The translations under genes and the position numbers were made by a program. The notes below the pieces were generated by a model, which made no database searches, was not told where the DNA came from, and saw only the letters and a program-made list of their open reading frames with translations. This document shows positions 1 to 64,000 of a stretch of DNA of 64,000 nucleotides, one piece after another. The stretch spans positions 62,001 through 126,000 of the forward strand of contig JAPPLK010000089.1 in NCBI GenBank assembly GCA_028819435.1, read 5' to 3'. Origin of the DNA: Nitrospira sp. (GTDB lineage: Bacteria; Nitrospirota; Nitrospiria; Nitrospirales; UBA8639). Position 1 is the first letter of the stretch, and every line of letters begins with the position of its first letter.

Positions 1-852
1 CGTTATTGCACTTTTTTGACGTGTGTGCGCGAGCCGGGACCGCGCAGCAGCCCAACCCGTGAGGCGTCGCTGGGGCTCGGCCTCCCGTCGCCTCCGCCTA
101 GGGGCCGAGTCGTTGGTCTTCCGGTCGCCCGTCACCTCGTCTGGGGCCGATGGTGTCGGGCTCGTTCACGTCGCATCTGTCGATCCACGTGAACCGCACC
201 GGCGGCCGGTTCGCTGGGGCTCACCGGACCGCCTGCCTCGATTTGGGCATCGAGTCTGCGCCGCGGGCCAGGTTGGCGAGAACGACCTGGATCGTCGCCG
301 TCAACAATCGGGGATCCTTCACAGAAGTCAGAAACTCGCTGACCCCGTGGCCTAGTTTTTGGGGGAGGACTACTCGTATGGAAGCCCTCCCATCGCTCCA
401 GGGACCACGAACTACTCTTCCGACGGTTCAGCAACTTAGCAATAAGGATCCAAACGACGGACCCAAGCGAGAAGTCTTATCTGATATGGATTCGAGACCG
501 TCTTCTGATCGAAGCAGATGAGTCGCCCGTTTATTGTGCGCTGGAAGCGGATTGTGATAATGAAGTCAGGCGTGCGTGGGGACGAGACAAGGACGTGGTT
601 CACATCGGATTCTGGTACCGACTGACGATGAATCTCTTACGACACGCTGAAACGGAATTCAAAACCGTTGCCTCTGCTTCCTGATCGCTTCATTCAGTTC
701 CCAGCCTCACACTCTTAACTCTCATTCCCGTTGTAAAGTAAATTTTTCACCGAAAACGGTTGACTTTCGTTCGATCGTGATTATCTTGTCAGTCGAGTCG
801 TCCCATGACCGTTACGCGCCCTTCACCTAAACTATCGAGAGGAGGATGTCGA

Positions 853-1083
853 ATGCCAAATCCGAAGAATTTCTGGACTCAGCAACGTCAGGACGGGAAG
901 TGGGAATCGAAACGGGAAGGGGCTGACCGCCCTTCCAAGGTGACCGACACGCAAGCCGAGGCGTGGAAATACTCCAAGGAACAAGCCAAAGATGAGAGAG
1001 GCGAAGCCTACCTCAAAGGACGGGATGGACTGATCCGCGAGCGAAACACGTATGGCAAGGACCCGCGGTCAATTCCAGGATAG
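853..1083 (+). CDS. DUF2188-like small protein
   Basis: RBS gaggagg upstream of ATGCCAAATCCG; NFWTQQRQDGKWESKREGADRPSKV...TQAEAW resembles the DUF2188 pattern. Confidence 0.6.
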   Translation: MPNPKNFWTQQRQDGKWESKREGADRPSKVTDTQAEAWKYSKEQAKDERGEAYLKGRDGLIRERNTYGKDPRSIPG

Positions 1084-1223
1084 AATCGGCGGGCGGAAGA
1101 GGGCTCCTGGTTCTCCTGCCATCCCTCTTCCGCTCCCTTCTGGGCCATGCCGGGGAAGCGACTCACATATAAGGATTGACGGGAAATTAAAACCCGCGTT
1201 GTTAGTTGAGAGGAGGATTTACA

Positions 1224-1499
1224 ATGAGTCAATCGTTCGCCATTCAAAGAGGTTTTTATAGAATTGTCTCCATCTCCTACGAACAGATGGCATGTAAAGG
1301 CTTCCAGTCAGGCCAAGTGGCGATCACAGGCCTTTCGTGTATCGTTGAACATGCCCTTGATGAACACGGACCTCGGACCCAAAAACATTTGACGCTTGGC
1401 CCGATCCCGTTCGTGTATTACTGGGAGGAGGCGGTAAATGACGAAGTCCGTTGGAGACTATCGGATCGGCTCGATCAAGAACAGGGGGTACGGAATTGA
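1224..1499 (+). CDS. hypothetical protein
   Basis: ORF with gaggaggatttacaATG ribosome-binding site. Confidence 0.4.
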   Translation: MSQSFAIQRGFYRIVSISYEQMACKGFQSGQVAITGLSCIVEHALDEHGPRTQKHLTLGPIPFVYYWEEAVNDEVRWRLSDRLDQEQGVRN

Positions 1500-1668
1500 C
1501 CGCGAAGGGGTAACGCGGTAGGATACTCACCGTCGCTTGGGATCGTCTGTGTCTCCGCCAGGGTCTACCGACGATCCCGGATGACATTTTGAAAAATGCC
1601 TCTCAAGAGGAGGCTTTCGTGCGTCCTAACAAAAACCTAATGGCCGGGCAGCCAGGAAGGAGTTCGTC

Positions 1669-1854
1669 ATGGACTTTCGCCATTATGAGGAAACCTGTGC
1701 CGACTGTCAACTTGTTAATGATTTGAAAAAAGTGTTTGACGTTCTATCTGGTCTGCATCTAGGGGTCCCGCATTGGTTCTTCTATGACGACGATGCCTTC
1801 GTTGGCTGGATGCCCCAATGCCGAATTTTACAAGTTTTAAGACAACAAGCATGA
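1669..1854 (+). CDS. hypothetical small protein
   Basis: ORF preceded by aaggagttcgtcATG. Confidence 0.35.
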   Translation: MDFRHYEETCADCQLVNDLKKVFDVLSGLHLGVPHWFFYDDDAFVGWMPQCRILQVLRQQA

Positions 1855-1856
1855 GG

Positions 1857-2330
1857 CTAGCGGGGGTGGCGTTTCCGCCACTCCTCCGGCATGATAAACG
1901 CACCTACCCAAATGCCCCGTTTCTCCTCTCGCGCCTCTTCTTCTTCCGGTATGTACGCCTTGGAATGCTTGCGATATGCCACGGCATAGCCATTCACCAC
2001 CAACCATCGATTGATGGAAATTTGCTCAACCCAACACTCGCCGAGATACCGGCCATAAAACTCAACGCCATACACTTCACAGAGGACCACTTGCCCACGA
2101 ATTAATCGGGAGAGGGCTTGAGTTGCCATATCCCCGCATGAATAGACTTGTTCAAAAGAATCTAAGCACACCTGACCGGACTCCGGAGCATCAATATGAC
2201 CCAACCGGATTCGTTCGCCCTGCAACTCAAGCGTATCTCCATCAATGATACGTGGCGTCCCCTCAAAGGTTTGAGCACCGCCCACGCTATTGGTTAACAG
2301 CACCGCCCACAACGCTATGAGATAAAGCAT
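1857..2330 (-). CDS. thermonuclease (SNase)-family secreted nuclease
   Basis: Signal peptide then RIIDGDTLELQGERIRLGHIDAPESGQ and YGRYLGECWV, typical SNase motifs. Confidence 0.88.
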   Translation of the reverse strand: MLYLIALWAVLLTNSVGGAQTFEGTPRIIDGDTLELQGERIRLGHIDAPESGQVCLDSFEQVYSCGDMATQALSRLIRGQVVLCEVYGVEFYGRYLGECWVEQISINRWLVVNGYAVAYRKHSKAYIPEEEEAREEKRGIWVGAFIMPEEWRKRHPR

Positions 2331-2411
2331 TTTTTCTCTCTCTTTTTAGGAGATTACGATGGTAACTTTTACTCAAACCGCTCTGTCGCCCCGTAAAACG
2401 CCTCGGCACAG

Positions 2412-3626
2412 TTACCGCTTCGCTCCAAATGCGCCAGTAAGATCCGGGTGCTCCAAGATTCCCAACGCCCCGTCATGCTGCTCACCCACAAACTTCCCCG
2501 ACACATAGCCCGGATCATCGCTAGGTGTACTACGGAAATAGTTCCCGGAGAGCGACACGCTATAGCCTAAATCTCCATCGCCCCATTGGGATTGGTCATC
2601 ATAAAAAGCCAGATTCGTGAAGTCTGCCGTCCCAGTGAGGGTGCCGAGATTCACGGCCAAGGCGGTGTCACCAGACACGGTCGCTTGGTCTGGTGTCCAG
2701 CCCACCACCTTCCCGTCCCACGTGACCGTTCCGCGAAGCCCCGATTCAGCAAAGGTTCTTGTTGTCACCGCCCCATCGATCCACGGGACCGCCATACCAT
2801 TGATCCAATCAGTCCCAAAGGCGCAGTCACAATTCGAGAGTTCGCCCTGAAAGACCGCTACCTCACTCGCCCATGGGCCCAAGTGATCAGGATCAATGTC
2901 TTTCGTTAAAATGCCCGAGGGCAACCGCGTGTACGCCGCCATGAGTCCCACCCCATCAACCTTAGGCACCGAGTATATAGTCACGGCAGGGAGACCGTGC
3001 GCAGCCATGATACTGTCGGGATAAGTCGCCGGATTCACATGACCCAGGCCCAGCGTATGGAGGATTTCGTGGAGTAATAGGCCATACAATTGCTCCGCAC
3101 TCCAGTCTGGACTCAACGATGCATTTACCTCCACCTGCGCCCGATTGTCGGCACTCGTGTACGATCGACCAAGCGTAGAACCCAAGTGCGCGGTATCAGG
3201 AAACGTCGCCGTGCCGATCCAGATTTCACCGACGGGGACGTCGACTGTAGGCGAGAGGGCTTGGATGTCCGTGCCAAGGACCAAATGCTGCTCGTAGGGG
3301 AGCCACGCATTGATGCCATCGATTACTTGGCGGACGATGGGCTTGAAGCGTAGCGGGGCATCGGTCACGATCCTAACCGTGGGTTGTTCACGGTACAACC
3401 ATAACTCGCCTATTGTTTCATGAAGATATGAGGCAACCATGTGGCTCGATGGCACGGATTTATTCAATTGGGAGAGGGGTACGGATGACACGGGAAACGA
3501 AACCGGCGGGTCTGGTTCGTTCACCATTGGAGGCACATTCCTAGGGCCTCCACTTCCACCACCCCCACAGGCCGAGAGAAAAATCAGCGCACTGACGGCC
3601 AACATCGAAAAGGAAAAGGGCTTCAT
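2412..3626 (-). CDS. lipoprotein: zinc metalloprotease (matrixin-like) fused to TbpB-like C-terminal domain
   Basis: Lipobox LSAC followed by GGGGSGG; HEILHTLGLGH zinc motif; C-terminus GKFVGEQHDGALGILEHPDLTGAFGAKR; RBS gaggtgtcccATG. Confidence 0.72.
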   Translation of the reverse strand: MKPFSFSMLAVSALIFLSACGGGGSGGPRNVPPMVNEPDPPVSFPVSSVPLSQLNKSVPSSHMVASYLHETIGELWLYREQPTVRIVTDAPLRFKPIVRQVIDGINAWLPYEQHLVLGTDIQALSPTVDVPVGEIWIGTATFPDTAHLGSTLGRSYTSADNRAQVEVNASLSPDWSAEQLYGLLLHEILHTLGLGHVNPATYPDSIMAAHGLPAVTIYSVPKVDGVGLMAAYTRLPSGILTKDIDPDHLGPWASEVAVFQGELSNCDCAFGTDWINGMAVPWIDGAVTTRTFAESGLRGTVTWDGKVVGWTPDQATVSGDTALAVNLGTLTGTADFTNLAFYDDQSQWGDGDLGYSVSLSGNYFRSTPSDDPGYVSGKFVGEQHDGALGILEHPDLTGAFGAKR

Positions 3627-3705
3627 GGGACACCTCATGAAGTTAAAGGAATGATTACGTAGGCTGGTGAGTATGGACATTGCGCTCAAGCGCCAAGTGC
3701 CCCTC

Positions 3706-3993
3706 TCACCCCCCGTCAACTGCCAGCCTGAATTGCTGTTGCGCCTTTTGGAGGCCCGCCGCAATCCCCAACCGGGATTCTTCCGTATCCCATACACCAA
3801 GTTCTGCTGCCACAAACGCGGTACCGCGATCGGCATAGGCCTTGGCCTGATCCTTCAATATGCGTGGGGCTTCTTCGGGATTTGACGCCCCGCGCAGGAG
3901 TTGTTCAAGCCGATACTCCCCCAAATGCACATAGACAAAGAGAAAGCCCATGTATTCATAGGGAGTAGTGGGAAGATTGGCCTTTTCAATCAT
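3706..3993 (-). CDS. hypothetical protein, translationally coupled (ATGA) to upstream gene
   Basis: Start overlaps the stop of the 3990-4892 gene. Confidence 0.5.
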   Translation of the reverse strand: MIEKANLPTTPYEYMGFLFVYVHLGEYRLEQLLRGASNPEEAPRILKDQAKAYADRGTAFVAAELGVWDTEESRLGIAAGLQKAQQQFRLAVDGG

Positions 3994-4892
3994 CGCGTGG
4001 CACCAAACGCGCCGACAAGGTTGCTCCGTTCAAACACCCCACCAGCTTCTTCATGGGTGTCACCGTAGAAGGTGCCGTCAATACTATTCGCGCCGCTCCC
4101 TTGGCTGAATCGACCATTGGTCACCGCCAGATCATTCCAGGACAGATCGCCATAGGTGCGTGAGCCACGGAGATTGCTGAACAGCGCATCCAAGGTGTTC
4201 TCGCCGAAGTCATAGGTGAGCGCGGCCTTCCCCTGGACCGCCTGATCGGGGGCCGTGCGATCCAGCGCCACAACGAGGCCCGTCCATTCCGCCGATCCTG
4301 TGACGGGATTAGAACCACTGGCATTGCCGGCCGAATACGCAATGAGAGCTTCCAAGCCCTCGATGCTCCCGTACATCGCGCGTCCCCGCCAGCGACCGCG
4401 TTCGACACCAAAGAAGCTGTTGCTGAGCCATCCCCCGTAGACCCGGTAATCCAGCGACCAGTCTTCGTCTTCGTCAAGCGCACGATACGAGGTGCGCCCA
4501 CTGACTTCGCCGGTGTGAATGCCATACTGCGGTGCCCCGATCCGAATGGTGGCGTCCGGGGCAATGACGCTTAACTCTGCGACGCTATAGTACGGCTCCG
4601 ACCACGACGGTTCAGGGGAGCAATAGGTGCCTTGGCAGTTCGCCGTCACACGCTCATTGGGGAACACCCGACTTCTCGGCGTCGATTGCAGATCGGACAT
4701 GATGAGCGTATTCGCGGCCTGCCCAATTTCGGCAATCGCACTCCGTACTTCGGTTGGCGTCAGACGACTCTCGCCGTTACCAGACGGCACCCCGTTCATG
4801 GGGGGCATACCACCACCGCCTCCGCCGCCACAGGCGGTCAGTAGGAACAGCACGCAACTCAACATGAAACTGAAACGAATGAATGAGAACAT
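3990..4892 (-). CDS. TbpB-like (transferrin-binding protein-like) lipoprotein
   Basis: Lipobox LTAC followed by GGGGGGG; C-terminus IDGTFYGDTHEEAGGVFERSNLVGAFGATR; RBS aggaggtgtcccATG. Confidence 0.72.
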   Translation of the reverse strand: MFSFIRFSFMLSCVLFLLTACGGGGGGGMPPMNGVPSGNGESRLTPTEVRSAIAEIGQAANTLIMSDLQSTPRSRVFPNERVTANCQGTYCSPEPSWSEPYYSVAELSVIAPDATIRIGAPQYGIHTGEVSGRTSYRALDEDEDWSLDYRVYGGWLSNSFFGVERGRWRGRAMYGSIEGLEALIAYSAGNASGSNPVTGSAEWTGLVVALDRTAPDQAVQGKAALTYDFGENTLDALFSNLRGSRTYGDLSWNDLAVTNGRFSQGSGANSIDGTFYGDTHEEAGGVFERSNLVGAFGATR

Positions 4893-5252
4893 GGGACACC
4901 TCCTGGCGTAAGGGTTGTGGGGTCCCGGACAAGGCCGGGCCGGCCCGTACCAAGAGGCGAGAGACTCCCTGCGTATTTACTGTTGGTGGTCCCTCAGCGA
5001 GTCCGGAGATCAACCCGGTCCCCCTGAGTCAGTTCTTGTATTTCGCAGGCGACCCGACAACGGGCAGCCTCTTGGTACGGAAAGGAAAACGGTAACAGAG
5101 AGAACGGAGAGGATCAAGTCATCTGAAAATTGAACTCTTTGGCGAATCGTCCTACGCTGTCGATAAAAACATAACTGGCATAAATTGGCGCTGTACGGCA
5201 CGAACAGCACACCGCCTTTAGCCATCAATTTTTTAATCAGGAGGACAACCCG

Positions 5253-5462
5253 ATGAAAAATAGACAGCTTATTGATTTAGGGCCTATTCCTGGCGGTGAC
5301 ATGGGTGTGGAGGTTGCCGTGACTATCACCCGATCCAAAATGTCACCATGGATGAAAAGATTTTTGGGAGAGCTTGTCATTAGAGAGGGGTTGAGTCGGG
5401 TATTCGATTTTGTCTTTGGATTTTGCGAAAGAACCCCCATCAAAAAAATAACGCTGACCTAA
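5253..5462 (+). CDS. hypothetical small protein
   Basis: ORF with aggaggacaacccgATG. Confidence 0.35.
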   Translation: MKNRQLIDLGPIPGGDMGVEVAVTITRSKMSPWMKRFLGELVIREGLSRVFDFVFGFCERTPIKKITLT

Positions 5463-5648
5463 GATTATAAATCGGTACGAAAGGCGTGTCGGCGGTTGAA
5501 TCAAGGTGGACAAGATGTGGGACACAGATCTCACTTACTCACGCCCCCCATCATGACTGGCCATTGGTCGTGTGGTCCCAAACCCGTCTTGTCCCCCTCT
5601 CCCCATCCCTGACGGACCACACTTGTCACGATGTCGCGCCGTGTCCGT

Positions 5649-5710
5649 CCCTGAACAGGAGCGGGGAGGAAGATCGTAGACGGATTAGCTATGGAGGGAT
5701 ACGACTTTGG
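5649..5710. repeat. left copy of 62-bp direct repeat (candidate att site / integrase 3' end)
   Basis: ccctgaacaggagcggggaggaagatcgtagacggattagctatggagggatacgactttgg; 60/62 identical to 18735-18796. Confidence 0.8.
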
Positions 5711-6104
5711 ACGGGGGCTGTTGGGTGATGTACTCGCCCCATCGTTCCATCAACACGCGGCGTTTGAACAGGTCTGATCGCTGATAAGAGGCCTCGACAC
5801 CCTTCACCGTATGCGCTAAACACGCCTCGGCAATTTCCCGTGAAATATTTTCGTCCGCACACCATGAACGGAACGCCGCCCGCATTCCGTGAGGAGTGCC
5901 CTGTATGTCATTTTCTCTTGACAGCTTGCTCAGCGTCGCATCGCTGATGGAGCCACTCCCCGATGCCGGAAAGATCAACCCGGCTGGCATGTCAGCACTC
6001 TTTCTGTGGGTGGCTGCGACTACCCAAACGGCGACGGTGGTGATTTCAACGACTGTATAATCTTTGCCGGCCAGGGCTGCTAATGGCGGTTGCGTCGTCG
6101 TCAT
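5685..6104 (-). pseudogene. truncated tyrosine integrase (C-terminal catalytic fragment)
   Basis: HGMRAAFRSWCADENISREIAEACLAH...EASYQRSDLFKRR...SKVVSLHS parallels the C-terminus of the 18771-19976 integrase; N-terminal half absent. Confidence 0.8.
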
Positions 6105-6298
6105 TCCCTTGGGTGTCTTGGTTGATTTGGGGTGATTTCACTCAAGGGAAATCCGCAAAACACCCCGTCGGCAAGGCCTTGGTCCGAGACTGGGCCCTTT
6201 TCTTTTGGGGGCGGTGGCCTTGGCTGGTCTGCTTGAGCTTGAATAACCGCTCTGAAGCAGAAGTTGATTCTATAGGGAAACTCTTATAGGATGGTCCC

Positions 6299-6802
6299 AT
6301 GAACCAATATTCGGAACAAACGCAGCACATTATTTGGAATGGGCTATTAGATGTGTCTCGCTATGTCCGATATATTGATAAGCTCTGCACCAAATACCAA
6401 TGGTGGCGAAACTTCGTCTATGTTTTGTTTGGGGTGTCAGGTTCGAGTTCACTGCTCACGCTCTTAAATGTGCTTCCTGGGTTTTTTCAATCCATTACCA
6501 GTGCCGCTATTGCCCTTGCTCTAATTTGGTCTCTCACACTCAAACCAGGAGAGAAGGCAGAACGGTTGGCCACCATTAAACTTGATTTGGACCTGCTTGA
6601 AAGTGAATATCGAACACTATGGGAACGTGTTTATCGGAAAACCATCAACGACCAGGATGCTATACAAGAACACGACCGCCTTACCAAAAACGTCACTAAG
6701 ATTATGAGTCATTTGAATGTTAAAACGGATGACCAGCTTAATGAAGAATGCGCCGAAGAAACCTATTTAGTTGAAGCGCAGCGTTATCCTTCGGTAGCCT
6801 AA
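6299..6802 (+). CDS. membrane protein, two central TM helices and helical C-terminus (SLATT-like topology)
   Basis: Two hydrophobic segments (FVYVLFGVSGSSSLLTLLNVL and SITSAAIALALIWSLTL) then an amphipathic region; family unassigned. Confidence 0.6.
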   Translation: MNQYSEQTQHIIWNGLLDVSRYVRYIDKLCTKYQWWRNFVYVLFGVSGSSSLLTLLNVLPGFFQSITSAAIALALIWSLTLKPGEKAERLATIKLDLDLLESEYRTLWERVYRKTINDQDAIQEHDRLTKNVTKIMSHLNVKTDDQLNEECAEETYLVEAQRYPSVA

Positions 6803-6803
6803 G

Positions 6804-7013
6804 ATGTCTGCTCGTCATAAAGATGGTGTTCCCCCACGTCCATCGAAACCTGGCCCCCCACCCCCACCCAAAACCCGATCCGTAAGCGAAGCAGTCGGAA
6901 AAAGAATAAGCGGGAGTGCGTTAACCCAGAGCCCGAAAGGCAAGGAGAAGAAAAGCGGAAGTAAGTCTACTTCGTCACCACGTCCGAGTTCCAAGCCTGA
7001 AAAAAAGAAATGA
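6804..7013 (+). CDS. small Pro/Lys/Ser-rich basic protein
   Basis: Starts 1 nt after the preceding stop; PPRPSKPGPPPPPKTR and a K-rich C-terminus. Confidence 0.5.
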   Translation: MSARHKDGVPPRPSKPGPPPPPKTRSVSEAVGKRISGSALTQSPKGKEKKSGSKSTSSPRPSSKPEKKK

Positions 7014-7191
7014 ATTTGAAGCGTGGGGTCAGGTGTTGGTTTGCAATATTCATGAAAATCTAACTGGTTGTAACGCAATGCGTTTTTAGCGCTTCCTTGC
7101 CTTGAGTTGGGAACGATCACGTACTATATAGAAGACTTCCTCGGGCTCCCGGTGCCTCCGCCTCCGTGGGGAGAGTAGGACCGTAGGACTC

Positions 7192-7803
7192 ATGGATCAC
7201 ATCGAGACCATCTTAGGCATCCTGATCGGCTTCGGGCTGAGCGTGGCCTGTGGGTTCCGGCTCCTCATCCCTCTGTTGTCCTTGAGCATTGCCGACCAAA
7301 CAGGCTATCTCGAACTGGCTGAGGGGTTCACGTGGCTGGGCGACTGGCCGGCCCTCATTGGCCTGAGCATCGCCACGACGTGTGAAGTGATCACGTCGAA
7401 AGTTCCCGTTGCCGCGGAGATCCTTGATTACGTTGAAGCGCCGTTCGTGGTCGGCGCGGGCATTATGCTTGAGCTGTCAATGATTACAGACCTCCCCCCG
7501 TTCCTGGAATGGGGTTTGGCTGTCATTGCGGGCGGTTCCGCAGGGCTGGTCCATGCTGGGGATGCGTTCCTCAGACCCTTCGTGGGAGGGTTCACGGCAG
7601 GATTCGGGGAGCCCGTGTTCTCGGCCGGCGAAGATGTTGGCTCGGGAATCTTCTCTATCCTCGCCGTTACCTTACCTATGCTCCCAACAGAATATCTGGT
7701 GTTTGTCGCGATCGTGTTTCTCGTCCCCGTCCTCTGTGGAGCCGTCCTCTTCGTGTTCTTAATCAAGAAATTGATCGGGAAGCGCCGCCAGGTGCCCGCT
7801 TAG
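7192..7803 (+). CDS. DUF4126-like membrane protein
   Basis: GFGLSVACGFRLLIPLL...DWPALIGLSIATTCEVITSKVPVAAEILDYVEAPF. Confidence 0.75.
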   Translation: MDHIETILGILIGFGLSVACGFRLLIPLLSLSIADQTGYLELAEGFTWLGDWPALIGLSIATTCEVITSKVPVAAEILDYVEAPFVVGAGIMLELSMITDLPPFLEWGLAVIAGGSAGLVHAGDAFLRPFVGGFTAGFGEPVFSAGEDVGSGIFSILAVTLPMLPTEYLVFVAIVFLVPVLCGAVLFVFLIKKLIGKRRQVPA

Positions 7804-7922
7804 CCCTCGCATTCCTTATGAACTTCCGGGCACCGGCGTGGACTCTCTCACCCCCGGTGTGGATTGACAATGAAGGGAAGGTCAATTCAAATCCCGCCTT
7901 TGGACAGCATGTAATGGTTGTG

Positions 7923-8570
7923 ATGAAACGATTCCTGATCTGGCTGGTCATTTGTCTCATGCCAGTCACGTGTTGGGCTCATAGTGGCGGGACTAATGCG
8001 GAGGGCTGCCACCACAACCGAAAGACAGGAGAGTACCATTGTCATAACAAGAAAAAGCACTTGGCTCCACCACAAGGCAGTCCGTCCAGCACGTATGATC
8101 GCAAGGAGTTTGGACGGTGGATCGATGCAGATGGAGATTGTCAAGACACCCGGCAGGAAGTGTTGATCGAGGAAAGCCGAATCCCTGTCACGTTCAAAAC
8201 AGCGAGACAATGTCGGGTCATTGCGGGGGAGTGGCATGACCCCTATACCGGACGGGTGTTCACCAATCCATCACTGCTCGACGTGGATCACGTCGTCCCA
8301 CTTAAAGAAGCCTTTGACTCGGGGGCTAAGGCATGGAGCAGACAAAAGAAAATTCAATTTGCCAATGATCTAGACAATCAGGACCACTTGATTGCGGTCT
8401 ATCGAAGTGCCAACCGCAGTAAGGGGGCCAGAGACCCCGCCCGTTGGCTCCCTCCCAATCAAGCCTATCATCGCGAGTATGTCACGATCTGGCTTGAGAT
8501 CAAGAAGGCGTGGCGGTTATCACTTGATTCCGAAGAAGCCAGCGTCATTCAAAGGATACTGAAGGAATAA
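7923..8570 (+). CDS. secreted HNH endonuclease (GmrSD C-terminal/DUF1524-like) with N-terminal YHCH motif
   Basis: Signal peptide MKRFLIWLVICLMPVTCWA; GCHHNRKTGEYHCHN; DVDHVVPLKEAFDSGA...LIAVYRSANRSKGARDPARWLPP. Confidence 0.82.
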   Translation: MKRFLIWLVICLMPVTCWAHSGGTNAEGCHHNRKTGEYHCHNKKKHLAPPQGSPSSTYDRKEFGRWIDADGDCQDTRQEVLIEESRIPVTFKTARQCRVIAGEWHDPYTGRVFTNPSLLDVDHVVPLKEAFDSGAKAWSRQKKIQFANDLDNQDHLIAVYRSANRSKGARDPARWLPPNQAYHREYVTIWLEIKKAWRLSLDSEEASVIQRILKE

Positions 8571-8911
8571 AGGGAATGGGTGGGCGGTCCGGAGTTTGGC
8601 GTCTCTCGTACAAGGCGATTCAGGGTAGGACGAGATGGGTGGTCACAGGGGAAAAGACGGGGGCCTCAACCGTAACATATATCGTAACACAAGCGAAACA
8701 ACTGGACATCACGAATCGTCCAAACGACCCGTAACTACTGTAGTTTCTCAGATAAGACTTTCTCAGTCTGTTTTCTGTGGTAGGAGTAGAATCCAAGCCA
8801 TGGGAGCCTCAAACGGACGAAGCCCGGCTTCGGTTTGCGAACGGAGTGGAAAAGGCCAAGCAACAATTTCTCCTCTTCTTGCGTGAGCTTGAATGACATG
8901 GCCTACATTAA

Positions 8912-8983
8912 GATGATGCGTTTATTGAGGCATGTCACGCGCGTCTCCAACAAGGATGCTTGGATCAACATTGGGTTCTCTAG
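8912..8983 (+). pseudogene. IS3-family transposase (integrase core) remnant
   Basis: Translates to DDAFIEACHARLQQGCLDQHWVL*, resembling the OrfB D(N)AFIESFNGRLRDECL region. Confidence 0.55.
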
Positions 8984-9058
8984 CTCGTAAGCTTCCCCAT
9001 TTAAGAGACATATGATAAGTGGAGTTTTCTGGCAAGAACACCCCGTAAGGAGACGACC

Positions 9059-9244
9059 ATGAGACGAAGCCGATTCACCGAGACGCCAATCGTCGCAATG
9101 TTGCAAGAGGCTGAGGAGGGAAAGAAGTCGCGAGAGATTTGCCGCCAGCGCGGCATTGAGGACCGCCCCCATAGCAGCTTGAAAAAAAGCATACCTCCTG
9201 CCCGGTTCAGACGACAGGGAGAAAAAACCAGACACTCTACTTGA
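9059..9244 (+). pseudogene. IS3-family transposase OrfA N-terminal remnant
   Basis: MRRSRFTETPIVAMLQEAEEGKKSREICRQRGI matches the typical OrfA N-terminus, then degenerates. Confidence 0.8.
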
Positions 9245-9349
9245 GAATTGTCTCATTGACAGGGAAAGCTCACAAACGCTCTAAGAGGAAAGTCCGCTGG
9301 TTTTTCACGATCTATTTAGGTTACGATTCCCTTTAATTACGAAAAGAAA

Positions 9350-10000
9350 ATGCCACAGACTCTTACGATACCTCTCCTCAAAACCGAAGCTTCGGTCTTT
9401 GCTAAGACCGAGTCATCTCACCACGAACCTGCGCTTTACGGAATTACAGACGGCAAAGCCGTCGGAACGTACCTTGAACGGAAATTTCAAAACTATTTGC
9501 ACGCTAAATTTACTTACATCGAAGGTTCTTCTGCCAAGGGAATAGATTTTCCAGAACTCGAAGTCGACATGAAGGTTACGAGTATTCGGCAGCCTCAATC
9601 ATCGTGCCCTTTCAAATCCGCTCGACAGAAAATTTACGGACTCGGGTACAATCTTCTGGTATTTGTCTACGAGAAGACCGACGACGAGGCTAAACGGACG
9701 AGTCGTCTCAATATCATGCACACGATTTTTGTAGATCGTTCACGTACCGGTGATTTTCAGACCACTTCGGGATTGCGTCAGATTATCGAAAACGAAGGCA
9801 ATATTGACGATGTATTGGCATTTTTTTCGGAACGGATGCTTCCCATTGACGACATTCAAGCACAACCACTAGCGGAAGAAGTGCTCCGGAACCCACCGGA
9901 AATGGGCTACCTTACGATCTCCAACGCCTTGCAGTGGCGGCTGCAATATAGCCGCGTTATCCAGCAGGCAGGAACCGTGAATGGCGTTGAAAATTTATGA
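9350..10000 (+). CDS. putative type II restriction endonuclease (PD-(D/E)XK)
   Basis: KGIDFPELEVDMKVTS fits a D-x-K nuclease core; overlaps the adjacent methyltransferase start (ATGA). Confidence 0.65.
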   Translation: MPQTLTIPLLKTEASVFAKTESSHHEPALYGITDGKAVGTYLERKFQNYLHAKFTYIEGSSAKGIDFPELEVDMKVTSIRQPQSSCPFKSARQKIYGLGYNLLVFVYEKTDDEAKRTSRLNIMHTIFVDRSRTGDFQTTSGLRQIIENEGNIDDVLAFFSERMLPIDDIQAQPLAEEVLRNPPEMGYLTISNALQWRLQYSRVIQQAGTVNGVENL

Positions 10001-11559
10001 GCAAACAGAAGGAATTTGGTGACTTCCAGACCCCGAACCATTTAGCGGCGCAAGTGGCTGCCTTGGTTGCTGAATTGTTTGGTTCGCCCGATATTGTCGT
10101 GGAGCCGACAGTCGGCCTTGGTGCATTTCTTCGTGCTTCTCATGGAAAATGGGGCAATGCTTGCAGTTACGAAGGATACGAAATTAATCCCGACTATGTT
10201 CGTTCAACAAGCCGCCGTTTTTCAAGTTTGGGCATCAGACTTTGGCAGCAAGATTTTTTTTCCGCTGACTGGCATCAAATTCTCAGGAAAAAGAATTTGC
10301 CCAGAGTTTTGGTTTTAGGCAATCCGCCTTGGGTCACCAATTCCGAGCAGGGCATCCTCGGCAGCACCAATTTGCCCAAGAAAGCCAACTTCCAACGGCT
10401 GCGAGGTTTTGATGCAAAAACCGGAAAATCGAATTTCGACATAGCCGAATGGATGCTCATTCGCCTGATCGAAGCACTACCTGAGTCAGGCGCAATTGCC
10501 ATGCTTTGTAAAACCATGACTGCCAGGAAAGTCTTACGCCATTTTTGGAAGACTGAGGGCGGGTTTGAGGCATCGAAACTATTTCGCATTGATGCAAAAA
10601 CGAATTTTGGCGTTGCGGTTGACGCCTGTCTGTTTGTCGCGACCGGGAAGCGCACGGAAGATCGCATTGCCACAATATATTCCAGGCTTAACTTGGATTC
10701 TAAGGTCGCGGAGTTTGGATGGGTCGACGGAAACCTCGTTTCAGATATCGGGACCTATACGAAGTTTAGAGAACTGGATGGTGGGTCCCCTTACGCTTGG
10801 CGGTCAGGTATCAAACATGATGCATCCAACGTCATGGAGTTTACTCGCCGCAATGGACACCTTGTGAACGGGTTGGGGGAGGCAGTCGAACTTGAGGAAG
10901 AGTACCTGTATCCCCTTCTAAAGTCTTCAGATTTAGGGAACCGAAGAGCGATTCCTCGCAAGGTCGTTTTAGTCACGCAGCGTCATACTGGTGATGATAC
11001 CAGTTCGATCAGGGATATGGCCCCTAAGACATGGAGATACCTTGATGAGCACTCCGAGAAACTGGATTCACGGAAAAGCTCAATCTATCAGAATCGCCCT
11101 CGATTCAGCATATTTGGAATCGGCGAGTATTCTTTTGCCCCTTGGAAGGTTGCCATATCAGGTCTCTACAAATCTTTCACTTTTGTTGTTGTTCCCCCAG
11201 CAAATGGCCGCCCGGTCATGGTCGATGACACGTGCTATTCGATACCCTGCAAGTCTGAGAAGGAAGCTCGATTACTCTATGATCTACTCAATTCAAAGCC
11301 TGCGCAATGCTTCCTTGGGTCCATTGTATTTGAGGATTCTAAGCGTCCAATCACGGTGGATGTCCTGCGCCGATTTTCTTTGGTCAACGTTGCCAAATTG
11401 GTGGGCCGACTCGACGAATTGACAGAATGCATGTTGTCTGAGTACGACTCGCTAGATGGGCGGCGACAACAACTTAGCCTCGTTATTGAAGAAGCAAGGA
11501 AATATCAAACAAGGCGACGCCGTCCAGTGGTGGCTCCTGAAATTTGGAAAGATCGATAA
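9997..11559 (+). CDS. type II DNA adenine-specific methyltransferase
   Basis: VEPTVGLGAFL (SAM motif I) and VLGNPPWVTN (NPPW catalytic motif). Confidence 0.85.
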   Translation: MSKQKEFGDFQTPNHLAAQVAALVAELFGSPDIVVEPTVGLGAFLRASHGKWGNACSYEGYEINPDYVRSTSRRFSSLGIRLWQQDFFSADWHQILRKKNLPRVLVLGNPPWVTNSEQGILGSTNLPKKANFQRLRGFDAKTGKSNFDIAEWMLIRLIEALPESGAIAMLCKTMTARKVLRHFWKTEGGFEASKLFRIDAKTNFGVAVDACLFVATGKRTEDRIATIYSRLNLDSKVAEFGWVDGNLVSDIGTYTKFRELDGGSPYAWRSGIKHDASNVMEFTRRNGHLVNGLGEAVELEEEYLYPLLKSSDLGNRRAIPRKVVLVTQRHTGDDTSSIRDMAPKTWRYLDEHSEKLDSRKSSIYQNRPRFSIFGIGEYSFAPWKVAISGLYKSFTFVVVPPANGRPVMVDDTCYSIPCKSEKEARLLYDLLNSKPAQCFLGSIVFEDSKRPITVDVLRRFSLVNVAKLVGRLDELTECMLSEYDSLDGRRQQLSLVIEEARKYQTRRRRPVVAPEIWKDR

Positions 11560-11604
11560 GTGTTATTTCTGCTTGCGACCCACATAAGCGGCCAGGAAGT
11601 TTAG

Positions 11605-11781
11605 CGCGACAATGTCTTTCTCGAACGGCCCTGGCGGACGATTAAGTACGAGGAAATCTCCCGACGTGCCTACCGAAGTCTCTCGGAGGCGCGGAGCAGT
11701 ATAGCCCGCTATCGGGCATTCTACAATCGGTGCAGACCGCATTCCTCACTTGGCGAGCAAACGCCCGACCCAGTCTATTGA
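11605..11781 (+). pseudogene. IS3-family transposase OrfB C-terminal remnant
   Basis: Reads RDNVFLERPWRTIKYEEISRRAYRSLSEARSSIARYRAFYNRCRPHSSLGEQTPDPVY*, a diagnostic integrase C-terminus; not in the ORF list because no start codon remains. Confidence 0.9.
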
Positions 11782-11849
11782 AACCCACACAAGCCAATCC
11801 AGGCGGCGGACATGGTGGCATCTGAGCCTCATTGTCGAGTTACGCTCCG

Positions 11850-12638
11850 CTAGTCTGACCCCACAGAACTCCCTCGCCAGAATCGCCGTGACTGCCTACG
11901 CGCGAGGTTTCGGTACAAATGGCGACCCACGATATGATCAACTGCTCCTCGAACCGCATCGACGCACTCCTCCAGTATGTCTGAAACTACAAATCCTGCA
12001 ACGGGCGAACTCTTTTCACGAGAAAATTTAATTCCTACTTGGAAGGCGTCCCTACTAATCGGCCTCTTTTCCTCAAAAGCATCTAAGGCTTCCCCACTAT
12101 GAGCCTCAGGCTTCAATCCTCTCAGGGTCGTGCAAACCAAATTCAAATGCCGGTGCTTATCGACATTGCATAGATAGTCCAGTTGCCCAAACACATTTAC
12201 ATTAAACGGCAAACCCAGGCCTCCCCCAAAAGGCTGAAGATCGCGAATCCTCTTCTTGATTTCGTAGCGGACGCCACTCAGTTTGTCTTTTGTCATATTT
12301 TCCCAATCGGACTCTTCGCTAAAAATCGGAAATGCATTCTTTCTTGATGGGTTTTTCCCATTATCAACAACCAACTGCCATACGAGATGATCAAGACTTG
12401 ATCGCAGGTTGTAAACAATTTCTCCGATTCTGACGGACCATTCGATGGGTGTTTTCTCCGAGTCGGCTAAAAATGCCTCTACAATGTCCGCAGACTTTCC
12501 ATCTGGATTTTTCCGTGTAATTCTCTTTTGTTCAACGCGCTGTCGTTCGCAAAAGTTCTCCATATCGGTGCGAAGGGCATGAAGCTCCCTATCCGCTCTT
12601 CCAATTTTTGCACAAATCGCTTCAAGATAGATTGCCAT
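11850..12638 (-). CDS. conserved hypothetical protein
   Basis: 262-aa ORF with IGEIVYNLRSSLDHLVWQLV and coherent composition. Confidence 0.6.
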   Translation of the reverse strand: MAIYLEAICAKIGRADRELHALRTDMENFCERQRVEQKRITRKNPDGKSADIVEAFLADSEKTPIEWSVRIGEIVYNLRSSLDHLVWQLVVDNGKNPSRKNAFPIFSEESDWENMTKDKLSGVRYEIKKRIRDLQPFGGGLGLPFNVNVFGQLDYLCNVDKHRHLNLVCTTLRGLKPEAHSGEALDAFEEKRPISRDAFQVGIKFSREKSSPVAGFVVSDILEECVDAVRGAVDHIVGRHLYRNLARRQSRRFWRGSSVGSD

Positions 12639-12833
12639 TGCTCGCTATCTTTCCTTCACATCTTCACTCATCAGACGCGGCCCACAACCTCTCCGATCCA
12701 AAATCCTCATGGTTATCGGTATCGCCCACCTTTCAGCCAAAGGATTTTTGCAAAGACTCGACCGCAATCTGCTGGGCAAGAGCGTCTTCACTGAAGTTAC
12801 TGAGCCTCATCTTCAGTCACCTTTGTCAGTTAC

Positions 12834-15800
12834 TCACACTAGGCCCTGTCTTTCGATCAATTCTTCCAAGCGTCTGAAGCGCTCGGCGGTCGCCAATTGC
12901 TGATCTTCTTGCCTTATGTCATTTAAACATTGCCGGAGTTCTTCAGGTACCCATTCTGCCTCTGGGCCAACAATTGCCTCCAGGAATGTCAAGGCACGTT
13001 CGGGAAATCTTTGGCAAATCTCTGCTTCGCGAAGGCGACGAACCAGAAAAATAAGAGTCGGTGGGTTCCCTGGTTTGAGCCAGTGGCACAATATATCCAA
13101 TGCTTCAGGAAAGGCATCTCCCGCTGCCACGCAGAGGCGTCCGAGATCCTCGGATATTTGGGTTGTTGCGCGCGCCTCGTCTTGCGGCCAGATTTGGCTG
13201 AAAAATGGAAGCACTCGATTTTGCCAATATTCAACGCGCTGATCCCCTGCTCCTTCAAGCGCACGAGTCAGTGTCCGTGCAACATTTTTTAATCCAGGCT
13301 GTGGTAGGTTTTTCGTCGCTGTTGCCAATTCTTCGATTGTGAAAATACCGCCTGGATCCAGTGCCGCAAAAGTCAGAAAGTCTGCATACTGCTGGGCATG
13401 CTCGCTACCGAACTTTTCATAATGATTCGCCGTTTCCAAAATGGGCTCTTTTATAACTGACAGGAGCGGACCATATAAGCGCGGTGATCGTAAAAACCCT
13501 GCCCACACGGAAAAAGCCTCGACTTCCAAATGTTGCCAGTCAAAGAGCGGCACGAGATATTCCATCGTCCAATCACGATCTACTTGATACAATGAAACAA
13601 CGTGGGCTGCCAACACGACACGCCCATGTCGGTATTTTTCTATGTCCGTATTGCATAGTTCTGTAAAGATTAGTTTTAGCGTTCCCGGCAGCTCTTGGCC
13701 CTCTTCAGGCGCACTCCGATGCCACCAGCGCAACAACGCTTCCGTTACCAACCCAACCGTATGACTCATGGCTCGAAAGAGCGCATTATCCATGAGGAGA
13801 CTGTCGAAATTTTCTTCGTCTGGATGATCCATCCTGAGAATGCGACGGCAAAGGTTCAAAAAGAACTCTTCATGGCCTTCGATGTTCGTGGCTATGGCCT
13901 GAAGCCACCAACCGAGAACGTGTCCGAGCGAATGTACGAATTCATCTGACGCATCATTCAGAACGGGTCCTATGTAGCGCCATGACCGTTTGATGTGCTC
14001 GCCCTCTGACCAAGCCCGAAGTGCTTCTTGCCAACGGCCCTCCGGCCATTCGTTTTGTCTGGCTAATACACGCAAAGCCCAGGCAGAGGTCGGAAAGTAG
14101 TTGCGGCAACGCTGTAGCCAGCCGTCTTGCCTCCAATGGTTAGCAGGACCGTGATGTTCCCTGAGCCATTCAACCAGTTCGCGGCGCCTTTGTGGTGTGG
14201 GCAAAAATTCACGCCGGTCTGCGCCGTCGTTTACTTCCATCCAGGCTGGAAATTCATCACTTTCGTCTTCGGGCATCCGCCATATCGGGTGCTGCTGTGT
14301 TAGTTCATCCAATTTCGTTCTCGCAGCTTGGCCCAGTGCTGCCCCAGCTGATTGTATTTTTTCAAGACGTAACCATACGTAACGGTCTACTATGCCTGCC
14401 CGCTTTTCTTGCTCAAGGTCGTTCGGAAACATTTCGCTTGGTGGTCCGTTCAGAATGGCGCGTTCTAGTTTATCCCTCTCAGATGGGTCCAATTTCGACG
14501 CCAAAGTCACTAAAAGGCGTAGTGACTCACGCTGGGTTCCCGTTGACCAGAGCCACCAACTGTCTTCTGCCAGCAACCAGTCCAAAGCCTGCTGTTGTGA
14601 AATCACTTCGGGTTGTGCAGCAGCAAACAAAGCCAACCGCTTGAAAACGGGAAAACGGATCTGCCACCAGCCTTCGGCTGCCTGCCGAGCTCGAGCATGA
14701 TCAATTTGCGCAGTCGCCAGCCATGCATCACGCGTTAATTTGATCAGAGCGGTCCAATCTCGGAAGTCGCTATTCTGGGTGTGGTCGCTAATCGAAGGGT
14801 GCTGCATATAAGAGAGATCCGTCCTTTCGTCCGCGGCGCCCAATTCTCGTTTCAGATCAAGCGCATCCCGTAAGAGTACGGTAAAATCTGGCAATAGATC
14901 GGGCAGCCCTTCCTGCCACCTCTCCCGCCTCTCTGACTTAGACAGTAACGCTGCATGTACATGGTCACTGGCGAGGACAAGTTCCCACTCGACAAGATCT
15001 TCAATGCGTGAGGGCTCGGACGAGTCAAGGTCATCCTCACCCCAATGAAAGGGCTCCCGTAAAGTCACGCACGGCGCCAAGATCTCTCGCAATTCCGTAC
15101 GAAGAGATGGCGTTATCCCATCCCGCGCTATGCGGTCAAGCCACTGTGTTTCGTAGAGACTGTAACGATGAGTCGGCGATCTTAGTCGCCCAGCCAAAAG
15201 CAGTCGCCATAACGTACGCATCAATCGACCGGGAATAGCCTTAGGCGCGTTGGCACGGATGCGGTCGAGTTCGTCATCGCTCTTGGTATCAAGTTCTTCG
15301 ATTCGGCTACGAATGAGCCGTGCAAATTGCTCATCCAACTGACCACCACGTTCAGCCAGCCAGATAATCAGCTTAGGGTCGTCAAGATGCCGCGTGAGCC
15401 AACGCGCCAAGTGGCTCATTATCTTGTCCCAACCGCTTCGCCGTGCACCTAAATACACCAGGCCCATCCGGAGTGAGAGTGTGTAAGGTGCCGGGCGATT
15501 TAATACGCTGAAACGCAGTTTCTCATCCTCGTCGTTGGTTGCAACGACACCGAAGCACGACAAGTCTCGATGTTCAAACTGGTGTTTTCCGAGCGGATCC
15601 AACCATTCTAGCGGAGGTACGGGATTCATCTCGGCAAAGTGCTGCGCAGCCAAGTCATCTGTCAGGGCCCATAGCACACGTCCCACCGCAAAGTCCGAGC
15701 GAGAAGAAGTCAATGGAGGAGTACTTGCGTGTTGGGTAATAATCATTTTCTTGCCTTGCACGCCGTCACGATAGGTATCTGCCCATTCTTTGAGCGTACG

Positions 15801-16655
15801 ATGAAGCGCGGAATGGTTTTCTCCATTCGCAGGAACCTCGTACGTTAATGGACTAATCCCTTTCGCCTTCCATTCCGCTGACGTTCTCTCTTTTTGACCA
15901 GTTGTAAAGCTTGCGAAGGCATAGGCTTCCGACTTCTTCTCTCCCAGCAACTCATCAGCGGCAAGCGCATCCATCATGTAGCGAAGAACAGGATCATTGA
16001 CGCGGTAACCAACAAAACAGACGATGTGATGTTGGAACAGTGCACTGACAAACCGCGCCGCCCAACGTTCGGTCAAGTAGGCTAGGCCAAAATCACCGCT
16101 GCTGAGCACCAAGCGATTTAATGCAGCCTCATCAGGCTGAGTCGGCAGCAAGCCGTGTAGATGCACGATTCCATTCCAACGGCTTGGTTTGGGAATGGGA
16201 AGATAGGGGGCTTCAAAGCTATCAATCTTAAGTTCTTCTTGGGCAATGACATGTTGGAAAATGCGGTCGAAATTGGTCGTGACGAGCCGGCTGATGCCGT
16301 ATCGGTCTTTTGCGAGTTGCAGTAACGCCCAATGCGTCGTCGTGGCGCCTTCTCCGTCCAACTCAGGCTTGAGAACAGATGCCAAGGTCTTTCTGACCAC
16401 GGGACGTTGCCCAGGATATCTTCGTTCTAGTTGATGAATCGTCGCGTCATAGTGTCCTTTTTCATAAGCCTCCTTCTCTACAGGCTCCATATTTGTGCCC
16501 AACTGTTGATAAATACCGTCAACCAATCCCTTAAATCGTGGCAAGCCTGCTGGGACGGAAATGCCTGCGCCACAAAAAAATACAACATGGCCATCTTCAT
16601 GCGCCTGTAACAGGTGCTCAGGAATATCCGGACCATCGGTGATAAAAGCAGGCAT
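12834..16655 (-). CDS. large SIR2-domain protein, candidate anti-phage NADase (Dsr1-like)
   Basis: N-terminal VVFFCGAGISVPAGLPRF, LVTTNFDRIFQ and VHLHGL SIR2 motifs; about 1000-aa C-terminal extension. Confidence 0.85.
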   Translation of the reverse strand: MPAFITDGPDIPEHLLQAHEDGHVVFFCGAGISVPAGLPRFKGLVDGIYQQLGTNMEPVEKEAYEKGHYDATIHQLERRYPGQRPVVRKTLASVLKPELDGEGATTTHWALLQLAKDRYGISRLVTTNFDRIFQHVIAQEELKIDSFEAPYLPIPKPSRWNGIVHLHGLLPTQPDEAALNRLVLSSGDFGLAYLTERWAARFVSALFQHHIVCFVGYRVNDPVLRYMMDALAADELLGEKKSEAYAFASFTTGQKERTSAEWKAKGISPLTYEVPANGENHSALHRTLKEWADTYRDGVQGKKMIITQHASTPPLTSSRSDFAVGRVLWALTDDLAAQHFAEMNPVPPLEWLDPLGKHQFEHRDLSCFGVVATNDEDEKLRFSVLNRPAPYTLSLRMGLVYLGARRSGWDKIMSHLARWLTRHLDDPKLIIWLAERGGQLDEQFARLIRSRIEELDTKSDDELDRIRANAPKAIPGRLMRTLWRLLLAGRLRSPTHRYSLYETQWLDRIARDGITPSLRTELREILAPCVTLREPFHWGEDDLDSSEPSRIEDLVEWELVLASDHVHAALLSKSERRERWQEGLPDLLPDFTVLLRDALDLKRELGAADERTDLSYMQHPSISDHTQNSDFRDWTALIKLTRDAWLATAQIDHARARQAAEGWWQIRFPVFKRLALFAAAQPEVISQQQALDWLLAEDSWWLWSTGTQRESLRLLVTLASKLDPSERDKLERAILNGPPSEMFPNDLEQEKRAGIVDRYVWLRLEKIQSAGAALGQAARTKLDELTQQHPIWRMPEDESDEFPAWMEVNDGADRREFLPTPQRRRELVEWLREHHGPANHWRQDGWLQRCRNYFPTSAWALRVLARQNEWPEGRWQEALRAWSEGEHIKRSWRYIGPVLNDASDEFVHSLGHVLGWWLQAIATNIEGHEEFFLNLCRRILRMDHPDEENFDSLLMDNALFRAMSHTVGLVTEALLRWWHRSAPEEGQELPGTLKLIFTELCNTDIEKYRHGRVVLAAHVVSLYQVDRDWTMEYLVPLFDWQHLEVEAFSVWAGFLRSPRLYGPLLSVIKEPILETANHYEKFGSEHAQQYADFLTFAALDPGGIFTIEELATATKNLPQPGLKNVARTLTRALEGAGDQRVEYWQNRVLPFFSQIWPQDEARATTQISEDLGRLCVAAGDAFPEALDILCHWLKPGNPPTLIFLVRRLREAEICQRFPERALTFLEAIVGPEAEWVPEELRQCLNDIRQEDQQLATAERFRRLEELIERQGLV

Positions 16656-17046
16656 CAGACCGACACATCTCCGCTCATCAGGCGTGGTAGGAGCAGGCCA
16701 CAGGTTTTCGTTGCCTCAGCAACCTTCTCCCCAAATGAGGTATAGATCGACGGCGAGTAAGTGGTGAAATTATATCCTCCGTATGAACTTCAGGAAAGTA
16801 GACCGTTTGAAGTCTTTTCCAAGGTTGCGGAACAACCGGCTTAGTCGACGGCGCGTGATTGTCAAATGGTCTCTACCACCTTTGCCCTCTTTACAAAGTG
16901 GCGGAAACAACAAGGGCCATGATATTACGCGACTATAAATGCCAAAAACAAAAAACCCTGTTCGCGCGCCCCCCTGCAGGTACGCCGCTCCCACGACGCC
17001 GGGTGCGACATCGGCGAGCACGAACACGGGGCGGAGCCCGAAACGG

Positions 17047-17835
17047 TCAGACGGCGGTGGCGCGCTCCGTGGGTGCGGTGCCGTCAGCGGGTTCGTGAAT
17101 GAAGAGAAAACAGTTCCGTAAATTCTTGATCGAGTCGGGTTTGAAGTCATGCCCGAGCGGGGTGATTTTGCCCGACGTCCGATTGTACTGGTAGTCGGGC
17201 CATTCCCGGGCCGCGAAGAGGGTCTGGTAGTGCACGAGGTCGGGTTCGCGGTCGAACAGATAGTACACGCCGCTGTAGTGTCGCTTGATCAGCGCCCGCG
17301 CGTGATTCATGAAGGACAGATAGATGCGCTTCTGTTCCTTCCGCCAGCGTTCATATTCCAAGGCCACCCAATAGTGCTTCGGGGAGTGCAGGAGGGCGTC
17401 CGGCTTTTCGTAGTGATCGGGTAACGCGATGTGTTTGTCCCAAATGACCTGGTCGTAGTGAGCGAGCCGCTTGAGCACGGCGCGTTGCACGGCCAGGTCG
17501 TGCATGATGTGCGCGTAGCGGTTCAAGCGGGAGGTTTGGGTTTGGGCGTGGGCCACGTCCCGGCCGGCGACCTGTAACAGGTCGACCCCGGCCTTGGCGA
17601 GCATGAGATACCGGGCCCGGCTGGTGTAGACGCTCTTGAATTCCTGGATCAGGTGCTGCTTGAGCAAGGAGCGGAAGAAGTCATACGAACTGCGGGTGGT
17701 CGCACCGAGGCGTCGGGCGAGCAGGTCGACCGAGGAGAATTGAAATTCCAGGAGCCAGTCGAGGACCAGGCGGCGTTTGTCGTCCCGGATGGCGCGGGTG
17801 TATGTAAGCGTCAGATCACGGTGTTCGATACGCAT
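17047..17835 (-). CDS. replication-relaxation-like winged-helix protein
   Basis: N-terminal winged-helix-like segment (LLEFQFSSVDLLARRLGATTRSSYDFFRSLLKQHLI); YLMLAKAGVDLL; HIMHDLAVQRAVLK...PDALL. Confidence 0.55.
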   Translation of the reverse strand: MRIEHRDLTLTYTRAIRDDKRRLVLDWLLEFQFSSVDLLARRLGATTRSSYDFFRSLLKQHLIQEFKSVYTSRARYLMLAKAGVDLLQVAGRDVAHAQTQTSRLNRYAHIMHDLAVQRAVLKRLAHYDQVIWDKHIALPDHYEKPDALLHSPKHYWVALEYERWRKEQKRIYLSFMNHARALIKRHYSGVYYLFDREPDLVHYQTLFAAREWPDYQYNRTSGKITPLGHDFKPDSIKNLRNCFLFIHEPADGTAPTERATAV

Positions 17836-18343
17836 GGGTTAACTTCCTTTCCAAGTATCGGCAAGACCGGCGGCCTGCTTTCAAGCGCGCGGCCCCGCCT
17901 TGTTCCCATTGACTTCCTCCGGGCACACGTCCTACCCTTTCCGCATAGGCAGGCGGTTGCGTTGTTCTGCCTAATCCCTGGTTAGGGGGGACCAGTGCTC
18001 GAACACTGGACCGCGTACTCGGTGCCCTTTCCCCGCTGACCATCGAGGCCTGGGGGGAGGTCACCAACCTCCCCTCAGCGCTGCCTTACGGCGTACTCCG
18101 AGATGCGTGCCTAACTGGCCGGCGACGCCGCGCTGACCAGCACCGGGATGGAAGGGTTACAGGCTTGCAAGGTCCTGCAGGTCAGGTTCGGACCAGAGCC
18201 CGGAATTGCGCCGCGGCCCGCGACGACCGTGGCTGTTCGGTATTTGGTCTATCGCCCCGAACTATGGGCGCGTCACGTGTCGGCGCATCTCCGACACCGG
18301 CCTACAACACAAGCCCGCGCACCCGGCAGGCCTCTGCGTCTGG

Positions 18344-18550
18344 TCAGGGTGCCGTCTCGCCATACGAACGCGGACGTGACTCGACATAGGCGCGAATGTC
18401 ACTCTCCCGCCATCGCACGGCGCGCTCAGAGACTTTCAACGGCACCGGAAAGGTACCCTCGCGCATTTTTCGGTACAGGGTGCTGCGGCTGAGACCCGTG
18501 CGTCGCTCAACCTCGCGGCGGGTCAGAAGCACGTCTTGATCGGTCGACAT
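18344..18550 (-). CDS. AlpA-family transcriptional regulator / excisionase-like
   Basis: LLTRREVERRTGLSRSTLYRKMREGTFPVPLKVSERAVRWRESDIRAYVESR; RBS aggaggtgatgcccATG. Confidence 0.85.
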   Translation of the reverse strand: MSTDQDVLLTRREVERRTGLSRSTLYRKMREGTFPVPLKVSERAVRWRESDIRAYVESRPRSYGETAP

Positions 18551-18734
18551 GGGCATCACCTCCTTTGTGGTGCGCGGAGGCTGCCACACTAGGCGAGGCG
18601 TGTCGTCCTTTTTATTTCGCTGTTTTAATGAGGATAAATCTCTCTTGTTCCAGGAGAATGCCGAAGTATCCGGGGCGTGCCGTTACAATTATTTTCCAGG
18701 TTGGCTCAGGACAGAGAGGTCGTGCCATGCCCCG

Positions 18735-18796
18735 CCCTGAACAGAAGCGGGGAGGAAGATCGTGGACGGATTAGCTATGGAGGGATACGACTTTGG
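18735..18796. repeat. right copy of 62-bp direct repeat (candidate att site / integrase 3' end)
   Basis: ccctgaacagaagcggggaggaagatcgtggacggattagctatggagggatacgactttgg. Confidence 0.8.
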
Positions 18797-19976
18797 TCCG
18801 GGGCGTGTGCAGCACGAAGTCGGCCCATCGTTGCATGAGGCGACGGCGCTTGTTCAACAAGTCTGATCGAGAGTAGGCTTGCTCGACTTGCGACCCGACG
18901 CGGTGAGCCAAACACAATTCCATGACCGCGTGATCGCTATTGGTCCGTTCACTGGCCCAGGTTCTAAACGTGCTCCGGAACCCATGCGCGACCGCTCGAT
19001 CGGCTAGGCCCGCTTGTTCGAGGACGCGGGACAAGACCGGTGCGGTGAGGGGCCGTCCTTTCCGTGCCGGCGAGGGAAAGATGAGCCCAGCGGCACCAGA
19101 CACCTGCTTGGCCCGTTTCAGGATCGTCAGGGCGGCATCGGAGAGGGGCACCCGATGTTCGGCCTTCATTTTCATTTTGCTGGCGGGGATGGTCCAGAGT
19201 TTGTTGCCCCAATCAATTTCTGACCACTCCGCGTTGCGGGCTTCCCCCGGACGCACCGCCGTCAAGATCAAGAAGTGCAGACAGAGCTTGGACGTGAGAG
19301 TAGCCGGACAGGCGTCAATCAATTCCAGGGCGTCGTGAACCTCTTGATAGGGAAGGCTCCGGCGGTGTTCTTTGACGACCGGCATACTGGGCAACGCCCC
19401 GTCCAAAACTTCCCCTGCCACGTTCTGCACAACGAACCCATGAGCAACACACCATTGCAGGATCATGCGGATGCGTTGCCGGAGCCGCTTGGCCTGTTGC
19501 GGGACGGACGTCCACAGAGGCGTGAGGAGCCGGAGCAGGTCTTGCCGGGTGATCTGGTCCACCGCCTTGTTGCCAAAGGCGGGGAAAGGATACTTCTCAA
19601 GCGGTTGGAGCCACACATCCGTATGTGGTCCCGCTTTCCAGCGTGGAAGATTTTCTTTGTAGTAGCGGGACGCCGCCTCTTTGAACGTCGGCATCGCGGC
19701 TTGTTTCCTCCTGGCCTCTTGCTTTTCCGCAACAGGGTTTCTCCCTTCTGAGAGGGCGACCCGATTGTCAAAGGCTTTCCGTCGAGCCGTCTCTAAACTG
19801 ACCACGGGCCACGCGCCAAGGCCAATGTTATGCGGCTGACCGTTGATGGTGAGGCGTTGCACCCAGGACAGGCGTCCGGAGGGCGAGACGTAGACATGCA
19901 GCGTATCGCCGTCTCCGTACATGCGTGACGGCTTGTTTCTCAAGCTCTTGATCTTCGCTACGGTGAGCTTCCCCAT
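18771..19976 (-). CDS. P4-type tyrosine-type site-specific integrase
   Basis: N-terminal LTVAKIKSLRNKPSRMYGDGDTLHVYVSPSGRLSWVQRL; TAVRPGEARNAEWSEID; HGFRSTFRTWASE; YSRSDL. Confidence 0.95.
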   Translation of the reverse strand: MGKLTVAKIKSLRNKPSRMYGDGDTLHVYVSPSGRLSWVQRLTINGQPHNIGLGAWPVVSLETARRKAFDNRVALSEGRNPVAEKQEARRKQAAMPTFKEAASRYYKENLPRWKAGPHTDVWLQPLEKYPFPAFGNKAVDQITRQDLLRLLTPLWTSVPQQAKRLRQRIRMILQWCVAHGFVVQNVAGEVLDGALPSMPVVKEHRRSLPYQEVHDALELIDACPATLTSKLCLHFLILTAVRPGEARNAEWSEIDWGNKLWTIPASKMKMKAEHRVPLSDAALTILKRAKQVSGAAGLIFPSPARKGRPLTAPVLSRVLEQAGLADRAVAHGFRSTFRTWASERTNSDHAVMELCLAHRVGSQVEQAYSRSDLLNKRRRLMQRWADFVLHTPRTKVVSLHS

Positions 19977-20114
19977 GCTGTCATCTTGTCCCCTGTTGGT
20001 TAGACGTTATACATTTTGTTATACATTTCTGTTAGGAGATTGTATAACAGTAACATGGAACAGTAAAGACAATATTTCATGCTAAAACACTTATAAATAA
20101 AGGAGTTTATAAAT

Positions 20115-20867
20115 TTAGGCCGGAATGGAAGGGAACCCTAAGGAACTCATAAAATCGTCTCCTCCCAAAACTTCCCAGAACTTGATCTGATCCTGTTGGC
20201 TCAGGATGACTTCCCCCGCGTCCTGCCCACCGCTTCTTCCGGACCCGGACGTGACTTGCGCTTTATTGCGTCCCTCACCGGAGCGTTCCAAGCGGATGTA
20301 ATCCAGCGTAAACATACGTGTTTTCAGCCGGCGGACGACGATCAGCTCTCCATCTTTTTCCCAATAGTACCCCTGCGTATCCAGCAGCGCGGACATGGCT
20401 TTTTCGAGCGCAAGCCCCTGAAAGTCGACCGTCACCACGCCTTCGACGCCCGGCTCCACGACCATATTGAGCGTATTGGCGCGCGAGAACAGCCGCAGGG
20501 CGTCGACCAGCGGCATTTCCCTGGCCCGAAAACTGAACGCCCGGACAGGTTCGCCGTCCTTGAGAGGTCGTCCCGAAGTACTTCCAAGCGCCATTCGGTC
20601 TTCGAGAGAAAAGGGGACCGGCTTCGGGTCAGGACGTTCCCTGGGAGAAACCTCCACAGAAGGCATGGGAGGCTGGAAAGCTCTCGGTTTAGGGAATTCA
20701 CGTTTCAGCGGACTTGTTGATTGCATTGGACCGGACGTGCAACTTGCCGCCATAAAGGCCAGAAGAACGCTCAGGCCGACGATCTCCAATGGCTGCACCC
20801 CATCTCGTCTCCGGCCACGGGGACAGCGGAGCACCCTCATCGATACTTTCATCTCTTGATTGACCAT
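20115..20867 (-). pseudogene. 3'-truncated secretin (MshL/PulD-like) with STN domain, lipoprotein
   Basis: REMPLVDALRLFSRANTLNMVVEPGVEGVVTVDFQGLALEKAMSALLDTQGYYWEKDGELIVV; ends just after QDQIKFWEVL, where the secretin domain would begin. Confidence 0.72.
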
Positions 20868-21303
20868 GCTGTATGAAATGCCAAGAGACTCCCGATTTCC
20901 GCAGAGCACGCCCATAATTGAATTGATCAGTCTAATACACTCCTAATTCCCCCGTTTGTCAACCTTGTTTTCTTTTCCGTCATCCCCGACTCCGATCGGG
21001 AATCCAGGGGTTTTGCTTTTTCTGTTTGTGAGAAAAAAACTCTGGACCCTCGCGCCTGCCCTGAGCATAGCGGCAGCGAAGTCAAAGGGTAAGGGGAGGC
21101 TGAGCCAGGCATGCCCCCGCGAAAGCGGGGGTGAGGGTGTAAGGGCGACCGGCCGGTCGCCCCTACCAGAGAAACCCCCAACCCCCCTGCCCCCTTATCA
21201 GGGGGAAAGGGAGACAAGAGTTCTCCCGTCCCCCTGAGAAGGGGGATTGAGGGGGTTGCCTTACAAAGGAGGGGAAAACAAATTGCGCATTGATCCGTCT
21301 GAG

Positions 21304-21852
21304 CTATTTTACGTCCACGCTCATAATGACGAATGCTTTATTCAGTTGGCTGCCCTGATGAGGTTCCACATAGGTCCCATCATAGTAATACCATTGGAGG
21401 GGTTTCATCTTTCCCAATTCACTGGGGTGACGGGGAAGTTTCGTGATATCCATGCCGCTTTCGATAAACTGGGCAGGATTGATGAAATACACGACGTCCT
21501 CATGGGTTTGTTCGGGTGTTTGCGAAAAATGGACCATGTTATGTTTGGTCACCGTTTCCAGCATGCACATTTCGCCACTGGCCTTGGTGGCATCAATGGG
21601 CACCATCTTCGACCCGGGAGCAATCATATTCGCAATCGCATTAATCTCCTTACGGGCTTTTCCTTCCAGCTTCAACACCGGCGCAAAGGCTTCGTTGGCG
21701 TCATTCTGCGAAGCGTCGGCACGAGCAACGGATGGTACGGCCGCCAGGATCGAGCCACAGACGCCAAGGATACCAATGACGAGAGACATTGATCGCCAGG
21801 ACTTCCTCATACCTTCCGCCAAAAAACCAGATTTGTGCTTGTTGTCTTTCAT
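21304..21852 (-). CDS. hypothetical exported protein
   Basis: Signal-like N-terminus with a VARA|DAS cleavage-like site. Confidence 0.6.
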   Translation of the reverse strand: MKDNKHKSGFLAEGMRKSWRSMSLVIGILGVCGSILAAVPSVARADASQNDANEAFAPVLKLEGKARKEINAIANMIAPGSKMVPIDATKASGEMCMLETVTKHNMVHFSQTPEQTHEDVVYFINPAQFIESGMDITKLPRHPSELGKMKPLQWYYYDGTYVEPHQGSQLNKAFVIMSVDVK

Positions 21853-21960
21853 GATTGATGTTCCTCCGTTATAGGTTTGCCACCAAGATTATTCCTTGGA
21901 CGACCAAGCATGCAAAAGAGTACATCCCGCGAAAAAGCCAAGTCAATGCAAGCTCGTCGA

Positions 21961-22179
21961 TCAGCCGACTTTGTAGGCGCGTACGGGCAGTGATTCCGTC
22001 TCCAGCGTGGAAAGGTCAAGGCGCTTGGAAGCATGATCGATGTCGAAGCCCACAACGTCTCCGTTGGCGTCGAGATCGACGTTGAGCCCACCTACAACTT
22101 CGCGCGTCTCGGTACCCGGACCGGATTTGAGTTCCACATACAGGCTGTCGGTTTCGGGATAGTAGTGCAGTTTCATCAC
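21961..22179 (-). CDS. DUF2283 domain protein
   Basis: MKLHYYPETDSLYVELKSGPGTETREVVGGLNVDLDANGDVVGFDIDHAS. Confidence 0.85.
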   Translation of the reverse strand: MMKLHYYPETDSLYVELKSGPGTETREVVGGLNVDLDANGDVVGFDIDHASKRLDLSTLETESLPVRAYKVG

Positions 22180-22424
22180 TCTTCCTTTCGAAAACCCCGA
22201 TCAAAGAACGCATTGAGAATCGTCTCGCCATCATCCAGCGTAACGACTCGAAGAATACGGGATGTCTCTTCTCCCGGGAGAGTAACCTCGCCCCAAAAGC
22301 GGATACGACCGTCCGCTTGTTTTTCACGTCGAATGGGTGCAGCAATAATATTAACGCACCAGTGTGGGTTGATGTAAGGGCGTTTGCGTCGTACCTGCTC
22401 CTCGAAGTAGCGCGTCGTCTTCAT
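22176..22424 (-). CDS. small DUF2283-partner protein (toxin-antitoxin-like arrangement)
   Basis: MKTTRYFEEQVRRKRPYINPHWC...; stop overlaps the DUF2283 start (ATGA). Confidence 0.6.
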   Translation of the reverse strand: MKTTRYFEEQVRRKRPYINPHWCVNIIAAPIRREKQADGRIRFWGEVTLPGEETSRILRVVTLDDGETILNAFFDRGFRKEE

Positions 22425-22478
22425 GCCGCTAACCACGTGCGTAGAGGAATTCACGTTGATTCATAGTACAACAACGCA

Positions 22479-22925
22479 TCACGTGCCGCCAAAGGCGCGC
22501 ACGTACAGGAGAACGTGCCAAGCCTCTTCTGCCGTCAATACAAGCGGAATGAACGAGGCCATATCCGTGCCCGGACTGCCGTTTTTCAAAATCCAGAACA
22601 GTTCGCCATCGGTCCGCGCAGCTTGCCATGCCTTGTCCGTGAAATTTCTCGGGAGCTTTCCTCGCAGGCCCGGAATGTTGCCCAGACCCTTCCCGTCCCG
22701 TCCATGACACGTCACGCAAAACCCTTTGCCATGAAAGATCTCCCTGCCGCGTTCAAGCCGTTCAGGCGTATCGGGAAACGGATTCTGCCACGTTCTGGCT
22801 TCTTCAATCCGGTCAGGCGGCACACGCGGCTTGAGCACCGCAGGGTCGGCACCCCAGGCCACCGAACCTCCCAACAGAAACGTGGCGAAGACGCAACTCA
22901 CCCCTCGTTTGCTTATCAACGACAT
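22479..22925 (-). CDS. cytochrome c class I
   Basis: Signal peptide and a single CVTCH haem motif; typical mono-haem length. Confidence 0.87.
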   Translation of the reverse strand: MSLISKRGVSCVFATFLLGGSVAWGADPAVLKPRVPPDRIEEARTWQNPFPDTPERLERGREIFHGKGFCVTCHGRDGKGLGNIPGLRGKLPRNFTDKAWQAARTDGELFWILKNGSPGTDMASFIPLVLTAEEAWHVLLYVRAFGGT

Positions 22926-23006
22926 CAGACCTCTCCTTCTCGTGAAGAAACGACGGTGGGAAAGGGCCGGTGCGGGCAGTCAACGTTCCCGCACCGGCAC
23001 AATGCA

Positions 23007-23522
23007 TTACTCGGTTCGGAATTTGTGACCGACCGAATTCGGAATCGTCACCGTTCCATCAGGTACTTTCTGACCCTCTTGCCAGAGATGATAGATGATA
23101 CCATCCGTTTGGGCGGCGACGGCGGCAATTTCCGCGACCTTGTCTTTATCATCAATGTCCAGAATGTGTACGCGACCAGTGGCGATTTCCACCTCATGGT
23201 CATGGAAGTTTCTGTTCCATTTGATGAGCGGAACTTCCTTGCGGGCCAGGTCCTTGGCCACGAAGTATTCCACCGCCACCAAGGGTGCCTTGGGGTCGGT
23301 GGAGGGAAAAAGCAGGCATTGGAGGATTTGATCGGAGATGCCCTTGCAATAGTGATGGAACGGACCACCAATCTGTCCGTCAGCCATCATGTGCGGGGCT
23401 TGGACGTGCAGGTCGAAGCCATCAGCCGGACCACCTTCGCTCATGGCCGGAGTGCCCATCAATACAACAAACAGACAACTGGCAAGCGCCATGAAACTCA
23501 TCGAGCGAATCGAATACAACAT
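23007..23522 (-). CDS. DUF1264 domain protein
   Basis: DGFDLHVQAPHMMADGQIGGPFHHYCKGISDQILQCLLFPS. Confidence 0.75.
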   Translation of the reverse strand: MLYSIRSMSFMALASCLFVVLMGTPAMSEGGPADGFDLHVQAPHMMADGQIGGPFHHYCKGISDQILQCLLFPSTDPKAPLVAVEYFVAKDLARKEVPLIKWNRNFHDHEVEIATGRVHILDIDDKDKVAEIAAVAAQTDGIIYHLWQEGQKVPDGTVTIPNSVGHKFRTE

Positions 23523-23689
23523 TATTCACCTCCTTGCGATTAACTCCTTGCGGTTAAATGAATAAAGATCCATCCTCTACAAAGCGAGAAAACAACCATT
23601 CGTCTGCCAAAATATGCTTCTGATTGACTAAATGTACCAATGCTCCTTTGGGATGTCACCAAAATTCATTGGTTCACGTTATATGTTAG

Positions 23690-23704
23690 GCAAGACTTGT
23701 GCCA
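23690..23704 (-). promoter_or_regulatory. sigma-54 (-24/-12) promoter
   Basis: Minus strand TGGCACA-AGTC-TTGC matches TGGCACG-N4-TTGCW, upstream of 23007-23522 and next to a sigma-54 activator. Confidence 0.7.
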
Positions 23705-23793
23705 GCTTTCAATTTCGTGCTGGCAAAAAAATGTCACACTATTTCAGTATGTTGTGACTTGGTTTAATGGGAGGAACAAAAGAAGAGCTATGA

Positions 23794-23834
23794 CGTTAAC
23801 TCTATAACGTTAACATGACAAGTTAAGCGTTAAC
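23794..23834. promoter_or_regulatory. three CGTTAAC repeats, candidate enhancer/operator sites
   Basis: CGTTAAC at 23794, 23808 and 23828, upstream of the sigma-54 promoter. Confidence 0.45.
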
Positions 23835-25239
23835 GGTCTTGGTGGGATATTTCAGGAATAGAGAATTTTTGCAGCTTTTTCCACAGCGTCACTCGACTGT
23901 ATCCCAATAATTTGGCCGCCTTGGTTTTGCTGCCCAGGGTCTGTCGCAGGGCCTCAAGTATCCGGTCTCGCTCCACCTGTTGCTCCGGGGTCAGGGGGCC
24001 CGTGATTGACGCTTTCGAGGCAGGGGACGTAGGCGTACGAATCTCCGAAGGCAGATCGAGTGCAGTCAAACAGCCCCCTTCCGCCGTCACAAACGCATGG
24101 TCAACGGCATTGCGTAACTCACGAACGTTCCCCGGCCATGCATACTTCAGCATCTGCTGCATCGCATCTTGCGCAATATCGTGAATGGCACGAGGATGGA
24201 CTTTTGACCCTTCGGCCACAAAGTGACTGACCAACAAAGGTAAGTCTTCACGCCGTTCCCTGAGGGCCGGGAGAGGAATTTCAAACACTCGAATGCGATA
24301 AAAGAAATCTTCCCGTATGGCCTCCTTGGCCAACAAATGCTTGAGATTTTTGTTCGTCGCCGTGATGAAGCGCACGTCGACCTTCATGGATTTTTCATCA
24401 CCGACGCGCCGAATCTCGCTCTCTTGCAGGACCCGAAGAAGTTTGAGTTGGAGCAAAGGACTCGTATCGCCGATCTCATCCAGAAACAGGGTACCGCCTT
24501 CGGCCGCTTGGAAGACGCCGACTTTATCACGGATGGCCCCCGTAAAGGCCCCTTTCACGTGACCGAACAACTCGCTTTCGATCAAGGTCTCCGGAATGGC
24601 GGAACAATTGATGGCAAAAAACGGCTTATCTTTTCTGCCACTGAGGGCATGAATGGCCCGGGCCGCCAATTCTTTCCCCGTTCCCGACTCCCCGGTCAGC
24701 AGGACGGGCACGTCGCCTTGCGCGGCCAAGCGCACGCGTCGAAAGACTTCCTGCATGACGCCGCTCCGCCCGATCATTTGCTGAAATGAATCCCTGGACC
24801 GAGCCTGTTCTTCGAGAACCTGGATTTTTTCTTTGGCTAAGATAAAGGAGGTGAGATCCGTAAAAGTCCCGACGGCCCCGATGACCGTGCCGCGTTCATC
24901 GCGGAGGACGGACACGTTTCCATAGAGATACAACTCCCGACCGTCCTTCGCCGATACCTTGCATTCCTGATTGCAAATTCCCCACGGATAGGGTGTCGGG
25001 TTCTCCAAAAACTCGGTGAGCTTGTAAAACCCTTTACAGTTTTTCCCCTCAAGAATGTGACAGGATCTCCCGATGACTTCATCGCCGGAATAGCCGGTAA
25101 TCCGCGCCGCGCCTGCGCTCCACGAGACAATATGGCCCTGGGCATTCACGGTAAAGACGCCATCGCCCATGGCATCGACCATGGTGCCGAGGACGTCAGG
25201 ATTTTTCCGAAAATCAAGTTGGAAGTCTTTTTCCGGCAA
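23830..25239 (-). CDS. PAS-domain sigma-54-dependent response activator (NtrC family)
   Basis: PAS region; GESGTGKE Walker A; ELFGHVKGAFTGA GAFTGA loop; C-terminal Fis-type HTH KTKAAKLLGYSRVTLWKKLQ. Confidence 0.95.
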   Translation of the reverse strand: MPEKDFQLDFRKNPDVLGTMVDAMGDGVFTVNAQGHIVSWSAGAARITGYSGDEVIGRSCHILEGKNCKGFYKLTEFLENPTPYPWGICNQECKVSAKDGRELYLYGNVSVLRDERGTVIGAVGTFTDLTSFILAKEKIQVLEEQARSRDSFQQMIGRSGVMQEVFRRVRLAAQGDVPVLLTGESGTGKELAARAIHALSGRKDKPFFAINCSAIPETLIESELFGHVKGAFTGAIRDKVGVFQAAEGGTLFLDEIGDTSPLLQLKLLRVLQESEIRRVGDEKSMKVDVRFITATNKNLKHLLAKEAIREDFFYRIRVFEIPLPALRERREDLPLLVSHFVAEGSKVHPRAIHDIAQDAMQQMLKYAWPGNVRELRNAVDHAFVTAEGGCLTALDLPSEIRTPTSPASKASITGPLTPEQQVERDRILEALRQTLGSKTKAAKLLGYSRVTLWKKLQKFSIPEISHQDR

Positions 25240-25271
25240 TGGCTGAATCTCGCCCGGACGTACTCGTTCAA

Positions 25272-25413
25272 GGAACCTCTGATTTATTGTGATAGCGGGA
25301 TGCAGGGCAAGGCGTCCCGGAGCGAAACCCGAGGCTTATCATAGAGATAGGTGAGGGTTGAGCGAGGACACAACGTAGCCCTGCGCCCGATAGCGCATTA
25401 AATCAGAGGTTCC
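25272..25413. mobile_element. MITE-like element copy 1
   Basis: Terminal inverted repeats ggaacctctgattta/taaatcagaggttcc; about 95% identical to 43798-43939; no ORF. Confidence 0.85.
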
Positions 25414-27156
25414 TTAAGAATTTGCCTTCACCAACGACTGAAACTTCGGATTCGTGTCCACGAACCCTTTCAAGGTATCGTTTTGCAGGAAAAAGGTCCA
25501 GGACTGGGGCGTGGCTCCCGGAATCTGCTGATACCAACGTCGCGCTTCCTTCAACAGTGCGAACATCGCCTCATCGTCACGCTTGGGGCGAAAAACCAAA
25601 CTGTAGGCCTTGGCATAGGCTGCCGAGAATTTGATCAAGGGATCAGAAGACAACGTAAAGGCCTCATCGGCATCATTGTACCCTTGGACAATATCCGGGT
25701 CGTCAAAGAAACGATTCCACGCGACCTTGCTGATTCGTGACCAGGCAATGGCCATCAACACCCTGGCCCGCACGTCCGCTTGCTCCGCCGGCAATTCCGA
25801 GAGCAATTGCTGGGGAGTCATGATCGCCGACACCTGGTCGTTCGTCCATCGATAGGCCATCGTCAGTTTCAAGCGCGTTTCAATATCACCGGGTTGTAAA
25901 TCCACCAAGGTTTCCATCGCGGGAATCAAGCGATACAGGTAATCGGCCGGGGTCGGTTCGGTTTTGCCGCCCATTTCCATCTCAAGGGAAATGTCCATCC
26001 GGTCGGTGGACGATTGGATCGTCCAATAGAGGGCATTAAACGCCTGATACAGCGGACCGCTCTCCAATTGAACGCCATGCGTCCGCGCACCAAAATCCAA
26101 CAGGCCGGCATACAATTCGGCGGTAATCGCTTGCAGCCCCTCAAGGTGTGAGGGGTTCACAACCAAAATCCTGTTGAGCATGGCGATCCGTTCCCGGCGG
26201 GTCGGCAACGTTTTCGCCCGCTCCAGCCCGGCGGTGAATGCCGCTTGCGCTTCCTTCGCGTTCCAATATTCCGTGGACCGCTGCTCAAACCCGCCCGCGT
26301 CCACGAGGAAGGGGATCGGCGTCCCCATGGAAGAGGTCATCGGCATATTGAGGACTGCGGTATCCACGGGAAACCCATGCTGTTGCAGCCCTGACAACAC
26401 CACCCACTTGACCGTCACGGCTTTGACCGGATGGATCGGTTTTTTATACGGCACGACCCAATCCTGCTGACCCGGTCCGTTCGCGGCCGGCGACGTCATC
26501 GGGTCCGGATAGGCAACGCGGACCCGGACCAGGGTCGTAGGCACGGCCACCATGTGGTCGGAACCCGAAACCTGAAAGGACGCATGGGGAAGCGGGCCGG
26601 TACCAATCACCTCCAAGGTGAACCCGGGCGCTCCGGACACGTCGCCGATCTCGGGCATGACAAAAAAGGACGGGGCTCGCTGATGCGCTTGGGTTTCCGC
26701 AATTTCGAACCGCTTGAAATCGTGGAAATTCACCAGCTTGCCCACGCCCGGCCACAACTCATCCAAGGCCAGGTCACGACTCTGAACCACCTCCGCGTGA
26801 GCCTGAGCCAGCCGGTCCCAACACCAGGAATAGACCTGGTCCGATTCAGGCAAAAACTGCCCTTTCTCCAAGGCTCCGGCTTCCACCATTTTCAACAGAC
26901 AGACAAAATCGTTTTGCGCCACCCGGGTCGAATCCCGGTCGGCCACCGCCTGGGCGTAGGTCAGGACTGCCTGCACGGCCGCCTCGCCCTGCGCAGCCGG
27001 AGCGGGCTCAGCAGCGCCCGAAAAATTGGCCGCCCCGAACCCGACCAGCCCCAAAATAAGGACTCCAAGGCCAAGACCGCGTCGTTTCGATATTTGTGAT
27101 TGGTTTCGGCCAGACGCGGAGACCCGGCGACCACCATCAATCATCTGATACGTCAT
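25414..27156 (-). CDS. hypothetical exported protein
   Basis: Long ORF, RBS gaggaggagaa; N-terminal hydrophobic export-like segment. Confidence 0.75.
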   Translation of the reverse strand: MTYQMIDGGRRVSASGRNQSQISKRRGLGLGVLILGLVGFGAANFSGAAEPAPAAQGEAAVQAVLTYAQAVADRDSTRVAQNDFVCLLKMVEAGALEKGQFLPESDQVYSWCWDRLAQAHAEVVQSRDLALDELWPGVGKLVNFHDFKRFEIAETQAHQRAPSFFVMPEIGDVSGAPGFTLEVIGTGPLPHASFQVSGSDHMVAVPTTLVRVRVAYPDPMTSPAANGPGQQDWVVPYKKPIHPVKAVTVKWVVLSGLQQHGFPVDTAVLNMPMTSSMGTPIPFLVDAGGFEQRSTEYWNAKEAQAAFTAGLERAKTLPTRRERIAMLNRILVVNPSHLEGLQAITAELYAGLLDFGARTHGVQLESGPLYQAFNALYWTIQSSTDRMDISLEMEMGGKTEPTPADYLYRLIPAMETLVDLQPGDIETRLKLTMAYRWTNDQVSAIMTPQQLLSELPAEQADVRARVLMAIAWSRISKVAWNRFFDDPDIVQGYNDADEAFTLSSDPLIKFSAAYAKAYSLVFRPKRDDEAMFALLKEARRWYQQIPGATPQSWTFFLQNDTLKGFVDTNPKFQSLVKANS

Positions 27157-27454
27157 GAGCACTTCTCCTCCTCAAAATGAATGAACCATACAAGCTTGTG
27201 GCCTGCGCACCAAGAGATAAAAATGGGACCCCTTGCGCCCTTCTGTCATTCTTGACATTTCCCCCTCCGTCATTCCCGACATCTTTAATCGGGAATCCAA
27301 AGGTTTTTGCTCTTCCCCTCCGTGAAGATGCGGGACGACACGCAGGTCGTCCCCTACAGAATTGTGCAAGGATGACAGAAGGAGGGTATTTTCATACTAA
27401 CCATCATATATTCAGTGTAACAAAGTCCCGGAACTCCCCACAAATATAGATGAT

Positions 27455-27924
27455 TCACTCTTTTGCGCCCGATAACCGCACAATGATCTTCCATTCGCTT
27501 TCGCGGACGGGTTGAACCGAGAGACGGGAGCCCTTGCGAAGCAATTCCATGTTTTCCAGGCCTTTCACTCCCCTGAGGCTTTCCAGGGAACGCGGCGTGC
27601 GCAGCACCTGGTTCAACCGGACGTCGACCATCACCCATCGTGGATTCTGTTCCGAACTTTTATCGTCGAAATACCGGCTCCCGGGTTGCCACGCGTAATA
27701 ATCGGGATATGCGGCCTTGACGACCTCAACAATACCTACGATTGCCGGAGGGTCGGCGTTGCTATGATAAAAAACGCCAGGTCGCCGACGGACATGGATC
27801 GCAGAAAATTGCGGGCCTGATAATTTCTCACGCCTTCCCAGCACGTCGTCCGTTTGGGCGAACGCGCCAGATCCTCAATGGAAAACGTCGAAGGTTCCGA
27901 TTTGAGTAACCAGTAAGCGGGCAT
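27455..27924 (-). pseudogene. EVE-domain protein, apparently frameshifted
   Basis: MPAYWLLKSEPSTFSIEDLARSP...CWEGVRNYQARNFLRSMSVGDLAFF in one frame, YHSNADPPAIVGIVEVV... in another, joined at an A6/T6 run (27769-27774). Confidence 0.85.
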
Positions 27925-28149
27925 CGTTTGGGCCTCCGAATGCCTCTACCTCCCCTTACAAAGGAGGGGAATGAAGAGGCAGAGATCGTCAACGAATGAC
28001 TGAACACGTCAAATCCTATCCTGTTCGACGACACCCCTTCAACGGGCTTCCGGCGACGAATCCGCTTCCGAGCGTTCTGCAATGCTTGTCGAATCGCTTG
28101 GAACGTGCTATTTCCTCTTGCAACGTACAGAACTCGCCCGATAAACACC

Positions 28150-28575
28150 ATGTTGGCACTCTATGACGAACTGACCGCCCTGATTCCCCCTGAGGGCCTG
28201 ATTGCCGTCACCATCGTCTCGATCGTGATGTTTTTCGGGACCATCCTGCTCATTCCCGTCATCATCATCCGCCTGCCCGTGGATTACTTTCTACACGATG
28301 AAGAACACGTATGGCTGGAAGGATACCATCCGGTTCTGCGCTACGCGGGGTTGCTCATCAAGAACTCGGTCGGCCTAGTGTTTCTCCTGGCGGGGATTGC
28401 CATGCTGGTCCTCCCGGGCCAAGGTTTACTCACCATGGTCATTGGAGTATCCTTACTCGATTTTCCCGGCAAACGCGCGATTGAACATCGACTGCTCACA
28501 AAACCCATGGTGTTCAACGCCATGAACGCCATTCGACAAAAGTTCGATAAACCCCCGTTTTCACAGCCGGCATGA
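28150..28575 (+). CDS. PGPGW-like transmembrane protein
   Basis: GLVFLLAGIAMLVLPGQGLLTMVIGVSLLDFPGKRAIEHRLL. Confidence 0.7.
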   Translation: MLALYDELTALIPPEGLIAVTIVSIVMFFGTILLIPVIIIRLPVDYFLHDEEHVWLEGYHPVLRYAGLLIKNSVGLVFLLAGIAMLVLPGQGLLTMVIGVSLLDFPGKRAIEHRLLTKPMVFNAMNAIRQKFDKPPFSQPA

Positions 28576-28631
28576 GCTGTATGTGTTCAGGGTGTAAGGG
28601 CGGGCGCCCCTACCAGACGCTCTGAAGCACC

Positions 28632-30584
28632 ATGAAGACCCTGAAGACGACCGCGTGGATTCTCGTTTCCCTCCTGTGCGCCGTGTCTTTCGGCTTTGTC
28701 ACCGGCTTGCTGAATCCCGACGAGAAGGTCAACGGGCTCTGGTTGGTGACGGCTGCAGGGTGCTTTTACGTGCTCGCCTACCGGTTTTACGGAGGATTTT
28801 TAGGCCGGCGCGTCATGCAACTGGATGATGAACGCAGCACCCCGGCCTGTAGGCTGGAAGACGGCACCAATTACTATCCCGCGAACAAATACGTGCTCTT
28901 CGGACACCATTTCGCAGCCATTGCCGGCGCCGGGCCACTGTTGGGTCCGGTGTTGGCGGCCCAGTTCGGGTTCCTGCCGGGGTTTCTCTGGATCGTGGTT
29001 GGGGCCGTGGTCGCGGGCGCGGTCCAGGATTTCGTCATCCTGGTCGGATCCCTGCGTCGCAACGGCCGCTCCCTTCCGGAAATCGCACGCGCAGAGATCG
29101 GATGGATCACCGGGACGGCCACGGCCGTGGCCGTGTTGTTCATCGTGATCGTAGCCCTGGCCGGTCTGGGGCTGGCCGTGGTCAATGCACTTGCGGCCAA
29201 TCCCTGGGGCACGTTTACGATCGCCATGACGATCCCGATCGCCTTTCTCATGGGCTGGTACCATCACCACGTACGACCCGGGCGCGTAGGAGAAATGTCC
29301 CTGATGGGCATCATCCTGCTTATCCTGTCCGTGGCCCTGGGAAAAATGGTGGCGCAGTCGGACCTGGCAATCTGGTTTACCCACGACCGGACCACCTTGG
29401 TCTGGCTGCTGGCCGGATACGGATTTCTGGCTTCGGTCCTGCCGATGTGGATGCTGTTGGTGCCGAGGGATTACCTCTCGACGTTTATGAAGCTTGGGGT
29501 CATCGGGCTGCTGGCAATCGGTGTGATCATTCTGGCGCCCGACCTGCATATGCCCAAGGTCACCGGTTTCATCGCCGGTGGAGGCCCGATCATCCCCGGC
29601 CCCCTGTTTCCGTTTCTGTTCATCACTATCGCCTGCGGCGCCATCTCGGGCTTCCATTCGCTCGTGTCATCGGGCACCACGCCGAAAATGATCGCCCGTG
29701 AATCCCAAGCCATGGTGGGCTATGGCGCCATGTTGCTGGAAAGTTTTGTCGGAGTGGTCGCGCTCATCTCGGCGTCCCTCCTGATCCCGGGTGATTATTT
29801 TGCGATCAACACCCGCCTCCCGGCCGAGACCCTGGCCGCCATGGGGTTCCCCGTTGAAAACATTCACAGGCTCTCGCAACTCGTCGAAACGGACGTCTCC
29901 GGCCGGCCCGGAGGCGCAGTGTCATTGGCCGTGGGCATGGCCTGGATTTTTTCGGCTTTACCGGGCATGGCGGGGCTCATGGCGTATTGGTATCAATTTG
30001 CGTTGCTGTTCGAAGCCTTGTTTATCCTGACGACCATCGACGCGGGGACGCGCGTGGCGCGCTACCTGATCCAGGAAATGGGCGGATACGTGTATGCCCC
30101 GCTTCGCCGGATCAATTGGTGGCCCGGCGTCATCCTGTCCAGCGCGCTTGTGGTCGGGGCATGGGGATGGCTCATCGCCACGGGCACAATCTCCACGGTC
30201 TGGCCCATGTTCGGAGCCGCCAACCAGTTGCTGGGAACCCTGGCGCTGTGTATCGGCACGACCCTGTTCATCAAAATGGACAAAGCCCGCTACCTGTGGG
30301 TGACGGCCATCCCCATGGTGTTCGTGGGCATCATCACCTTGACGGGCTGTCATGACCTGTGGTGGATCTTTCTGGACCGGGCACAAACCACGGCGGACCC
30401 GGTAACTCGCGTCACCATGACGCTCAACGCGGCGCTGGTCGCGCTGGTCGCGCTCCTCGCCCTCGTGGTCCTGGCCGAAAGCGCGATGAAATGGTACCAA
30501 TACCTGATCCTGAAACAGCCCTATACCACCACGGAAATTCCCGACGGCGAAGGCATCCGGATCCCGGGAGGAAAATGCTGCTGA
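28632..30584 (+). CDS. cstA: carbon starvation protein CstA
   Basis: YRFYGGFLGRRVMQLDD...NKYVLFGHHFAAIAGAGPLLGPVLAAQFGFLPGFLWIVVGAVVAGAVQDF. Confidence 0.95.
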   Translation: MKTLKTTAWILVSLLCAVSFGFVTGLLNPDEKVNGLWLVTAAGCFYVLAYRFYGGFLGRRVMQLDDERSTPACRLEDGTNYYPANKYVLFGHHFAAIAGAGPLLGPVLAAQFGFLPGFLWIVVGAVVAGAVQDFVILVGSLRRNGRSLPEIARAEIGWITGTATAVAVLFIVIVALAGLGLAVVNALAANPWGTFTIAMTIPIAFLMGWYHHHVRPGRVGEMSLMGIILLILSVALGKMVAQSDLAIWFTHDRTTLVWLLAGYGFLASVLPMWMLLVPRDYLSTFMKLGVIGLLAIGVIILAPDLHMPKVTGFIAGGGPIIPGPLFPFLFITIACGAISGFHSLVSSGTTPKMIARESQAMVGYGAMLLESFVGVVALISASLLIPGDYFAINTRLPAETLAAMGFPVENIHRLSQLVETDVSGRPGGAVSLAVGMAWIFSALPGMAGLMAYWYQFALLFEALFILTTIDAGTRVARYLIQEMGGYVYAPLRRINWWPGVILSSALVVGAWGWLIATGTISTVWPMFGAANQLLGTLALCIGTTLFIKMDKARYLWVTAIPMVFVGIITLTGCHDLWWIFLDRAQTTADPVTRVTMTLNAALVALVALLALVVLAESAMKWYQYLILKQPYTTTEIPDGEGIRIPGGKCC

Positions 30585-30722
30585 GTTGATAACACCCTCA
30601 CCTTAATCCTCTCCCCTCAAGGGAGAGGAAACGAATTAGACAAATTCGTGGCTGCAGACATAATATAATACGTGCGTGGAGGAAAAATCAGAAAATATGG
30701 TTTCTGATAGAAACAGTTTCCC

Positions 30723-31925
30723 ATGTTAATCAGTGATGTACTGGAATTAACAAACCAGCCTGAAGGCGCAAAGCTGGAATTTAAGCGTGATGATGAGCGC
30801 CCCGAGATATTTGCCAAAGAAATTGTGGCTTTTGCCAATATGAACGGCGGTACCGTTCTGGTTGGTGTCGAGGATGACGGCAACATTAGCGGTATCCAGC
30901 GGAATAATCTTCAAGAGTGGCTGATGGATACGGTCATCGGCAGGCACGTTCACCCTCTTCTATTACCGGATTACGAGGAGATCAGTGTTGAGGGGAAGCG
31001 CGTGGCCGTCGTGAAGATTCCTCAAGGTAACAGCAAGCCTTATGTTCTCAATCACAGAAACCGTCAAGATATCTACGTACGATACGGTGGCACATCCCAA
31101 TTGGCGGGTCGCGAACAGCAGGCACGGTTGTTTGATTCTGGCGGCCTGCTATCAGCGGAAAAATTTCCCGTACACGGATCTTCAGTTTCAGATTTGGATC
31201 AACATCGTTGCCAGGAATATTTTCGGGACATTCTGCTACAGTCACCGGATGAAGATTTGCAGGAAATGATGATCAATCATAGCTTTCTGGTCGGCGACGC
31301 CACACCGCTTGCCTGCAGCTATTTCGCGTATGCGTTGTTTGCGAAAAAACCCGAGTTGCGATTACCGCAAGCCGGCGTCAGGCTTTCCGTTTATGACGGG
31401 AATGATAAGGATTACAACACGGTGTTTGACAAGGTATTGGACGCGCCTTTGCTCGAACGACGGGGGAGCGGCGGGCCTCATGATCCTCTTGAACCGGCGC
31501 TGCATGAAAGAGCAGGCACGCTCATTCAACCCTATGTCAGTAAGGAGAAACTACACGGAATGAGTCGCAGGCGGTTTTGGGACTATCCGTTTGAGGCCAT
31601 ACGGGAGCTTTTGATTAATGCGTTTATCCATAGAGATTGGACAAAACAAGACTACGTGCGCGTTGTCGTCTACAATAACCGCATGGAAATAACCAGCCCA
31701 GGGTCCCTGCCGAATGGCATGACAACCGAAAGAATCAGGAGCGGCGCGCAATTGCAACGCAATCCGTCAGCCGTCAGGATTTTCAGAGACTACGGCTACG
31801 TTGAAGACCAAGGGATAGGCATTCGCCGAAAGGTCATTCCCCTCATGCAACAACACAATGAGAGAGAGCCGGATTTTGAGGTAACTGAAGATCATTTCAA
31901 GGTGACGCTATGGAAGAAACAATGA
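30723..31925 (+). CDS. AlbA_2/Schlafen-type putative ATP-binding regulator
   Basis: EGAKLEFKRDDERPEIFAKEIVAFANMNGGTVLVGVEDDGNISGI; EAIRELLINAFIHRDW. Confidence 0.87.
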   Translation: MLISDVLELTNQPEGAKLEFKRDDERPEIFAKEIVAFANMNGGTVLVGVEDDGNISGIQRNNLQEWLMDTVIGRHVHPLLLPDYEEISVEGKRVAVVKIPQGNSKPYVLNHRNRQDIYVRYGGTSQLAGREQQARLFDSGGLLSAEKFPVHGSSVSDLDQHRCQEYFRDILLQSPDEDLQEMMINHSFLVGDATPLACSYFAYALFAKKPELRLPQAGVRLSVYDGNDKDYNTVFDKVLDAPLLERRGSGGPHDPLEPALHERAGTLIQPYVSKEKLHGMSRRRFWDYPFEAIRELLINAFIHRDWTKQDYVRVVVYNNRMEITSPGSLPNGMTTERIRSGAQLQRNPSAVRIFRDYGYVEDQGIGIRRKVIPLMQQHNEREPDFEVTEDHFKVTLWKKQ

Positions 31926-31940
31926 TAAGGAGACAATTTC

Positions 31941-32438
31941 ATGGCGGAGACGTTCTCGTTTGACGTGACATCCACGGTAGACGTGCAGGAAGTCAAAAAC
32001 GCGGTTGATCAAACCATGAAAGAAATCGGGCAACGCTTCGATTTCAAGGGGTCGCAATCCAAGGTCACGCTCAAGGAAAAAGAGCACGTGCTGGAGATCG
32101 TGGCGGACGACGACTACAAACTCAAGGCGGTCATCGACGTTCTCAAGGGAAAGTGCGTGAAACGCAGCGTGTCATTGAAAGCCCTGAACTACGGCAAGGT
32201 GGAGCAGGCCCTGGGGGGGACCGTGCGGCAACACGTCACGGTGCAGAACGGGATCGTTGAAGACAAAGCCAAAGCCATCGCGAAGAGTCTGAAGGAGAAC
32301 AAGTTCAAGGCGCAGGCGCAGATTCAGGGCGATCAAGTGCGCGTGCAGAGCAAAAGCAAAGACGAACTGCAAACCGTCATCAATTTTTTGAAACAGCAGG
32401 ACTTCGGCATTGACCTGCAGTTCGTCAATTATCGCTAA
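31941..32438 (+). CDS. yajQ: YajQ family cyclic-di-GMP-binding protein
   Basis: SFDVTSTVDVQEVKNAVDQTMKEIGQRFDFKGS...DLQFVNYR. Confidence 0.95.
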   Translation: MAETFSFDVTSTVDVQEVKNAVDQTMKEIGQRFDFKGSQSKVTLKEKEHVLEIVADDDYKLKAVIDVLKGKCVKRSVSLKALNYGKVEQALGGTVRQHVTVQNGIVEDKAKAIAKSLKENKFKAQAQIQGDQVRVQSKSKDELQTVINFLKQQDFGIDLQFVNYR

Positions 32439-32510
32439 AGGGACCTCACTCTATGCCCAAACTCTCTGTGTCATTGATACAAAAATAACCTCCCTCAGGC
32501 ACCTTTTCTA

Positions 32511-32649
32511 TTCCCCTCCTTTGTAAGGAGGGGTGAGGGGAGGTAGAGCTGAAACCGCAGGAGACAAACCGCGGATGGCATCAGTGCTGGTGCCCCTTGG
32601 ACCTCTGCCTCTACCCCACCTACCCTCCCCTTACAAAGGGGAGGAAAAG
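32511..32649. repeat. inverted doublet of palindromic dispersed repeat (BIME-like)
   Basis: cccctcctttgtaaggaggggtgaggggaggtagag ... ctaccccacctaccctccccttacaaaggggagg; related units at 27943, 37501, 37565, 39714, 40170, 45749, 45831, about 48074 and about 48170. Confidence 0.8.
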
Positions 32650-32661
32650 AACCTGCCTTAC

Positions 32662-33438
32662 TCAGGACCCGCCCCAAGCCTCTTTCAAGTGCAGTACCGC
32701 CTGATTGATGGCATCGCCGGCGGCAACCGCGCGCATGACGTCGTGCGCATCGGCTTCTTTCTCAGGGTAAATGGGCGGGTCCTCAAGGTTCCGTCGAACC
32801 ACCGGGTACTCATTGGACTCGATGGGCGGGTCCAGCCGGTCCAGGGAAGCCCAGGCATTCCCCTCGACTCGCACCAACACGTGGCCGGTACGCACGTCGA
32901 CCAACGCCAATTCGGCCAGGGCCAGGTTTTCCGCACGATACCCGAACTGCAACCCGCGCGCGATGGCCCCCAGCGTAGACCCCCGCCACGGGAATCTTTC
33001 CGGCACTTCGATTTCGGCACTCGAGAGAATGGCCAGCACCAGGTAATCGACGCGTTGGTCTTGCCCCCAGCGAAGAACCGTGGAGAAAGACGGGGGCGAG
33101 GCGCCAGGGTCCGATGATCGGACCACGCGCAACTTGATGGGAACGGCATGCAGTAATTGTTGCCGCACGTGCTCGGTCAGGTCGGTGAATGCGGTTTCAG
33201 AGAGTTTGGGGGCCGAACCCGGAGCACCGGTGTCGTTGATCACCCAGAGACCCGCGTGTACCGGACCCTTCGGCCATTCAGCAACGGCGAAGCGCCCGTC
33301 CTCCGGCTGCTGGCCGAGAAACGTATCGAGACGGCCTTGGGGCCATTCGCCGCAGCCTCCGGAGACGAGGCACAACAGGCCAATTCCAAGGATGGTGGGG
33401 AGAAGAGCGGGGAACAGCCTCCGGTTCAGTATCATCAT
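32662..33438 (-). CDS. hypothetical lipoprotein
   Basis: Signal peptide and lipobox VSGGC. Confidence 0.6.
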   Translation of the reverse strand: MMILNRRLFPALLPTILGIGLLCLVSGGCGEWPQGRLDTFLGQQPEDGRFAVAEWPKGPVHAGLWVINDTGAPGSAPKLSETAFTDLTEHVRQQLLHAVPIKLRVVRSSDPGASPPSFSTVLRWGQDQRVDYLVLAILSSAEIEVPERFPWRGSTLGAIARGLQFGYRAENLALAELALVDVRTGHVLVRVEGNAWASLDRLDPPIESNEYPVVRRNLEDPPIYPEKEADAHDVMRAVAAGDAINQAVLHLKEAWGGS

Positions 33439-33760
33439 GGCACCATCTTGTGCTTCTTGTCGTCGCGCCCCCTCACCCCTGCCCTCTCCCACAATGGGGA
33501 GAGGGTTTATAAGTTGTAGCCGCGCGACCCCTGCTCGGGGTCAGGGACATGCCTTATCGCGCATGGAGAGGCCCCCAAAAACCGCGGCATGAGATGCCGC
33601 CGCTACAAAGGCGAAGAGGCCCGCCGGACCCGGGATGCGGCCCTATAACGTTATACTCAAATTCATTCTCGCTGGTGAGGCCAGGACCGGTCAAGCAATG
33701 GCCCTCGCGAAGCCAACGAGAGGTTGCAATCCGTTGAAGGCATCGGGTAGGTTACTCGCC

Positions 33761-35653
33761 ATGCGTCTCACAGCGTGTACCCTTCCGAGGCTCCTGCTTT
33801 TCGTTTCGATCCTCCAGTTTTCAGCCTGCTCATATCTCCCGGACGTGAGTATGCCGGACTTGGAATTCCCGGACATCAGCATGCCCAGCTTTGGATTTGG
33901 CGAAGAAGAAAAACCCAAGGAGCCGACCATTCCCATCTCGGTGGCGTACGCCTTTGATCCGAGCGTCACGGAAGCCACGCTCGAAATTCAGGCATGCGAC
34001 CTTCCGTATACCCTGCAAACCGGAGAGAGCATTGTCCAGAACTTTCTGACCCTGGGGCAGGAAACCTTTCAGTCGGTCACGGCCTATTCAGGAACCGGAG
34101 AGGCTGTCCAAGCCACCAGGCCGAGCGATCTTATTATCCAGATCAGCATGGTCAACCAAGCGTTTCAGGAAGTCGACCGTATGGGGGACGAAGACAATTA
34201 TCTGGCCAACCTCGACTTCAAGCTGCAAGCGGTGTTCATCGATAGAAGCGGAGCCGCGTTGGGACAAATCCCTTTGAATTACGGCGGCCAGGTCAGGGTT
34301 TGGGCTCCGACCATTACCGGCCAGTCCGTCACCTGCACCACCGGACAATACGATGCTAAAATCCACGGAGCAGCATCGGAACTGGCTGAACAACTCGTGG
34401 CAGTGGTTCCGCAAGTGCTCCAGGACGGCGGCACGCAAACACTGATGGCGCAACAGGGTCGGCCACCGGCATTCACCCAGGCCGCACCGCAAGTTGCACC
34501 CCGGTTCTCGGCTTCGGCTCCGGCTGCACCGGGAAACCGGCCGTTCTTTACGTTTCGCACGATGCTGAAGGACGGCAACGACAACCTGATTCTCGAAGGC
34601 GGGGAAGCCATTGTGCTGATGATCGAGGCCACCAATCTCGGGAGCACCGCCGTCAACACGGCCACTGCCGACGTGTCGGGGCATGAGACGCTGGTCGCAG
34701 CCTTTTCTCGCATGACGTCTCTTCCCATCTCCTTGGGGACGTTCCAGCCCGGAGAAACCAGGACCACGGAAATTCGCGGCCGCATGCCGGGCAACGTGAC
34801 CGCACAAAAAGCGGAGTTGGTGATCGCGCTCCAACTCGAGGATGGCACCCCCATCGGGTCGCACCGCATTGTCGCGCCTCTCCAGCCCGGTACCCGTGGA
34901 TCAGGCGCACAATCCAGCCAATCCAGCGGACCCAGGATGCAGGAAAAGCCTCGTGACACGAATGCGTACGTGGCCGTACTCGTCGGCATGGATGCCTATC
35001 AGGACGCCTGGCCTGAGGCGTATCGTACACCCGACGGGCTCCTGATGACCGTGCGGGAAACCCTGCAAAACACCGGATTGTTCCCGAATCAGAATATCCG
35101 CGTCCTCCAAGGGGACACTGCAAAAAAAGGAGCCATCGCCAAAACCCTGCTCAGGTGGGTCCGTCAGAGAATCGGGAAGGAATCCGTGCTGGTCGTCTAT
35201 TTTTCCGGTCAGGCCGTTCAAGACCAGGAAAACGGCGAGGTCTATTTGATCCCCTATGAAGGGGCGCCCGACGCATCGAGCAAACAGTTGATCTCTCTTC
35301 GAACGCTTCAGCGCCTCTTGGGAAAGCTGCAAAACCGGCTGACCCTGCTGCTCCTCGATGCCCCGCTTGTCGAGCGGGGCGGACAAGGGACGTCTGCCGA
35401 TACATCTCCGGCGAGTTGGAGTAGCGGCCTGTCCAAGCAGGACACGACCCCCGTCATTCAACTACGCAGACGGCCCGGACAGGAAATGGATAACCCGGCC
35501 AACATGCTGGGCGGCCTGTCAGGCACTGCGGACGGAAACAAGAACGGAACGATCACGGTTGCTGAATTTCTCGAATCCGCGTCCGCCTCAAGCAGAATCA
35601 CCCGTCTGTTGCCGGACTCCTCTCCCCTCCTGAACCTTCCGCTCACACGGTAA
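33761..35653 (+). CDS. lipoprotein with C-terminal degenerate caspase-fold domain
   Basis: Lipobox FSAC; C-terminus YVAVLVGMDAYQD...VLVVYFSGQAVQD...GEVYLIPYEG...LTLLLLDAPLVE aligns with the caspase p20 pattern. Confidence 0.65.
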   Translation: MRLTACTLPRLLLFVSILQFSACSYLPDVSMPDLEFPDISMPSFGFGEEEKPKEPTIPISVAYAFDPSVTEATLEIQACDLPYTLQTGESIVQNFLTLGQETFQSVTAYSGTGEAVQATRPSDLIIQISMVNQAFQEVDRMGDEDNYLANLDFKLQAVFIDRSGAALGQIPLNYGGQVRVWAPTITGQSVTCTTGQYDAKIHGAASELAEQLVAVVPQVLQDGGTQTLMAQQGRPPAFTQAAPQVAPRFSASAPAAPGNRPFFTFRTMLKDGNDNLILEGGEAIVLMIEATNLGSTAVNTATADVSGHETLVAAFSRMTSLPISLGTFQPGETRTTEIRGRMPGNVTAQKAELVIALQLEDGTPIGSHRIVAPLQPGTRGSGAQSSQSSGPRMQEKPRDTNAYVAVLVGMDAYQDAWPEAYRTPDGLLMTVRETLQNTGLFPNQNIRVLQGDTAKKGAIAKTLLRWVRQRIGKESVLVVYFSGQAVQDQENGEVYLIPYEGAPDASSKQLISLRTLQRLLGKLQNRLTLLLLDAPLVERGGQGTSADTSPASWSSGLSKQDTTPVIQLRRRPGQEMDNPANMLGGLSGTADGNKNGTITVAEFLESASASSRITRLLPDSSPLLNLPLTR

Positions 35654-35982
35654 TCTTTCTCTGTGTTCACCAATTCCTTTTGACAAGCTTCCTTCGACTT
35701 CGCGCTGCCGCGCTACGCTCAGGATGAACGGATTCTCCCCACCCGTTCGCCCTGAGCGTAGCGAAGCGAAGTCGAAGGGAATCAGTAAACATTTACAATT
35801 CTTTCAAAAATAGACAAAAGTTTAAACTTTGTAAAAATTATCGCGAATATTACAAATGTTAAAATATGTACAATTTATACAAAACTTTAAAAAATGTACA
35901 AAATCTCCCATATTTTTATATTTTAAAGAATAACCGCCGAAATGATACGACTTCCTGCAATAGAAGATCGTGCCGCGACACG

Positions 35983-36252
35983 TTATCGGGTGGCTTCGAT
36001 GTGGATGCGGGCTGAATAGCCCAATTGCCGCAGCAGGTGTTCGCAGTCTTCCCAGGTCAGGCCGAACGCCCGCACGTCGGCGACCCCCACCCGGGCCACC
36101 ACGTCCCGGATATCGCTGAAATGGTTGCGGTCAAATTCACCATCCATGAAGGAGGTTTCCGCCCACGCGACGAGACCGGAAAGTGAAAGCTCGTGGTGTA
36201 AATAGGCAGTGAGTTTATCGACGACTGTTTGGCGGGTAATCACGTCCTTCAT
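35983..36252 (-). CDS. hypothetical small protein
   Basis: ATGA overlap with upstream 36249-36491. Confidence 0.55.
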   Translation of the reverse strand: MKDVITRQTVVDKLTAYLHHELSLSGLVAWAETSFMDGEFDRNHFSDIRDVVARVGVADVRAFGLTWEDCEHLLRQLGYSARIHIEATR

Positions 36253-36491
36253 TCTTCGACCTTTTGATGCCCATAATCAACAGGATATTTGTAGTGAATT
36301 TCCACGAGTGTTCCCGTTTCGTTGTATATCTCCTGATAAAATTGCACCGTGACTTCATCCGCGTCAACCTCTTTCACGTAGCGAGCTTTCCAGCCTTGAC
36401 GTCCTCGAACATCGAGCCAATATTTTCTTCCTCCATCGTCGCGGATTTCCCAGTTTGGAAATTTGCGCTCATTTTGTTCACGTGTGCTCAC
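36249..36491 (-). CDS. hypothetical small protein
   Basis: Two-gene overlapping module with 35983-36252. Confidence 0.55.
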   Translation of the reverse strand: MSTREQNERKFPNWEIRDDGGRKYWLDVRGRQGWKARYVKEVDADEVTVQFYQEIYNETGTLVEIHYKYPVDYGHQKVEE

Positions 36492-36617
36492 CGATGAGTG
36501 GCCTTAATGGTTTCAACACTCTTTATACCATGCCTGTGACCATTTCTTCATTCCTTCTTTAAGAAGTCAGGAATCCCCCCCCCTCCCCCCCGATTCGTCA
36601 AAGGGGAGTGATGGGGC

Positions 36618-36657
36618 ACAAAAAATCCCCGCTGGGGGTTAGCCTCGGCGGGGATAA
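36618..36657 (-). terminator. intrinsic terminator
   Basis: aaaaaatccccgctgggggttagcctcggcggggat; T-run on the minus strand, downstream of 36679-36990. Confidence 0.7.
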
Positions 36658-36678
36658 TAGAGGATGTAGAAAGCCGGG

Positions 36679-36990
36679 TCAGTTTCGGGTTTCATAAGCC
36701 GACATCCGCGTTTCGAGCGACACCAGCCTTTCTTGAACGTGCAAGGTCAAGTCGATCTTCTCATCCAGTCGTCGAAATTCCGTCAGCATTTCATTGCGGA
36801 GCGAAACAATTTTGTCGTTAAGCCGTGCTCCTTGGGTGTCAATTTTCTCATCCAGTCGCGCACCCTGCAGATCAATCTTTTCCTCCAGCCGTTTGATTTC
36901 AGTCTGAATGACTTTTACCTCGGCTTTGATCTCTCGAAGTTCAGGGACAATGAGTTCCTGGATTAATTGTTTGACGTCAACGGCAGCCAT
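36679..36990 (-). CDS. coiled-coil protein
   Basis: EEKIDLQGARLDEKIDTQGARLNDKI internal repeats. Confidence 0.65.
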   Translation of the reverse strand: MAAVDVKQLIQELIVPELREIKAEVKVIQTEIKRLEEKIDLQGARLDEKIDTQGARLNDKIVSLRNEMLTEFRRLDEKIDLTLHVQERLVSLETRMSAYETRN

Positions 36991-37715
36991 GATGTTGTTG
37001 TAGCACACTTTTCAAAACAACTGCAATTGAGTGGAGATTGCGCGATGACGAATGCAAAAAGAAAGAAGCGCCACATGAGGCATGTCCCTGCCCCTGACAC
37101 CGGGAGGGGGGCAATGCAGACCTCTATCGGATTACGCCTGTCCCCCTTCCGTTCATCCTGAGCGTAACGCGACAGCGTGAAGTCGAAGGAAGCGTTCTTC
37201 GACTCCGCCCCTACAGGGCTACGCTCAGAATGAACGGGTGGGGGACCGTTGGTTCTGAGCTTGTCCTGAGCCTATCGAAGGGCGTAGCGCCAGCGAAGTC
37301 GAAGGAAATGAGTGAACATTGACAATCCTGCCCTCTCTCCGTCATTCCTATGAAAACAGGAATCCAGGGGGTTTCTCCGCACAAATAGGAAGACAAAACA
37401 AAGGCACTGGATCCGTCCCCGACATCCTTAATCGGGGATCCAGTTTATATGGGGATTGTATGCGTTCAGTCATTCGTTGACACATTTCCAGCCCGCCTTT
37501 TTCCCCTCCTTTGTAAGGAGGGGCGAGGGGAGGTAGAGGCATGGAAACCTCATGGACAGACAGTTCTACCCCACCTAGCCTCCCCTTACAAAGGGGAGGA
37601 AAAGAACACGACCACTCCTGTTCAATCTGAGCATTGTGTCAACGAATGAGTGAACACATACAGGGATGACGGATTAGGAGGAAAAGGAAGGTCAAGGGGG
37701 GAGGGATAGGCACAA

Positions 37716-37755
37716 AAAAATCCCCGCTGAGGGGTTGCCTCAGCGGGGATTGAGG
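37716..37755 (-). terminator. intrinsic terminator
   Basis: aaaaaaatccccgctgaggggttgcctcagcggggatt; minus-strand hairpin and T-run downstream of 37849-39360. Confidence 0.75.
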
Positions 37756-37848
37756 TGCCTCCTCGCCCCCCTCACCCTACCCTCTCCCGAAGGGAGAGGG
37801 TTATTTGGGGGAGAGAGTGTGGAGGAGTCTGTATGCGGGTTTCCTTCC

Positions 37849-39360
37849 TTAGAAGTTCACCCAGAGTTGGGTATAGCCCCAGGATTGCTCGGAAGCATTC
37901 CCACCACGAAGGTCATCGATAAACTGACCGGGGAGGAAAACCCCGCCGCCGATTTGCCAAGCTACGTGGTTCCCCGGGGTGAAGAAATGGGTATACACCA
38001 CGTCAACTTCTTCTCCAACTTCGGTCGAGTCGGTGCTAGCATTAGGAGCTAAGAATTCAGTTTGACCGGCATGATAGACGCCGTCGGTTGCCTCCTGGCG
38101 TTGAAACAAGTGCCCGGTCACTTCGAAGTGGCTGTCCGCGTTGGGCCGCATTTGAAGGCCGAACGCCAGATGGTTCATGTTCTTCCAGGACATGCGGTCC
38201 ATGTACCCGAAATGAATGTGGTTCGTCGGATACAATTGATCAAAACTTTGGAATTTGCCGTCATTCGGATCCTTGTCCCCGGAGGCCGTGTTGAACTCGG
38301 CGCTCAGGCGGGGCTGCATGGGAACCGGAAGGGTCACGCCACCGTCGATATGGAAGGCAAAGGCCTCGATATCCAAGTTCTTGGGACCACCGGCGGCATT
38401 CGCACCCTGGCCTATTTCACCGAATTGGTAGTAGCCTTCGATCGTGGCGTCAATGCGAGCACTTCCCGCAGCGAACTTCTTGACTGCTCGGCCGCCGAGA
38501 GTATGCCTGGATTGGTTCGCAGGGCGAGGGGCGTTTATCATTCCGCCCGTTCCGCCGTCATGCCAGATGTAGGTGGGTTCCAAGACCACGCCCGCAACCT
38601 TCATAGGCGCCCGCACGAAGACCACATTGCCATCGTCCGTTGCGTCCGTTGCTGGGTTGCTCGCCGTGGAATTAAGGATGCAGTTACCGCCAGTCACGCT
38701 CCTACAGTTTCTCTCAGCCGTGCGCAACCAGCCCAATTCCAAGGTGGTGCTCTTGCTGAGTTTGTAGTTCGCAGTCAACCCGTCGTGACTCCATCCCACG
38801 TTGTTCCAGTCGAAATGCCCGAACATGCGATGGTTGCCCCAGACCACCAGTTGCCGCCCGGCCTTGATGGTCAGGTTCGGCACCAGGAAATTCCTCACCA
38901 GCATGAACGCCTGCCGGGCAAAGATGGTCCCATTCGTACCATTGGCATCAGGTCCCCCTCCTACTCCATCAGGAGCATTGACCCCCCAGTTTTTGGAATG
39001 TTGTCCTTGGAGGAAAAACGTCACATCCGGAGAGATGGAGTAGTTGAAGCCCAACCGCGCCCATTGCTGCACGATGAACGTGTTGTTCTTTGCCGCCCCG
39101 AAGGTGAGGTTGTTCCGGAATTCCGGACGGACACGCAGGTCGCCGGAAATAGTGAGCTTGCTGATGTCGAACAGCTTGCTTTTGGGCGGATCGAATTTAT
39201 GATACGGAAGCAGATCCGGAATCGCGCGCGGCACCGCCGGGACAGCCGAGTTCTTACCCGTGGCCGGCGTCGTTTTCTCGGCAAAAGCCGGAACAGCCGT
39301 GATTCCTGCAAGCAGGACCGCGGCCATTGTCCATTTGATACCGTCATTCAATCGTTTCAT
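37849..39360 (-). CDS. alginate-export-family outer membrane porin
   Basis: Signal peptide; LTISGDLRVRPEFRNN...QWARLGFNYSISPDVTFFLQGQHSKNWG...AGRQLVVWGNHRMFGHFDWNNVGWSHDG; RBS ggaggagtcacaATG. Confidence 0.82.
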   Translation of the reverse strand: MKRLNDGIKWTMAAVLLAGITAVPAFAEKTTPATGKNSAVPAVPRAIPDLLPYHKFDPPKSKLFDISKLTISGDLRVRPEFRNNLTFGAAKNNTFIVQQWARLGFNYSISPDVTFFLQGQHSKNWGVNAPDGVGGGPDANGTNGTIFARQAFMLVRNFLVPNLTIKAGRQLVVWGNHRMFGHFDWNNVGWSHDGLTANYKLSKSTTLELGWLRTAERNCRSVTGGNCILNSTASNPATDATDDGNVVFVRAPMKVAGVVLEPTYIWHDGGTGGMINAPRPANQSRHTLGGRAVKKFAAGSARIDATIEGYYQFGEIGQGANAAGGPKNLDIEAFAFHIDGGVTLPVPMQPRLSAEFNTASGDKDPNDGKFQSFDQLYPTNHIHFGYMDRMSWKNMNHLAFGLQMRPNADSHFEVTGHLFQRQEATDGVYHAGQTEFLAPNASTDSTEVGEEVDVVYTHFFTPGNHVAWQIGGGVFLPGQFIDDLRGGNASEQSWGYTQLWVNF

Positions 39361-39760
39361 TGTGACTCCTCCTGTAAGTTGATTCCCCCCTGCGGGCAGC
39401 GCGTAGTCCTTGCCAGCCCAATATTTATGGTAATTGCTCATTTTTGCTTGCTTTATTATCATGAGTGCAACTTGTTTTATTTAAGACGAGCCTTGTTGCT
39501 GCAAGAAACTTCAGGCTCGTGACTCCGGAATTTTATTGGAACAAGCATTCCCTTATCCTTGTTTTGATTGCACCTCCTTTGTTCAGTAAGTGGCGTAATC
39601 GGGCTGCCTGTTTGTCAGATTGTTACCGTCCACTTAAAATTAGTTGCCAAATATAGGCTACTTTCCATTTTATTGCAAGAGGTTCAAAAAAATTATTTAT
39701 AGAGGGATAAATGCTTCTACCTCCCCTTCACCCCTCCTTACAAAGGAGGGGAAAAGGCGG

Positions 39761-40054
39761 TTACGCGGGTTTGTTTCCTTCGTTGATGCCGGCGGAGGCC
39801 GCGTCGCCTGCGCCTTTGATTGTGTCTTCCGCTTCTTTCATGGATGATTGCAGGTCCTGCTCCACCATTTTGACTTCTTGCTGAATCATATTGATTTCCG
39901 GCTCGACGGACTGCCGTAAATCATCTGCTGTTTCCTTAAACCCCTTGACGGCTTTCCCGACCTGTTTTCCAATCTCCGGTAATTCTTTGGGACCGAACAA
40001 CAGAAAGGCAATGACCAGAATAATCAGGATTTCCATTGCCCCCAGGCCGAACAT
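39761..40054 (-). CDS. twin-arginine translocase TatA/TatB family subunit
   Basis: MFGLGAMEILIILVIAFLLFGPKELPEIGKQVGKAVKGFKE. Confidence 0.92.
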   Translation of the reverse strand: MFGLGAMEILIILVIAFLLFGPKELPEIGKQVGKAVKGFKETADDLRQSVEPEINMIQQEVKMVEQDLQSSMKEAEDTIKGAGDAASAGINEGNKPA

Positions 40055-40216
40055 TGTTTCCCCTCACCCTTGCCCTCTCCCTCTTTCCCGCTTAATGCAG
40101 GAAAGGGGAGAGGGGATTTTTACTTGCCCCCTGCCGCTTTCCTGCTTAATGCGGGAGAGGGGATGAATGCTTCTACCTCCCCTTCGCCCCTCCTTACAAA
40201 GGAGGGGAAAAGATTG

Positions 40217-40537
40217 TTAGGCCTGCCTGGTTTCTTGGGCTTCGGGCTGTGGTGCCGGTACCGCCTGCGGGACTGGTTCTCCGGCCTGTGGCGCCGCAGT
40301 GGGTTGCGCCATGACCGGCTCCGTGATCTGCCCCGGCTGCGGTGCCGCTGACGCGCCCGTGCTTGTTTCGTCCGGCGGCGTCACGTCCATGGCCTCCGGT
40401 TCGTTTATCGACTTTTTGAACCCTTTGATGGCTTTCCCCAATCCTTCTCCCAATTGCGGGATTTTCCCCGCCCCGAAAATGATGAGGACGATGAACAGGA
40501 TGAGCAATAACTCCATCCACCCAAAGGAACCAATCAT
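40217..40537 (-). CDS. tatA: twin-arginine translocase TatA family subunit
   Basis: [43 protein letters not shown]. Confidence 0.92.
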
Positions 40538-40793
40538 GTTTCACCTTCTTGATAGAACTTCAATTCGGCGCACGTCCGATTTTTTCGTTACATCCACTAA
40601 GGCACTATACTAGCACGCATTGGAGATGTCCACAAAAAAGTTACCGTCCGGTCGATTTTTTGGAATTTTTCGGAACGGACATTCCGGCATGGCCAGAGGT
40701 ATGTGTTTCGGTCATTTCCTTCGACTTCATTTCGCTACGCTTCCTTCGACAAGTTCAGGACAGGCTTGTCGAAGGGCGTAACCTGACACCCCA

Positions 40794-43760
40794 CTAGAGA
40801 AAATTGGCAGTAAGTCCGATGAAGAAATACCGACCCAGGACGTCATAGAGACCGGGGAAGGTGCCGCCATTGCCGTAAATACTTGGCCCTGCATCCGCAC
40901 CGGCGATCGGCGGTTCGAGATCAAACAGGTTGTTGATTCCAACCCGAAGACTGGCGTAGTCGGTGAAATCCCAAATCGCAGCCAGATCGAAATAGTGTCG
41001 TTCTTCGAGATCCACTCCGGCGTCGTTCAAGGCTTCGACGCCACTGACGTAACGCCACATGAGACTGGGCCGTACACCCCAGGGCGTGATCCAGGTGGCC
41101 CGCAGATTGTTACGCATCTCCGGGGTCGGTGAGCCGCACGTCAGTCCCCATTTGCCAAGGCAGTCTTCTATCGGCGCGCCTTCCAATTCCTGCTGGTCCC
41201 ACGTCGAGGTGATCGAGAGAATATCATTGAAGTGCAAATGCCCCCATTCACCCACGTCAAGGTCATAGAGGGCGGTGACATCGTACCCTTGCACCTTCTC
41301 GATGGCCAGGTTATCCAACAGGGCCACAATGTGGCCGCTACGGTCCACGTCGGACCCCACCCACAGGTCCCCACTCTGCCCGCGTCTGACTTTGGCGCAT
41401 TGTGCGGCATTGCCGTCCAGGCATTCATCCAGGATAAGCTGCGGGGTCAAATTGCTGATCCCTTTCCGGATTCTGATCGAATAGTAGTCCACGCTGAAGT
41501 TGAACCCGTGCACGAAGCGGGGCGTCCACACCAGACCGAAGGAGTAGGTGTCGGCTTCCTCTGCTCCCAGGTCCGGGTTCCCCCCTTGCAGAAAATTGTA
41601 TTGTCCGGCCGGCGAGTCGGCGACATGACCGAACCGGGCAACCGTGACGCCGCTCCGGGCGCATTCCTCGAAGGTGCGGCCGGCAGCCGTTTGGCCATTG
41701 GTCACGGGACCGCCACAGGGATCGGCAGGCATATCGAACAAGCTGAAACCCTGCGGCTGAAATCGTTCCCGCACGTTCGGTCCACGGATTGCCCGTTGAA
41801 AACTCGCCCGGAACTTGACGCCGGAATTGGTGTCCCAAATTGAACGGACACCGAAAGTGTTGGTTTGCAAGTCGAAATCGTAGTCGGAATAGCGATAGCC
41901 CACGTCCAGCCCCAATTCCTCCGCATAAGGCGCGCCTTCGATCAATGGGATGCCGGCTTCAAAGAAAAATTCCTTTACGTCGAAGCCTCCGCCGACCGGA
42001 TGACTGGCGCCTCCCTGACCGGCCCCGTCGCCGCTACGGTAGGCTGCGCCCGGAGTGAATTGTAAATTTTCTTCGCGATATTCACCGCCCAGCACCACGT
42101 CCACGCTGTTTTCAGCGAAGGGCGACTTGATACCATACCGGCCGAGATGACCGGTCAAGTAACCGGACACGACCGTCTGATCCGTTGATCCTTCGGTAGT
42201 CAACGGTATGGACAGGTAGTTCACCATGTCCGGCGTCACCCCGCCTTCCCGAAAGATATTCCAGGGCACGCAGTTCGGATCGGAGCCATCCAGCACGGAA
42301 CGGCACACGGGTTCACCGGTTCCCGGATGTTCCACCACGTCCAGCGAGCGATTGACCCGGGTGATCGACAGGTCGTTCAGGTAGGTGTTCTTCATGTTCA
42401 CCTTGGAGTATTGATAGTGCAGTTCATAGAACCAACGGTCGCTCAGATCGCCCCGCAGGCCGAACACGCTCCGGTAGGAGGTGTGCCGCAGATCATCTTG
42501 CCGGCTGCCACCCTCGACGTTGCGCCGGCCGATCCGCACCGTCTGCACGTCATCCTTCGTCAGACCATAGGCACCGCATATTGCCTCGAACTGTTGCGGG
42601 GACATGAGGGGATTACCGCAGTTGAGCACGTCAGGGTGGAAGAACGACCCGGAAGGAGCGATCTGAGCTACCGACCGGTCGTCCATGAACATGAACTCGG
42701 TGTAGGCTTCGACCTTGTCATGCACGTCATAGTTCACAAACAGGCCGGCGGTCCAGCGCCGGTCGGGACGTTGGATATAATTCGTCGGGGCATAGTTGTA
42801 GAGCGTGCCGTCCCTGGGCACGAATTGATGACCCTCAACCTTGTAATCCAAATCCTTCAGCCCCCGGCTTGCCTGCCCGCCAAAGTCGGAGAAGGTCCCC
42901 TGCGGTGTCGTGCCCGAACCGCCGCACCCGTCCAGCGCAGATCGGGACGTCAGGCCACTGGTCAAGCTACAAGAGCTGTAATCGCGGGCCCCACGCAAGA
43001 CCGGCTCGATGTTGCGATAGGTCCCGTAAACCGTCACGTTCCCGCGTCGCCCCAGATTTCTCCCCATGACCAGGGAAACATTCGAGATATCGCCATCCCA
43101 CGAAGAGCCAGTGGCCGGTGAATACCCGGCATCCCGGACAATCCCCTGCAACCGGTCGTTGTCGTTATTGTGCTGGTACTGGCTGAACTGGTAATCAAGT
43201 TTGACGCCCTCGAAATCGTCCACCATCAGGAAATTGACTACCCCGGCTACGGCGTCGGCCCCGTAGGTCGCCGAGGAACCGCCGGTCAACACGTCGACGC
43301 GTTTGATCAACGCGCCGGGGATCTGATTGATGTCGGCACCAACTCCCCCCGCGATCGGTGATCCGGACGGAAGGCGCCGGCCGTTGATCAGCACCAACGT
43401 TCGCTTTGCGCCCAGGTTGCGCAGGTTGAGGGTGGCCGTCCCGGTGGCACCGTTGGATACGCCGGCGTTCTGGCCGGAAAACACCTGCGGCAGGATACGC
43501 AACGTGTCTTCCACCCGGACGTTGCCCTGGAACGACAAGGCCTCCGCGTCAATGTGATAGACCGGATTCGCACTGGCCAAATTGGGGATGTGGATGCGGG
43601 AACCGGTTACCACCACCTCTTCCAATCGCACCGGCGCGTCGGCCACTTCAACCTCCGTCGGTTCCTCATTCGCGGCAAGAACCGGCATAACTACGGCCAG
43701 CAGCAATGCCGCACCCACGGCAATCCCTCTCCACGGGACAACCTTATTCGACACGTTCAC
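40794..43760 (-). CDS. TonB-dependent outer membrane receptor
   Basis: RLEEVVVTGSRI; plug SGQNAGVSNGATGTATLNLRNLGAKRTLVLINGRRLPSG; C-terminal barrel; likely GTG start with gaggagag RBS, inboard of MITE copy 2. Confidence 0.95.
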   Translation of the reverse strand: MNVSNKVVPWRGIAVGAALLLAVVMPVLAANEEPTEVEVADAPVRLEEVVVTGSRIHIPNLASANPVYHIDAEALSFQGNVRVEDTLRILPQVFSGQNAGVSNGATGTATLNLRNLGAKRTLVLINGRRLPSGSPIAGGVGADINQIPGALIKRVDVLTGGSSATYGADAVAGVVNFLMVDDFEGVKLDYQFSQYQHNNDNDRLQGIVRDAGYSPATGSSWDGDISNVSLVMGRNLGRRGNVTVYGTYRNIEPVLRGARDYSSCSLTSGLTSRSALDGCGGSGTTPQGTFSDFGGQASRGLKDLDYKVEGHQFVPRDGTLYNYAPTNYIQRPDRRWTAGLFVNYDVHDKVEAYTEFMFMDDRSVAQIAPSGSFFHPDVLNCGNPLMSPQQFEAICGAYGLTKDDVQTVRIGRRNVEGGSRQDDLRHTSYRSVFGLRGDLSDRWFYELHYQYSKVNMKNTYLNDLSITRVNRSLDVVEHPGTGEPVCRSVLDGSDPNCVPWNIFREGGVTPDMVNYLSIPLTTEGSTDQTVVSGYLTGHLGRYGIKSPFAENSVDVVLGGEYREENLQFTPGAAYRSGDGAGQGGASHPVGGGFDVKEFFFEAGIPLIEGAPYAEELGLDVGYRYSDYDFDLQTNTFGVRSIWDTNSGVKFRASFQRAIRGPNVRERFQPQGFSLFDMPADPCGGPVTNGQTAAGRTFEECARSGVTVARFGHVADSPAGQYNFLQGGNPDLGAEEADTYSFGLVWTPRFVHGFNFSVDYYSIRIRKGISNLTPQLILDECLDGNAAQCAKVRRGQSGDLWVGSDVDRSGHIVALLDNLAIEKVQGYDVTALYDLDVGEWGHLHFNDILSITSTWDQQELEGAPIEDCLGKWGLTCGSPTPEMRNNLRATWITPWGVRPSLMWRYVSGVEALNDAGVDLEERHYFDLAAIWDFTDYASLRVGINNLFDLEPPIAGADAGPSIYGNGGTFPGLYDVLGRYFFIGLTANFL

Positions 43761-43797
43761 CCTCTCCTCTAGTATGTAGTCCGCCGGAAACCCTTTC

Positions 43798-43939
43798 AGA
43801 ACCTCTGATTTAGTGTGATAGCGGGATGCAGGGCAAGGCGTCCCGGAGCAAAACCCGAGGCTTATCATCGAGATAGGTGAGGGTTGAGCGAGGACACAAC
43901 GCAGCCCTGCACCCTATAGTGCATTAAATCAGAGGTTCT
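43798..43939. mobile_element. MITE-like element copy 2
   Basis: agaacctctgattta / taaatcagaggttct terminal inverted repeats; core matches copy 1. Confidence 0.85.
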
Positions 43940-43940
43940 T

Positions 43941-45080
43941 TCAATACACACCCGGAAAAATCCGGTACTTGACCCGCGCCTGATACTCCGCCCATTTTTC
44001 GGCGCCGTATTTCTCGGCACAGAACCCGTCATCAAAGCGTTCGCGGAAGACAAACAACGACACGATAAAGATAAAGTAGGTCCACGCCCAGGGATTCGTG
44101 AAGTAGCCGAAAACCAAGGCAATCGACAGGGCAAGGAACCCTTCGCCCATGTAGTTGAAGTGGCGGGCGACACCCCAGAAACCACTGCACAGAATCTTAC
44201 GGTCACCGGCCTCAATGTACTGGGGCTCGATCAGTCCGAGAAACTTGCGGTCGGGCCATCGCTTGAACGTGTATTTCTGATTGTTGGCGCCTCGCGAGAT
44301 GCCCCAACCCAACAAGAACAGCGCCGTCGTTCCGATGAGCCACACAGACGTCGCCGTCGGCGAAAATCCGGGGTCCGGGTACACGGCCATACCCCACAAC
44401 GGAAGGATAAACAGCCACCCGTAGACCACGAGCCCACCCCAGAACAACTTGAAGCCGACACGCTCATGGATCAGGTCGTAAGTATAGAGTTGGACGCGCT
44501 CAAAGACACAGTAATCCAGGATGTACAACGCGAAGAACGCCGCATACAGGAACACGCCGGGGTTGGAGTTTTCCCCAAAAAGCTGGTAGTGGTACACGGC
44601 CCCGGACAGGGCGTTGAGCGCAAACATCGTCCCACCGACGACATAGAAGTACATCTTGACGTCGAAGCGCTCATTGAAGAACGACAACTCCTGGGCCCGC
44701 CCATCCCACAGCGCCAAGAACGGATTTTCCCCCTTGCCCGGCGGCTGGCTGTACACACCGATGATTGCAAAGATGGTGGTAAAGACCGTCCCACCGGCCA
44801 CCGCATAGATCGTGGACCGGTAGAACCAATCACGCGGCATGCCGGTCAACTCGAACGCCCAGACGACCAGCGCGATGACAAACACCAGCAAACCGTTCAG
44901 ACGATAGTGGCGGGGTGCGCCGGTTTCCGGATTGACGACGTAGCCGGGTACTCGCCGTGCAGGTAGAATGATCTGTGCCAGGAAAAATACAGCAAAGACC
45001 ACCAGCGGCGTAAAGAACCCCGCAATCGCTTCCGAGCGCGAAAGTTCGAACAAGTGGCCAATACCCAGCCATTCAATCAT
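43941..45080 (-). CDS. ERG4/ERG24 (sterol reductase)-family membrane protein
   Basis: YRLNGLLVFVIALV, FDVKMY, ISRGANNQKYTFKRWPD, GFWGVARHFNYMGE, RERFDDGFCAEKYGAEKWAEYQARVKYRIFPGVY. Confidence 0.85.
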   Translation of the reverse strand: MIEWLGIGHLFELSRSEAIAGFFTPLVVFAVFFLAQIILPARRVPGYVVNPETGAPRHYRLNGLLVFVIALVVWAFELTGMPRDWFYRSTIYAVAGGTVFTTIFAIIGVYSQPPGKGENPFLALWDGRAQELSFFNERFDVKMYFYVVGGTMFALNALSGAVYHYQLFGENSNPGVFLYAAFFALYILDYCVFERVQLYTYDLIHERVGFKLFWGGLVVYGWLFILPLWGMAVYPDPGFSPTATSVWLIGTTALFLLGWGISRGANNQKYTFKRWPDRKFLGLIEPQYIEAGDRKILCSGFWGVARHFNYMGEGFLALSIALVFGYFTNPWAWTYFIFIVSLFVFRERFDDGFCAEKYGAEKWAEYQARVKYRIFPGVY

Positions 45081-45339
45081 GACCGAATAACCCTTCCTCG
45101 TGGCATGGGCGCGTTCCCCATCCAGGTTCGGCCAGGACTATATCATAATGATTATGTAGATACGATAAGCTGGGTCGTTGGTTCTGTCTCCCTGTCTCCC
45201 CCTCCTGTCATCCTCGACCTGATCGGGGATCCAGCGTCTTTGTTCCTTGCTGTCATTCCTGTATGTGTTCAGTCATTCCCTTCGACTTCGCCCCTACGGG
45301 GCTCCGCTCAGGACAAGCAGGGCGTGCGCCGGCCCATCC

Positions 45340-45828
45340 CTACGAAACCACGATCATGCCCTGCATGCCGCGATGGCCTTTGATGGGACATCGAAAGTGA
45401 TAGACGCCCGGCGGCAAGGTCAGATCGAGTTCGAGCCGTTGGCCGGGAGCCAGGGACATCCCCTGCTCGAGAGAGCCGGCCTGCGGGCCGGATTCCGACA
45501 CGACCCGAACCCGGTGCTGAGCAGAAAAGGTAGTCTGAAAGCGGTGTGTTTCCCGGCCTTGATTCCTCACCACGAGGTGCATGGGCTGCCCTGCCTGCAC
45601 GTCAAACCGAGCCGGTGAGAATCGAAAATCGTCGATGACGATGGTCACGTCCTGATATTCGGAGGAACAAGCCGCGAGAACAAACACGAGGAAGAGAAAG
45701 CATCGTATAAAGCTGTCGCCTCTGACACGGAGTTTGCTGTATAAGCGTTTCCCTCCCGTTTGTAAGGGGAGGTCAGGTGGGGTAGAGGCATTCGTACCTG
45801 GAACACGGGATTTTGCTATTGTGTCCAC
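45340..45828 (-). CDS. cupredoxin-domain lipoprotein (start uncertain)
   Basis: FVLAACSSEYQDVTIVIDDFRFSPARFDVQAGQPMHLVVRNQGRETHRF...GVYHFRCPIKGHRGMQGMIVV. Confidence 0.8.
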   Translation of the reverse strand: MDTIAKSRVPGTNASTPPDLPLQTGGKRLYSKLRVRGDSFIRCFLFLVFVLAACSSEYQDVTIVIDDFRFSPARFDVQAGQPMHLVVRNQGRETHRFQTTFSAQHRVRVVSESGPQAGSLEQGMSLAPGQRLELDLTLPPGVYHFRCPIKGHRGMQGMIVVS

Positions 45829-45958
45829 AGCCTCTACCTCCCCTCACCCCTCCTTACAAAGGAGGGGAATCAATTTGACCACTCCCAGGCCCCGTGCTAG
45901 AGTCGAAGCCCGTGACACGACGACCCGGCTTCCATTCTCCCGTTCTCTTTTCCGTACC

Positions 45959-46747
45959 ATGCTCAAACAAGTCCTGACTATCGCCGGTTCCGACTCGGGC
46001 GGCGGCGCCGGGGTCCAGGCGGACCTGAAAGCCATGTCCGCCAACGGCACCTATGCCATGTCGGTGCTCACGTCGGTTACCGCACAAAATACTACGGGCG
46101 TCACGGCCATTCACGATCTGCCGGAGTCCATCGTCGAAGCGCAAATCGACGCGATCTTTGACGATTTCGACGTGGCCGCGGTCAAGACCGGCATGCTGTC
46201 CTCGGCCTCACTCGCATTCCTGGTCGGCCGGAAGTTGCAACAGTACCACGCGCCCTGGATTGTCGTCGATCCCGTCATGGTGTCGAAAAGCGGGCATGAC
46301 CTGTTGCAGGATGACGCGGTTGACGCCGTGAAGCAGGCCCTCATTCCCCTGGCTTCCGTCATCACGCCCAATATCCATGAAGCCGAACGGCTCACCGGCC
46401 TGACGATCCGGTCGCTGGCCGAAGCCCGGCAGGCGGCGAAGGCGCTTCACCAGCTTGGCTGCCAACACGTCCTGATCAAAGGCGGGCATTTACCGGAACG
46501 CCCCGCCACCGACCTGTTGTATGACGGCCGGTTCTTTCGCATGTACAAAGGCGAATGGATCGACACGCCGCACACCCATGGCACCGGCTGTACCTTCGCC
46601 TCGGCCCTCACCGCACACCTCGCGGCCGGCAAACCCCTCCCCGACGCCGTCGACGCGGCAAAACAGTACGTGACCGAGGCGATTCGTCACGGCTTGGCCA
46701 TCGGCCAAGGCCGAGGGCCTACCAATCACTTCTATTTTCTTTCCTGA
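45959..46747 (+). CDS. thiD: hydroxymethylpyrimidine/phosphomethylpyrimidine kinase
   Basis: VLTIAGSDSGGGAGVQADLKAMSANGTYAMSVLTSVTAQNT; HGTGCTFASALTAHLA. Confidence 0.96.
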   Translation: MLKQVLTIAGSDSGGGAGVQADLKAMSANGTYAMSVLTSVTAQNTTGVTAIHDLPESIVEAQIDAIFDDFDVAAVKTGMLSSASLAFLVGRKLQQYHAPWIVVDPVMVSKSGHDLLQDDAVDAVKQALIPLASVITPNIHEAERLTGLTIRSLAEARQAAKALHQLGCQHVLIKGGHLPERPATDLLYDGRFFRMYKGEWIDTPHTHGTGCTFASALTAHLAAGKPLPDAVDAAKQYVTEAIRHGLAIGQGRGPTNHFYFLS

Positions 46748-46757
46748 GCGCGACGCC

Positions 46758-47540
46758 GTGGCAGAAACCTCCCTTACCTTTCAGGACAGCGAACACAACG
46801 CAGTCGCAGCCATCCTGGCGGAGCCTGAAAGTCAAACAGGCCGTGCCGTCATCCTCTGCCATGGTTTTCTCTCGAACAAAGACAGCCGCACCAATCTCCG
46901 CCTGACGGAACTCCTGGTTGATCAAGGGATCAGCACCTTGCGATTCGATTGGTTCGGAATGGGTGAATCCGAAGGAGAATTCGGCCGGCTCACGGTATCG
47001 ACTTGTTGCGACCAATTGGAACGCGCCATCAGCCTGATGCGTGAACGCGGGTATCATGAGTTGGGGCTGATCGGATCGAGTTTCGGCGGGCTCCTGGCTA
47101 TCCTGGTGGCGCAGCACCATCCTGAACTGCGGGCCATCGGTTTAAAATGCCCGGTCCCGGATTTCCCGGAAATGCTGGAATGTGAATTCGGTCGCGCCGG
47201 GATTGAAGAATGGCAACGCACCAATTATATTCCCGACGTGACGGGTGGAACGACGCCGGTTTTTCTGGATTTCGCCTTTTACGAGAATTGCCGCGTCTTC
47301 AATGCCTATGAAGCCGCGCGCGCCATCAAGAGTCCCGTCCTGATTGTCCATGGAGAACAGGACGAACTGGTCCCCTTCCACCAGATCGAACGATTGAAAG
47401 AGTCCTTGCCCGATGACACAAAACTCGTATTGTTGCCCGAGGCCGATCACCCGTTCGGCAGACCCGAAGACTTTCGTCGGATGACCGTCCACCTGGCAGA
47501 CTGGATGCAGACCCATCTCGCGACGATCAACCGGTTATGA
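46758..47540 (+). CDS. alpha/beta hydrolase
   Basis: VILCHGFLSNKDS; GLIGSSFGG nucleophile elbow; GTG start. Confidence 0.9.
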   Translation: MAETSLTFQDSEHNAVAAILAEPESQTGRAVILCHGFLSNKDSRTNLRLTELLVDQGISTLRFDWFGMGESEGEFGRLTVSTCCDQLERAISLMRERGYHELGLIGSSFGGLLAILVAQHHPELRAIGLKCPVPDFPEMLECEFGRAGIEEWQRTNYIPDVTGGTTPVFLDFAFYENCRVFNAYEAARAIKSPVLIVHGEQDELVPFHQIERLKESLPDDTKLVLLPEADHPFGRPEDFRRMTVHLADWMQTHLATINRL

Positions 47541-48007
47541 GCACGCCGCCCGTCAAATTGACCGAGGAACAACTCGAAGTCTTTCGAGTGCTCTACCCCT
47601 GGTATAAGGAAGAGGTGTTCCGCCGCCGGGAACAGATGATGCGCCTGACGGCTTTCGGCAGCGCGTTTCTGGTGCTGCTTCTCATCACGATTCTCGCACT
47701 GTCCCCGCCGGGTCCCGTTCACCTCACCATCAAGGTCTTTGCCATTACCGGCACAGCCCTGTTCTCGGCCCTGTTTATCTACCTGATCCTGCAACAACGC
47801 GATCGCCACCGCATCGCCAAGCAGACCCTGATCGAGATGGAACAGGTGCTCGGCCTGTACGAAGAAGGCCTCTACCTGGTGGGCAAAGCGTTATACCCCG
47901 AAGACTGGCAAACCGCCTGGTTGAACGACCGGAGCGTGACCGTGTACGTTGCCGTGATCACGGCCTTGACGATTCTCGTCATAGCGTCGATCGTCGGCAA
48001 AGGCTGA
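47537..48007 (+). CDS. hypothetical membrane protein
   Basis: Start overlaps the hydrolase stop; TM segments. Confidence 0.65.
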   Translation: MSTPPVKLTEEQLEVFRVLYPWYKEEVFRRREQMMRLTAFGSAFLVLLLITILALSPPGPVHLTIKVFAITGTALFSALFIYLILQQRDRHRIAKQTLIEMEQVLGLYEEGLYLVGKALYPEDWQTAWLNDRSVTVYVAVITALTILVIASIVGKG

Positions 48008-48260
48008 CCACATACGCATGATTTGAAAAGGATGTAGGGGCGACCGGCCGGTCGCCCGTGCCAGAGAAACCCGCTACCTCCCCTTTGCGCTCTTTTCCTC
48101 CCCTTTGTAAGGGGAGGATAGGTGGGGTAGAGGCATTCGAGCACAGGGTTTTGCTATTGCGTCCACAGCCTCTACCTCCCCTCACCCCTCCTTACAGAGG
48201 AGGGGAAAAGGCGGGCTGGAAATTGTCATCGAATGACTGCAAAGACAGGCACAACTGCCC

Positions 48261-48770
48261 ATGATCAAGGCCTACAAAGGCGTTACCCCGACCATTGCGG
48301 ACTCCGCCTTTATCGAAGACACCGCGGTGATCGTCGGCGACGTCGTCATCGAAGCCGATTCCAGCGTGTGGTTTCACAGCGTCATCCGCGGCGACGTCAA
48401 TTATATTCGAATCGGGCGGCGCACCAACGTCCAGGACCTCTCCTTGCTCCACGTGACACATGACACGTATCCACTGATTCTCGGCGACGACGTCACGGTC
48501 GGCCACCACGTCGTGCTGCATGGCTGCACCATTCAGAATCGGGTCCTGGTCGGCATGGGGGCCGTGTTGATGGACGGAGTCGTGGTCGGAGACGACTGTA
48601 TCATCGGAGCCGGGGCCCTGGTCACCGAACGCACCAGAATTCCGCCGGGTAGCCTGATGCTCGGCTCACCGGCCCGCGTCACGCGGCCACTCCGCAAAGC
48701 CGAACTGGCGTGGCTCAAGGAATCGGCTCAGAACTACGTCAGCTACGCCCGCGACTATATGACCGGGTAA
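48261..48770 (+). CDS. gamma-carbonic anhydrase family hexapeptide-repeat protein
   Basis: VIVGDVVIEADSSVWFHSVIRGDVNYIRIGRRTNVQDLSLLHVT...VTVGHHVVLHGCTI. Confidence 0.95.
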   Translation: MIKAYKGVTPTIADSAFIEDTAVIVGDVVIEADSSVWFHSVIRGDVNYIRIGRRTNVQDLSLLHVTHDTYPLILGDDVTVGHHVVLHGCTIQNRVLVGMGAVLMDGVVVGDDCIIGAGALVTERTRIPPGSLMLGSPARVTRPLRKAELAWLKESAQNYVSYARDYMTG

Positions 48771-48823
48771 CTGACCGGGTAACACCCCCGGCCCGGCCGA
48801 TACCAGCAGACCCCAGGAGTCGC

Positions 48824-49585
48824 ATGGCACATGCTCCACTCGTGATTCTCGGCGCCGGTTATACCGGACGTTTCATCTATCGCGTAGCCCGGCGACGCCG
48901 TCGTCCGGTATTCGCAACCAGCCGCGACCCGGACGCGCACCTGACCTTTGCCCAGCCCCACCACCGCATCCGGTTTGACTTGCGACAACCCGAGACCTGG
49001 ACGCGAATCCCCCAGCGATCGGACATCATCTGGTGCTTTCCGGCGTTGCCCCAGGACGTCGCCGAAACCTTCGCACAACACGCGCTTGACGCACACGGCC
49101 GCTTGATCCTCCTCGGCAGTACCTCGGCCTATCGAACGTGCCGCTCCGGCCTCATCGATGAACGCGTACAGGTCAACCGCTCCCTGCCCCGCGTCGCCAG
49201 CGAAGAACGTCTGCGCACCACGTATGGGGCTGTCGTCCTGCGACTGTCCGGGCTTTATGGCCCGGGCCGGCACGTGTTCGATTGGATCCGGAACGGAAAA
49301 ATCAAGAACTCACAAAAATCCGTCAACCTGATCCATGTAGAAGACGTGGCCGAGTTGTGCCTTCTCGCCCTGCAACATGCGGCACCCGGCTCGACCTATA
49401 TCCTGAGCGACGGCCAACCACGACCCTGGGCCGAGATCTGCCGCTTCGCCGCCGAACGCTTTCAGGTTGACGTCCCTCCGGCCACCGTCACCCGCGAAGC
49501 AGGGAAACGCCTCTCGCCCAAGAAAATCCTGTCTGAGTTCAACTACCGCCTCAAACACCCGGACCTGTTCACCGCCCTGGGCTAA
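48824..49585 (+). CDS. NAD-dependent epimerase/dehydratase family protein
   Basis: LVILGAGYTGRFIYR; VNLIHVEDVAELCLLAL. Confidence 0.85.
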   Translation: MAHAPLVILGAGYTGRFIYRVARRRRRPVFATSRDPDAHLTFAQPHHRIRFDLRQPETWTRIPQRSDIIWCFPALPQDVAETFAQHALDAHGRLILLGSTSAYRTCRSGLIDERVQVNRSLPRVASEERLRTTYGAVVLRLSGLYGPGRHVFDWIRNGKIKNSQKSVNLIHVEDVAELCLLALQHAAPGSTYILSDGQPRPWAEICRFAAERFQVDVPPATVTREAGKRLSPKKILSEFNYRLKHPDLFTALG

Positions 49586-49664
49586 CTGTAATCCGCGTAG
49601 GGGCGGGCGACCGGCCGGTCGCCCCTACAGGAGAAGCCGCACGGGCAACGCAACCCGTTCAGGC

Positions 49665-50552
49665 TCAGTCACCGAACAAATATTTTACCGTGAACATGAC
49701 GGAAAATTGACGCGGACCGCTGAAGGTGTTGTGGTTGGGGAAGCCGGGGTCCTGCGCGTGCATCGGATGCATCGCGTAGCCGCCCGTGTGTTCAATGTCG
49801 TCCATGATGGAATACGTCAGCTTGACGCCCAATAACGTCTGGTCCGTCAGGCTGTAATCCGTACCGGCGTACACATTGCCGGCCAACACGGTATCGGACA
49901 GGTCAGCGTTCTGAGTGCTGTTGAACGCCGACAGATCTCTCGCGGGATTCGTCGTGTCTTCGTAACTCGTAGAAAAATGGAGGCCCGATATTTCGACGAA
50001 CGCGACTCCCAACCCGACGCCCACGTACGGCGTGATGCGTTCGAACACGTTCGTGAAATCGTAATACGCGTTGACCGACAACGTGCGCGTAGTCAGGTCG
50101 TCGATCCTTGCCGTGGAATTGGACGTCACGTTACGGGAAGGCGAGTTGTCCGCCGGCGAGGGGACGAGCCCCCCGTCCAAATACGTGATGCCCTTGAATT
50201 GCTGTTGAATGGCGTTGTTGCGTTGCGCGGCGGAAAATTCCAAGCGCCAGTTGTTGAACATCCGGCCCACCGAGACTTCGAATGCGGCGCCGGCATCCAG
50301 GTCCAGGTTGTACATCCATCGGTATCCCGGTATGTCCGCACTGGAGCGACCTTGAGGCTCACAACCGGAATCCGGGTAGCAATAGGAGTCCCTGTTCCAT
50401 CCCTTCTGATCCATCCGGGACGTCCAATTCACCCCGATTCCTCCGCCGACGTACCACCCGGACCGCCCCGGCTCCGCACCCGCCTCCCCGGACGCGACAA
50501 AGATCATCCCGATCACCCCAACCGCACACAACCATGCTGCCGAACATTTCAT
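49665..50552 (-). CDS. outer membrane beta-barrel protein
   Basis: Signal peptide; WYVGGGIGVNWTS; ITPYVGVGLGVAFVEI; C-terminal FSVMFTVKYLF. Confidence 0.8.
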   Translation of the reverse strand: MKCSAAWLCAVGVIGMIFVASGEAGAEPGRSGWYVGGGIGVNWTSRMDQKGWNRDSYCYPDSGCEPQGRSSADIPGYRWMYNLDLDAGAAFEVSVGRMFNNWRLEFSAAQRNNAIQQQFKGITYLDGGLVPSPADNSPSRNVTSNSTARIDDLTTRTLSVNAYYDFTNVFERITPYVGVGLGVAFVEISGLHFSTSYEDTTNPARDLSAFNSTQNADLSDTVLAGNVYAGTDYSLTDQTLLGVKLTYSIMDDIEHTGGYAMHPMHAQDPGFPNHNTFSGPRQFSVMFTVKYLFGD

Positions 50553-50802
50553 CGAGTCCCCCCTGAAGTCACTCAAGCGGTTTTTCAAATCAGCAATGCG
50601 GACGGTCTGCATGACCATAAGATAATCAGAGTTGACCGGAAATACAAGTTGTCGCTGCTGGGATCCAAAAGGCCTTTGCTTTTACCTTTGTTCCGTAACC
50701 TGCCTTTGCAAACCGAATTCAAGAACATGCTATAGTGAACAAGAACCACGTCTTTCCTGACGCACCCGTCTTTGAACAATCCTGTACCTGAAAGGTAGAA
50801 CC

Positions 50803-51819
50803 ATGACACAAGCAACCTCTCCGTCGCCGATCCTGTTTTTTGACACGGCTTTTGCGATTCAACGCACGTTCTCGCTCAAAGCCGCAGCCGACCTGGAAGT
50901 CTTCACGGCCATTAAGGAAGGGCACAATACCACGTCGGCACTGGCGGACCGGTGCAAGGCTTCGGAGCGAGGCCTGCGCATGCTGGTCGACTATCTGGTG
51001 ATGATCGGGTTTCTCACGAAATCGGATGATACCTATGCCCTTACGCAGGATTCTGAGGTGTTTCTGGTCAAAACCTCGCCGGCCTACCTCGGCGGAACCC
51101 TGGAATTCCTCCTCAGTCCGACGCTGTTTGAAGGCTTCTGCAACCTGACCGAGGCCGTGCGCAAAGGCGGGACGACGTTACCTGACCAGGGGACCATCGC
51201 CGAGGAACATCCCGAGTGGGTCACCTTCGCCCGGGCGATGATGCCCATGATGGTCGGACCGGCCAAATGGATCGCCGAACACCTGGCGTCAACGGGCGGG
51301 CCGATTAACAAGGTTCTGGACGTGGCCGCGGGCCATGGGCTCTACGGCATCGAGATCGGAAAACGGTTTCCGGATGCCGAAGTCACCGCGGTCGATTGGT
51401 CGAACGTCCTCACCGTCACCCAAGAAAACGCGGACGCCGCGTCGCTGGGAGATCGCTTTAAAACGATTGCCGGCAGTGCCTTTGACGTCGATTTGGGCGA
51501 GGGGTATGACTTGGTCCTGCTCACCAACTTTTTGCACCACTTCGGGATCCCGGAATGTGAGGACTTTCTCCGCAAGGTACGGGCCGCAATGGCACCGGGA
51601 GGCCGGGTCATCACCTTGGAGTTTGTCCCGAATGACGATCGAATCAGTCCTGCATCCGCTGACTTTGCCCTCATCATGTTGGTTACCACCCCGGCGGGTG
51701 ACGCGTACACGTTCAATGAATGGGACGCCATGTTTCAAAACGCCGGATTCGGCCACAGCGAACTGCTCGCGGTGCCCAACTCCAAGGAGCACGTCATCAT
51801 CACGCATCACGCGACGTAG
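50803..51819 (+). CDS. SAM-dependent O-methyltransferase-like with dimerisation domain
   Basis: KVLDVAAGHGLYGIEIGKRFP; YDLVLLTNFLHHF; winged-helix N-terminus. Confidence 0.9.
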   Translation: MTQATSPSPILFFDTAFAIQRTFSLKAAADLEVFTAIKEGHNTTSALADRCKASERGLRMLVDYLVMIGFLTKSDDTYALTQDSEVFLVKTSPAYLGGTLEFLLSPTLFEGFCNLTEAVRKGGTTLPDQGTIAEEHPEWVTFARAMMPMMVGPAKWIAEHLASTGGPINKVLDVAAGHGLYGIEIGKRFPDAEVTAVDWSNVLTVTQENADAASLGDRFKTIAGSAFDVDLGEGYDLVLLTNFLHHFGIPECEDFLRKVRAAMAPGGRVITLEFVPNDDRISPASADFALIMLVTTPAGDAYTFNEWDAMFQNAGFGHSELLAVPNSKEHVIITHHAT

Positions 51820-52070
51820 GAAAGCCTGGCCCCTCACCCCGACCCTCTCCCTCAAGGGGCGAGGGAGTAAAAGTTGTAGCGGCCGCATCTCATGCGGCCT
51901 GGGGAAGCCAGTAAAAAGAAGCGCCATGAGATGGCGCGGCTACAAATACCAAGACAAAGACCCTGGATCCCCGATCTTCCTCTTTCCGTCATTCCCGCAG
52001 GCTTTTAGGGGGAATCCAGGGTCTTTCCCCTCACCCTGCCCTCTTCCAGGGGGAGAGGGAAAAATTCGGG

Positions 52071-54581
52071 TTACGTGGATGCCGGGCCTAGCGGCTTTGC
52101 AATCATGAGTAACGCGGCCAGGAGGGTCAGGTTACTGATGAGAGCCACCATCATGGCCATGCCGGTCAGCAAACCGAAATAGATGGTGGGGATAAAATTG
52201 GAAAATGCCAGGATACTGAACCCCACGGTAATCGTGAGCGCCGTATAATAGATGGCGCGACCGATACTCCCGTGGCACGCCACGATGGTGTCCCGGTACG
52301 ATTGGTGTTTCACGAATTCCACCTGAAACCGGTGAATGTAGTGAATGGCGTGATCAACGGCAATGCCCACCGTAATCGCCGCAATGGTAATGGTCATGAT
52401 GTCCAGGGGAATCCCCCACCAGCCCATCAAACCGAGTACCGCACAGGCCGCCAACAGGTTCGGCAGAATCGCCACGATGGACAGCGAAACCCTGCGAAAC
52501 AGCATCACGAACATCAGGAGAATGCTCACAAAAACCGCACTCATCGTCAGGATCTGCGAGCGGTAGAGACTGTGCAGCAGGTGACTGTAGAGGAGCGCCA
52601 TTCCGGTGGGATGCACGGTTGCCTCGGCAAACCCTATTTCGTCAACCAGGTATCGTTGGATACGCTCAATTAATTCCTTTCGTTTGAGCGTCGGGGCGGA
52701 TTCAATCAGTCGCATTGTCAAACGCGTTTGGGTTGCATCGGGAGACAGGTACGGATCAAGCACCGCTTTTTTCACGTCCTCCGGCACGTACTTTCTCAAC
52801 AGCGCCAACTCATAATCCTCAGGCATCCGGCCGTCATTCAACTGCTTCAATACTTTCGCGCCAGTTGCCAGGGACAGGACCTTGCCTATTTCCGGCAACG
52901 ATTCGAGGTAATCGTGAATCGTTTCAACCTGCGTTAACCGGTATCCGTTGAACCAATAGGAAGGTTGGCCGGCGGCATCCTCTTCTTGGGCGAACGGATC
53001 TGGGTCATCAAACGGATCATCAAAGGGATCGTCCGTCGCTTCAGGCGAAACAGCAACCGTTTCATCAGCGTCGATCACGAAGTCCAACGGAATGGTTCCC
53101 CCCAATTTCATATCAATCAATTCCATGCCCCGGTAAATTTCCGTCGTGCTTTTGAAATGATCGATAAACCTGTTTTCCACCTCCAGTTGCCCGATACCCA
53201 TTCCGCCTAACACGGCCAACAGCAAGGAAACCGCCACAATCGGCTTGGCATGCTTGAGCGTAAAGCCCGCCACTGCCATGGTAAATGCCTTGGTGGCATC
53301 CGTTCGCAGACTCACCCTCTCCGGCTTGAGTAGTACCAGCACCGCGGGGAAATAGAGGAAATTCAGCACAAACGCCAGGGAGATGCCGATCGTCATCATC
53401 CAGCCGAAATCAATGACGGGCCGAATATCACTGACGATCAGGGAACAGAACGCCACGATGGTCGTAATGGCCGTGTAGAAGCAGGGTTTCGTCATGTCCT
53501 TCATCGTGTGGAAGACCAACGTTTTCTGGTCCACGGTCGAAGCTTCCTCATTCAGAATCCGGTAACGTACGATCAGGTGGATGGTTAAGGACATCGTGAT
53601 AATAAGCAACAACGACACAAAATTGGATGAAATCACCGTCACGGGCCAATCCATAAATCCCAGGTAGCCGACCATCACGACGACGGAAATCAGGCAACAG
53701 GACATGGGCAACAGCACCCAGCGCCACGTCCGAAAAAAGTAAACCAGCGCCATGAGTAAGAACGCGAGGATGCCGGCGCCGAACGTGGCAATGTCGTATT
53801 CGATGAAACTGATCATGTCGGCGACGACCATACGCGTCCCACCCAGATACAATTGGGCCTTGTCACGATACTTGTCGAGAATGGCGCGGACGACCTCGGT
53901 ATCCTTGCTTTCGGACTCGATGACAGTGGCGTGATATTCGTGAAAAATTTGCTCCGTCGATCGCAGGGTCGCCGCTTCTTCCGCTGTGAGCCCGGACTCG
54001 GCTTCCTTTTCTCTCAACCGGTTCCGCTTGTTCAGGAGTTCATCATAGGTTGCGTCTTCCTTAAAAATAACTTGCAGCGCCGTCGTCCGGGTGTCCGTAC
54101 TGATCAGGTTATTGCGATAGATGGGACTTTCCTGTAATTCTTTCCTGGCCAGTTCCTTGTCGATACCCGGCGATTCCAACGTCCGTATCCCCTCCCCGCC
54201 TTTCAATTCCGTCAGGGACACCCTGGGACTGTTCACAAGTGGGACATCCAGGATCGAGTGGATCGACTCGACCGAATCGATCCGGGCCAGTTCATCACGG
54301 AGTTTTGTCAGGTGGGCCAGCGAGGAAGGAGCGAACAAATCCTCGTGCGGCGTATAAACGACAATGAGAAAATCATCCGAGCCGTAGGTTTCCCGGCTGG
54401 CCCGGTAATATTTCAGCGCTTCGTCGTGCTCCAGGATAATCGACTCGGAGGACGCATCGAGCTTGAAATCCGGAACGTAAGACGCGAAAAACGCCACCGG
54501 GAAAAACACCAGCCCCAATGCCACGACTGGCCGATCGATCACGATCGTTTTATACAATCGGAGCAGGAGTGAACTCACCAC
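52071..54581 (-). CDS. MMPL/RND superfamily transporter (probable GTG start)
   Basis: Two hydrophobic repeat halves, e.g. MVGYLGFMDWPVTVISSNFVSLLLIITMSLTIHLIVRYR and GIAVDHAIHYIHRF. Confidence 0.9.
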   Translation of the reverse strand: MVSSLLLRLYKTIVIDRPVVALGLVFFPVAFFASYVPDFKLDASSESIILEHDEALKYYRASRETYGSDDFLIVVYTPHEDLFAPSSLAHLTKLRDELARIDSVESIHSILDVPLVNSPRVSLTELKGGEGIRTLESPGIDKELARKELQESPIYRNNLISTDTRTTALQVIFKEDATYDELLNKRNRLREKEAESGLTAEEAATLRSTEQIFHEYHATVIESESKDTEVVRAILDKYRDKAQLYLGGTRMVVADMISFIEYDIATFGAGILAFLLMALVYFFRTWRWVLLPMSCCLISVVVMVGYLGFMDWPVTVISSNFVSLLLIITMSLTIHLIVRYRILNEEASTVDQKTLVFHTMKDMTKPCFYTAITTIVAFCSLIVSDIRPVIDFGWMMTIGISLAFVLNFLYFPAVLVLLKPERVSLRTDATKAFTMAVAGFTLKHAKPIVAVSLLLAVLGGMGIGQLEVENRFIDHFKSTTEIYRGMELIDMKLGGTIPLDFVIDADETVAVSPEATDDPFDDPFDDPDPFAQEEDAAGQPSYWFNGYRLTQVETIHDYLESLPEIGKVLSLATGAKVLKQLNDGRMPEDYELALLRKYVPEDVKKAVLDPYLSPDATQTRLTMRLIESAPTLKRKELIERIQRYLVDEIGFAEATVHPTGMALLYSHLLHSLYRSQILTMSAVFVSILLMFVMLFRRVSLSIVAILPNLLAACAVLGLMGWWGIPLDIMTITIAAITVGIAVDHAIHYIHRFQVEFVKHQSYRDTIVACHGSIGRAIYYTALTITVGFSILAFSNFIPTIYFGLLTGMAMMVALISNLTLLAALLMIAKPLGPAST

Positions 54582-54863
54582 GCCTCTCTTTGTGGGGGAC
54601 GGCCGGAGCCTGCCCTGAGCGAAGCCGAAGGGTGCCGTCACAAACCCGGCGTCAAAGGCCAGCGCAATGCTCTGGGACAGTACCGTAAATAAACGCGCGC
54701 GCCGACGCAAGAGCAAAAGGCAGAACCCGGCCAACCGGGTTCACGGCAACGCACCGCTGAAACACCTACGCGGGCCAATCGAAGAAATGGTCGAAAGAAA
54801 CGTCCGGAAAACGGTACAATAAGCACGGCCGTCATGGCTCAACGCACACGAGGAGGAAGACGC

Positions 54864-55424
54864 ATGACCGAAACGGCAGACAACAACACGGACGTAGCCA
54901 CACTCGGCGGCGGATGCTTCTGGTGCATTGAAGCCGTGTACCAGCACGTGCGGGGCGTGACAACCGTGGAATCAGGCTACATGGGCGGCAAACACCCCAA
55001 CCCCTCTTACGAAGCCGTTTGCACCGGCGTGACCGGTCACGCCGAAGTCGTGCAGGTCACGTTCGACCCTGCCGTCGTGACCTACCGTGACGTGCTGCAA
55101 ATCTTTTTTGCCGTGCACGATCCTACGACGCTCAACCGCCAAGGCAACGACGTCGGCACGCAATACCGTTCCGTCATTTTTTACCATTCCCTTGAACAAG
55201 CCGACGCAGCCAAAAAAGTCATCGCCGCCCTTACCGCAGACAACGTCTTTCCCTCCCCGATCATGACAGAAGTCTCATCCGCCCAACCCTTCTACCCGGC
55301 GGAAGCCTATCACCAAGAATACTTCATACGAAACCCCAACCAACCCTACTGCGCCTACCTCATCGCCCCTAAACTCGCCAAATTCCGCCAGCAATTTACC
55401 ACAAAACTGAAACCCACGTCATAA
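54864..55424 (+). CDS. msrA: peptide-methionine (S)-S-oxide reductase
   Basis: LGGGCFWCIEAVYQHVRGVTTVESGYMGG...YHQEYF. Confidence 0.97.
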   Translation: MTETADNNTDVATLGGGCFWCIEAVYQHVRGVTTVESGYMGGKHPNPSYEAVCTGVTGHAEVVQVTFDPAVVTYRDVLQIFFAVHDPTTLNRQGNDVGTQYRSVIFYHSLEQADAAKKVIAALTADNVFPSPIMTEVSSAQPFYPAEAYHQEYFIRNPNQPYCAYLIAPKLAKFRQQFTTKLKPTS

Positions 55425-55797
55425 TCGGGGATCTCCGCAGGACTTCCTTCCGTCATTGGTATGAAAATAGCCAACGATACCCCAATTTGTCATTCCGGGC
55501 GAAGCGAGGAATCTCTCCCTCGATAACCGACCGCCTCAACTACGAGATCCTTCGCTTCGCTCAGGATGACCACCTTGAACGGGAAGGGGACCGTCGGTTC
55601 TGAACGTAGCCCCGTAGGGGCGAAGTCGAAGAACGCTCAGGATGAACGGAAGGGGATAATCCGTACATGTAGGGGCGACTGGCTGGCCGGTCGCCCGCCC
55701 CTACCAGAAAAACCTTCTACCGCCCCTCGGACAGGCACGGGGGCCTGTCCCTACACCAAAGGAGGGGAAAAGACGGGATCTATCTCCCATTCGTCCC

Positions 55798-56892
55798 TCA
55801 GTCGGAAGACGACACGGGCAGACAATAGAAGAGGCAATCGCTCACGGCAATCTGCGGGTTCGTGGTCATCATCATGATGCGAGAAGCCTGTGCAACCACA
55901 AGCCGGCCTGCGTCTACGGCAAACAACTCCAGGGTCCGGTCACGCCCCTTGGCGTCACGGGCCACGACCACACCGGGCGAAGCATCCCGGACCCACCCCA
56001 GAACCTGCCCTTGATTCAGGATGCCGAAATTGAAGTGATCGGCGTCCGACCGTAACGTCAGGTCCACGCCGGGCACGGCGGCGGCGCCATATGCCACCTG
56101 TTTCCCCGCTTCCAGTGATACCCGGATGGGGTGATGAAAGGTTTTCACGTGCGCATAGCGCTGAGGCTCGTCCCATAATGATTCTGCCATGGCATAGGAC
56201 TTGAGCGCCGTCATCGCGGTTTGATCGGACAGGGCATCGCCGGCCCCACCGCATTCGGCCGTAATGGTGGGGAAATCGTCTTCCGTGGCTTCCATCAAGG
56301 TTCCCATCCGCAGGTCCGTCACAATCAAATGGTTTGAGACCAGGGCAGTCAGGGCTTTTTGCGGTTCTCCCAATTGCGTTGTCACGCCGTACGCGGGACT
56401 GCGACCGGACGTATTGTGAAAATCCACCAGGGCCTCGGGGCCGATGACGCGCAACCTGTCGAGCACCCCGGCCGCCAGCCGGCCTTCACGGCCCTCGAAC
56501 GGCATACGGAAACAGCGGTTCAGGTCCCGGCTGTCCGGCAACTGCCGGTGGGCGAATCCCGGTGGAGCCATGGCCGCATCCACGGCCCCGATGAAACAGG
56601 CAAGATTGACGCGAGGCCGGGTCCCGGCACGGAGCCACTGGAAAATCGCCCGGACCCCGGATGGTTCGTTGCCGTGCAACAGGGTCGTCACGGCTCGCGT
56701 GCGGGACGAATCTTCCCCGGTCAGGAACACCCACGCCGGCCCGCCCAGGCGCGTTAGAAATTCTTCAACCGTCGCCCCGGCGTCCTGCGTCGTGGGGTCC
56801 GTCCACTCCCCGGTCGTGATCTCACTCAATCGGGCACAGTCCATTCTCACTTTATTTTTTTCTTTTTTTACTGGCTTTATCGTAAATTTCAT
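55798..56892 (-). CDS. succinylglutamate desuccinylase/aspartoacylase family protein
   Basis: TTLLHGNEPSG and DLNRCF zinc-carboxypeptidase-like motifs; LVDFHNTSG. Confidence 0.85.
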   Translation of the reverse strand: MKFTIKPVKKEKNKVRMDCARLSEITTGEWTDPTTQDAGATVEEFLTRLGGPAWVFLTGEDSSRTRAVTTLLHGNEPSGVRAIFQWLRAGTRPRVNLACFIGAVDAAMAPPGFAHRQLPDSRDLNRCFRMPFEGREGRLAAGVLDRLRVIGPEALVDFHNTSGRSPAYGVTTQLGEPQKALTALVSNHLIVTDLRMGTLMEATEDDFPTITAECGGAGDALSDQTAMTALKSYAMAESLWDEPQRYAHVKTFHHPIRVSLEAGKQVAYGAAAVPGVDLTLRSDADHFNFGILNQGQVLGWVRDASPGVVVARDAKGRDRTLELFAVDAGRLVVAQASRIMMMTTNPQIAVSDCLFYCLPVSSSD

Positions 56893-57114
56893 GTTATTCT
56901 GTTTAAATTTGGAAATTGAGTTCCGTCAATTTTTCCAAAAACCGTAGCCAACCATCGGGGTTTTCATGGTTTTGGGGCGTCGTTTTATCTTTTTGCCCCG
57001 GTGTGGTTATAATAGTCAAATGGACTGGAAAATATACAGTCTTTGTCGTACGATTCAAAACGTAAGGTAATCCACCTGTACTGCAGAATGGATATAGACA
57101 GAAGGGGTTGCACC

Positions 57115-57618
57115 ATGCCAAAAACGAAGAACGCGGGAGGCCGCGGGACGTTGGAACCGCTCAGCGCCTGGAAACGACACCAAGCCTTGCAGGAATTGGC
57201 GCGATTCATGGGTCAGGAGGGCCGTCCTCATTTGACGCAGTTGGAATACGATCTTGCCGAAGAAAAAGCATATTCGGTTCAATTTTTTGTTCGGCATTGG
57301 GGCTCATGGGCCCGTGCCGTCGAAAAAGCGCGGGAACTGGTCGACCAACAGGAGATTCCGGAACCCGAACCATCTCCCTATGCAGGCTGGGTGAATTGCC
57401 TCTGCGGAAAAGCCTGTCATTGCGAAAAACGCTTTTGGAGTCCCGACCGGAGAAAAATCCGGATGTGCGACGCTTGTCGGGCTTGGTCCGACAAGTTGTC
57501 GGTGGACGATCAATTTTTCTATCTGACTGACGACACGACGTTAAACACTCGCGCCAGAACCCGGGCCAAACAGGGACGGCCCAAGAAAGACGTAGCCGAA
57601 CGGGTCGGCGTGAAATAA
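57115..57618 (+). CDS. protein with homing-endonuclease-associated repeat (HNH_repeat-like) and Cys-rich putative Zn site
   Basis: EGRPHLTQLEYDLAEEKAYSVQFFVRHWGSWARAVEKA; CLCGKACHC...CDAC. Confidence 0.55.
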   Translation: MPKTKNAGGRGTLEPLSAWKRHQALQELARFMGQEGRPHLTQLEYDLAEEKAYSVQFFVRHWGSWARAVEKARELVDQQEIPEPEPSPYAGWVNCLCGKACHCEKRFWSPDRRKIRMCDACRAWSDKLSVDDQFFYLTDDTTLNTRARTRAKQGRPKKDVAERVGVK

Positions 57619-57730
57619 AAAGACCTCCGTGATCCCCTGCCTTCCTGGTCGGGGATCACGACTGTTCTGTCCTGGTCCAAGCCCCCCATAAGTCGTGTCT
57701 TTTTCATTCATCAATTCCGTTAAAACTGTC

Positions 57731-58642
57731 CCGATGGGACTGCTCGGCGTCCTTCTGGTCCTGCTACCGGGTTCGCCGGGTTGGGCTTATACCGAGCAAC
57801 CCATCACCAACGGTGGCCACGTGTCCGGGAAAGTCGTCCTGAACGGTACCCCGCCGCCGCCCAAGGCGTTTAATCTCATTACCTATCCCGAAACCGTGTT
57901 TTGCGGCCGCATTTCCACCGGTACGGTCTGGCGACTGCTTGACCAGGTTCGCGTCGCACGGGACGGAGGGCTGCAACATGCCGTGGTCATGCTGGAAGGC
58001 GTTGATCGAGGGAAACCATTTCCCGCTGCCTCATCCACTATAGAAGCCCGCGATTGTACGCTCACTCCGCCGGTCATGGCGGTACGGAACCGGCAGGACC
58101 TCCGTATCGTGAACATGGATCCCATTATCCACGACATCCAGATGTATGAAGTCGCTCCTTTCGAGTCCGAAGTCATGTTTCATCGCCCGTTACGCATGAA
58201 TCCCCATCACCCCAAGAACGACGCCGGGGCCCACGATCACCTCCCGGGCACGCCGCTCGTCGATACCATCGCCTTTACCAAAGGACGCCGGATCTTTTAC
58301 CTGGAATGTGGATTTCACGAGTTCATGCAGACGTGGGGCGTGGCCGTGACCAACCCCTATTATGCCGTGACGGATGCCCAGGGTCATTTCACCATCCCGG
58401 ACGTCCCGGAAGGCGTCTACACACTGGTCGCATGGCATCCCGGCATGGGCGGCATACTGGACATGAAGGCCGTCGTGCTGAAAGACGATACCCTGCAAGT
58501 CCGGTTCGAATTCGAGAACGCCACGGACCGTCGCATGGCCCACACCACGATGGTTGACAATCCCCACTTCGGGATCGGGACGCTCGACACCTTCGGTGAA
58601 CGCATCGACATCCAACCCACCCACGAAATCCAAGCGCCCTAA
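57731..58642 (+). CDS. carboxypeptidase-regulatory-like/cupredoxin-like exported protein
   Basis: Signal peptide; GGHVSGKVVLNGTPPPPK; AQGHFTIPDVPEGVYTLVAWHPGMGG. Confidence 0.75.
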   Translation, partial: PMGLLGVLLVLLPGSPGWAYTEQPITNGGHVSGKVVLNGTPPPPKAFNLITYPETVFCGRISTGTVWRLLDQVRVARDGGLQHAVVMLEGVDRGKPFPAASSTIEARDCTLTPPVMAVRNRQDLRIVNMDPIIHDIQMYEVAPFESEVMFHRPLRMNPHHPKNDAGAHDHLPGTPLVDTIAFTKGRRIFYLECGFHEFMQTWGVAVTNPYYAVTDAQGHFTIPDVPEGVYTLVAWHPGMGGILDMKAVVLKDDTLQVRFEFENATDRRMAHTTMVDNPHFGIGTLDTFGERIDIQPTHEIQAP

Positions 58643-58664
58643 GCTGAAAAAATTACAGGCCGGA

Positions 58665-59057
58665 TTAGCCGGTCAGCGATTTGACACGCGCATGAGGGAT
58701 ATTGGGGCTGGCGGGATCAACGGTGAGTTCTCGACGGCTTGGATTGACAACCAGATCCATGTCTTCCATTGGCACTGCACCCAACAACACTTCATCGCCG
58801 ATCACCAAAGCGCCGACGTAGCAAAATCGTTTGCCGAACGTAACCTTCAAGGGACCGACGCATGGAACGTTGATATCTCTCCCATCGGCAACCGAAACCT
58901 CCCGCATAGACTCTGTTGTCAGATTCAGTTGGAGAGCAACGTGCTGAGGAATGCACAACATCAAAGCACCTGTATCGACCAAAGCCTTCGCTTTTACAAC
59001 AGCCAGATCCGGCTGTCTTGGATTACTTAACTCTATTTCGGCAAACACGTGTCCCAT
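58665..59057 (-). CDS. clan AA (retropepsin-like) aspartic protease
   Basis: KALVDTGALMLCIPQHVALQLNL...VTFGKRFCYVGALVIGDEVLLGAVPMEDMDLVV. Confidence 0.82.
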   Translation of the reverse strand: MGHVFAEIELSNPRQPDLAVVKAKALVDTGALMLCIPQHVALQLNLTTESMREVSVADGRDINVPCVGPLKVTFGKRFCYVGALVIGDEVLLGAVPMEDMDLVVNPSRRELTVDPASPNIPHARVKSLTG

Positions 59058-59102
59058 CAAGCGCCTTATTCCTCCCACTGCACACGATTCCACCACCAAA
59101 TC

Positions 59103-59179
59103 TGGTGCCCCCGAGACGATTTGAACGTCCGACCTGCGGTTTAGGAAACCGTTGCTCTATCCACCTGAGCTACGGGGGC
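59103..59179 (-). tRNA. tRNA-Arg (anticodon CCT), CCA encoded
   Basis: GCCCCCGTAGCTCAGGTGGATAGAGCAACGGTTTCCTAAACCGCAGGTCGGACGTTCAAATCGTCTCGGGGGCACCA; anticodon loop TTCCTAA. Confidence 0.93.
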
Positions 59180-59322
59180 AACCAACAACACGTTTACCGG
59201 AAGATTTGCGTGACAGACCGGAAGTCTACCGCAATACCTGGAACGAGACAACGGGTTGGGATCAATGAAAGGTGGTTGGTTCAAGGTGCATGGAGGGGTA
59301 TGATGGGCCGTGAGAGGAACCA

Positions 59323-60339
59323 GTGAAGCCCATCGCTAATCCGCCGAACCCGTTTGAGACGCACCACCGGGAACTGCTCGAACCAGCGCCCCACGTCACG
59401 ACTGAGGTTTTTGAGGAAAAGACCGGAGCAATCCTGAGTCGAAACGACAGCCCGGATCTGCCCTTCCGGTGGAGCGTCAACCCGTATCGTGGCTGTTTTC
59501 ATGCCTGTGCGTATTGCTATGCGCGACCGAGTCACCAATATTGGGGATTCGGCGCGGGCACGGATTTCGAATCCAAACTCATCGTGAAACCCAACGCGGC
59601 GGCTGCGCTTCGCACGGCGTTTTTGAAACCCTCGTGGAAGGGCGAGCTTGTGGTCTTTTCCGGCAACACCGACTGCTATCAGCCACTGGAAGCCACGTAT
59701 GAACTCACGCGCGCCTGTTTAGAGGTGTGTGCCGAATTTCGCAACCCCATCACCGTGATTACCAAAGCCGCACTCATTCAACGGGACCTCGACCTGCTGC
59801 ACGTCCTCCATGAACTGGCTTGGGTCCGCGTGTATTTCAGTATCCCTTTTGCAGACAATGAGGTTGCTCGAAAAGTCGAGCCACAGACTCCTTCCATCAC
59901 CAAACGCTTTGAGGCCATGGCTGCCCTGTCTGCAGCCGGCATCCCCACGGCCGTCATGATCGGTCCCGTCATTCCGGGCCTGAATGAGCAGGACATTCCG
60001 GAGATTCTTCACCGTGCGAGACGGGCCGGCGCCACACGCGCAGCCTATACGCTGTTGCGGCTTAACGACAACGTGCAACCGGTATTTCTGGAACGGATGG
60101 CCGAGGCCTTTCCCGACCGTATCAGGAAAATCGCCAATCGCCTCAAAGAGACCAGGGGCGGGACGTTGGAAGAAAAGCGATTCTTTGCGCGACACCAGGG
60201 ACGAGGCTCAACGTGGCAAACCATTGAACAATTATTTGATCTGGCTTTTCGCAAAGAAGGCTTTGATCGATTCGATCGAGACGATGCCGTTCCCGCAACC
60301 TTCGCCAGACCACCGAAGGATCAACTCGACCTGTTTTGA
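59323..60339 (+). CDS. PA0069-family radical SAM protein (spore photoproduct lyase-like)
   Basis: NPYRGCFHACAYCYARPSHQYWGFGAGTDFESKLIVKPNA. Confidence 0.93.
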   Translation: MKPIANPPNPFETHHRELLEPAPHVTTEVFEEKTGAILSRNDSPDLPFRWSVNPYRGCFHACAYCYARPSHQYWGFGAGTDFESKLIVKPNAAAALRTAFLKPSWKGELVVFSGNTDCYQPLEATYELTRACLEVCAEFRNPITVITKAALIQRDLDLLHVLHELAWVRVYFSIPFADNEVARKVEPQTPSITKRFEAMAALSAAGIPTAVMIGPVIPGLNEQDIPEILHRARRAGATRAAYTLLRLNDNVQPVFLERMAEAFPDRIRKIANRLKETRGGTLEEKRFFARHQGRGSTWQTIEQLFDLAFRKEGFDRFDRDDAVPATFARPPKDQLDLF

Positions 60340-60431
60340 GGCAACCCGATCCAGCCAAGTTTTTCAGTTGGCACAAGGCTGTTTCTCTCTTTACAATCAG
60401 AGAACAATTGAAACGAAGAAAAGGTGACGAC

Positions 60432-61628
60432 ATGCTGAATAGTTGGTGGAGAAGGCTGCTGGCAGGATGCTTGATCGCGATGGTCGGTCTCACGGGATGC
60501 GAGGACGCGACAGCCCCGTGGGACCGATACGTAGACCGAGGTGATCTGCTCTTCCAGCAAGGACGCTTCAAAGAGGCCAAGGAACAGTACGCCACCGCGC
60601 TCAAGGAAGCGGAAACCTTTGGCGAAGAGGATCCCCGGCTTCCTCGTTCGCTAACGAAACTGGCCGCGGTCCATGACGCGCAAGGTGAATATGAGCAGGC
60701 CGAACCGCTGTTGAGTCGCGCCGTGAGTCTTAACGAACAGATTCTCGGCAACCGCGACCCTCAATTCGCCGCCAGCCTGAGCAACCTCGCGGCGCTATAT
60801 TTCGCGCAACGACACTACGAGAAAGCCCTCCCCCTCTTTGAACGGGCCTTACACGTTCGTCAAGAAGCACTTGGGGCGGATCATATCGATCTGACCCTGG
60901 ATCTCAAGAACCTGGCCGGCGTTCTGGCCGCTCAAGAACACTATGCCCAAGCGGAGACGCACTTACTCCGGGCCCTTGAGATTACAGAAAACGTCACGGG
61001 CCCGGACGACCTCCAACTGGTAGAGCGCCTCAACAATCTCGCGCTCCTGTACCGGGCACAAGAAAACTATGAGAAAGCCATCCCTTTGCTGGAACGCGCG
61101 CTCGCCATCAATGCGAAGCAATACGGCACCGAGAGTCCGGGTCTGCTCGGTAGCCTCAATAACCTCGCGTCCATGCTCGTGGCCCAAGGCACCCCCGGCA
61201 AAGCCGAAGAGCTGCTGAAGCAGGCGCTCCATATCAATGAACAATCGTTCGGGCCGGAGAATCCGCGATTGGTGGCCAGCCTGACCAAGCTCGCCGACTT
61301 CTATCGCCTGCAAGGGCAATTCGAGAAGGCTGAACCGTTACTGGTCAATGCCTTGGACATTAACAAAACAAAATTCGGCCCGGAGCACGAAAAAGTCGCC
61401 AACGTCGCCAACAATTTGGCGCTGCTCTACCTGTTGCAGAAGAAATACGCGAAAGCCGAACCGCTCTTTGCCCAAGCCCTGGCAATCAACGAAAAAATCT
61501 TGGGCAAGGAACACCCGATCGTGGCCCGCACGCTCAGGAACTACGCCGCGCTGTTGAAAAAAACCAACAGGGAACAGGGCGCTCAAAAACTCGAAGCCCG
61601 CATTGCCACTATCGAGCAAGAGTCATGA
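60432..61628 (+). CDS. tetratricopeptide (kinesin-light-chain type) repeat lipoprotein
   Basis: Lipobox LTGC; 42-aa repeats ending ALYxAQxxYEKALPLFERAL. Confidence 0.92.
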   Translation: MLNSWWRRLLAGCLIAMVGLTGCEDATAPWDRYVDRGDLLFQQGRFKEAKEQYATALKEAETFGEEDPRLPRSLTKLAAVHDAQGEYEQAEPLLSRAVSLNEQILGNRDPQFAASLSNLAALYFAQRHYEKALPLFERALHVRQEALGADHIDLTLDLKNLAGVLAAQEHYAQAETHLLRALEITENVTGPDDLQLVERLNNLALLYRAQENYEKAIPLLERALAINAKQYGTESPGLLGSLNNLASMLVAQGTPGKAEELLKQALHINEQSFGPENPRLVASLTKLADFYRLQGQFEKAEPLLVNALDINKTKFGPEHEKVANVANNLALLYLLQKKYAKAEPLFAQALAINEKILGKEHPIVARTLRNYAALLKKTNREQGAQKLEARIATIEQES

Positions 61629-61754
61629 AACCACTGTGCCCCCTCACCCCAGCCCTCTCCCACGACGGGGGAGAGGGTGCAGGAAAAAGAATGAAGAGGT
61701 TCAAGTCAGAGTTCAGAGACTATGGTAAACTCTCGAACGGAAATGGCATGAGAG

Positions 61755-63128
61755 ATGTCAAGTACAATAAAAACGGTGATTAAAGAGCCTCTTGGCGAAT
61801 ACCGTAATTGGGATGCCAATAAAGTTCAGGACAATGACAGCGCCGCGCATCGGTGGTACCGGTTCGTACTTTCCTTCCCCCCACATCTGGTCCGGGATTA
61901 CCTGGATGATTTTGGTGTACGTAACGACGGGCTGGTACTGGATCCATTCTGCGGAACCGGAACAACGATCGTAGAGAGCAAGAAATTGGGGATTTCTGGC
62001 ATCGGCCTTGAAGCATTGCCTATGGCTCACTTTGCGAGTTGTGTGAAGACAGATTGGAGCCCTTCACCCGATGCGCTGGCCGAGCATGCACAACGTGTCG
62101 CCGATAAAACATTGTACCGCTTAAAAGCCGACAACCTTGAAGATGTTCCGTTCTTCTCTGATCCCTCAGGATCCACGAATGGGCTACGTACCCTACCGCC
62201 GGAAGTCGCAAAGATCCTGCTAAGGAACTCCATCAGCCCATTACCGTTACACAAGGTTTTAGTCCTGCTAAACGTATTGGAAGAAGAACAAGACAAACAA
62301 TTCCTGGCTCACGAAAAGTTAGCATTGGCTAAAGCGTTGGTGGCTGATATCAGCAACCTGCATTTTGGCCCGGAGGTCGGTGTGGGAAAGTGTAAGGACG
62401 ATGCCCCTGTTGTGGCTACTTGGCTCTCCCGTGTCAACGCCATTGTGGAAGACCTGCGGCAGCTTCCCCGGAAAAATAGCGCAACGGCTCAGGCATTTCT
62501 AGCTGATGCGCGTCAAATTCCTGAAATACTTGAACCGGAGTCCGTCGATGCGGTGATCACTTCTCCTCCCTATCCCAATGAGAAAGACTATTCGCGGACA
62601 ACACGCCTCGAAACCGTGCTTTTGGGTTTTGCGCACAGCATGTCGGATCTGCGGACGTTGAAGAAAACTCTCGTACGATCCAACACGCGAAGCGTCTATA
62701 AAACGGATGACGATGATACGTGGGTGAAAGGGCATAAAACGATTGAATCCATTGCACGGGAGATCGAAGAGCGACGTACGATGCTTGGCAAAACCTCAGG
62801 CTTTGAACGACTGTATCACAGGGTCACGAAGTTATACTTCGGCGGGATGGCAAGACATCTTGAGACGATGAAGCGCGTTCTGAAGCCTGGAGCCAAGTTG
62901 GCCTACGTCGTGGGGGATCAAGCTTCATATTTACGTGTCATGATCCAGACGGGACAAATTTTAGCCGGCTTGGCGAAGTCACAGGGATATGAACCGATCA
63001 GGATTGACCTCTTCAGGACAAGATTGGCGACGGCAACAAAGGAGCAACTTCGAGAAGAAGTTCTTGTCCTGCGGTGGCCGGGGAACAGGCAATCCGCAGG
63101 GAGGAAATACGGCCATGGTTGCACCTAA
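61755..63128 (+). CDS. type II site-specific DNA methyltransferase (TSPPY class)
   Basis: LDPFCGTGTTIVESKKLG and VDAVITSPPYPNEKDYSR. Confidence 0.93.
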   Translation: MSSTIKTVIKEPLGEYRNWDANKVQDNDSAAHRWYRFVLSFPPHLVRDYLDDFGVRNDGLVLDPFCGTGTTIVESKKLGISGIGLEALPMAHFASCVKTDWSPSPDALAEHAQRVADKTLYRLKADNLEDVPFFSDPSGSTNGLRTLPPEVAKILLRNSISPLPLHKVLVLLNVLEEEQDKQFLAHEKLALAKALVADISNLHFGPEVGVGKCKDDAPVVATWLSRVNAIVEDLRQLPRKNSATAQAFLADARQIPEILEPESVDAVITSPPYPNEKDYSRTTRLETVLLGFAHSMSDLRTLKKTLVRSNTRSVYKTDDDDTWVKGHKTIESIAREIEERRTMLGKTSGFERLYHRVTKLYFGGMARHLETMKRVLKPGAKLAYVVGDQASYLRVMIQTGQILAGLAKSQGYEPIRIDLFRTRLATATKEQLREEVLVLRWPGNRQSAGRKYGHGCT

Positions 63129-63927
63129 CCGGTACGTGCGAATCATCGAACGCATCTTCCTCTCAATTCACAAGAAAGGTGAACAAGAAGTACTTTTCAG
63201 TCGGACCGACATAGAAAAGGCTGCGGCAACATTGGGCATCACGCTGCCGAAAAACATCGGAGATGTCATATACAGTTTCCGTTACCGTGTTCCGTTACCA
63301 TCCTCAATTCTCAAACGTGCTCCCAAGGGCAAAGAATGGATTATACGACCAGCCGGACGTGGGAAATATCGTTTTGTAGCGACCGAGGTAGCTCAGATCA
63401 CACCGACAAAACACATGGCTGAAACAAAAGTGCCGGATGCAACGCCCGGACTGATCTCGATGTATGCCTTGAATGACGAACAAGCCCTGCTTGCAAGGTT
63501 ACGATACAATCGACTGGTTGACATCTTTACACGAGTCACGTGTTACCCGTTACAAAGCCATCTACGAACCACGATTCCACAACTTGGACAAGTCGAGACA
63601 GATGAAATCTATATCGGAGTCGATCGTCGTGGTGCGCACTATGTTTTTCCCGTACAGGCGAAGGGCAAGACAGACCGACTCAACGTGGTGCAGATCGAGC
63701 AGGACGTTGCGCTGCGCAGGCACAAATTTCCCAATTTGATCTGTCGACCGATTGCCGCCCAGTTCATGCCGGATGATCGCATCGCACTGTTCGAATTTGA
63801 GGAAAGCAACAGAGGAATCGTCGTCTCTCTTGAGAAACACTATCGCCTTCTTCCTCCCGAAGAAATTGACCAGGATGAGTTGACAGATTATCGAGCACGG
63901 ATATCTGATGAGCCTCTTGCAAAATAG
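63115..63927 (+). CDS. putative type II restriction endonuclease
   Basis: RBS gaggaaatacggccATG; overlaps MTase end; VETDEIYIGVDRRGAHYVFPVQAKGKTDRLNVVQ fits a D...QxK nuclease core. Confidence 0.72.
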   Translation: MVAPNRYVRIIERIFLSIHKKGEQEVLFSRTDIEKAAATLGITLPKNIGDVIYSFRYRVPLPSSILKRAPKGKEWIIRPAGRGKYRFVATEVAQITPTKHMAETKVPDATPGLISMYALNDEQALLARLRYNRLVDIFTRVTCYPLQSHLRTTIPQLGQVETDEIYIGVDRRGAHYVFPVQAKGKTDRLNVVQIEQDVALRRHKFPNLICRPIAAQFMPDDRIALFEFEESNRGIVVSLEKHYRLLPPEEIDQDELTDYRARISDEPLAK

Positions 63928-64000
63928 AGGAACACCCGATCGTGGCCCGCACGCTCAGGAACTACGCCGCGCTGTTGAAAAAGACTAACCGGGAACAGGA
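63928..64000 (+). repeat. second copy of the TPR gene 3' end (61507-61579)
   Basis: aggaacacccgatcgtggcccgcacgctcaggaactacgccgcgctgttgaaaaa identical in both; later differences mostly synonymous; truncated by window end. Confidence 0.9.

Follow-up and report, generated by a model that had tools for sequence, protein, structure and literature searches.

In the absence of a transposase, the entry of restriction-modification (R-M) and toxin-antitoxin modules into chromosomes still calls for an explanation. At the end of the window analysed here (a stretch of 64,000 nucleotides, G000:C61:62001-126000), a DNA methyltransferase (MTase) gene and a restriction endonuclease (REase) gene are flanked on either side by a copy of the 3' end of a TPR-repeat gene. 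The contig continues past the window to 130694, and G000 was compared with thirteen other genomes of its genus.

Structure of the locus

A preliminary description of this DNA had reported a repeat of the TPR gene 3' end, and positions 61507-61578 and 63928-63999 indeed form a direct repeat of 72 nt with 96% identity, the first 55 nt being identical. Followed beyond the window, the full repeat measures 190 bp at 92% identity (61507-61696 versus 63928-64117, or L003:2508-2697 and 4929-5118; blastn E = 7e-64, far beyond chance) and spans the TPR stop codon plus about 70 bp more, including an intergenic palindrome (Table 1). The repeated sequence is TPR 3' coding DNA, present in two copies in the G000 genome. 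The R-M pair lies between the copies, as had been claimed, with one refinement: copy 1 reaches 61696, so that the non-repeated insert is 61697-63927, and it is the REase stop that abuts copy 2. A palindromic intergenic element of the CTCCCCTTTGTAAGGGGAGG type also occurs in two copies elsewhere in the window (45748-45869 and 48093-48207); it is not a gene end and was set aside.

Table 1. Features of the TPR locus in window coordinates
Feature	Position	Strand	Basis or remark
TPR-repeat gene (putative lipoprotein), intact host gene whose 3' end is the duplicated target	60432..61628	+	Pfam TPR_12/TPR_10
Copy 1: last ~122 nt of the TPR gene including the stop, and ~68 nt with the intergenic palindrome	61507..61696	+	190-bp direct repeat, 92%
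DNA methyltransferase gene, motif I DPFCGTG, SPPY motif	61755..63128	+	PF01555 6e-13; PADLOC MTase_II 1e-40
Restriction endonuclease gene, 14-nt overlap with the MTase gene	63115..63927	+	PADLOC REase_II PDLC03404 6e-113
Copy 2 (native gene end), running past the window to the equivalent of 64117	63928..64000	+	Starts at the first base after the REase stop; junction identical in G001

The two genes make up a predicted type II R-M system, as judged by their adjacency and matching families. The REase family is present in many phyla (80 loci kept), with an MTase gene directly upstream in 77 of the 82 loci checked. The predicted REase structure is confident (pLDDT 87), and comparison of structure models with solved structures returned no PDB match below E 0.001. 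The 2.3-kb insert consists of the two R-M genes only, with no integrase or site-specific recombinase, and its flanks are not those of an insertion sequence, the repeats being TPR 3' coding DNA. A different R-M-like pair occurs at 9350-19976 of the window (MTase-motif ORF 9997-11559), with a SIR2-like gene and an integrase-like ORF in its vicinity; judged by eye, this region is likely a defence island.

Sequence past 64000 bears on whether copy 2 belongs to a second TPR gene. The remainder of the TPR C-terminus and its stop are both present in copy 2, which has neither a start codon nor a TPR gene body and is followed by a small membrane-protein ORF and then by c-type cytochrome-like, oxidoreductase-like (sulfite-oxidase type) and glycoside-hydrolase-like genes, all named by inspection rather than by family search. 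The complete tandem paralogue that the preliminary description had allowed for is therefore not there. TPR proteins are often multi-copy, which would suit the idea that copy 2 is the remnant of an ordinary tandem paralogue replaced by the R-M pair, but given the sequence past 64000, the joining of copy 2 to native flank and the finding of a tandem TPR gene at this site in none of the genus genomes, we regard that idea as scarcely credible.

Conservation and loss within the genus

TPR gene DNA was matched in all 14 genus genomes, and in most of them the same neighbours follow. The R-M pair occurs at the same place in G001, with an intact MTase and one internal stop in the REase, and in G010, where it is intact yet without a second copy of the TPR end; the stretch CGACATAAAGGA that follows the G010 REase could be a remnant of copy 2 but is not long enough to support that reading. 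Remnants of the pair are found at the TPR site in G004 (a truncated MTase) and G013 (fused), and the pair is absent there from G003, G006, G008, G009, G011 and G012. The comparison with relatives lacking the pair, proposed at the outset, bore out the claim of an insertion, as each has a single gene-end copy and no tandem TPR gene at the site. These empty sites have a spacer of about 20 to 215 bp between the TPR stop and the small gene, with clean short TPR gene ends in G003, G009, G011 and G012. In most relatives, then, the R-M pair is decayed or absent.

The right junction is the same in G000 and G001, the REase stop being followed by AGGA..ACCCG, and these two genomes fall in different deep clades in flanking-gene trees. 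Since G001 carries the same R-M pair and right junction, the duplication layout is not a misassembly, and since one right junction is common to two clades, the insertion is old. MTase divergence between species resembles that of the flanking genes, which indicates long residence, or at least no recent swap between these species. The same site has taken up a further insertion in G001 (L034, oriented 5877-7306), where copy 2 is separated from the native small gene by two small ORFs, one of them GIY-YIG-like.

A single shared junction predicts that the copy-2 sequences of the two genomes should be sisters; instead, the TPR-end copies of each genome group together, and an AU test rejects copy-2 monophyly (p = 0.001). 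Such clustering is what separate insertions in G000 and G001 would produce, with no gene conversion and the junction shared by chance, but the identity of that junction at base level and an MTase divergence equal to that of the flanking genes make this improbable. Taken with the 55 identical bases, the clustering is most simply read as later gene conversion between the copies within each genome, although the first 55 identical nt could instead reflect a fresh duplication. The preliminary description had taken mostly synonymous differences as a sign that copy 2 was under coding selection and not fresh. A modest synonymous excess is present (10 differences in 120 coding bases with the stop counted, 6 of them synonymous and 4 nonsynonymous; P = 0.013 relative to a neutral site ratio of 28:92), and the insertion is indeed old, but the synonymous pattern alone does not show selection on a second gene, because the 55 identical bases and the within-genome clustering point to gene conversion.

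Native and R-M-linked copies

Copy 2 of G001 runs on as GAGTCATGAAAACGGGCAGCCGG, the native flank of the empty site (G012 there reads GAGTCATAAACCGGGCAACCGG), and copy 1 ends GAGTGAAAAAG beside the R-M pair, as in the R-M-carrying G010. As the end of copy 2 matches uninserted relatives and that of copy 1 matches G010, copy 2 is the resident end with its native flank and copy 1 the R-M-linked one. This refines the earlier suggestion that the 3' end had been rebuilt by an incoming allele: the insertion does lie at the 3' end, with the gene intact and its end duplicated, and an incoming allele fits the glnS locus described below, but the native copy had been left unspecified, and the evidence here makes it copy 2, with copy 1 joined to the insert. 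Trees of 115 bp at the TPR locus do not show copy 1 to be foreign. In G000 the repeat extends about 70 bp beyond the stop, which needs either later conversion or a close donor.

Recurrence at other loci

Other R-M systems flanked by host-gene 3' duplications, for which the preliminary description had advised a search, were found at comM in another phylum and at glnS in G000. At L057 (Methylomirabilota) a comM-like gene is followed by an R-M pair of the same family as in the window, and the final ~100 bp of that gene (103 bp) are repeated past the REase with 89% identity. In relatives comM ends GGGTGGTAG or GGATGGTAG; at L057 copy 1 ends GGATGA and copy 2 retains GGATGGTAG. At L153 and L154 (minus strand), relatives of L057, two toxin-antitoxin-like pairs, DUF433/DUF5615 and MNT/HEPN, stand in series after comM, with further partial comM 3' ends in between.

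Downstream of glnS in G000 (L216:9489-16642, G000:C57) lies a XamI-type R-M system (PF09572, E 2e-116), past which the final 81 bp of glnS are found again, and G006 has the same XamI-type system at glnS with a 196-bp 3' copy. The glnS gene of close relatives ends in TAG or TAA; in G000, copy 1 ends AAATGA with an unmatched flank, and copy 2 ends AAATAG with a native-type flank, like G005, G010 and G011. Copy 2 groups with its native clade-mates G009 and G004 (bootstrap 87) and copy 1 is nearest to G008 and G012 of the other clade, groupings of short sequences that favour, suggestively only, an incoming allele on the R-M side.

A mirror image of this 3'-end layout is seen at L247:1017-7056 (G000:C89), where a duplicate of the trmFO 5' end, 144 bp long and carrying a premature stop, is found upstream of a VapBC-like cluster containing two PIN-domain genes. 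The outer trmFO copy has the native upstream flank found in G011, G001, G010 and G005, and the inner copy has the flank found in G003 and G008, of which G003 carries a VapBC-like pair there. At L215:1-1556 (G000:C56), the 3' end of a small ORF is present twice (205 bp, 97% identity), with a Gp49/HTH toxin-antitoxin pair in between.

At the TPR locus of G001, at comM, at glnS and at the comM toxin-antitoxin loci, the copies cease to resemble each other no more than a few bases from the stop codon. This regularity weighs against a true target duplication, in which a break near the stop would have been repaired by copying R-M DNA, with a template switch back to about 100 bp upstream, or by a transposition-like process, leaving two resident and initially identical copies. 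Such an event dispenses with a donor having the same gene arrangement and agrees with the identity of the first 55 nt; random breaks, however, would overrun the stop codon, and the glnS copies group with different clades, so that we consider it a serious rival, though the less likely origin. Far less probable is an integrase-type element that used the gene 3' end as its attachment site, with the repeats as attL and attR and a recombinase acting in trans: 3'-end reconstitution is typical of tyrosine-integrase sites and would fit, but a 2.3-kb insert devoid of an integrase, glnS repeats whose length and starting point are not the same in G000 and G006, and targets at TPR, comM and glnS that by eye share no core all speak against it.

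A survey of the R-M family identified clear near-flank repeats in 3 of 73 loci (the window locus, G001 and L057), with a few more probable, and these repeat scores exceed nearly all of 858 cross-pairings. Thus the gene-end footprint recurs without being universal, or else it fades over time. The repeats at L063 (56 bp) and L131 (52 bp) are probable cases, though short. At L131 the 52 bp stand at the start of the MTase and at the start of the next gene (2278-2329 and 4498-4549); the MTase start region appears to have been copied from the 5' end of that next gene, and the R-M pair may use the captured ribosome-binding site and start codon. No empty site for L131 was found among family relatives of its genome. 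Flanking repeats at L059, which by eye resemble the end of an IS transposase, and at L107, which recur elsewhere in the locus, were not counted, and no annotated addiction module lies between the repeats at L161 and L177 (ORFs scanned) or L232 (by eye).

About 1.4 Mb of the 2.6-Mb G000 genome was scanned for recurrences. The genome has 32 PIN-domain hits, which means that toxin-antitoxin modules are common and that some of the bracketing could be due to chance.

Proposed mechanism

We posit, with a probability of roughly 0.6, that a type II R-M pair was inserted at the TPR stop codon through one homologous and one illegitimate joint, duplicating the last ~120 bp of the gene on the far side. 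Our favoured, though unproven, route is a recombination event with one anchor in the host gene and an illegitimate joint at the other end. The incoming DNA would have carried the R-M pair beside an allele of the same host gene; a crossover inside the coding sequence would have formed one joint, and the other would have arisen illegitimately inside the 3' end of the resident gene. The host gene would thereby be rebuilt with the incoming tail, and the resident tail stranded downstream. The arrest of similarity at the stop codon in comM, glnS and G001 suggests two alleles, one resident and one brought in with the module, that are alike in their coding but not in their intergenic DNA. No donor of the R-M-linked gene end was found, and the model does not account for how, in a donor, the R-M pair first came to adjoin the gene. 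The copies would afterwards be kept alike by gene conversion, and recombination between them could delete the R-M pair and leave a single clean gene end. Cells that lose a type II R-M pair are expected to be killed, which would oppose such deletion.

Homology-facilitated illegitimate recombination is known from natural transformation studies, and its one homologous and one illegitimate joint would give the structure of the TPR locus, although here the process is deduced from the end state alone. Integrative elements also occur in the 3' ends of genes and likewise rebuild the 3' end and displace the old one, but the R-M insert has no integrase and no att core was seen. Insertion of an R-M unit with long target duplication was reportedly described by Nobusato et al. 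2000 (Gene 259:99). The TPR locus resembles that class in having R-M genes enclosed by host DNA that is directly repeated over some 100 bp, single-copy relatives without the insert, and no transposase. Duplication lengths here are likewise long and variable (~120-190 bp at TPR, 103 bp at comM, 81 and 196 bp at glnS). Possible differences are that the repeat here coincides with the tail of a coding gene, limited at the stop codon wherever this can be resolved, that deep clades share it with signs of conversion, and that the layout brackets toxin-antitoxin modules too. R-M units inserted with long target duplication are thus a known kind (PMC3874152, PMC3031569; CGAT example PMC1643837), to which the present loci add the regularity of gene end and stop codon, the reading of native versus incoming copies, signs that the copies evolve in concert, repeated loss, and the reappearance of the layout around a different R-M and around toxin-antitoxin modules in the same genome.

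Implications for the spread of addiction modules

More tentatively, R-M and toxin-antitoxin addiction modules in these bacteria might generally spread by one gene-end-anchored route, in which a module would travel with the end of a host gene, rebuild that end at insertion and strand the old one, yielding repeats that end at the stop codon, convert one another and permit clean loss. We hold this broader claim as the less likely outcome owing to the high base rate of toxin-antitoxin modules and the part of the genome scanned. Native side, incoming side, empty sites and decayed copies are all visible within one genus, and because the layout is found three times in a single genome and again at comM in a different phylum, the route can be tested by comparison and in the laboratory.
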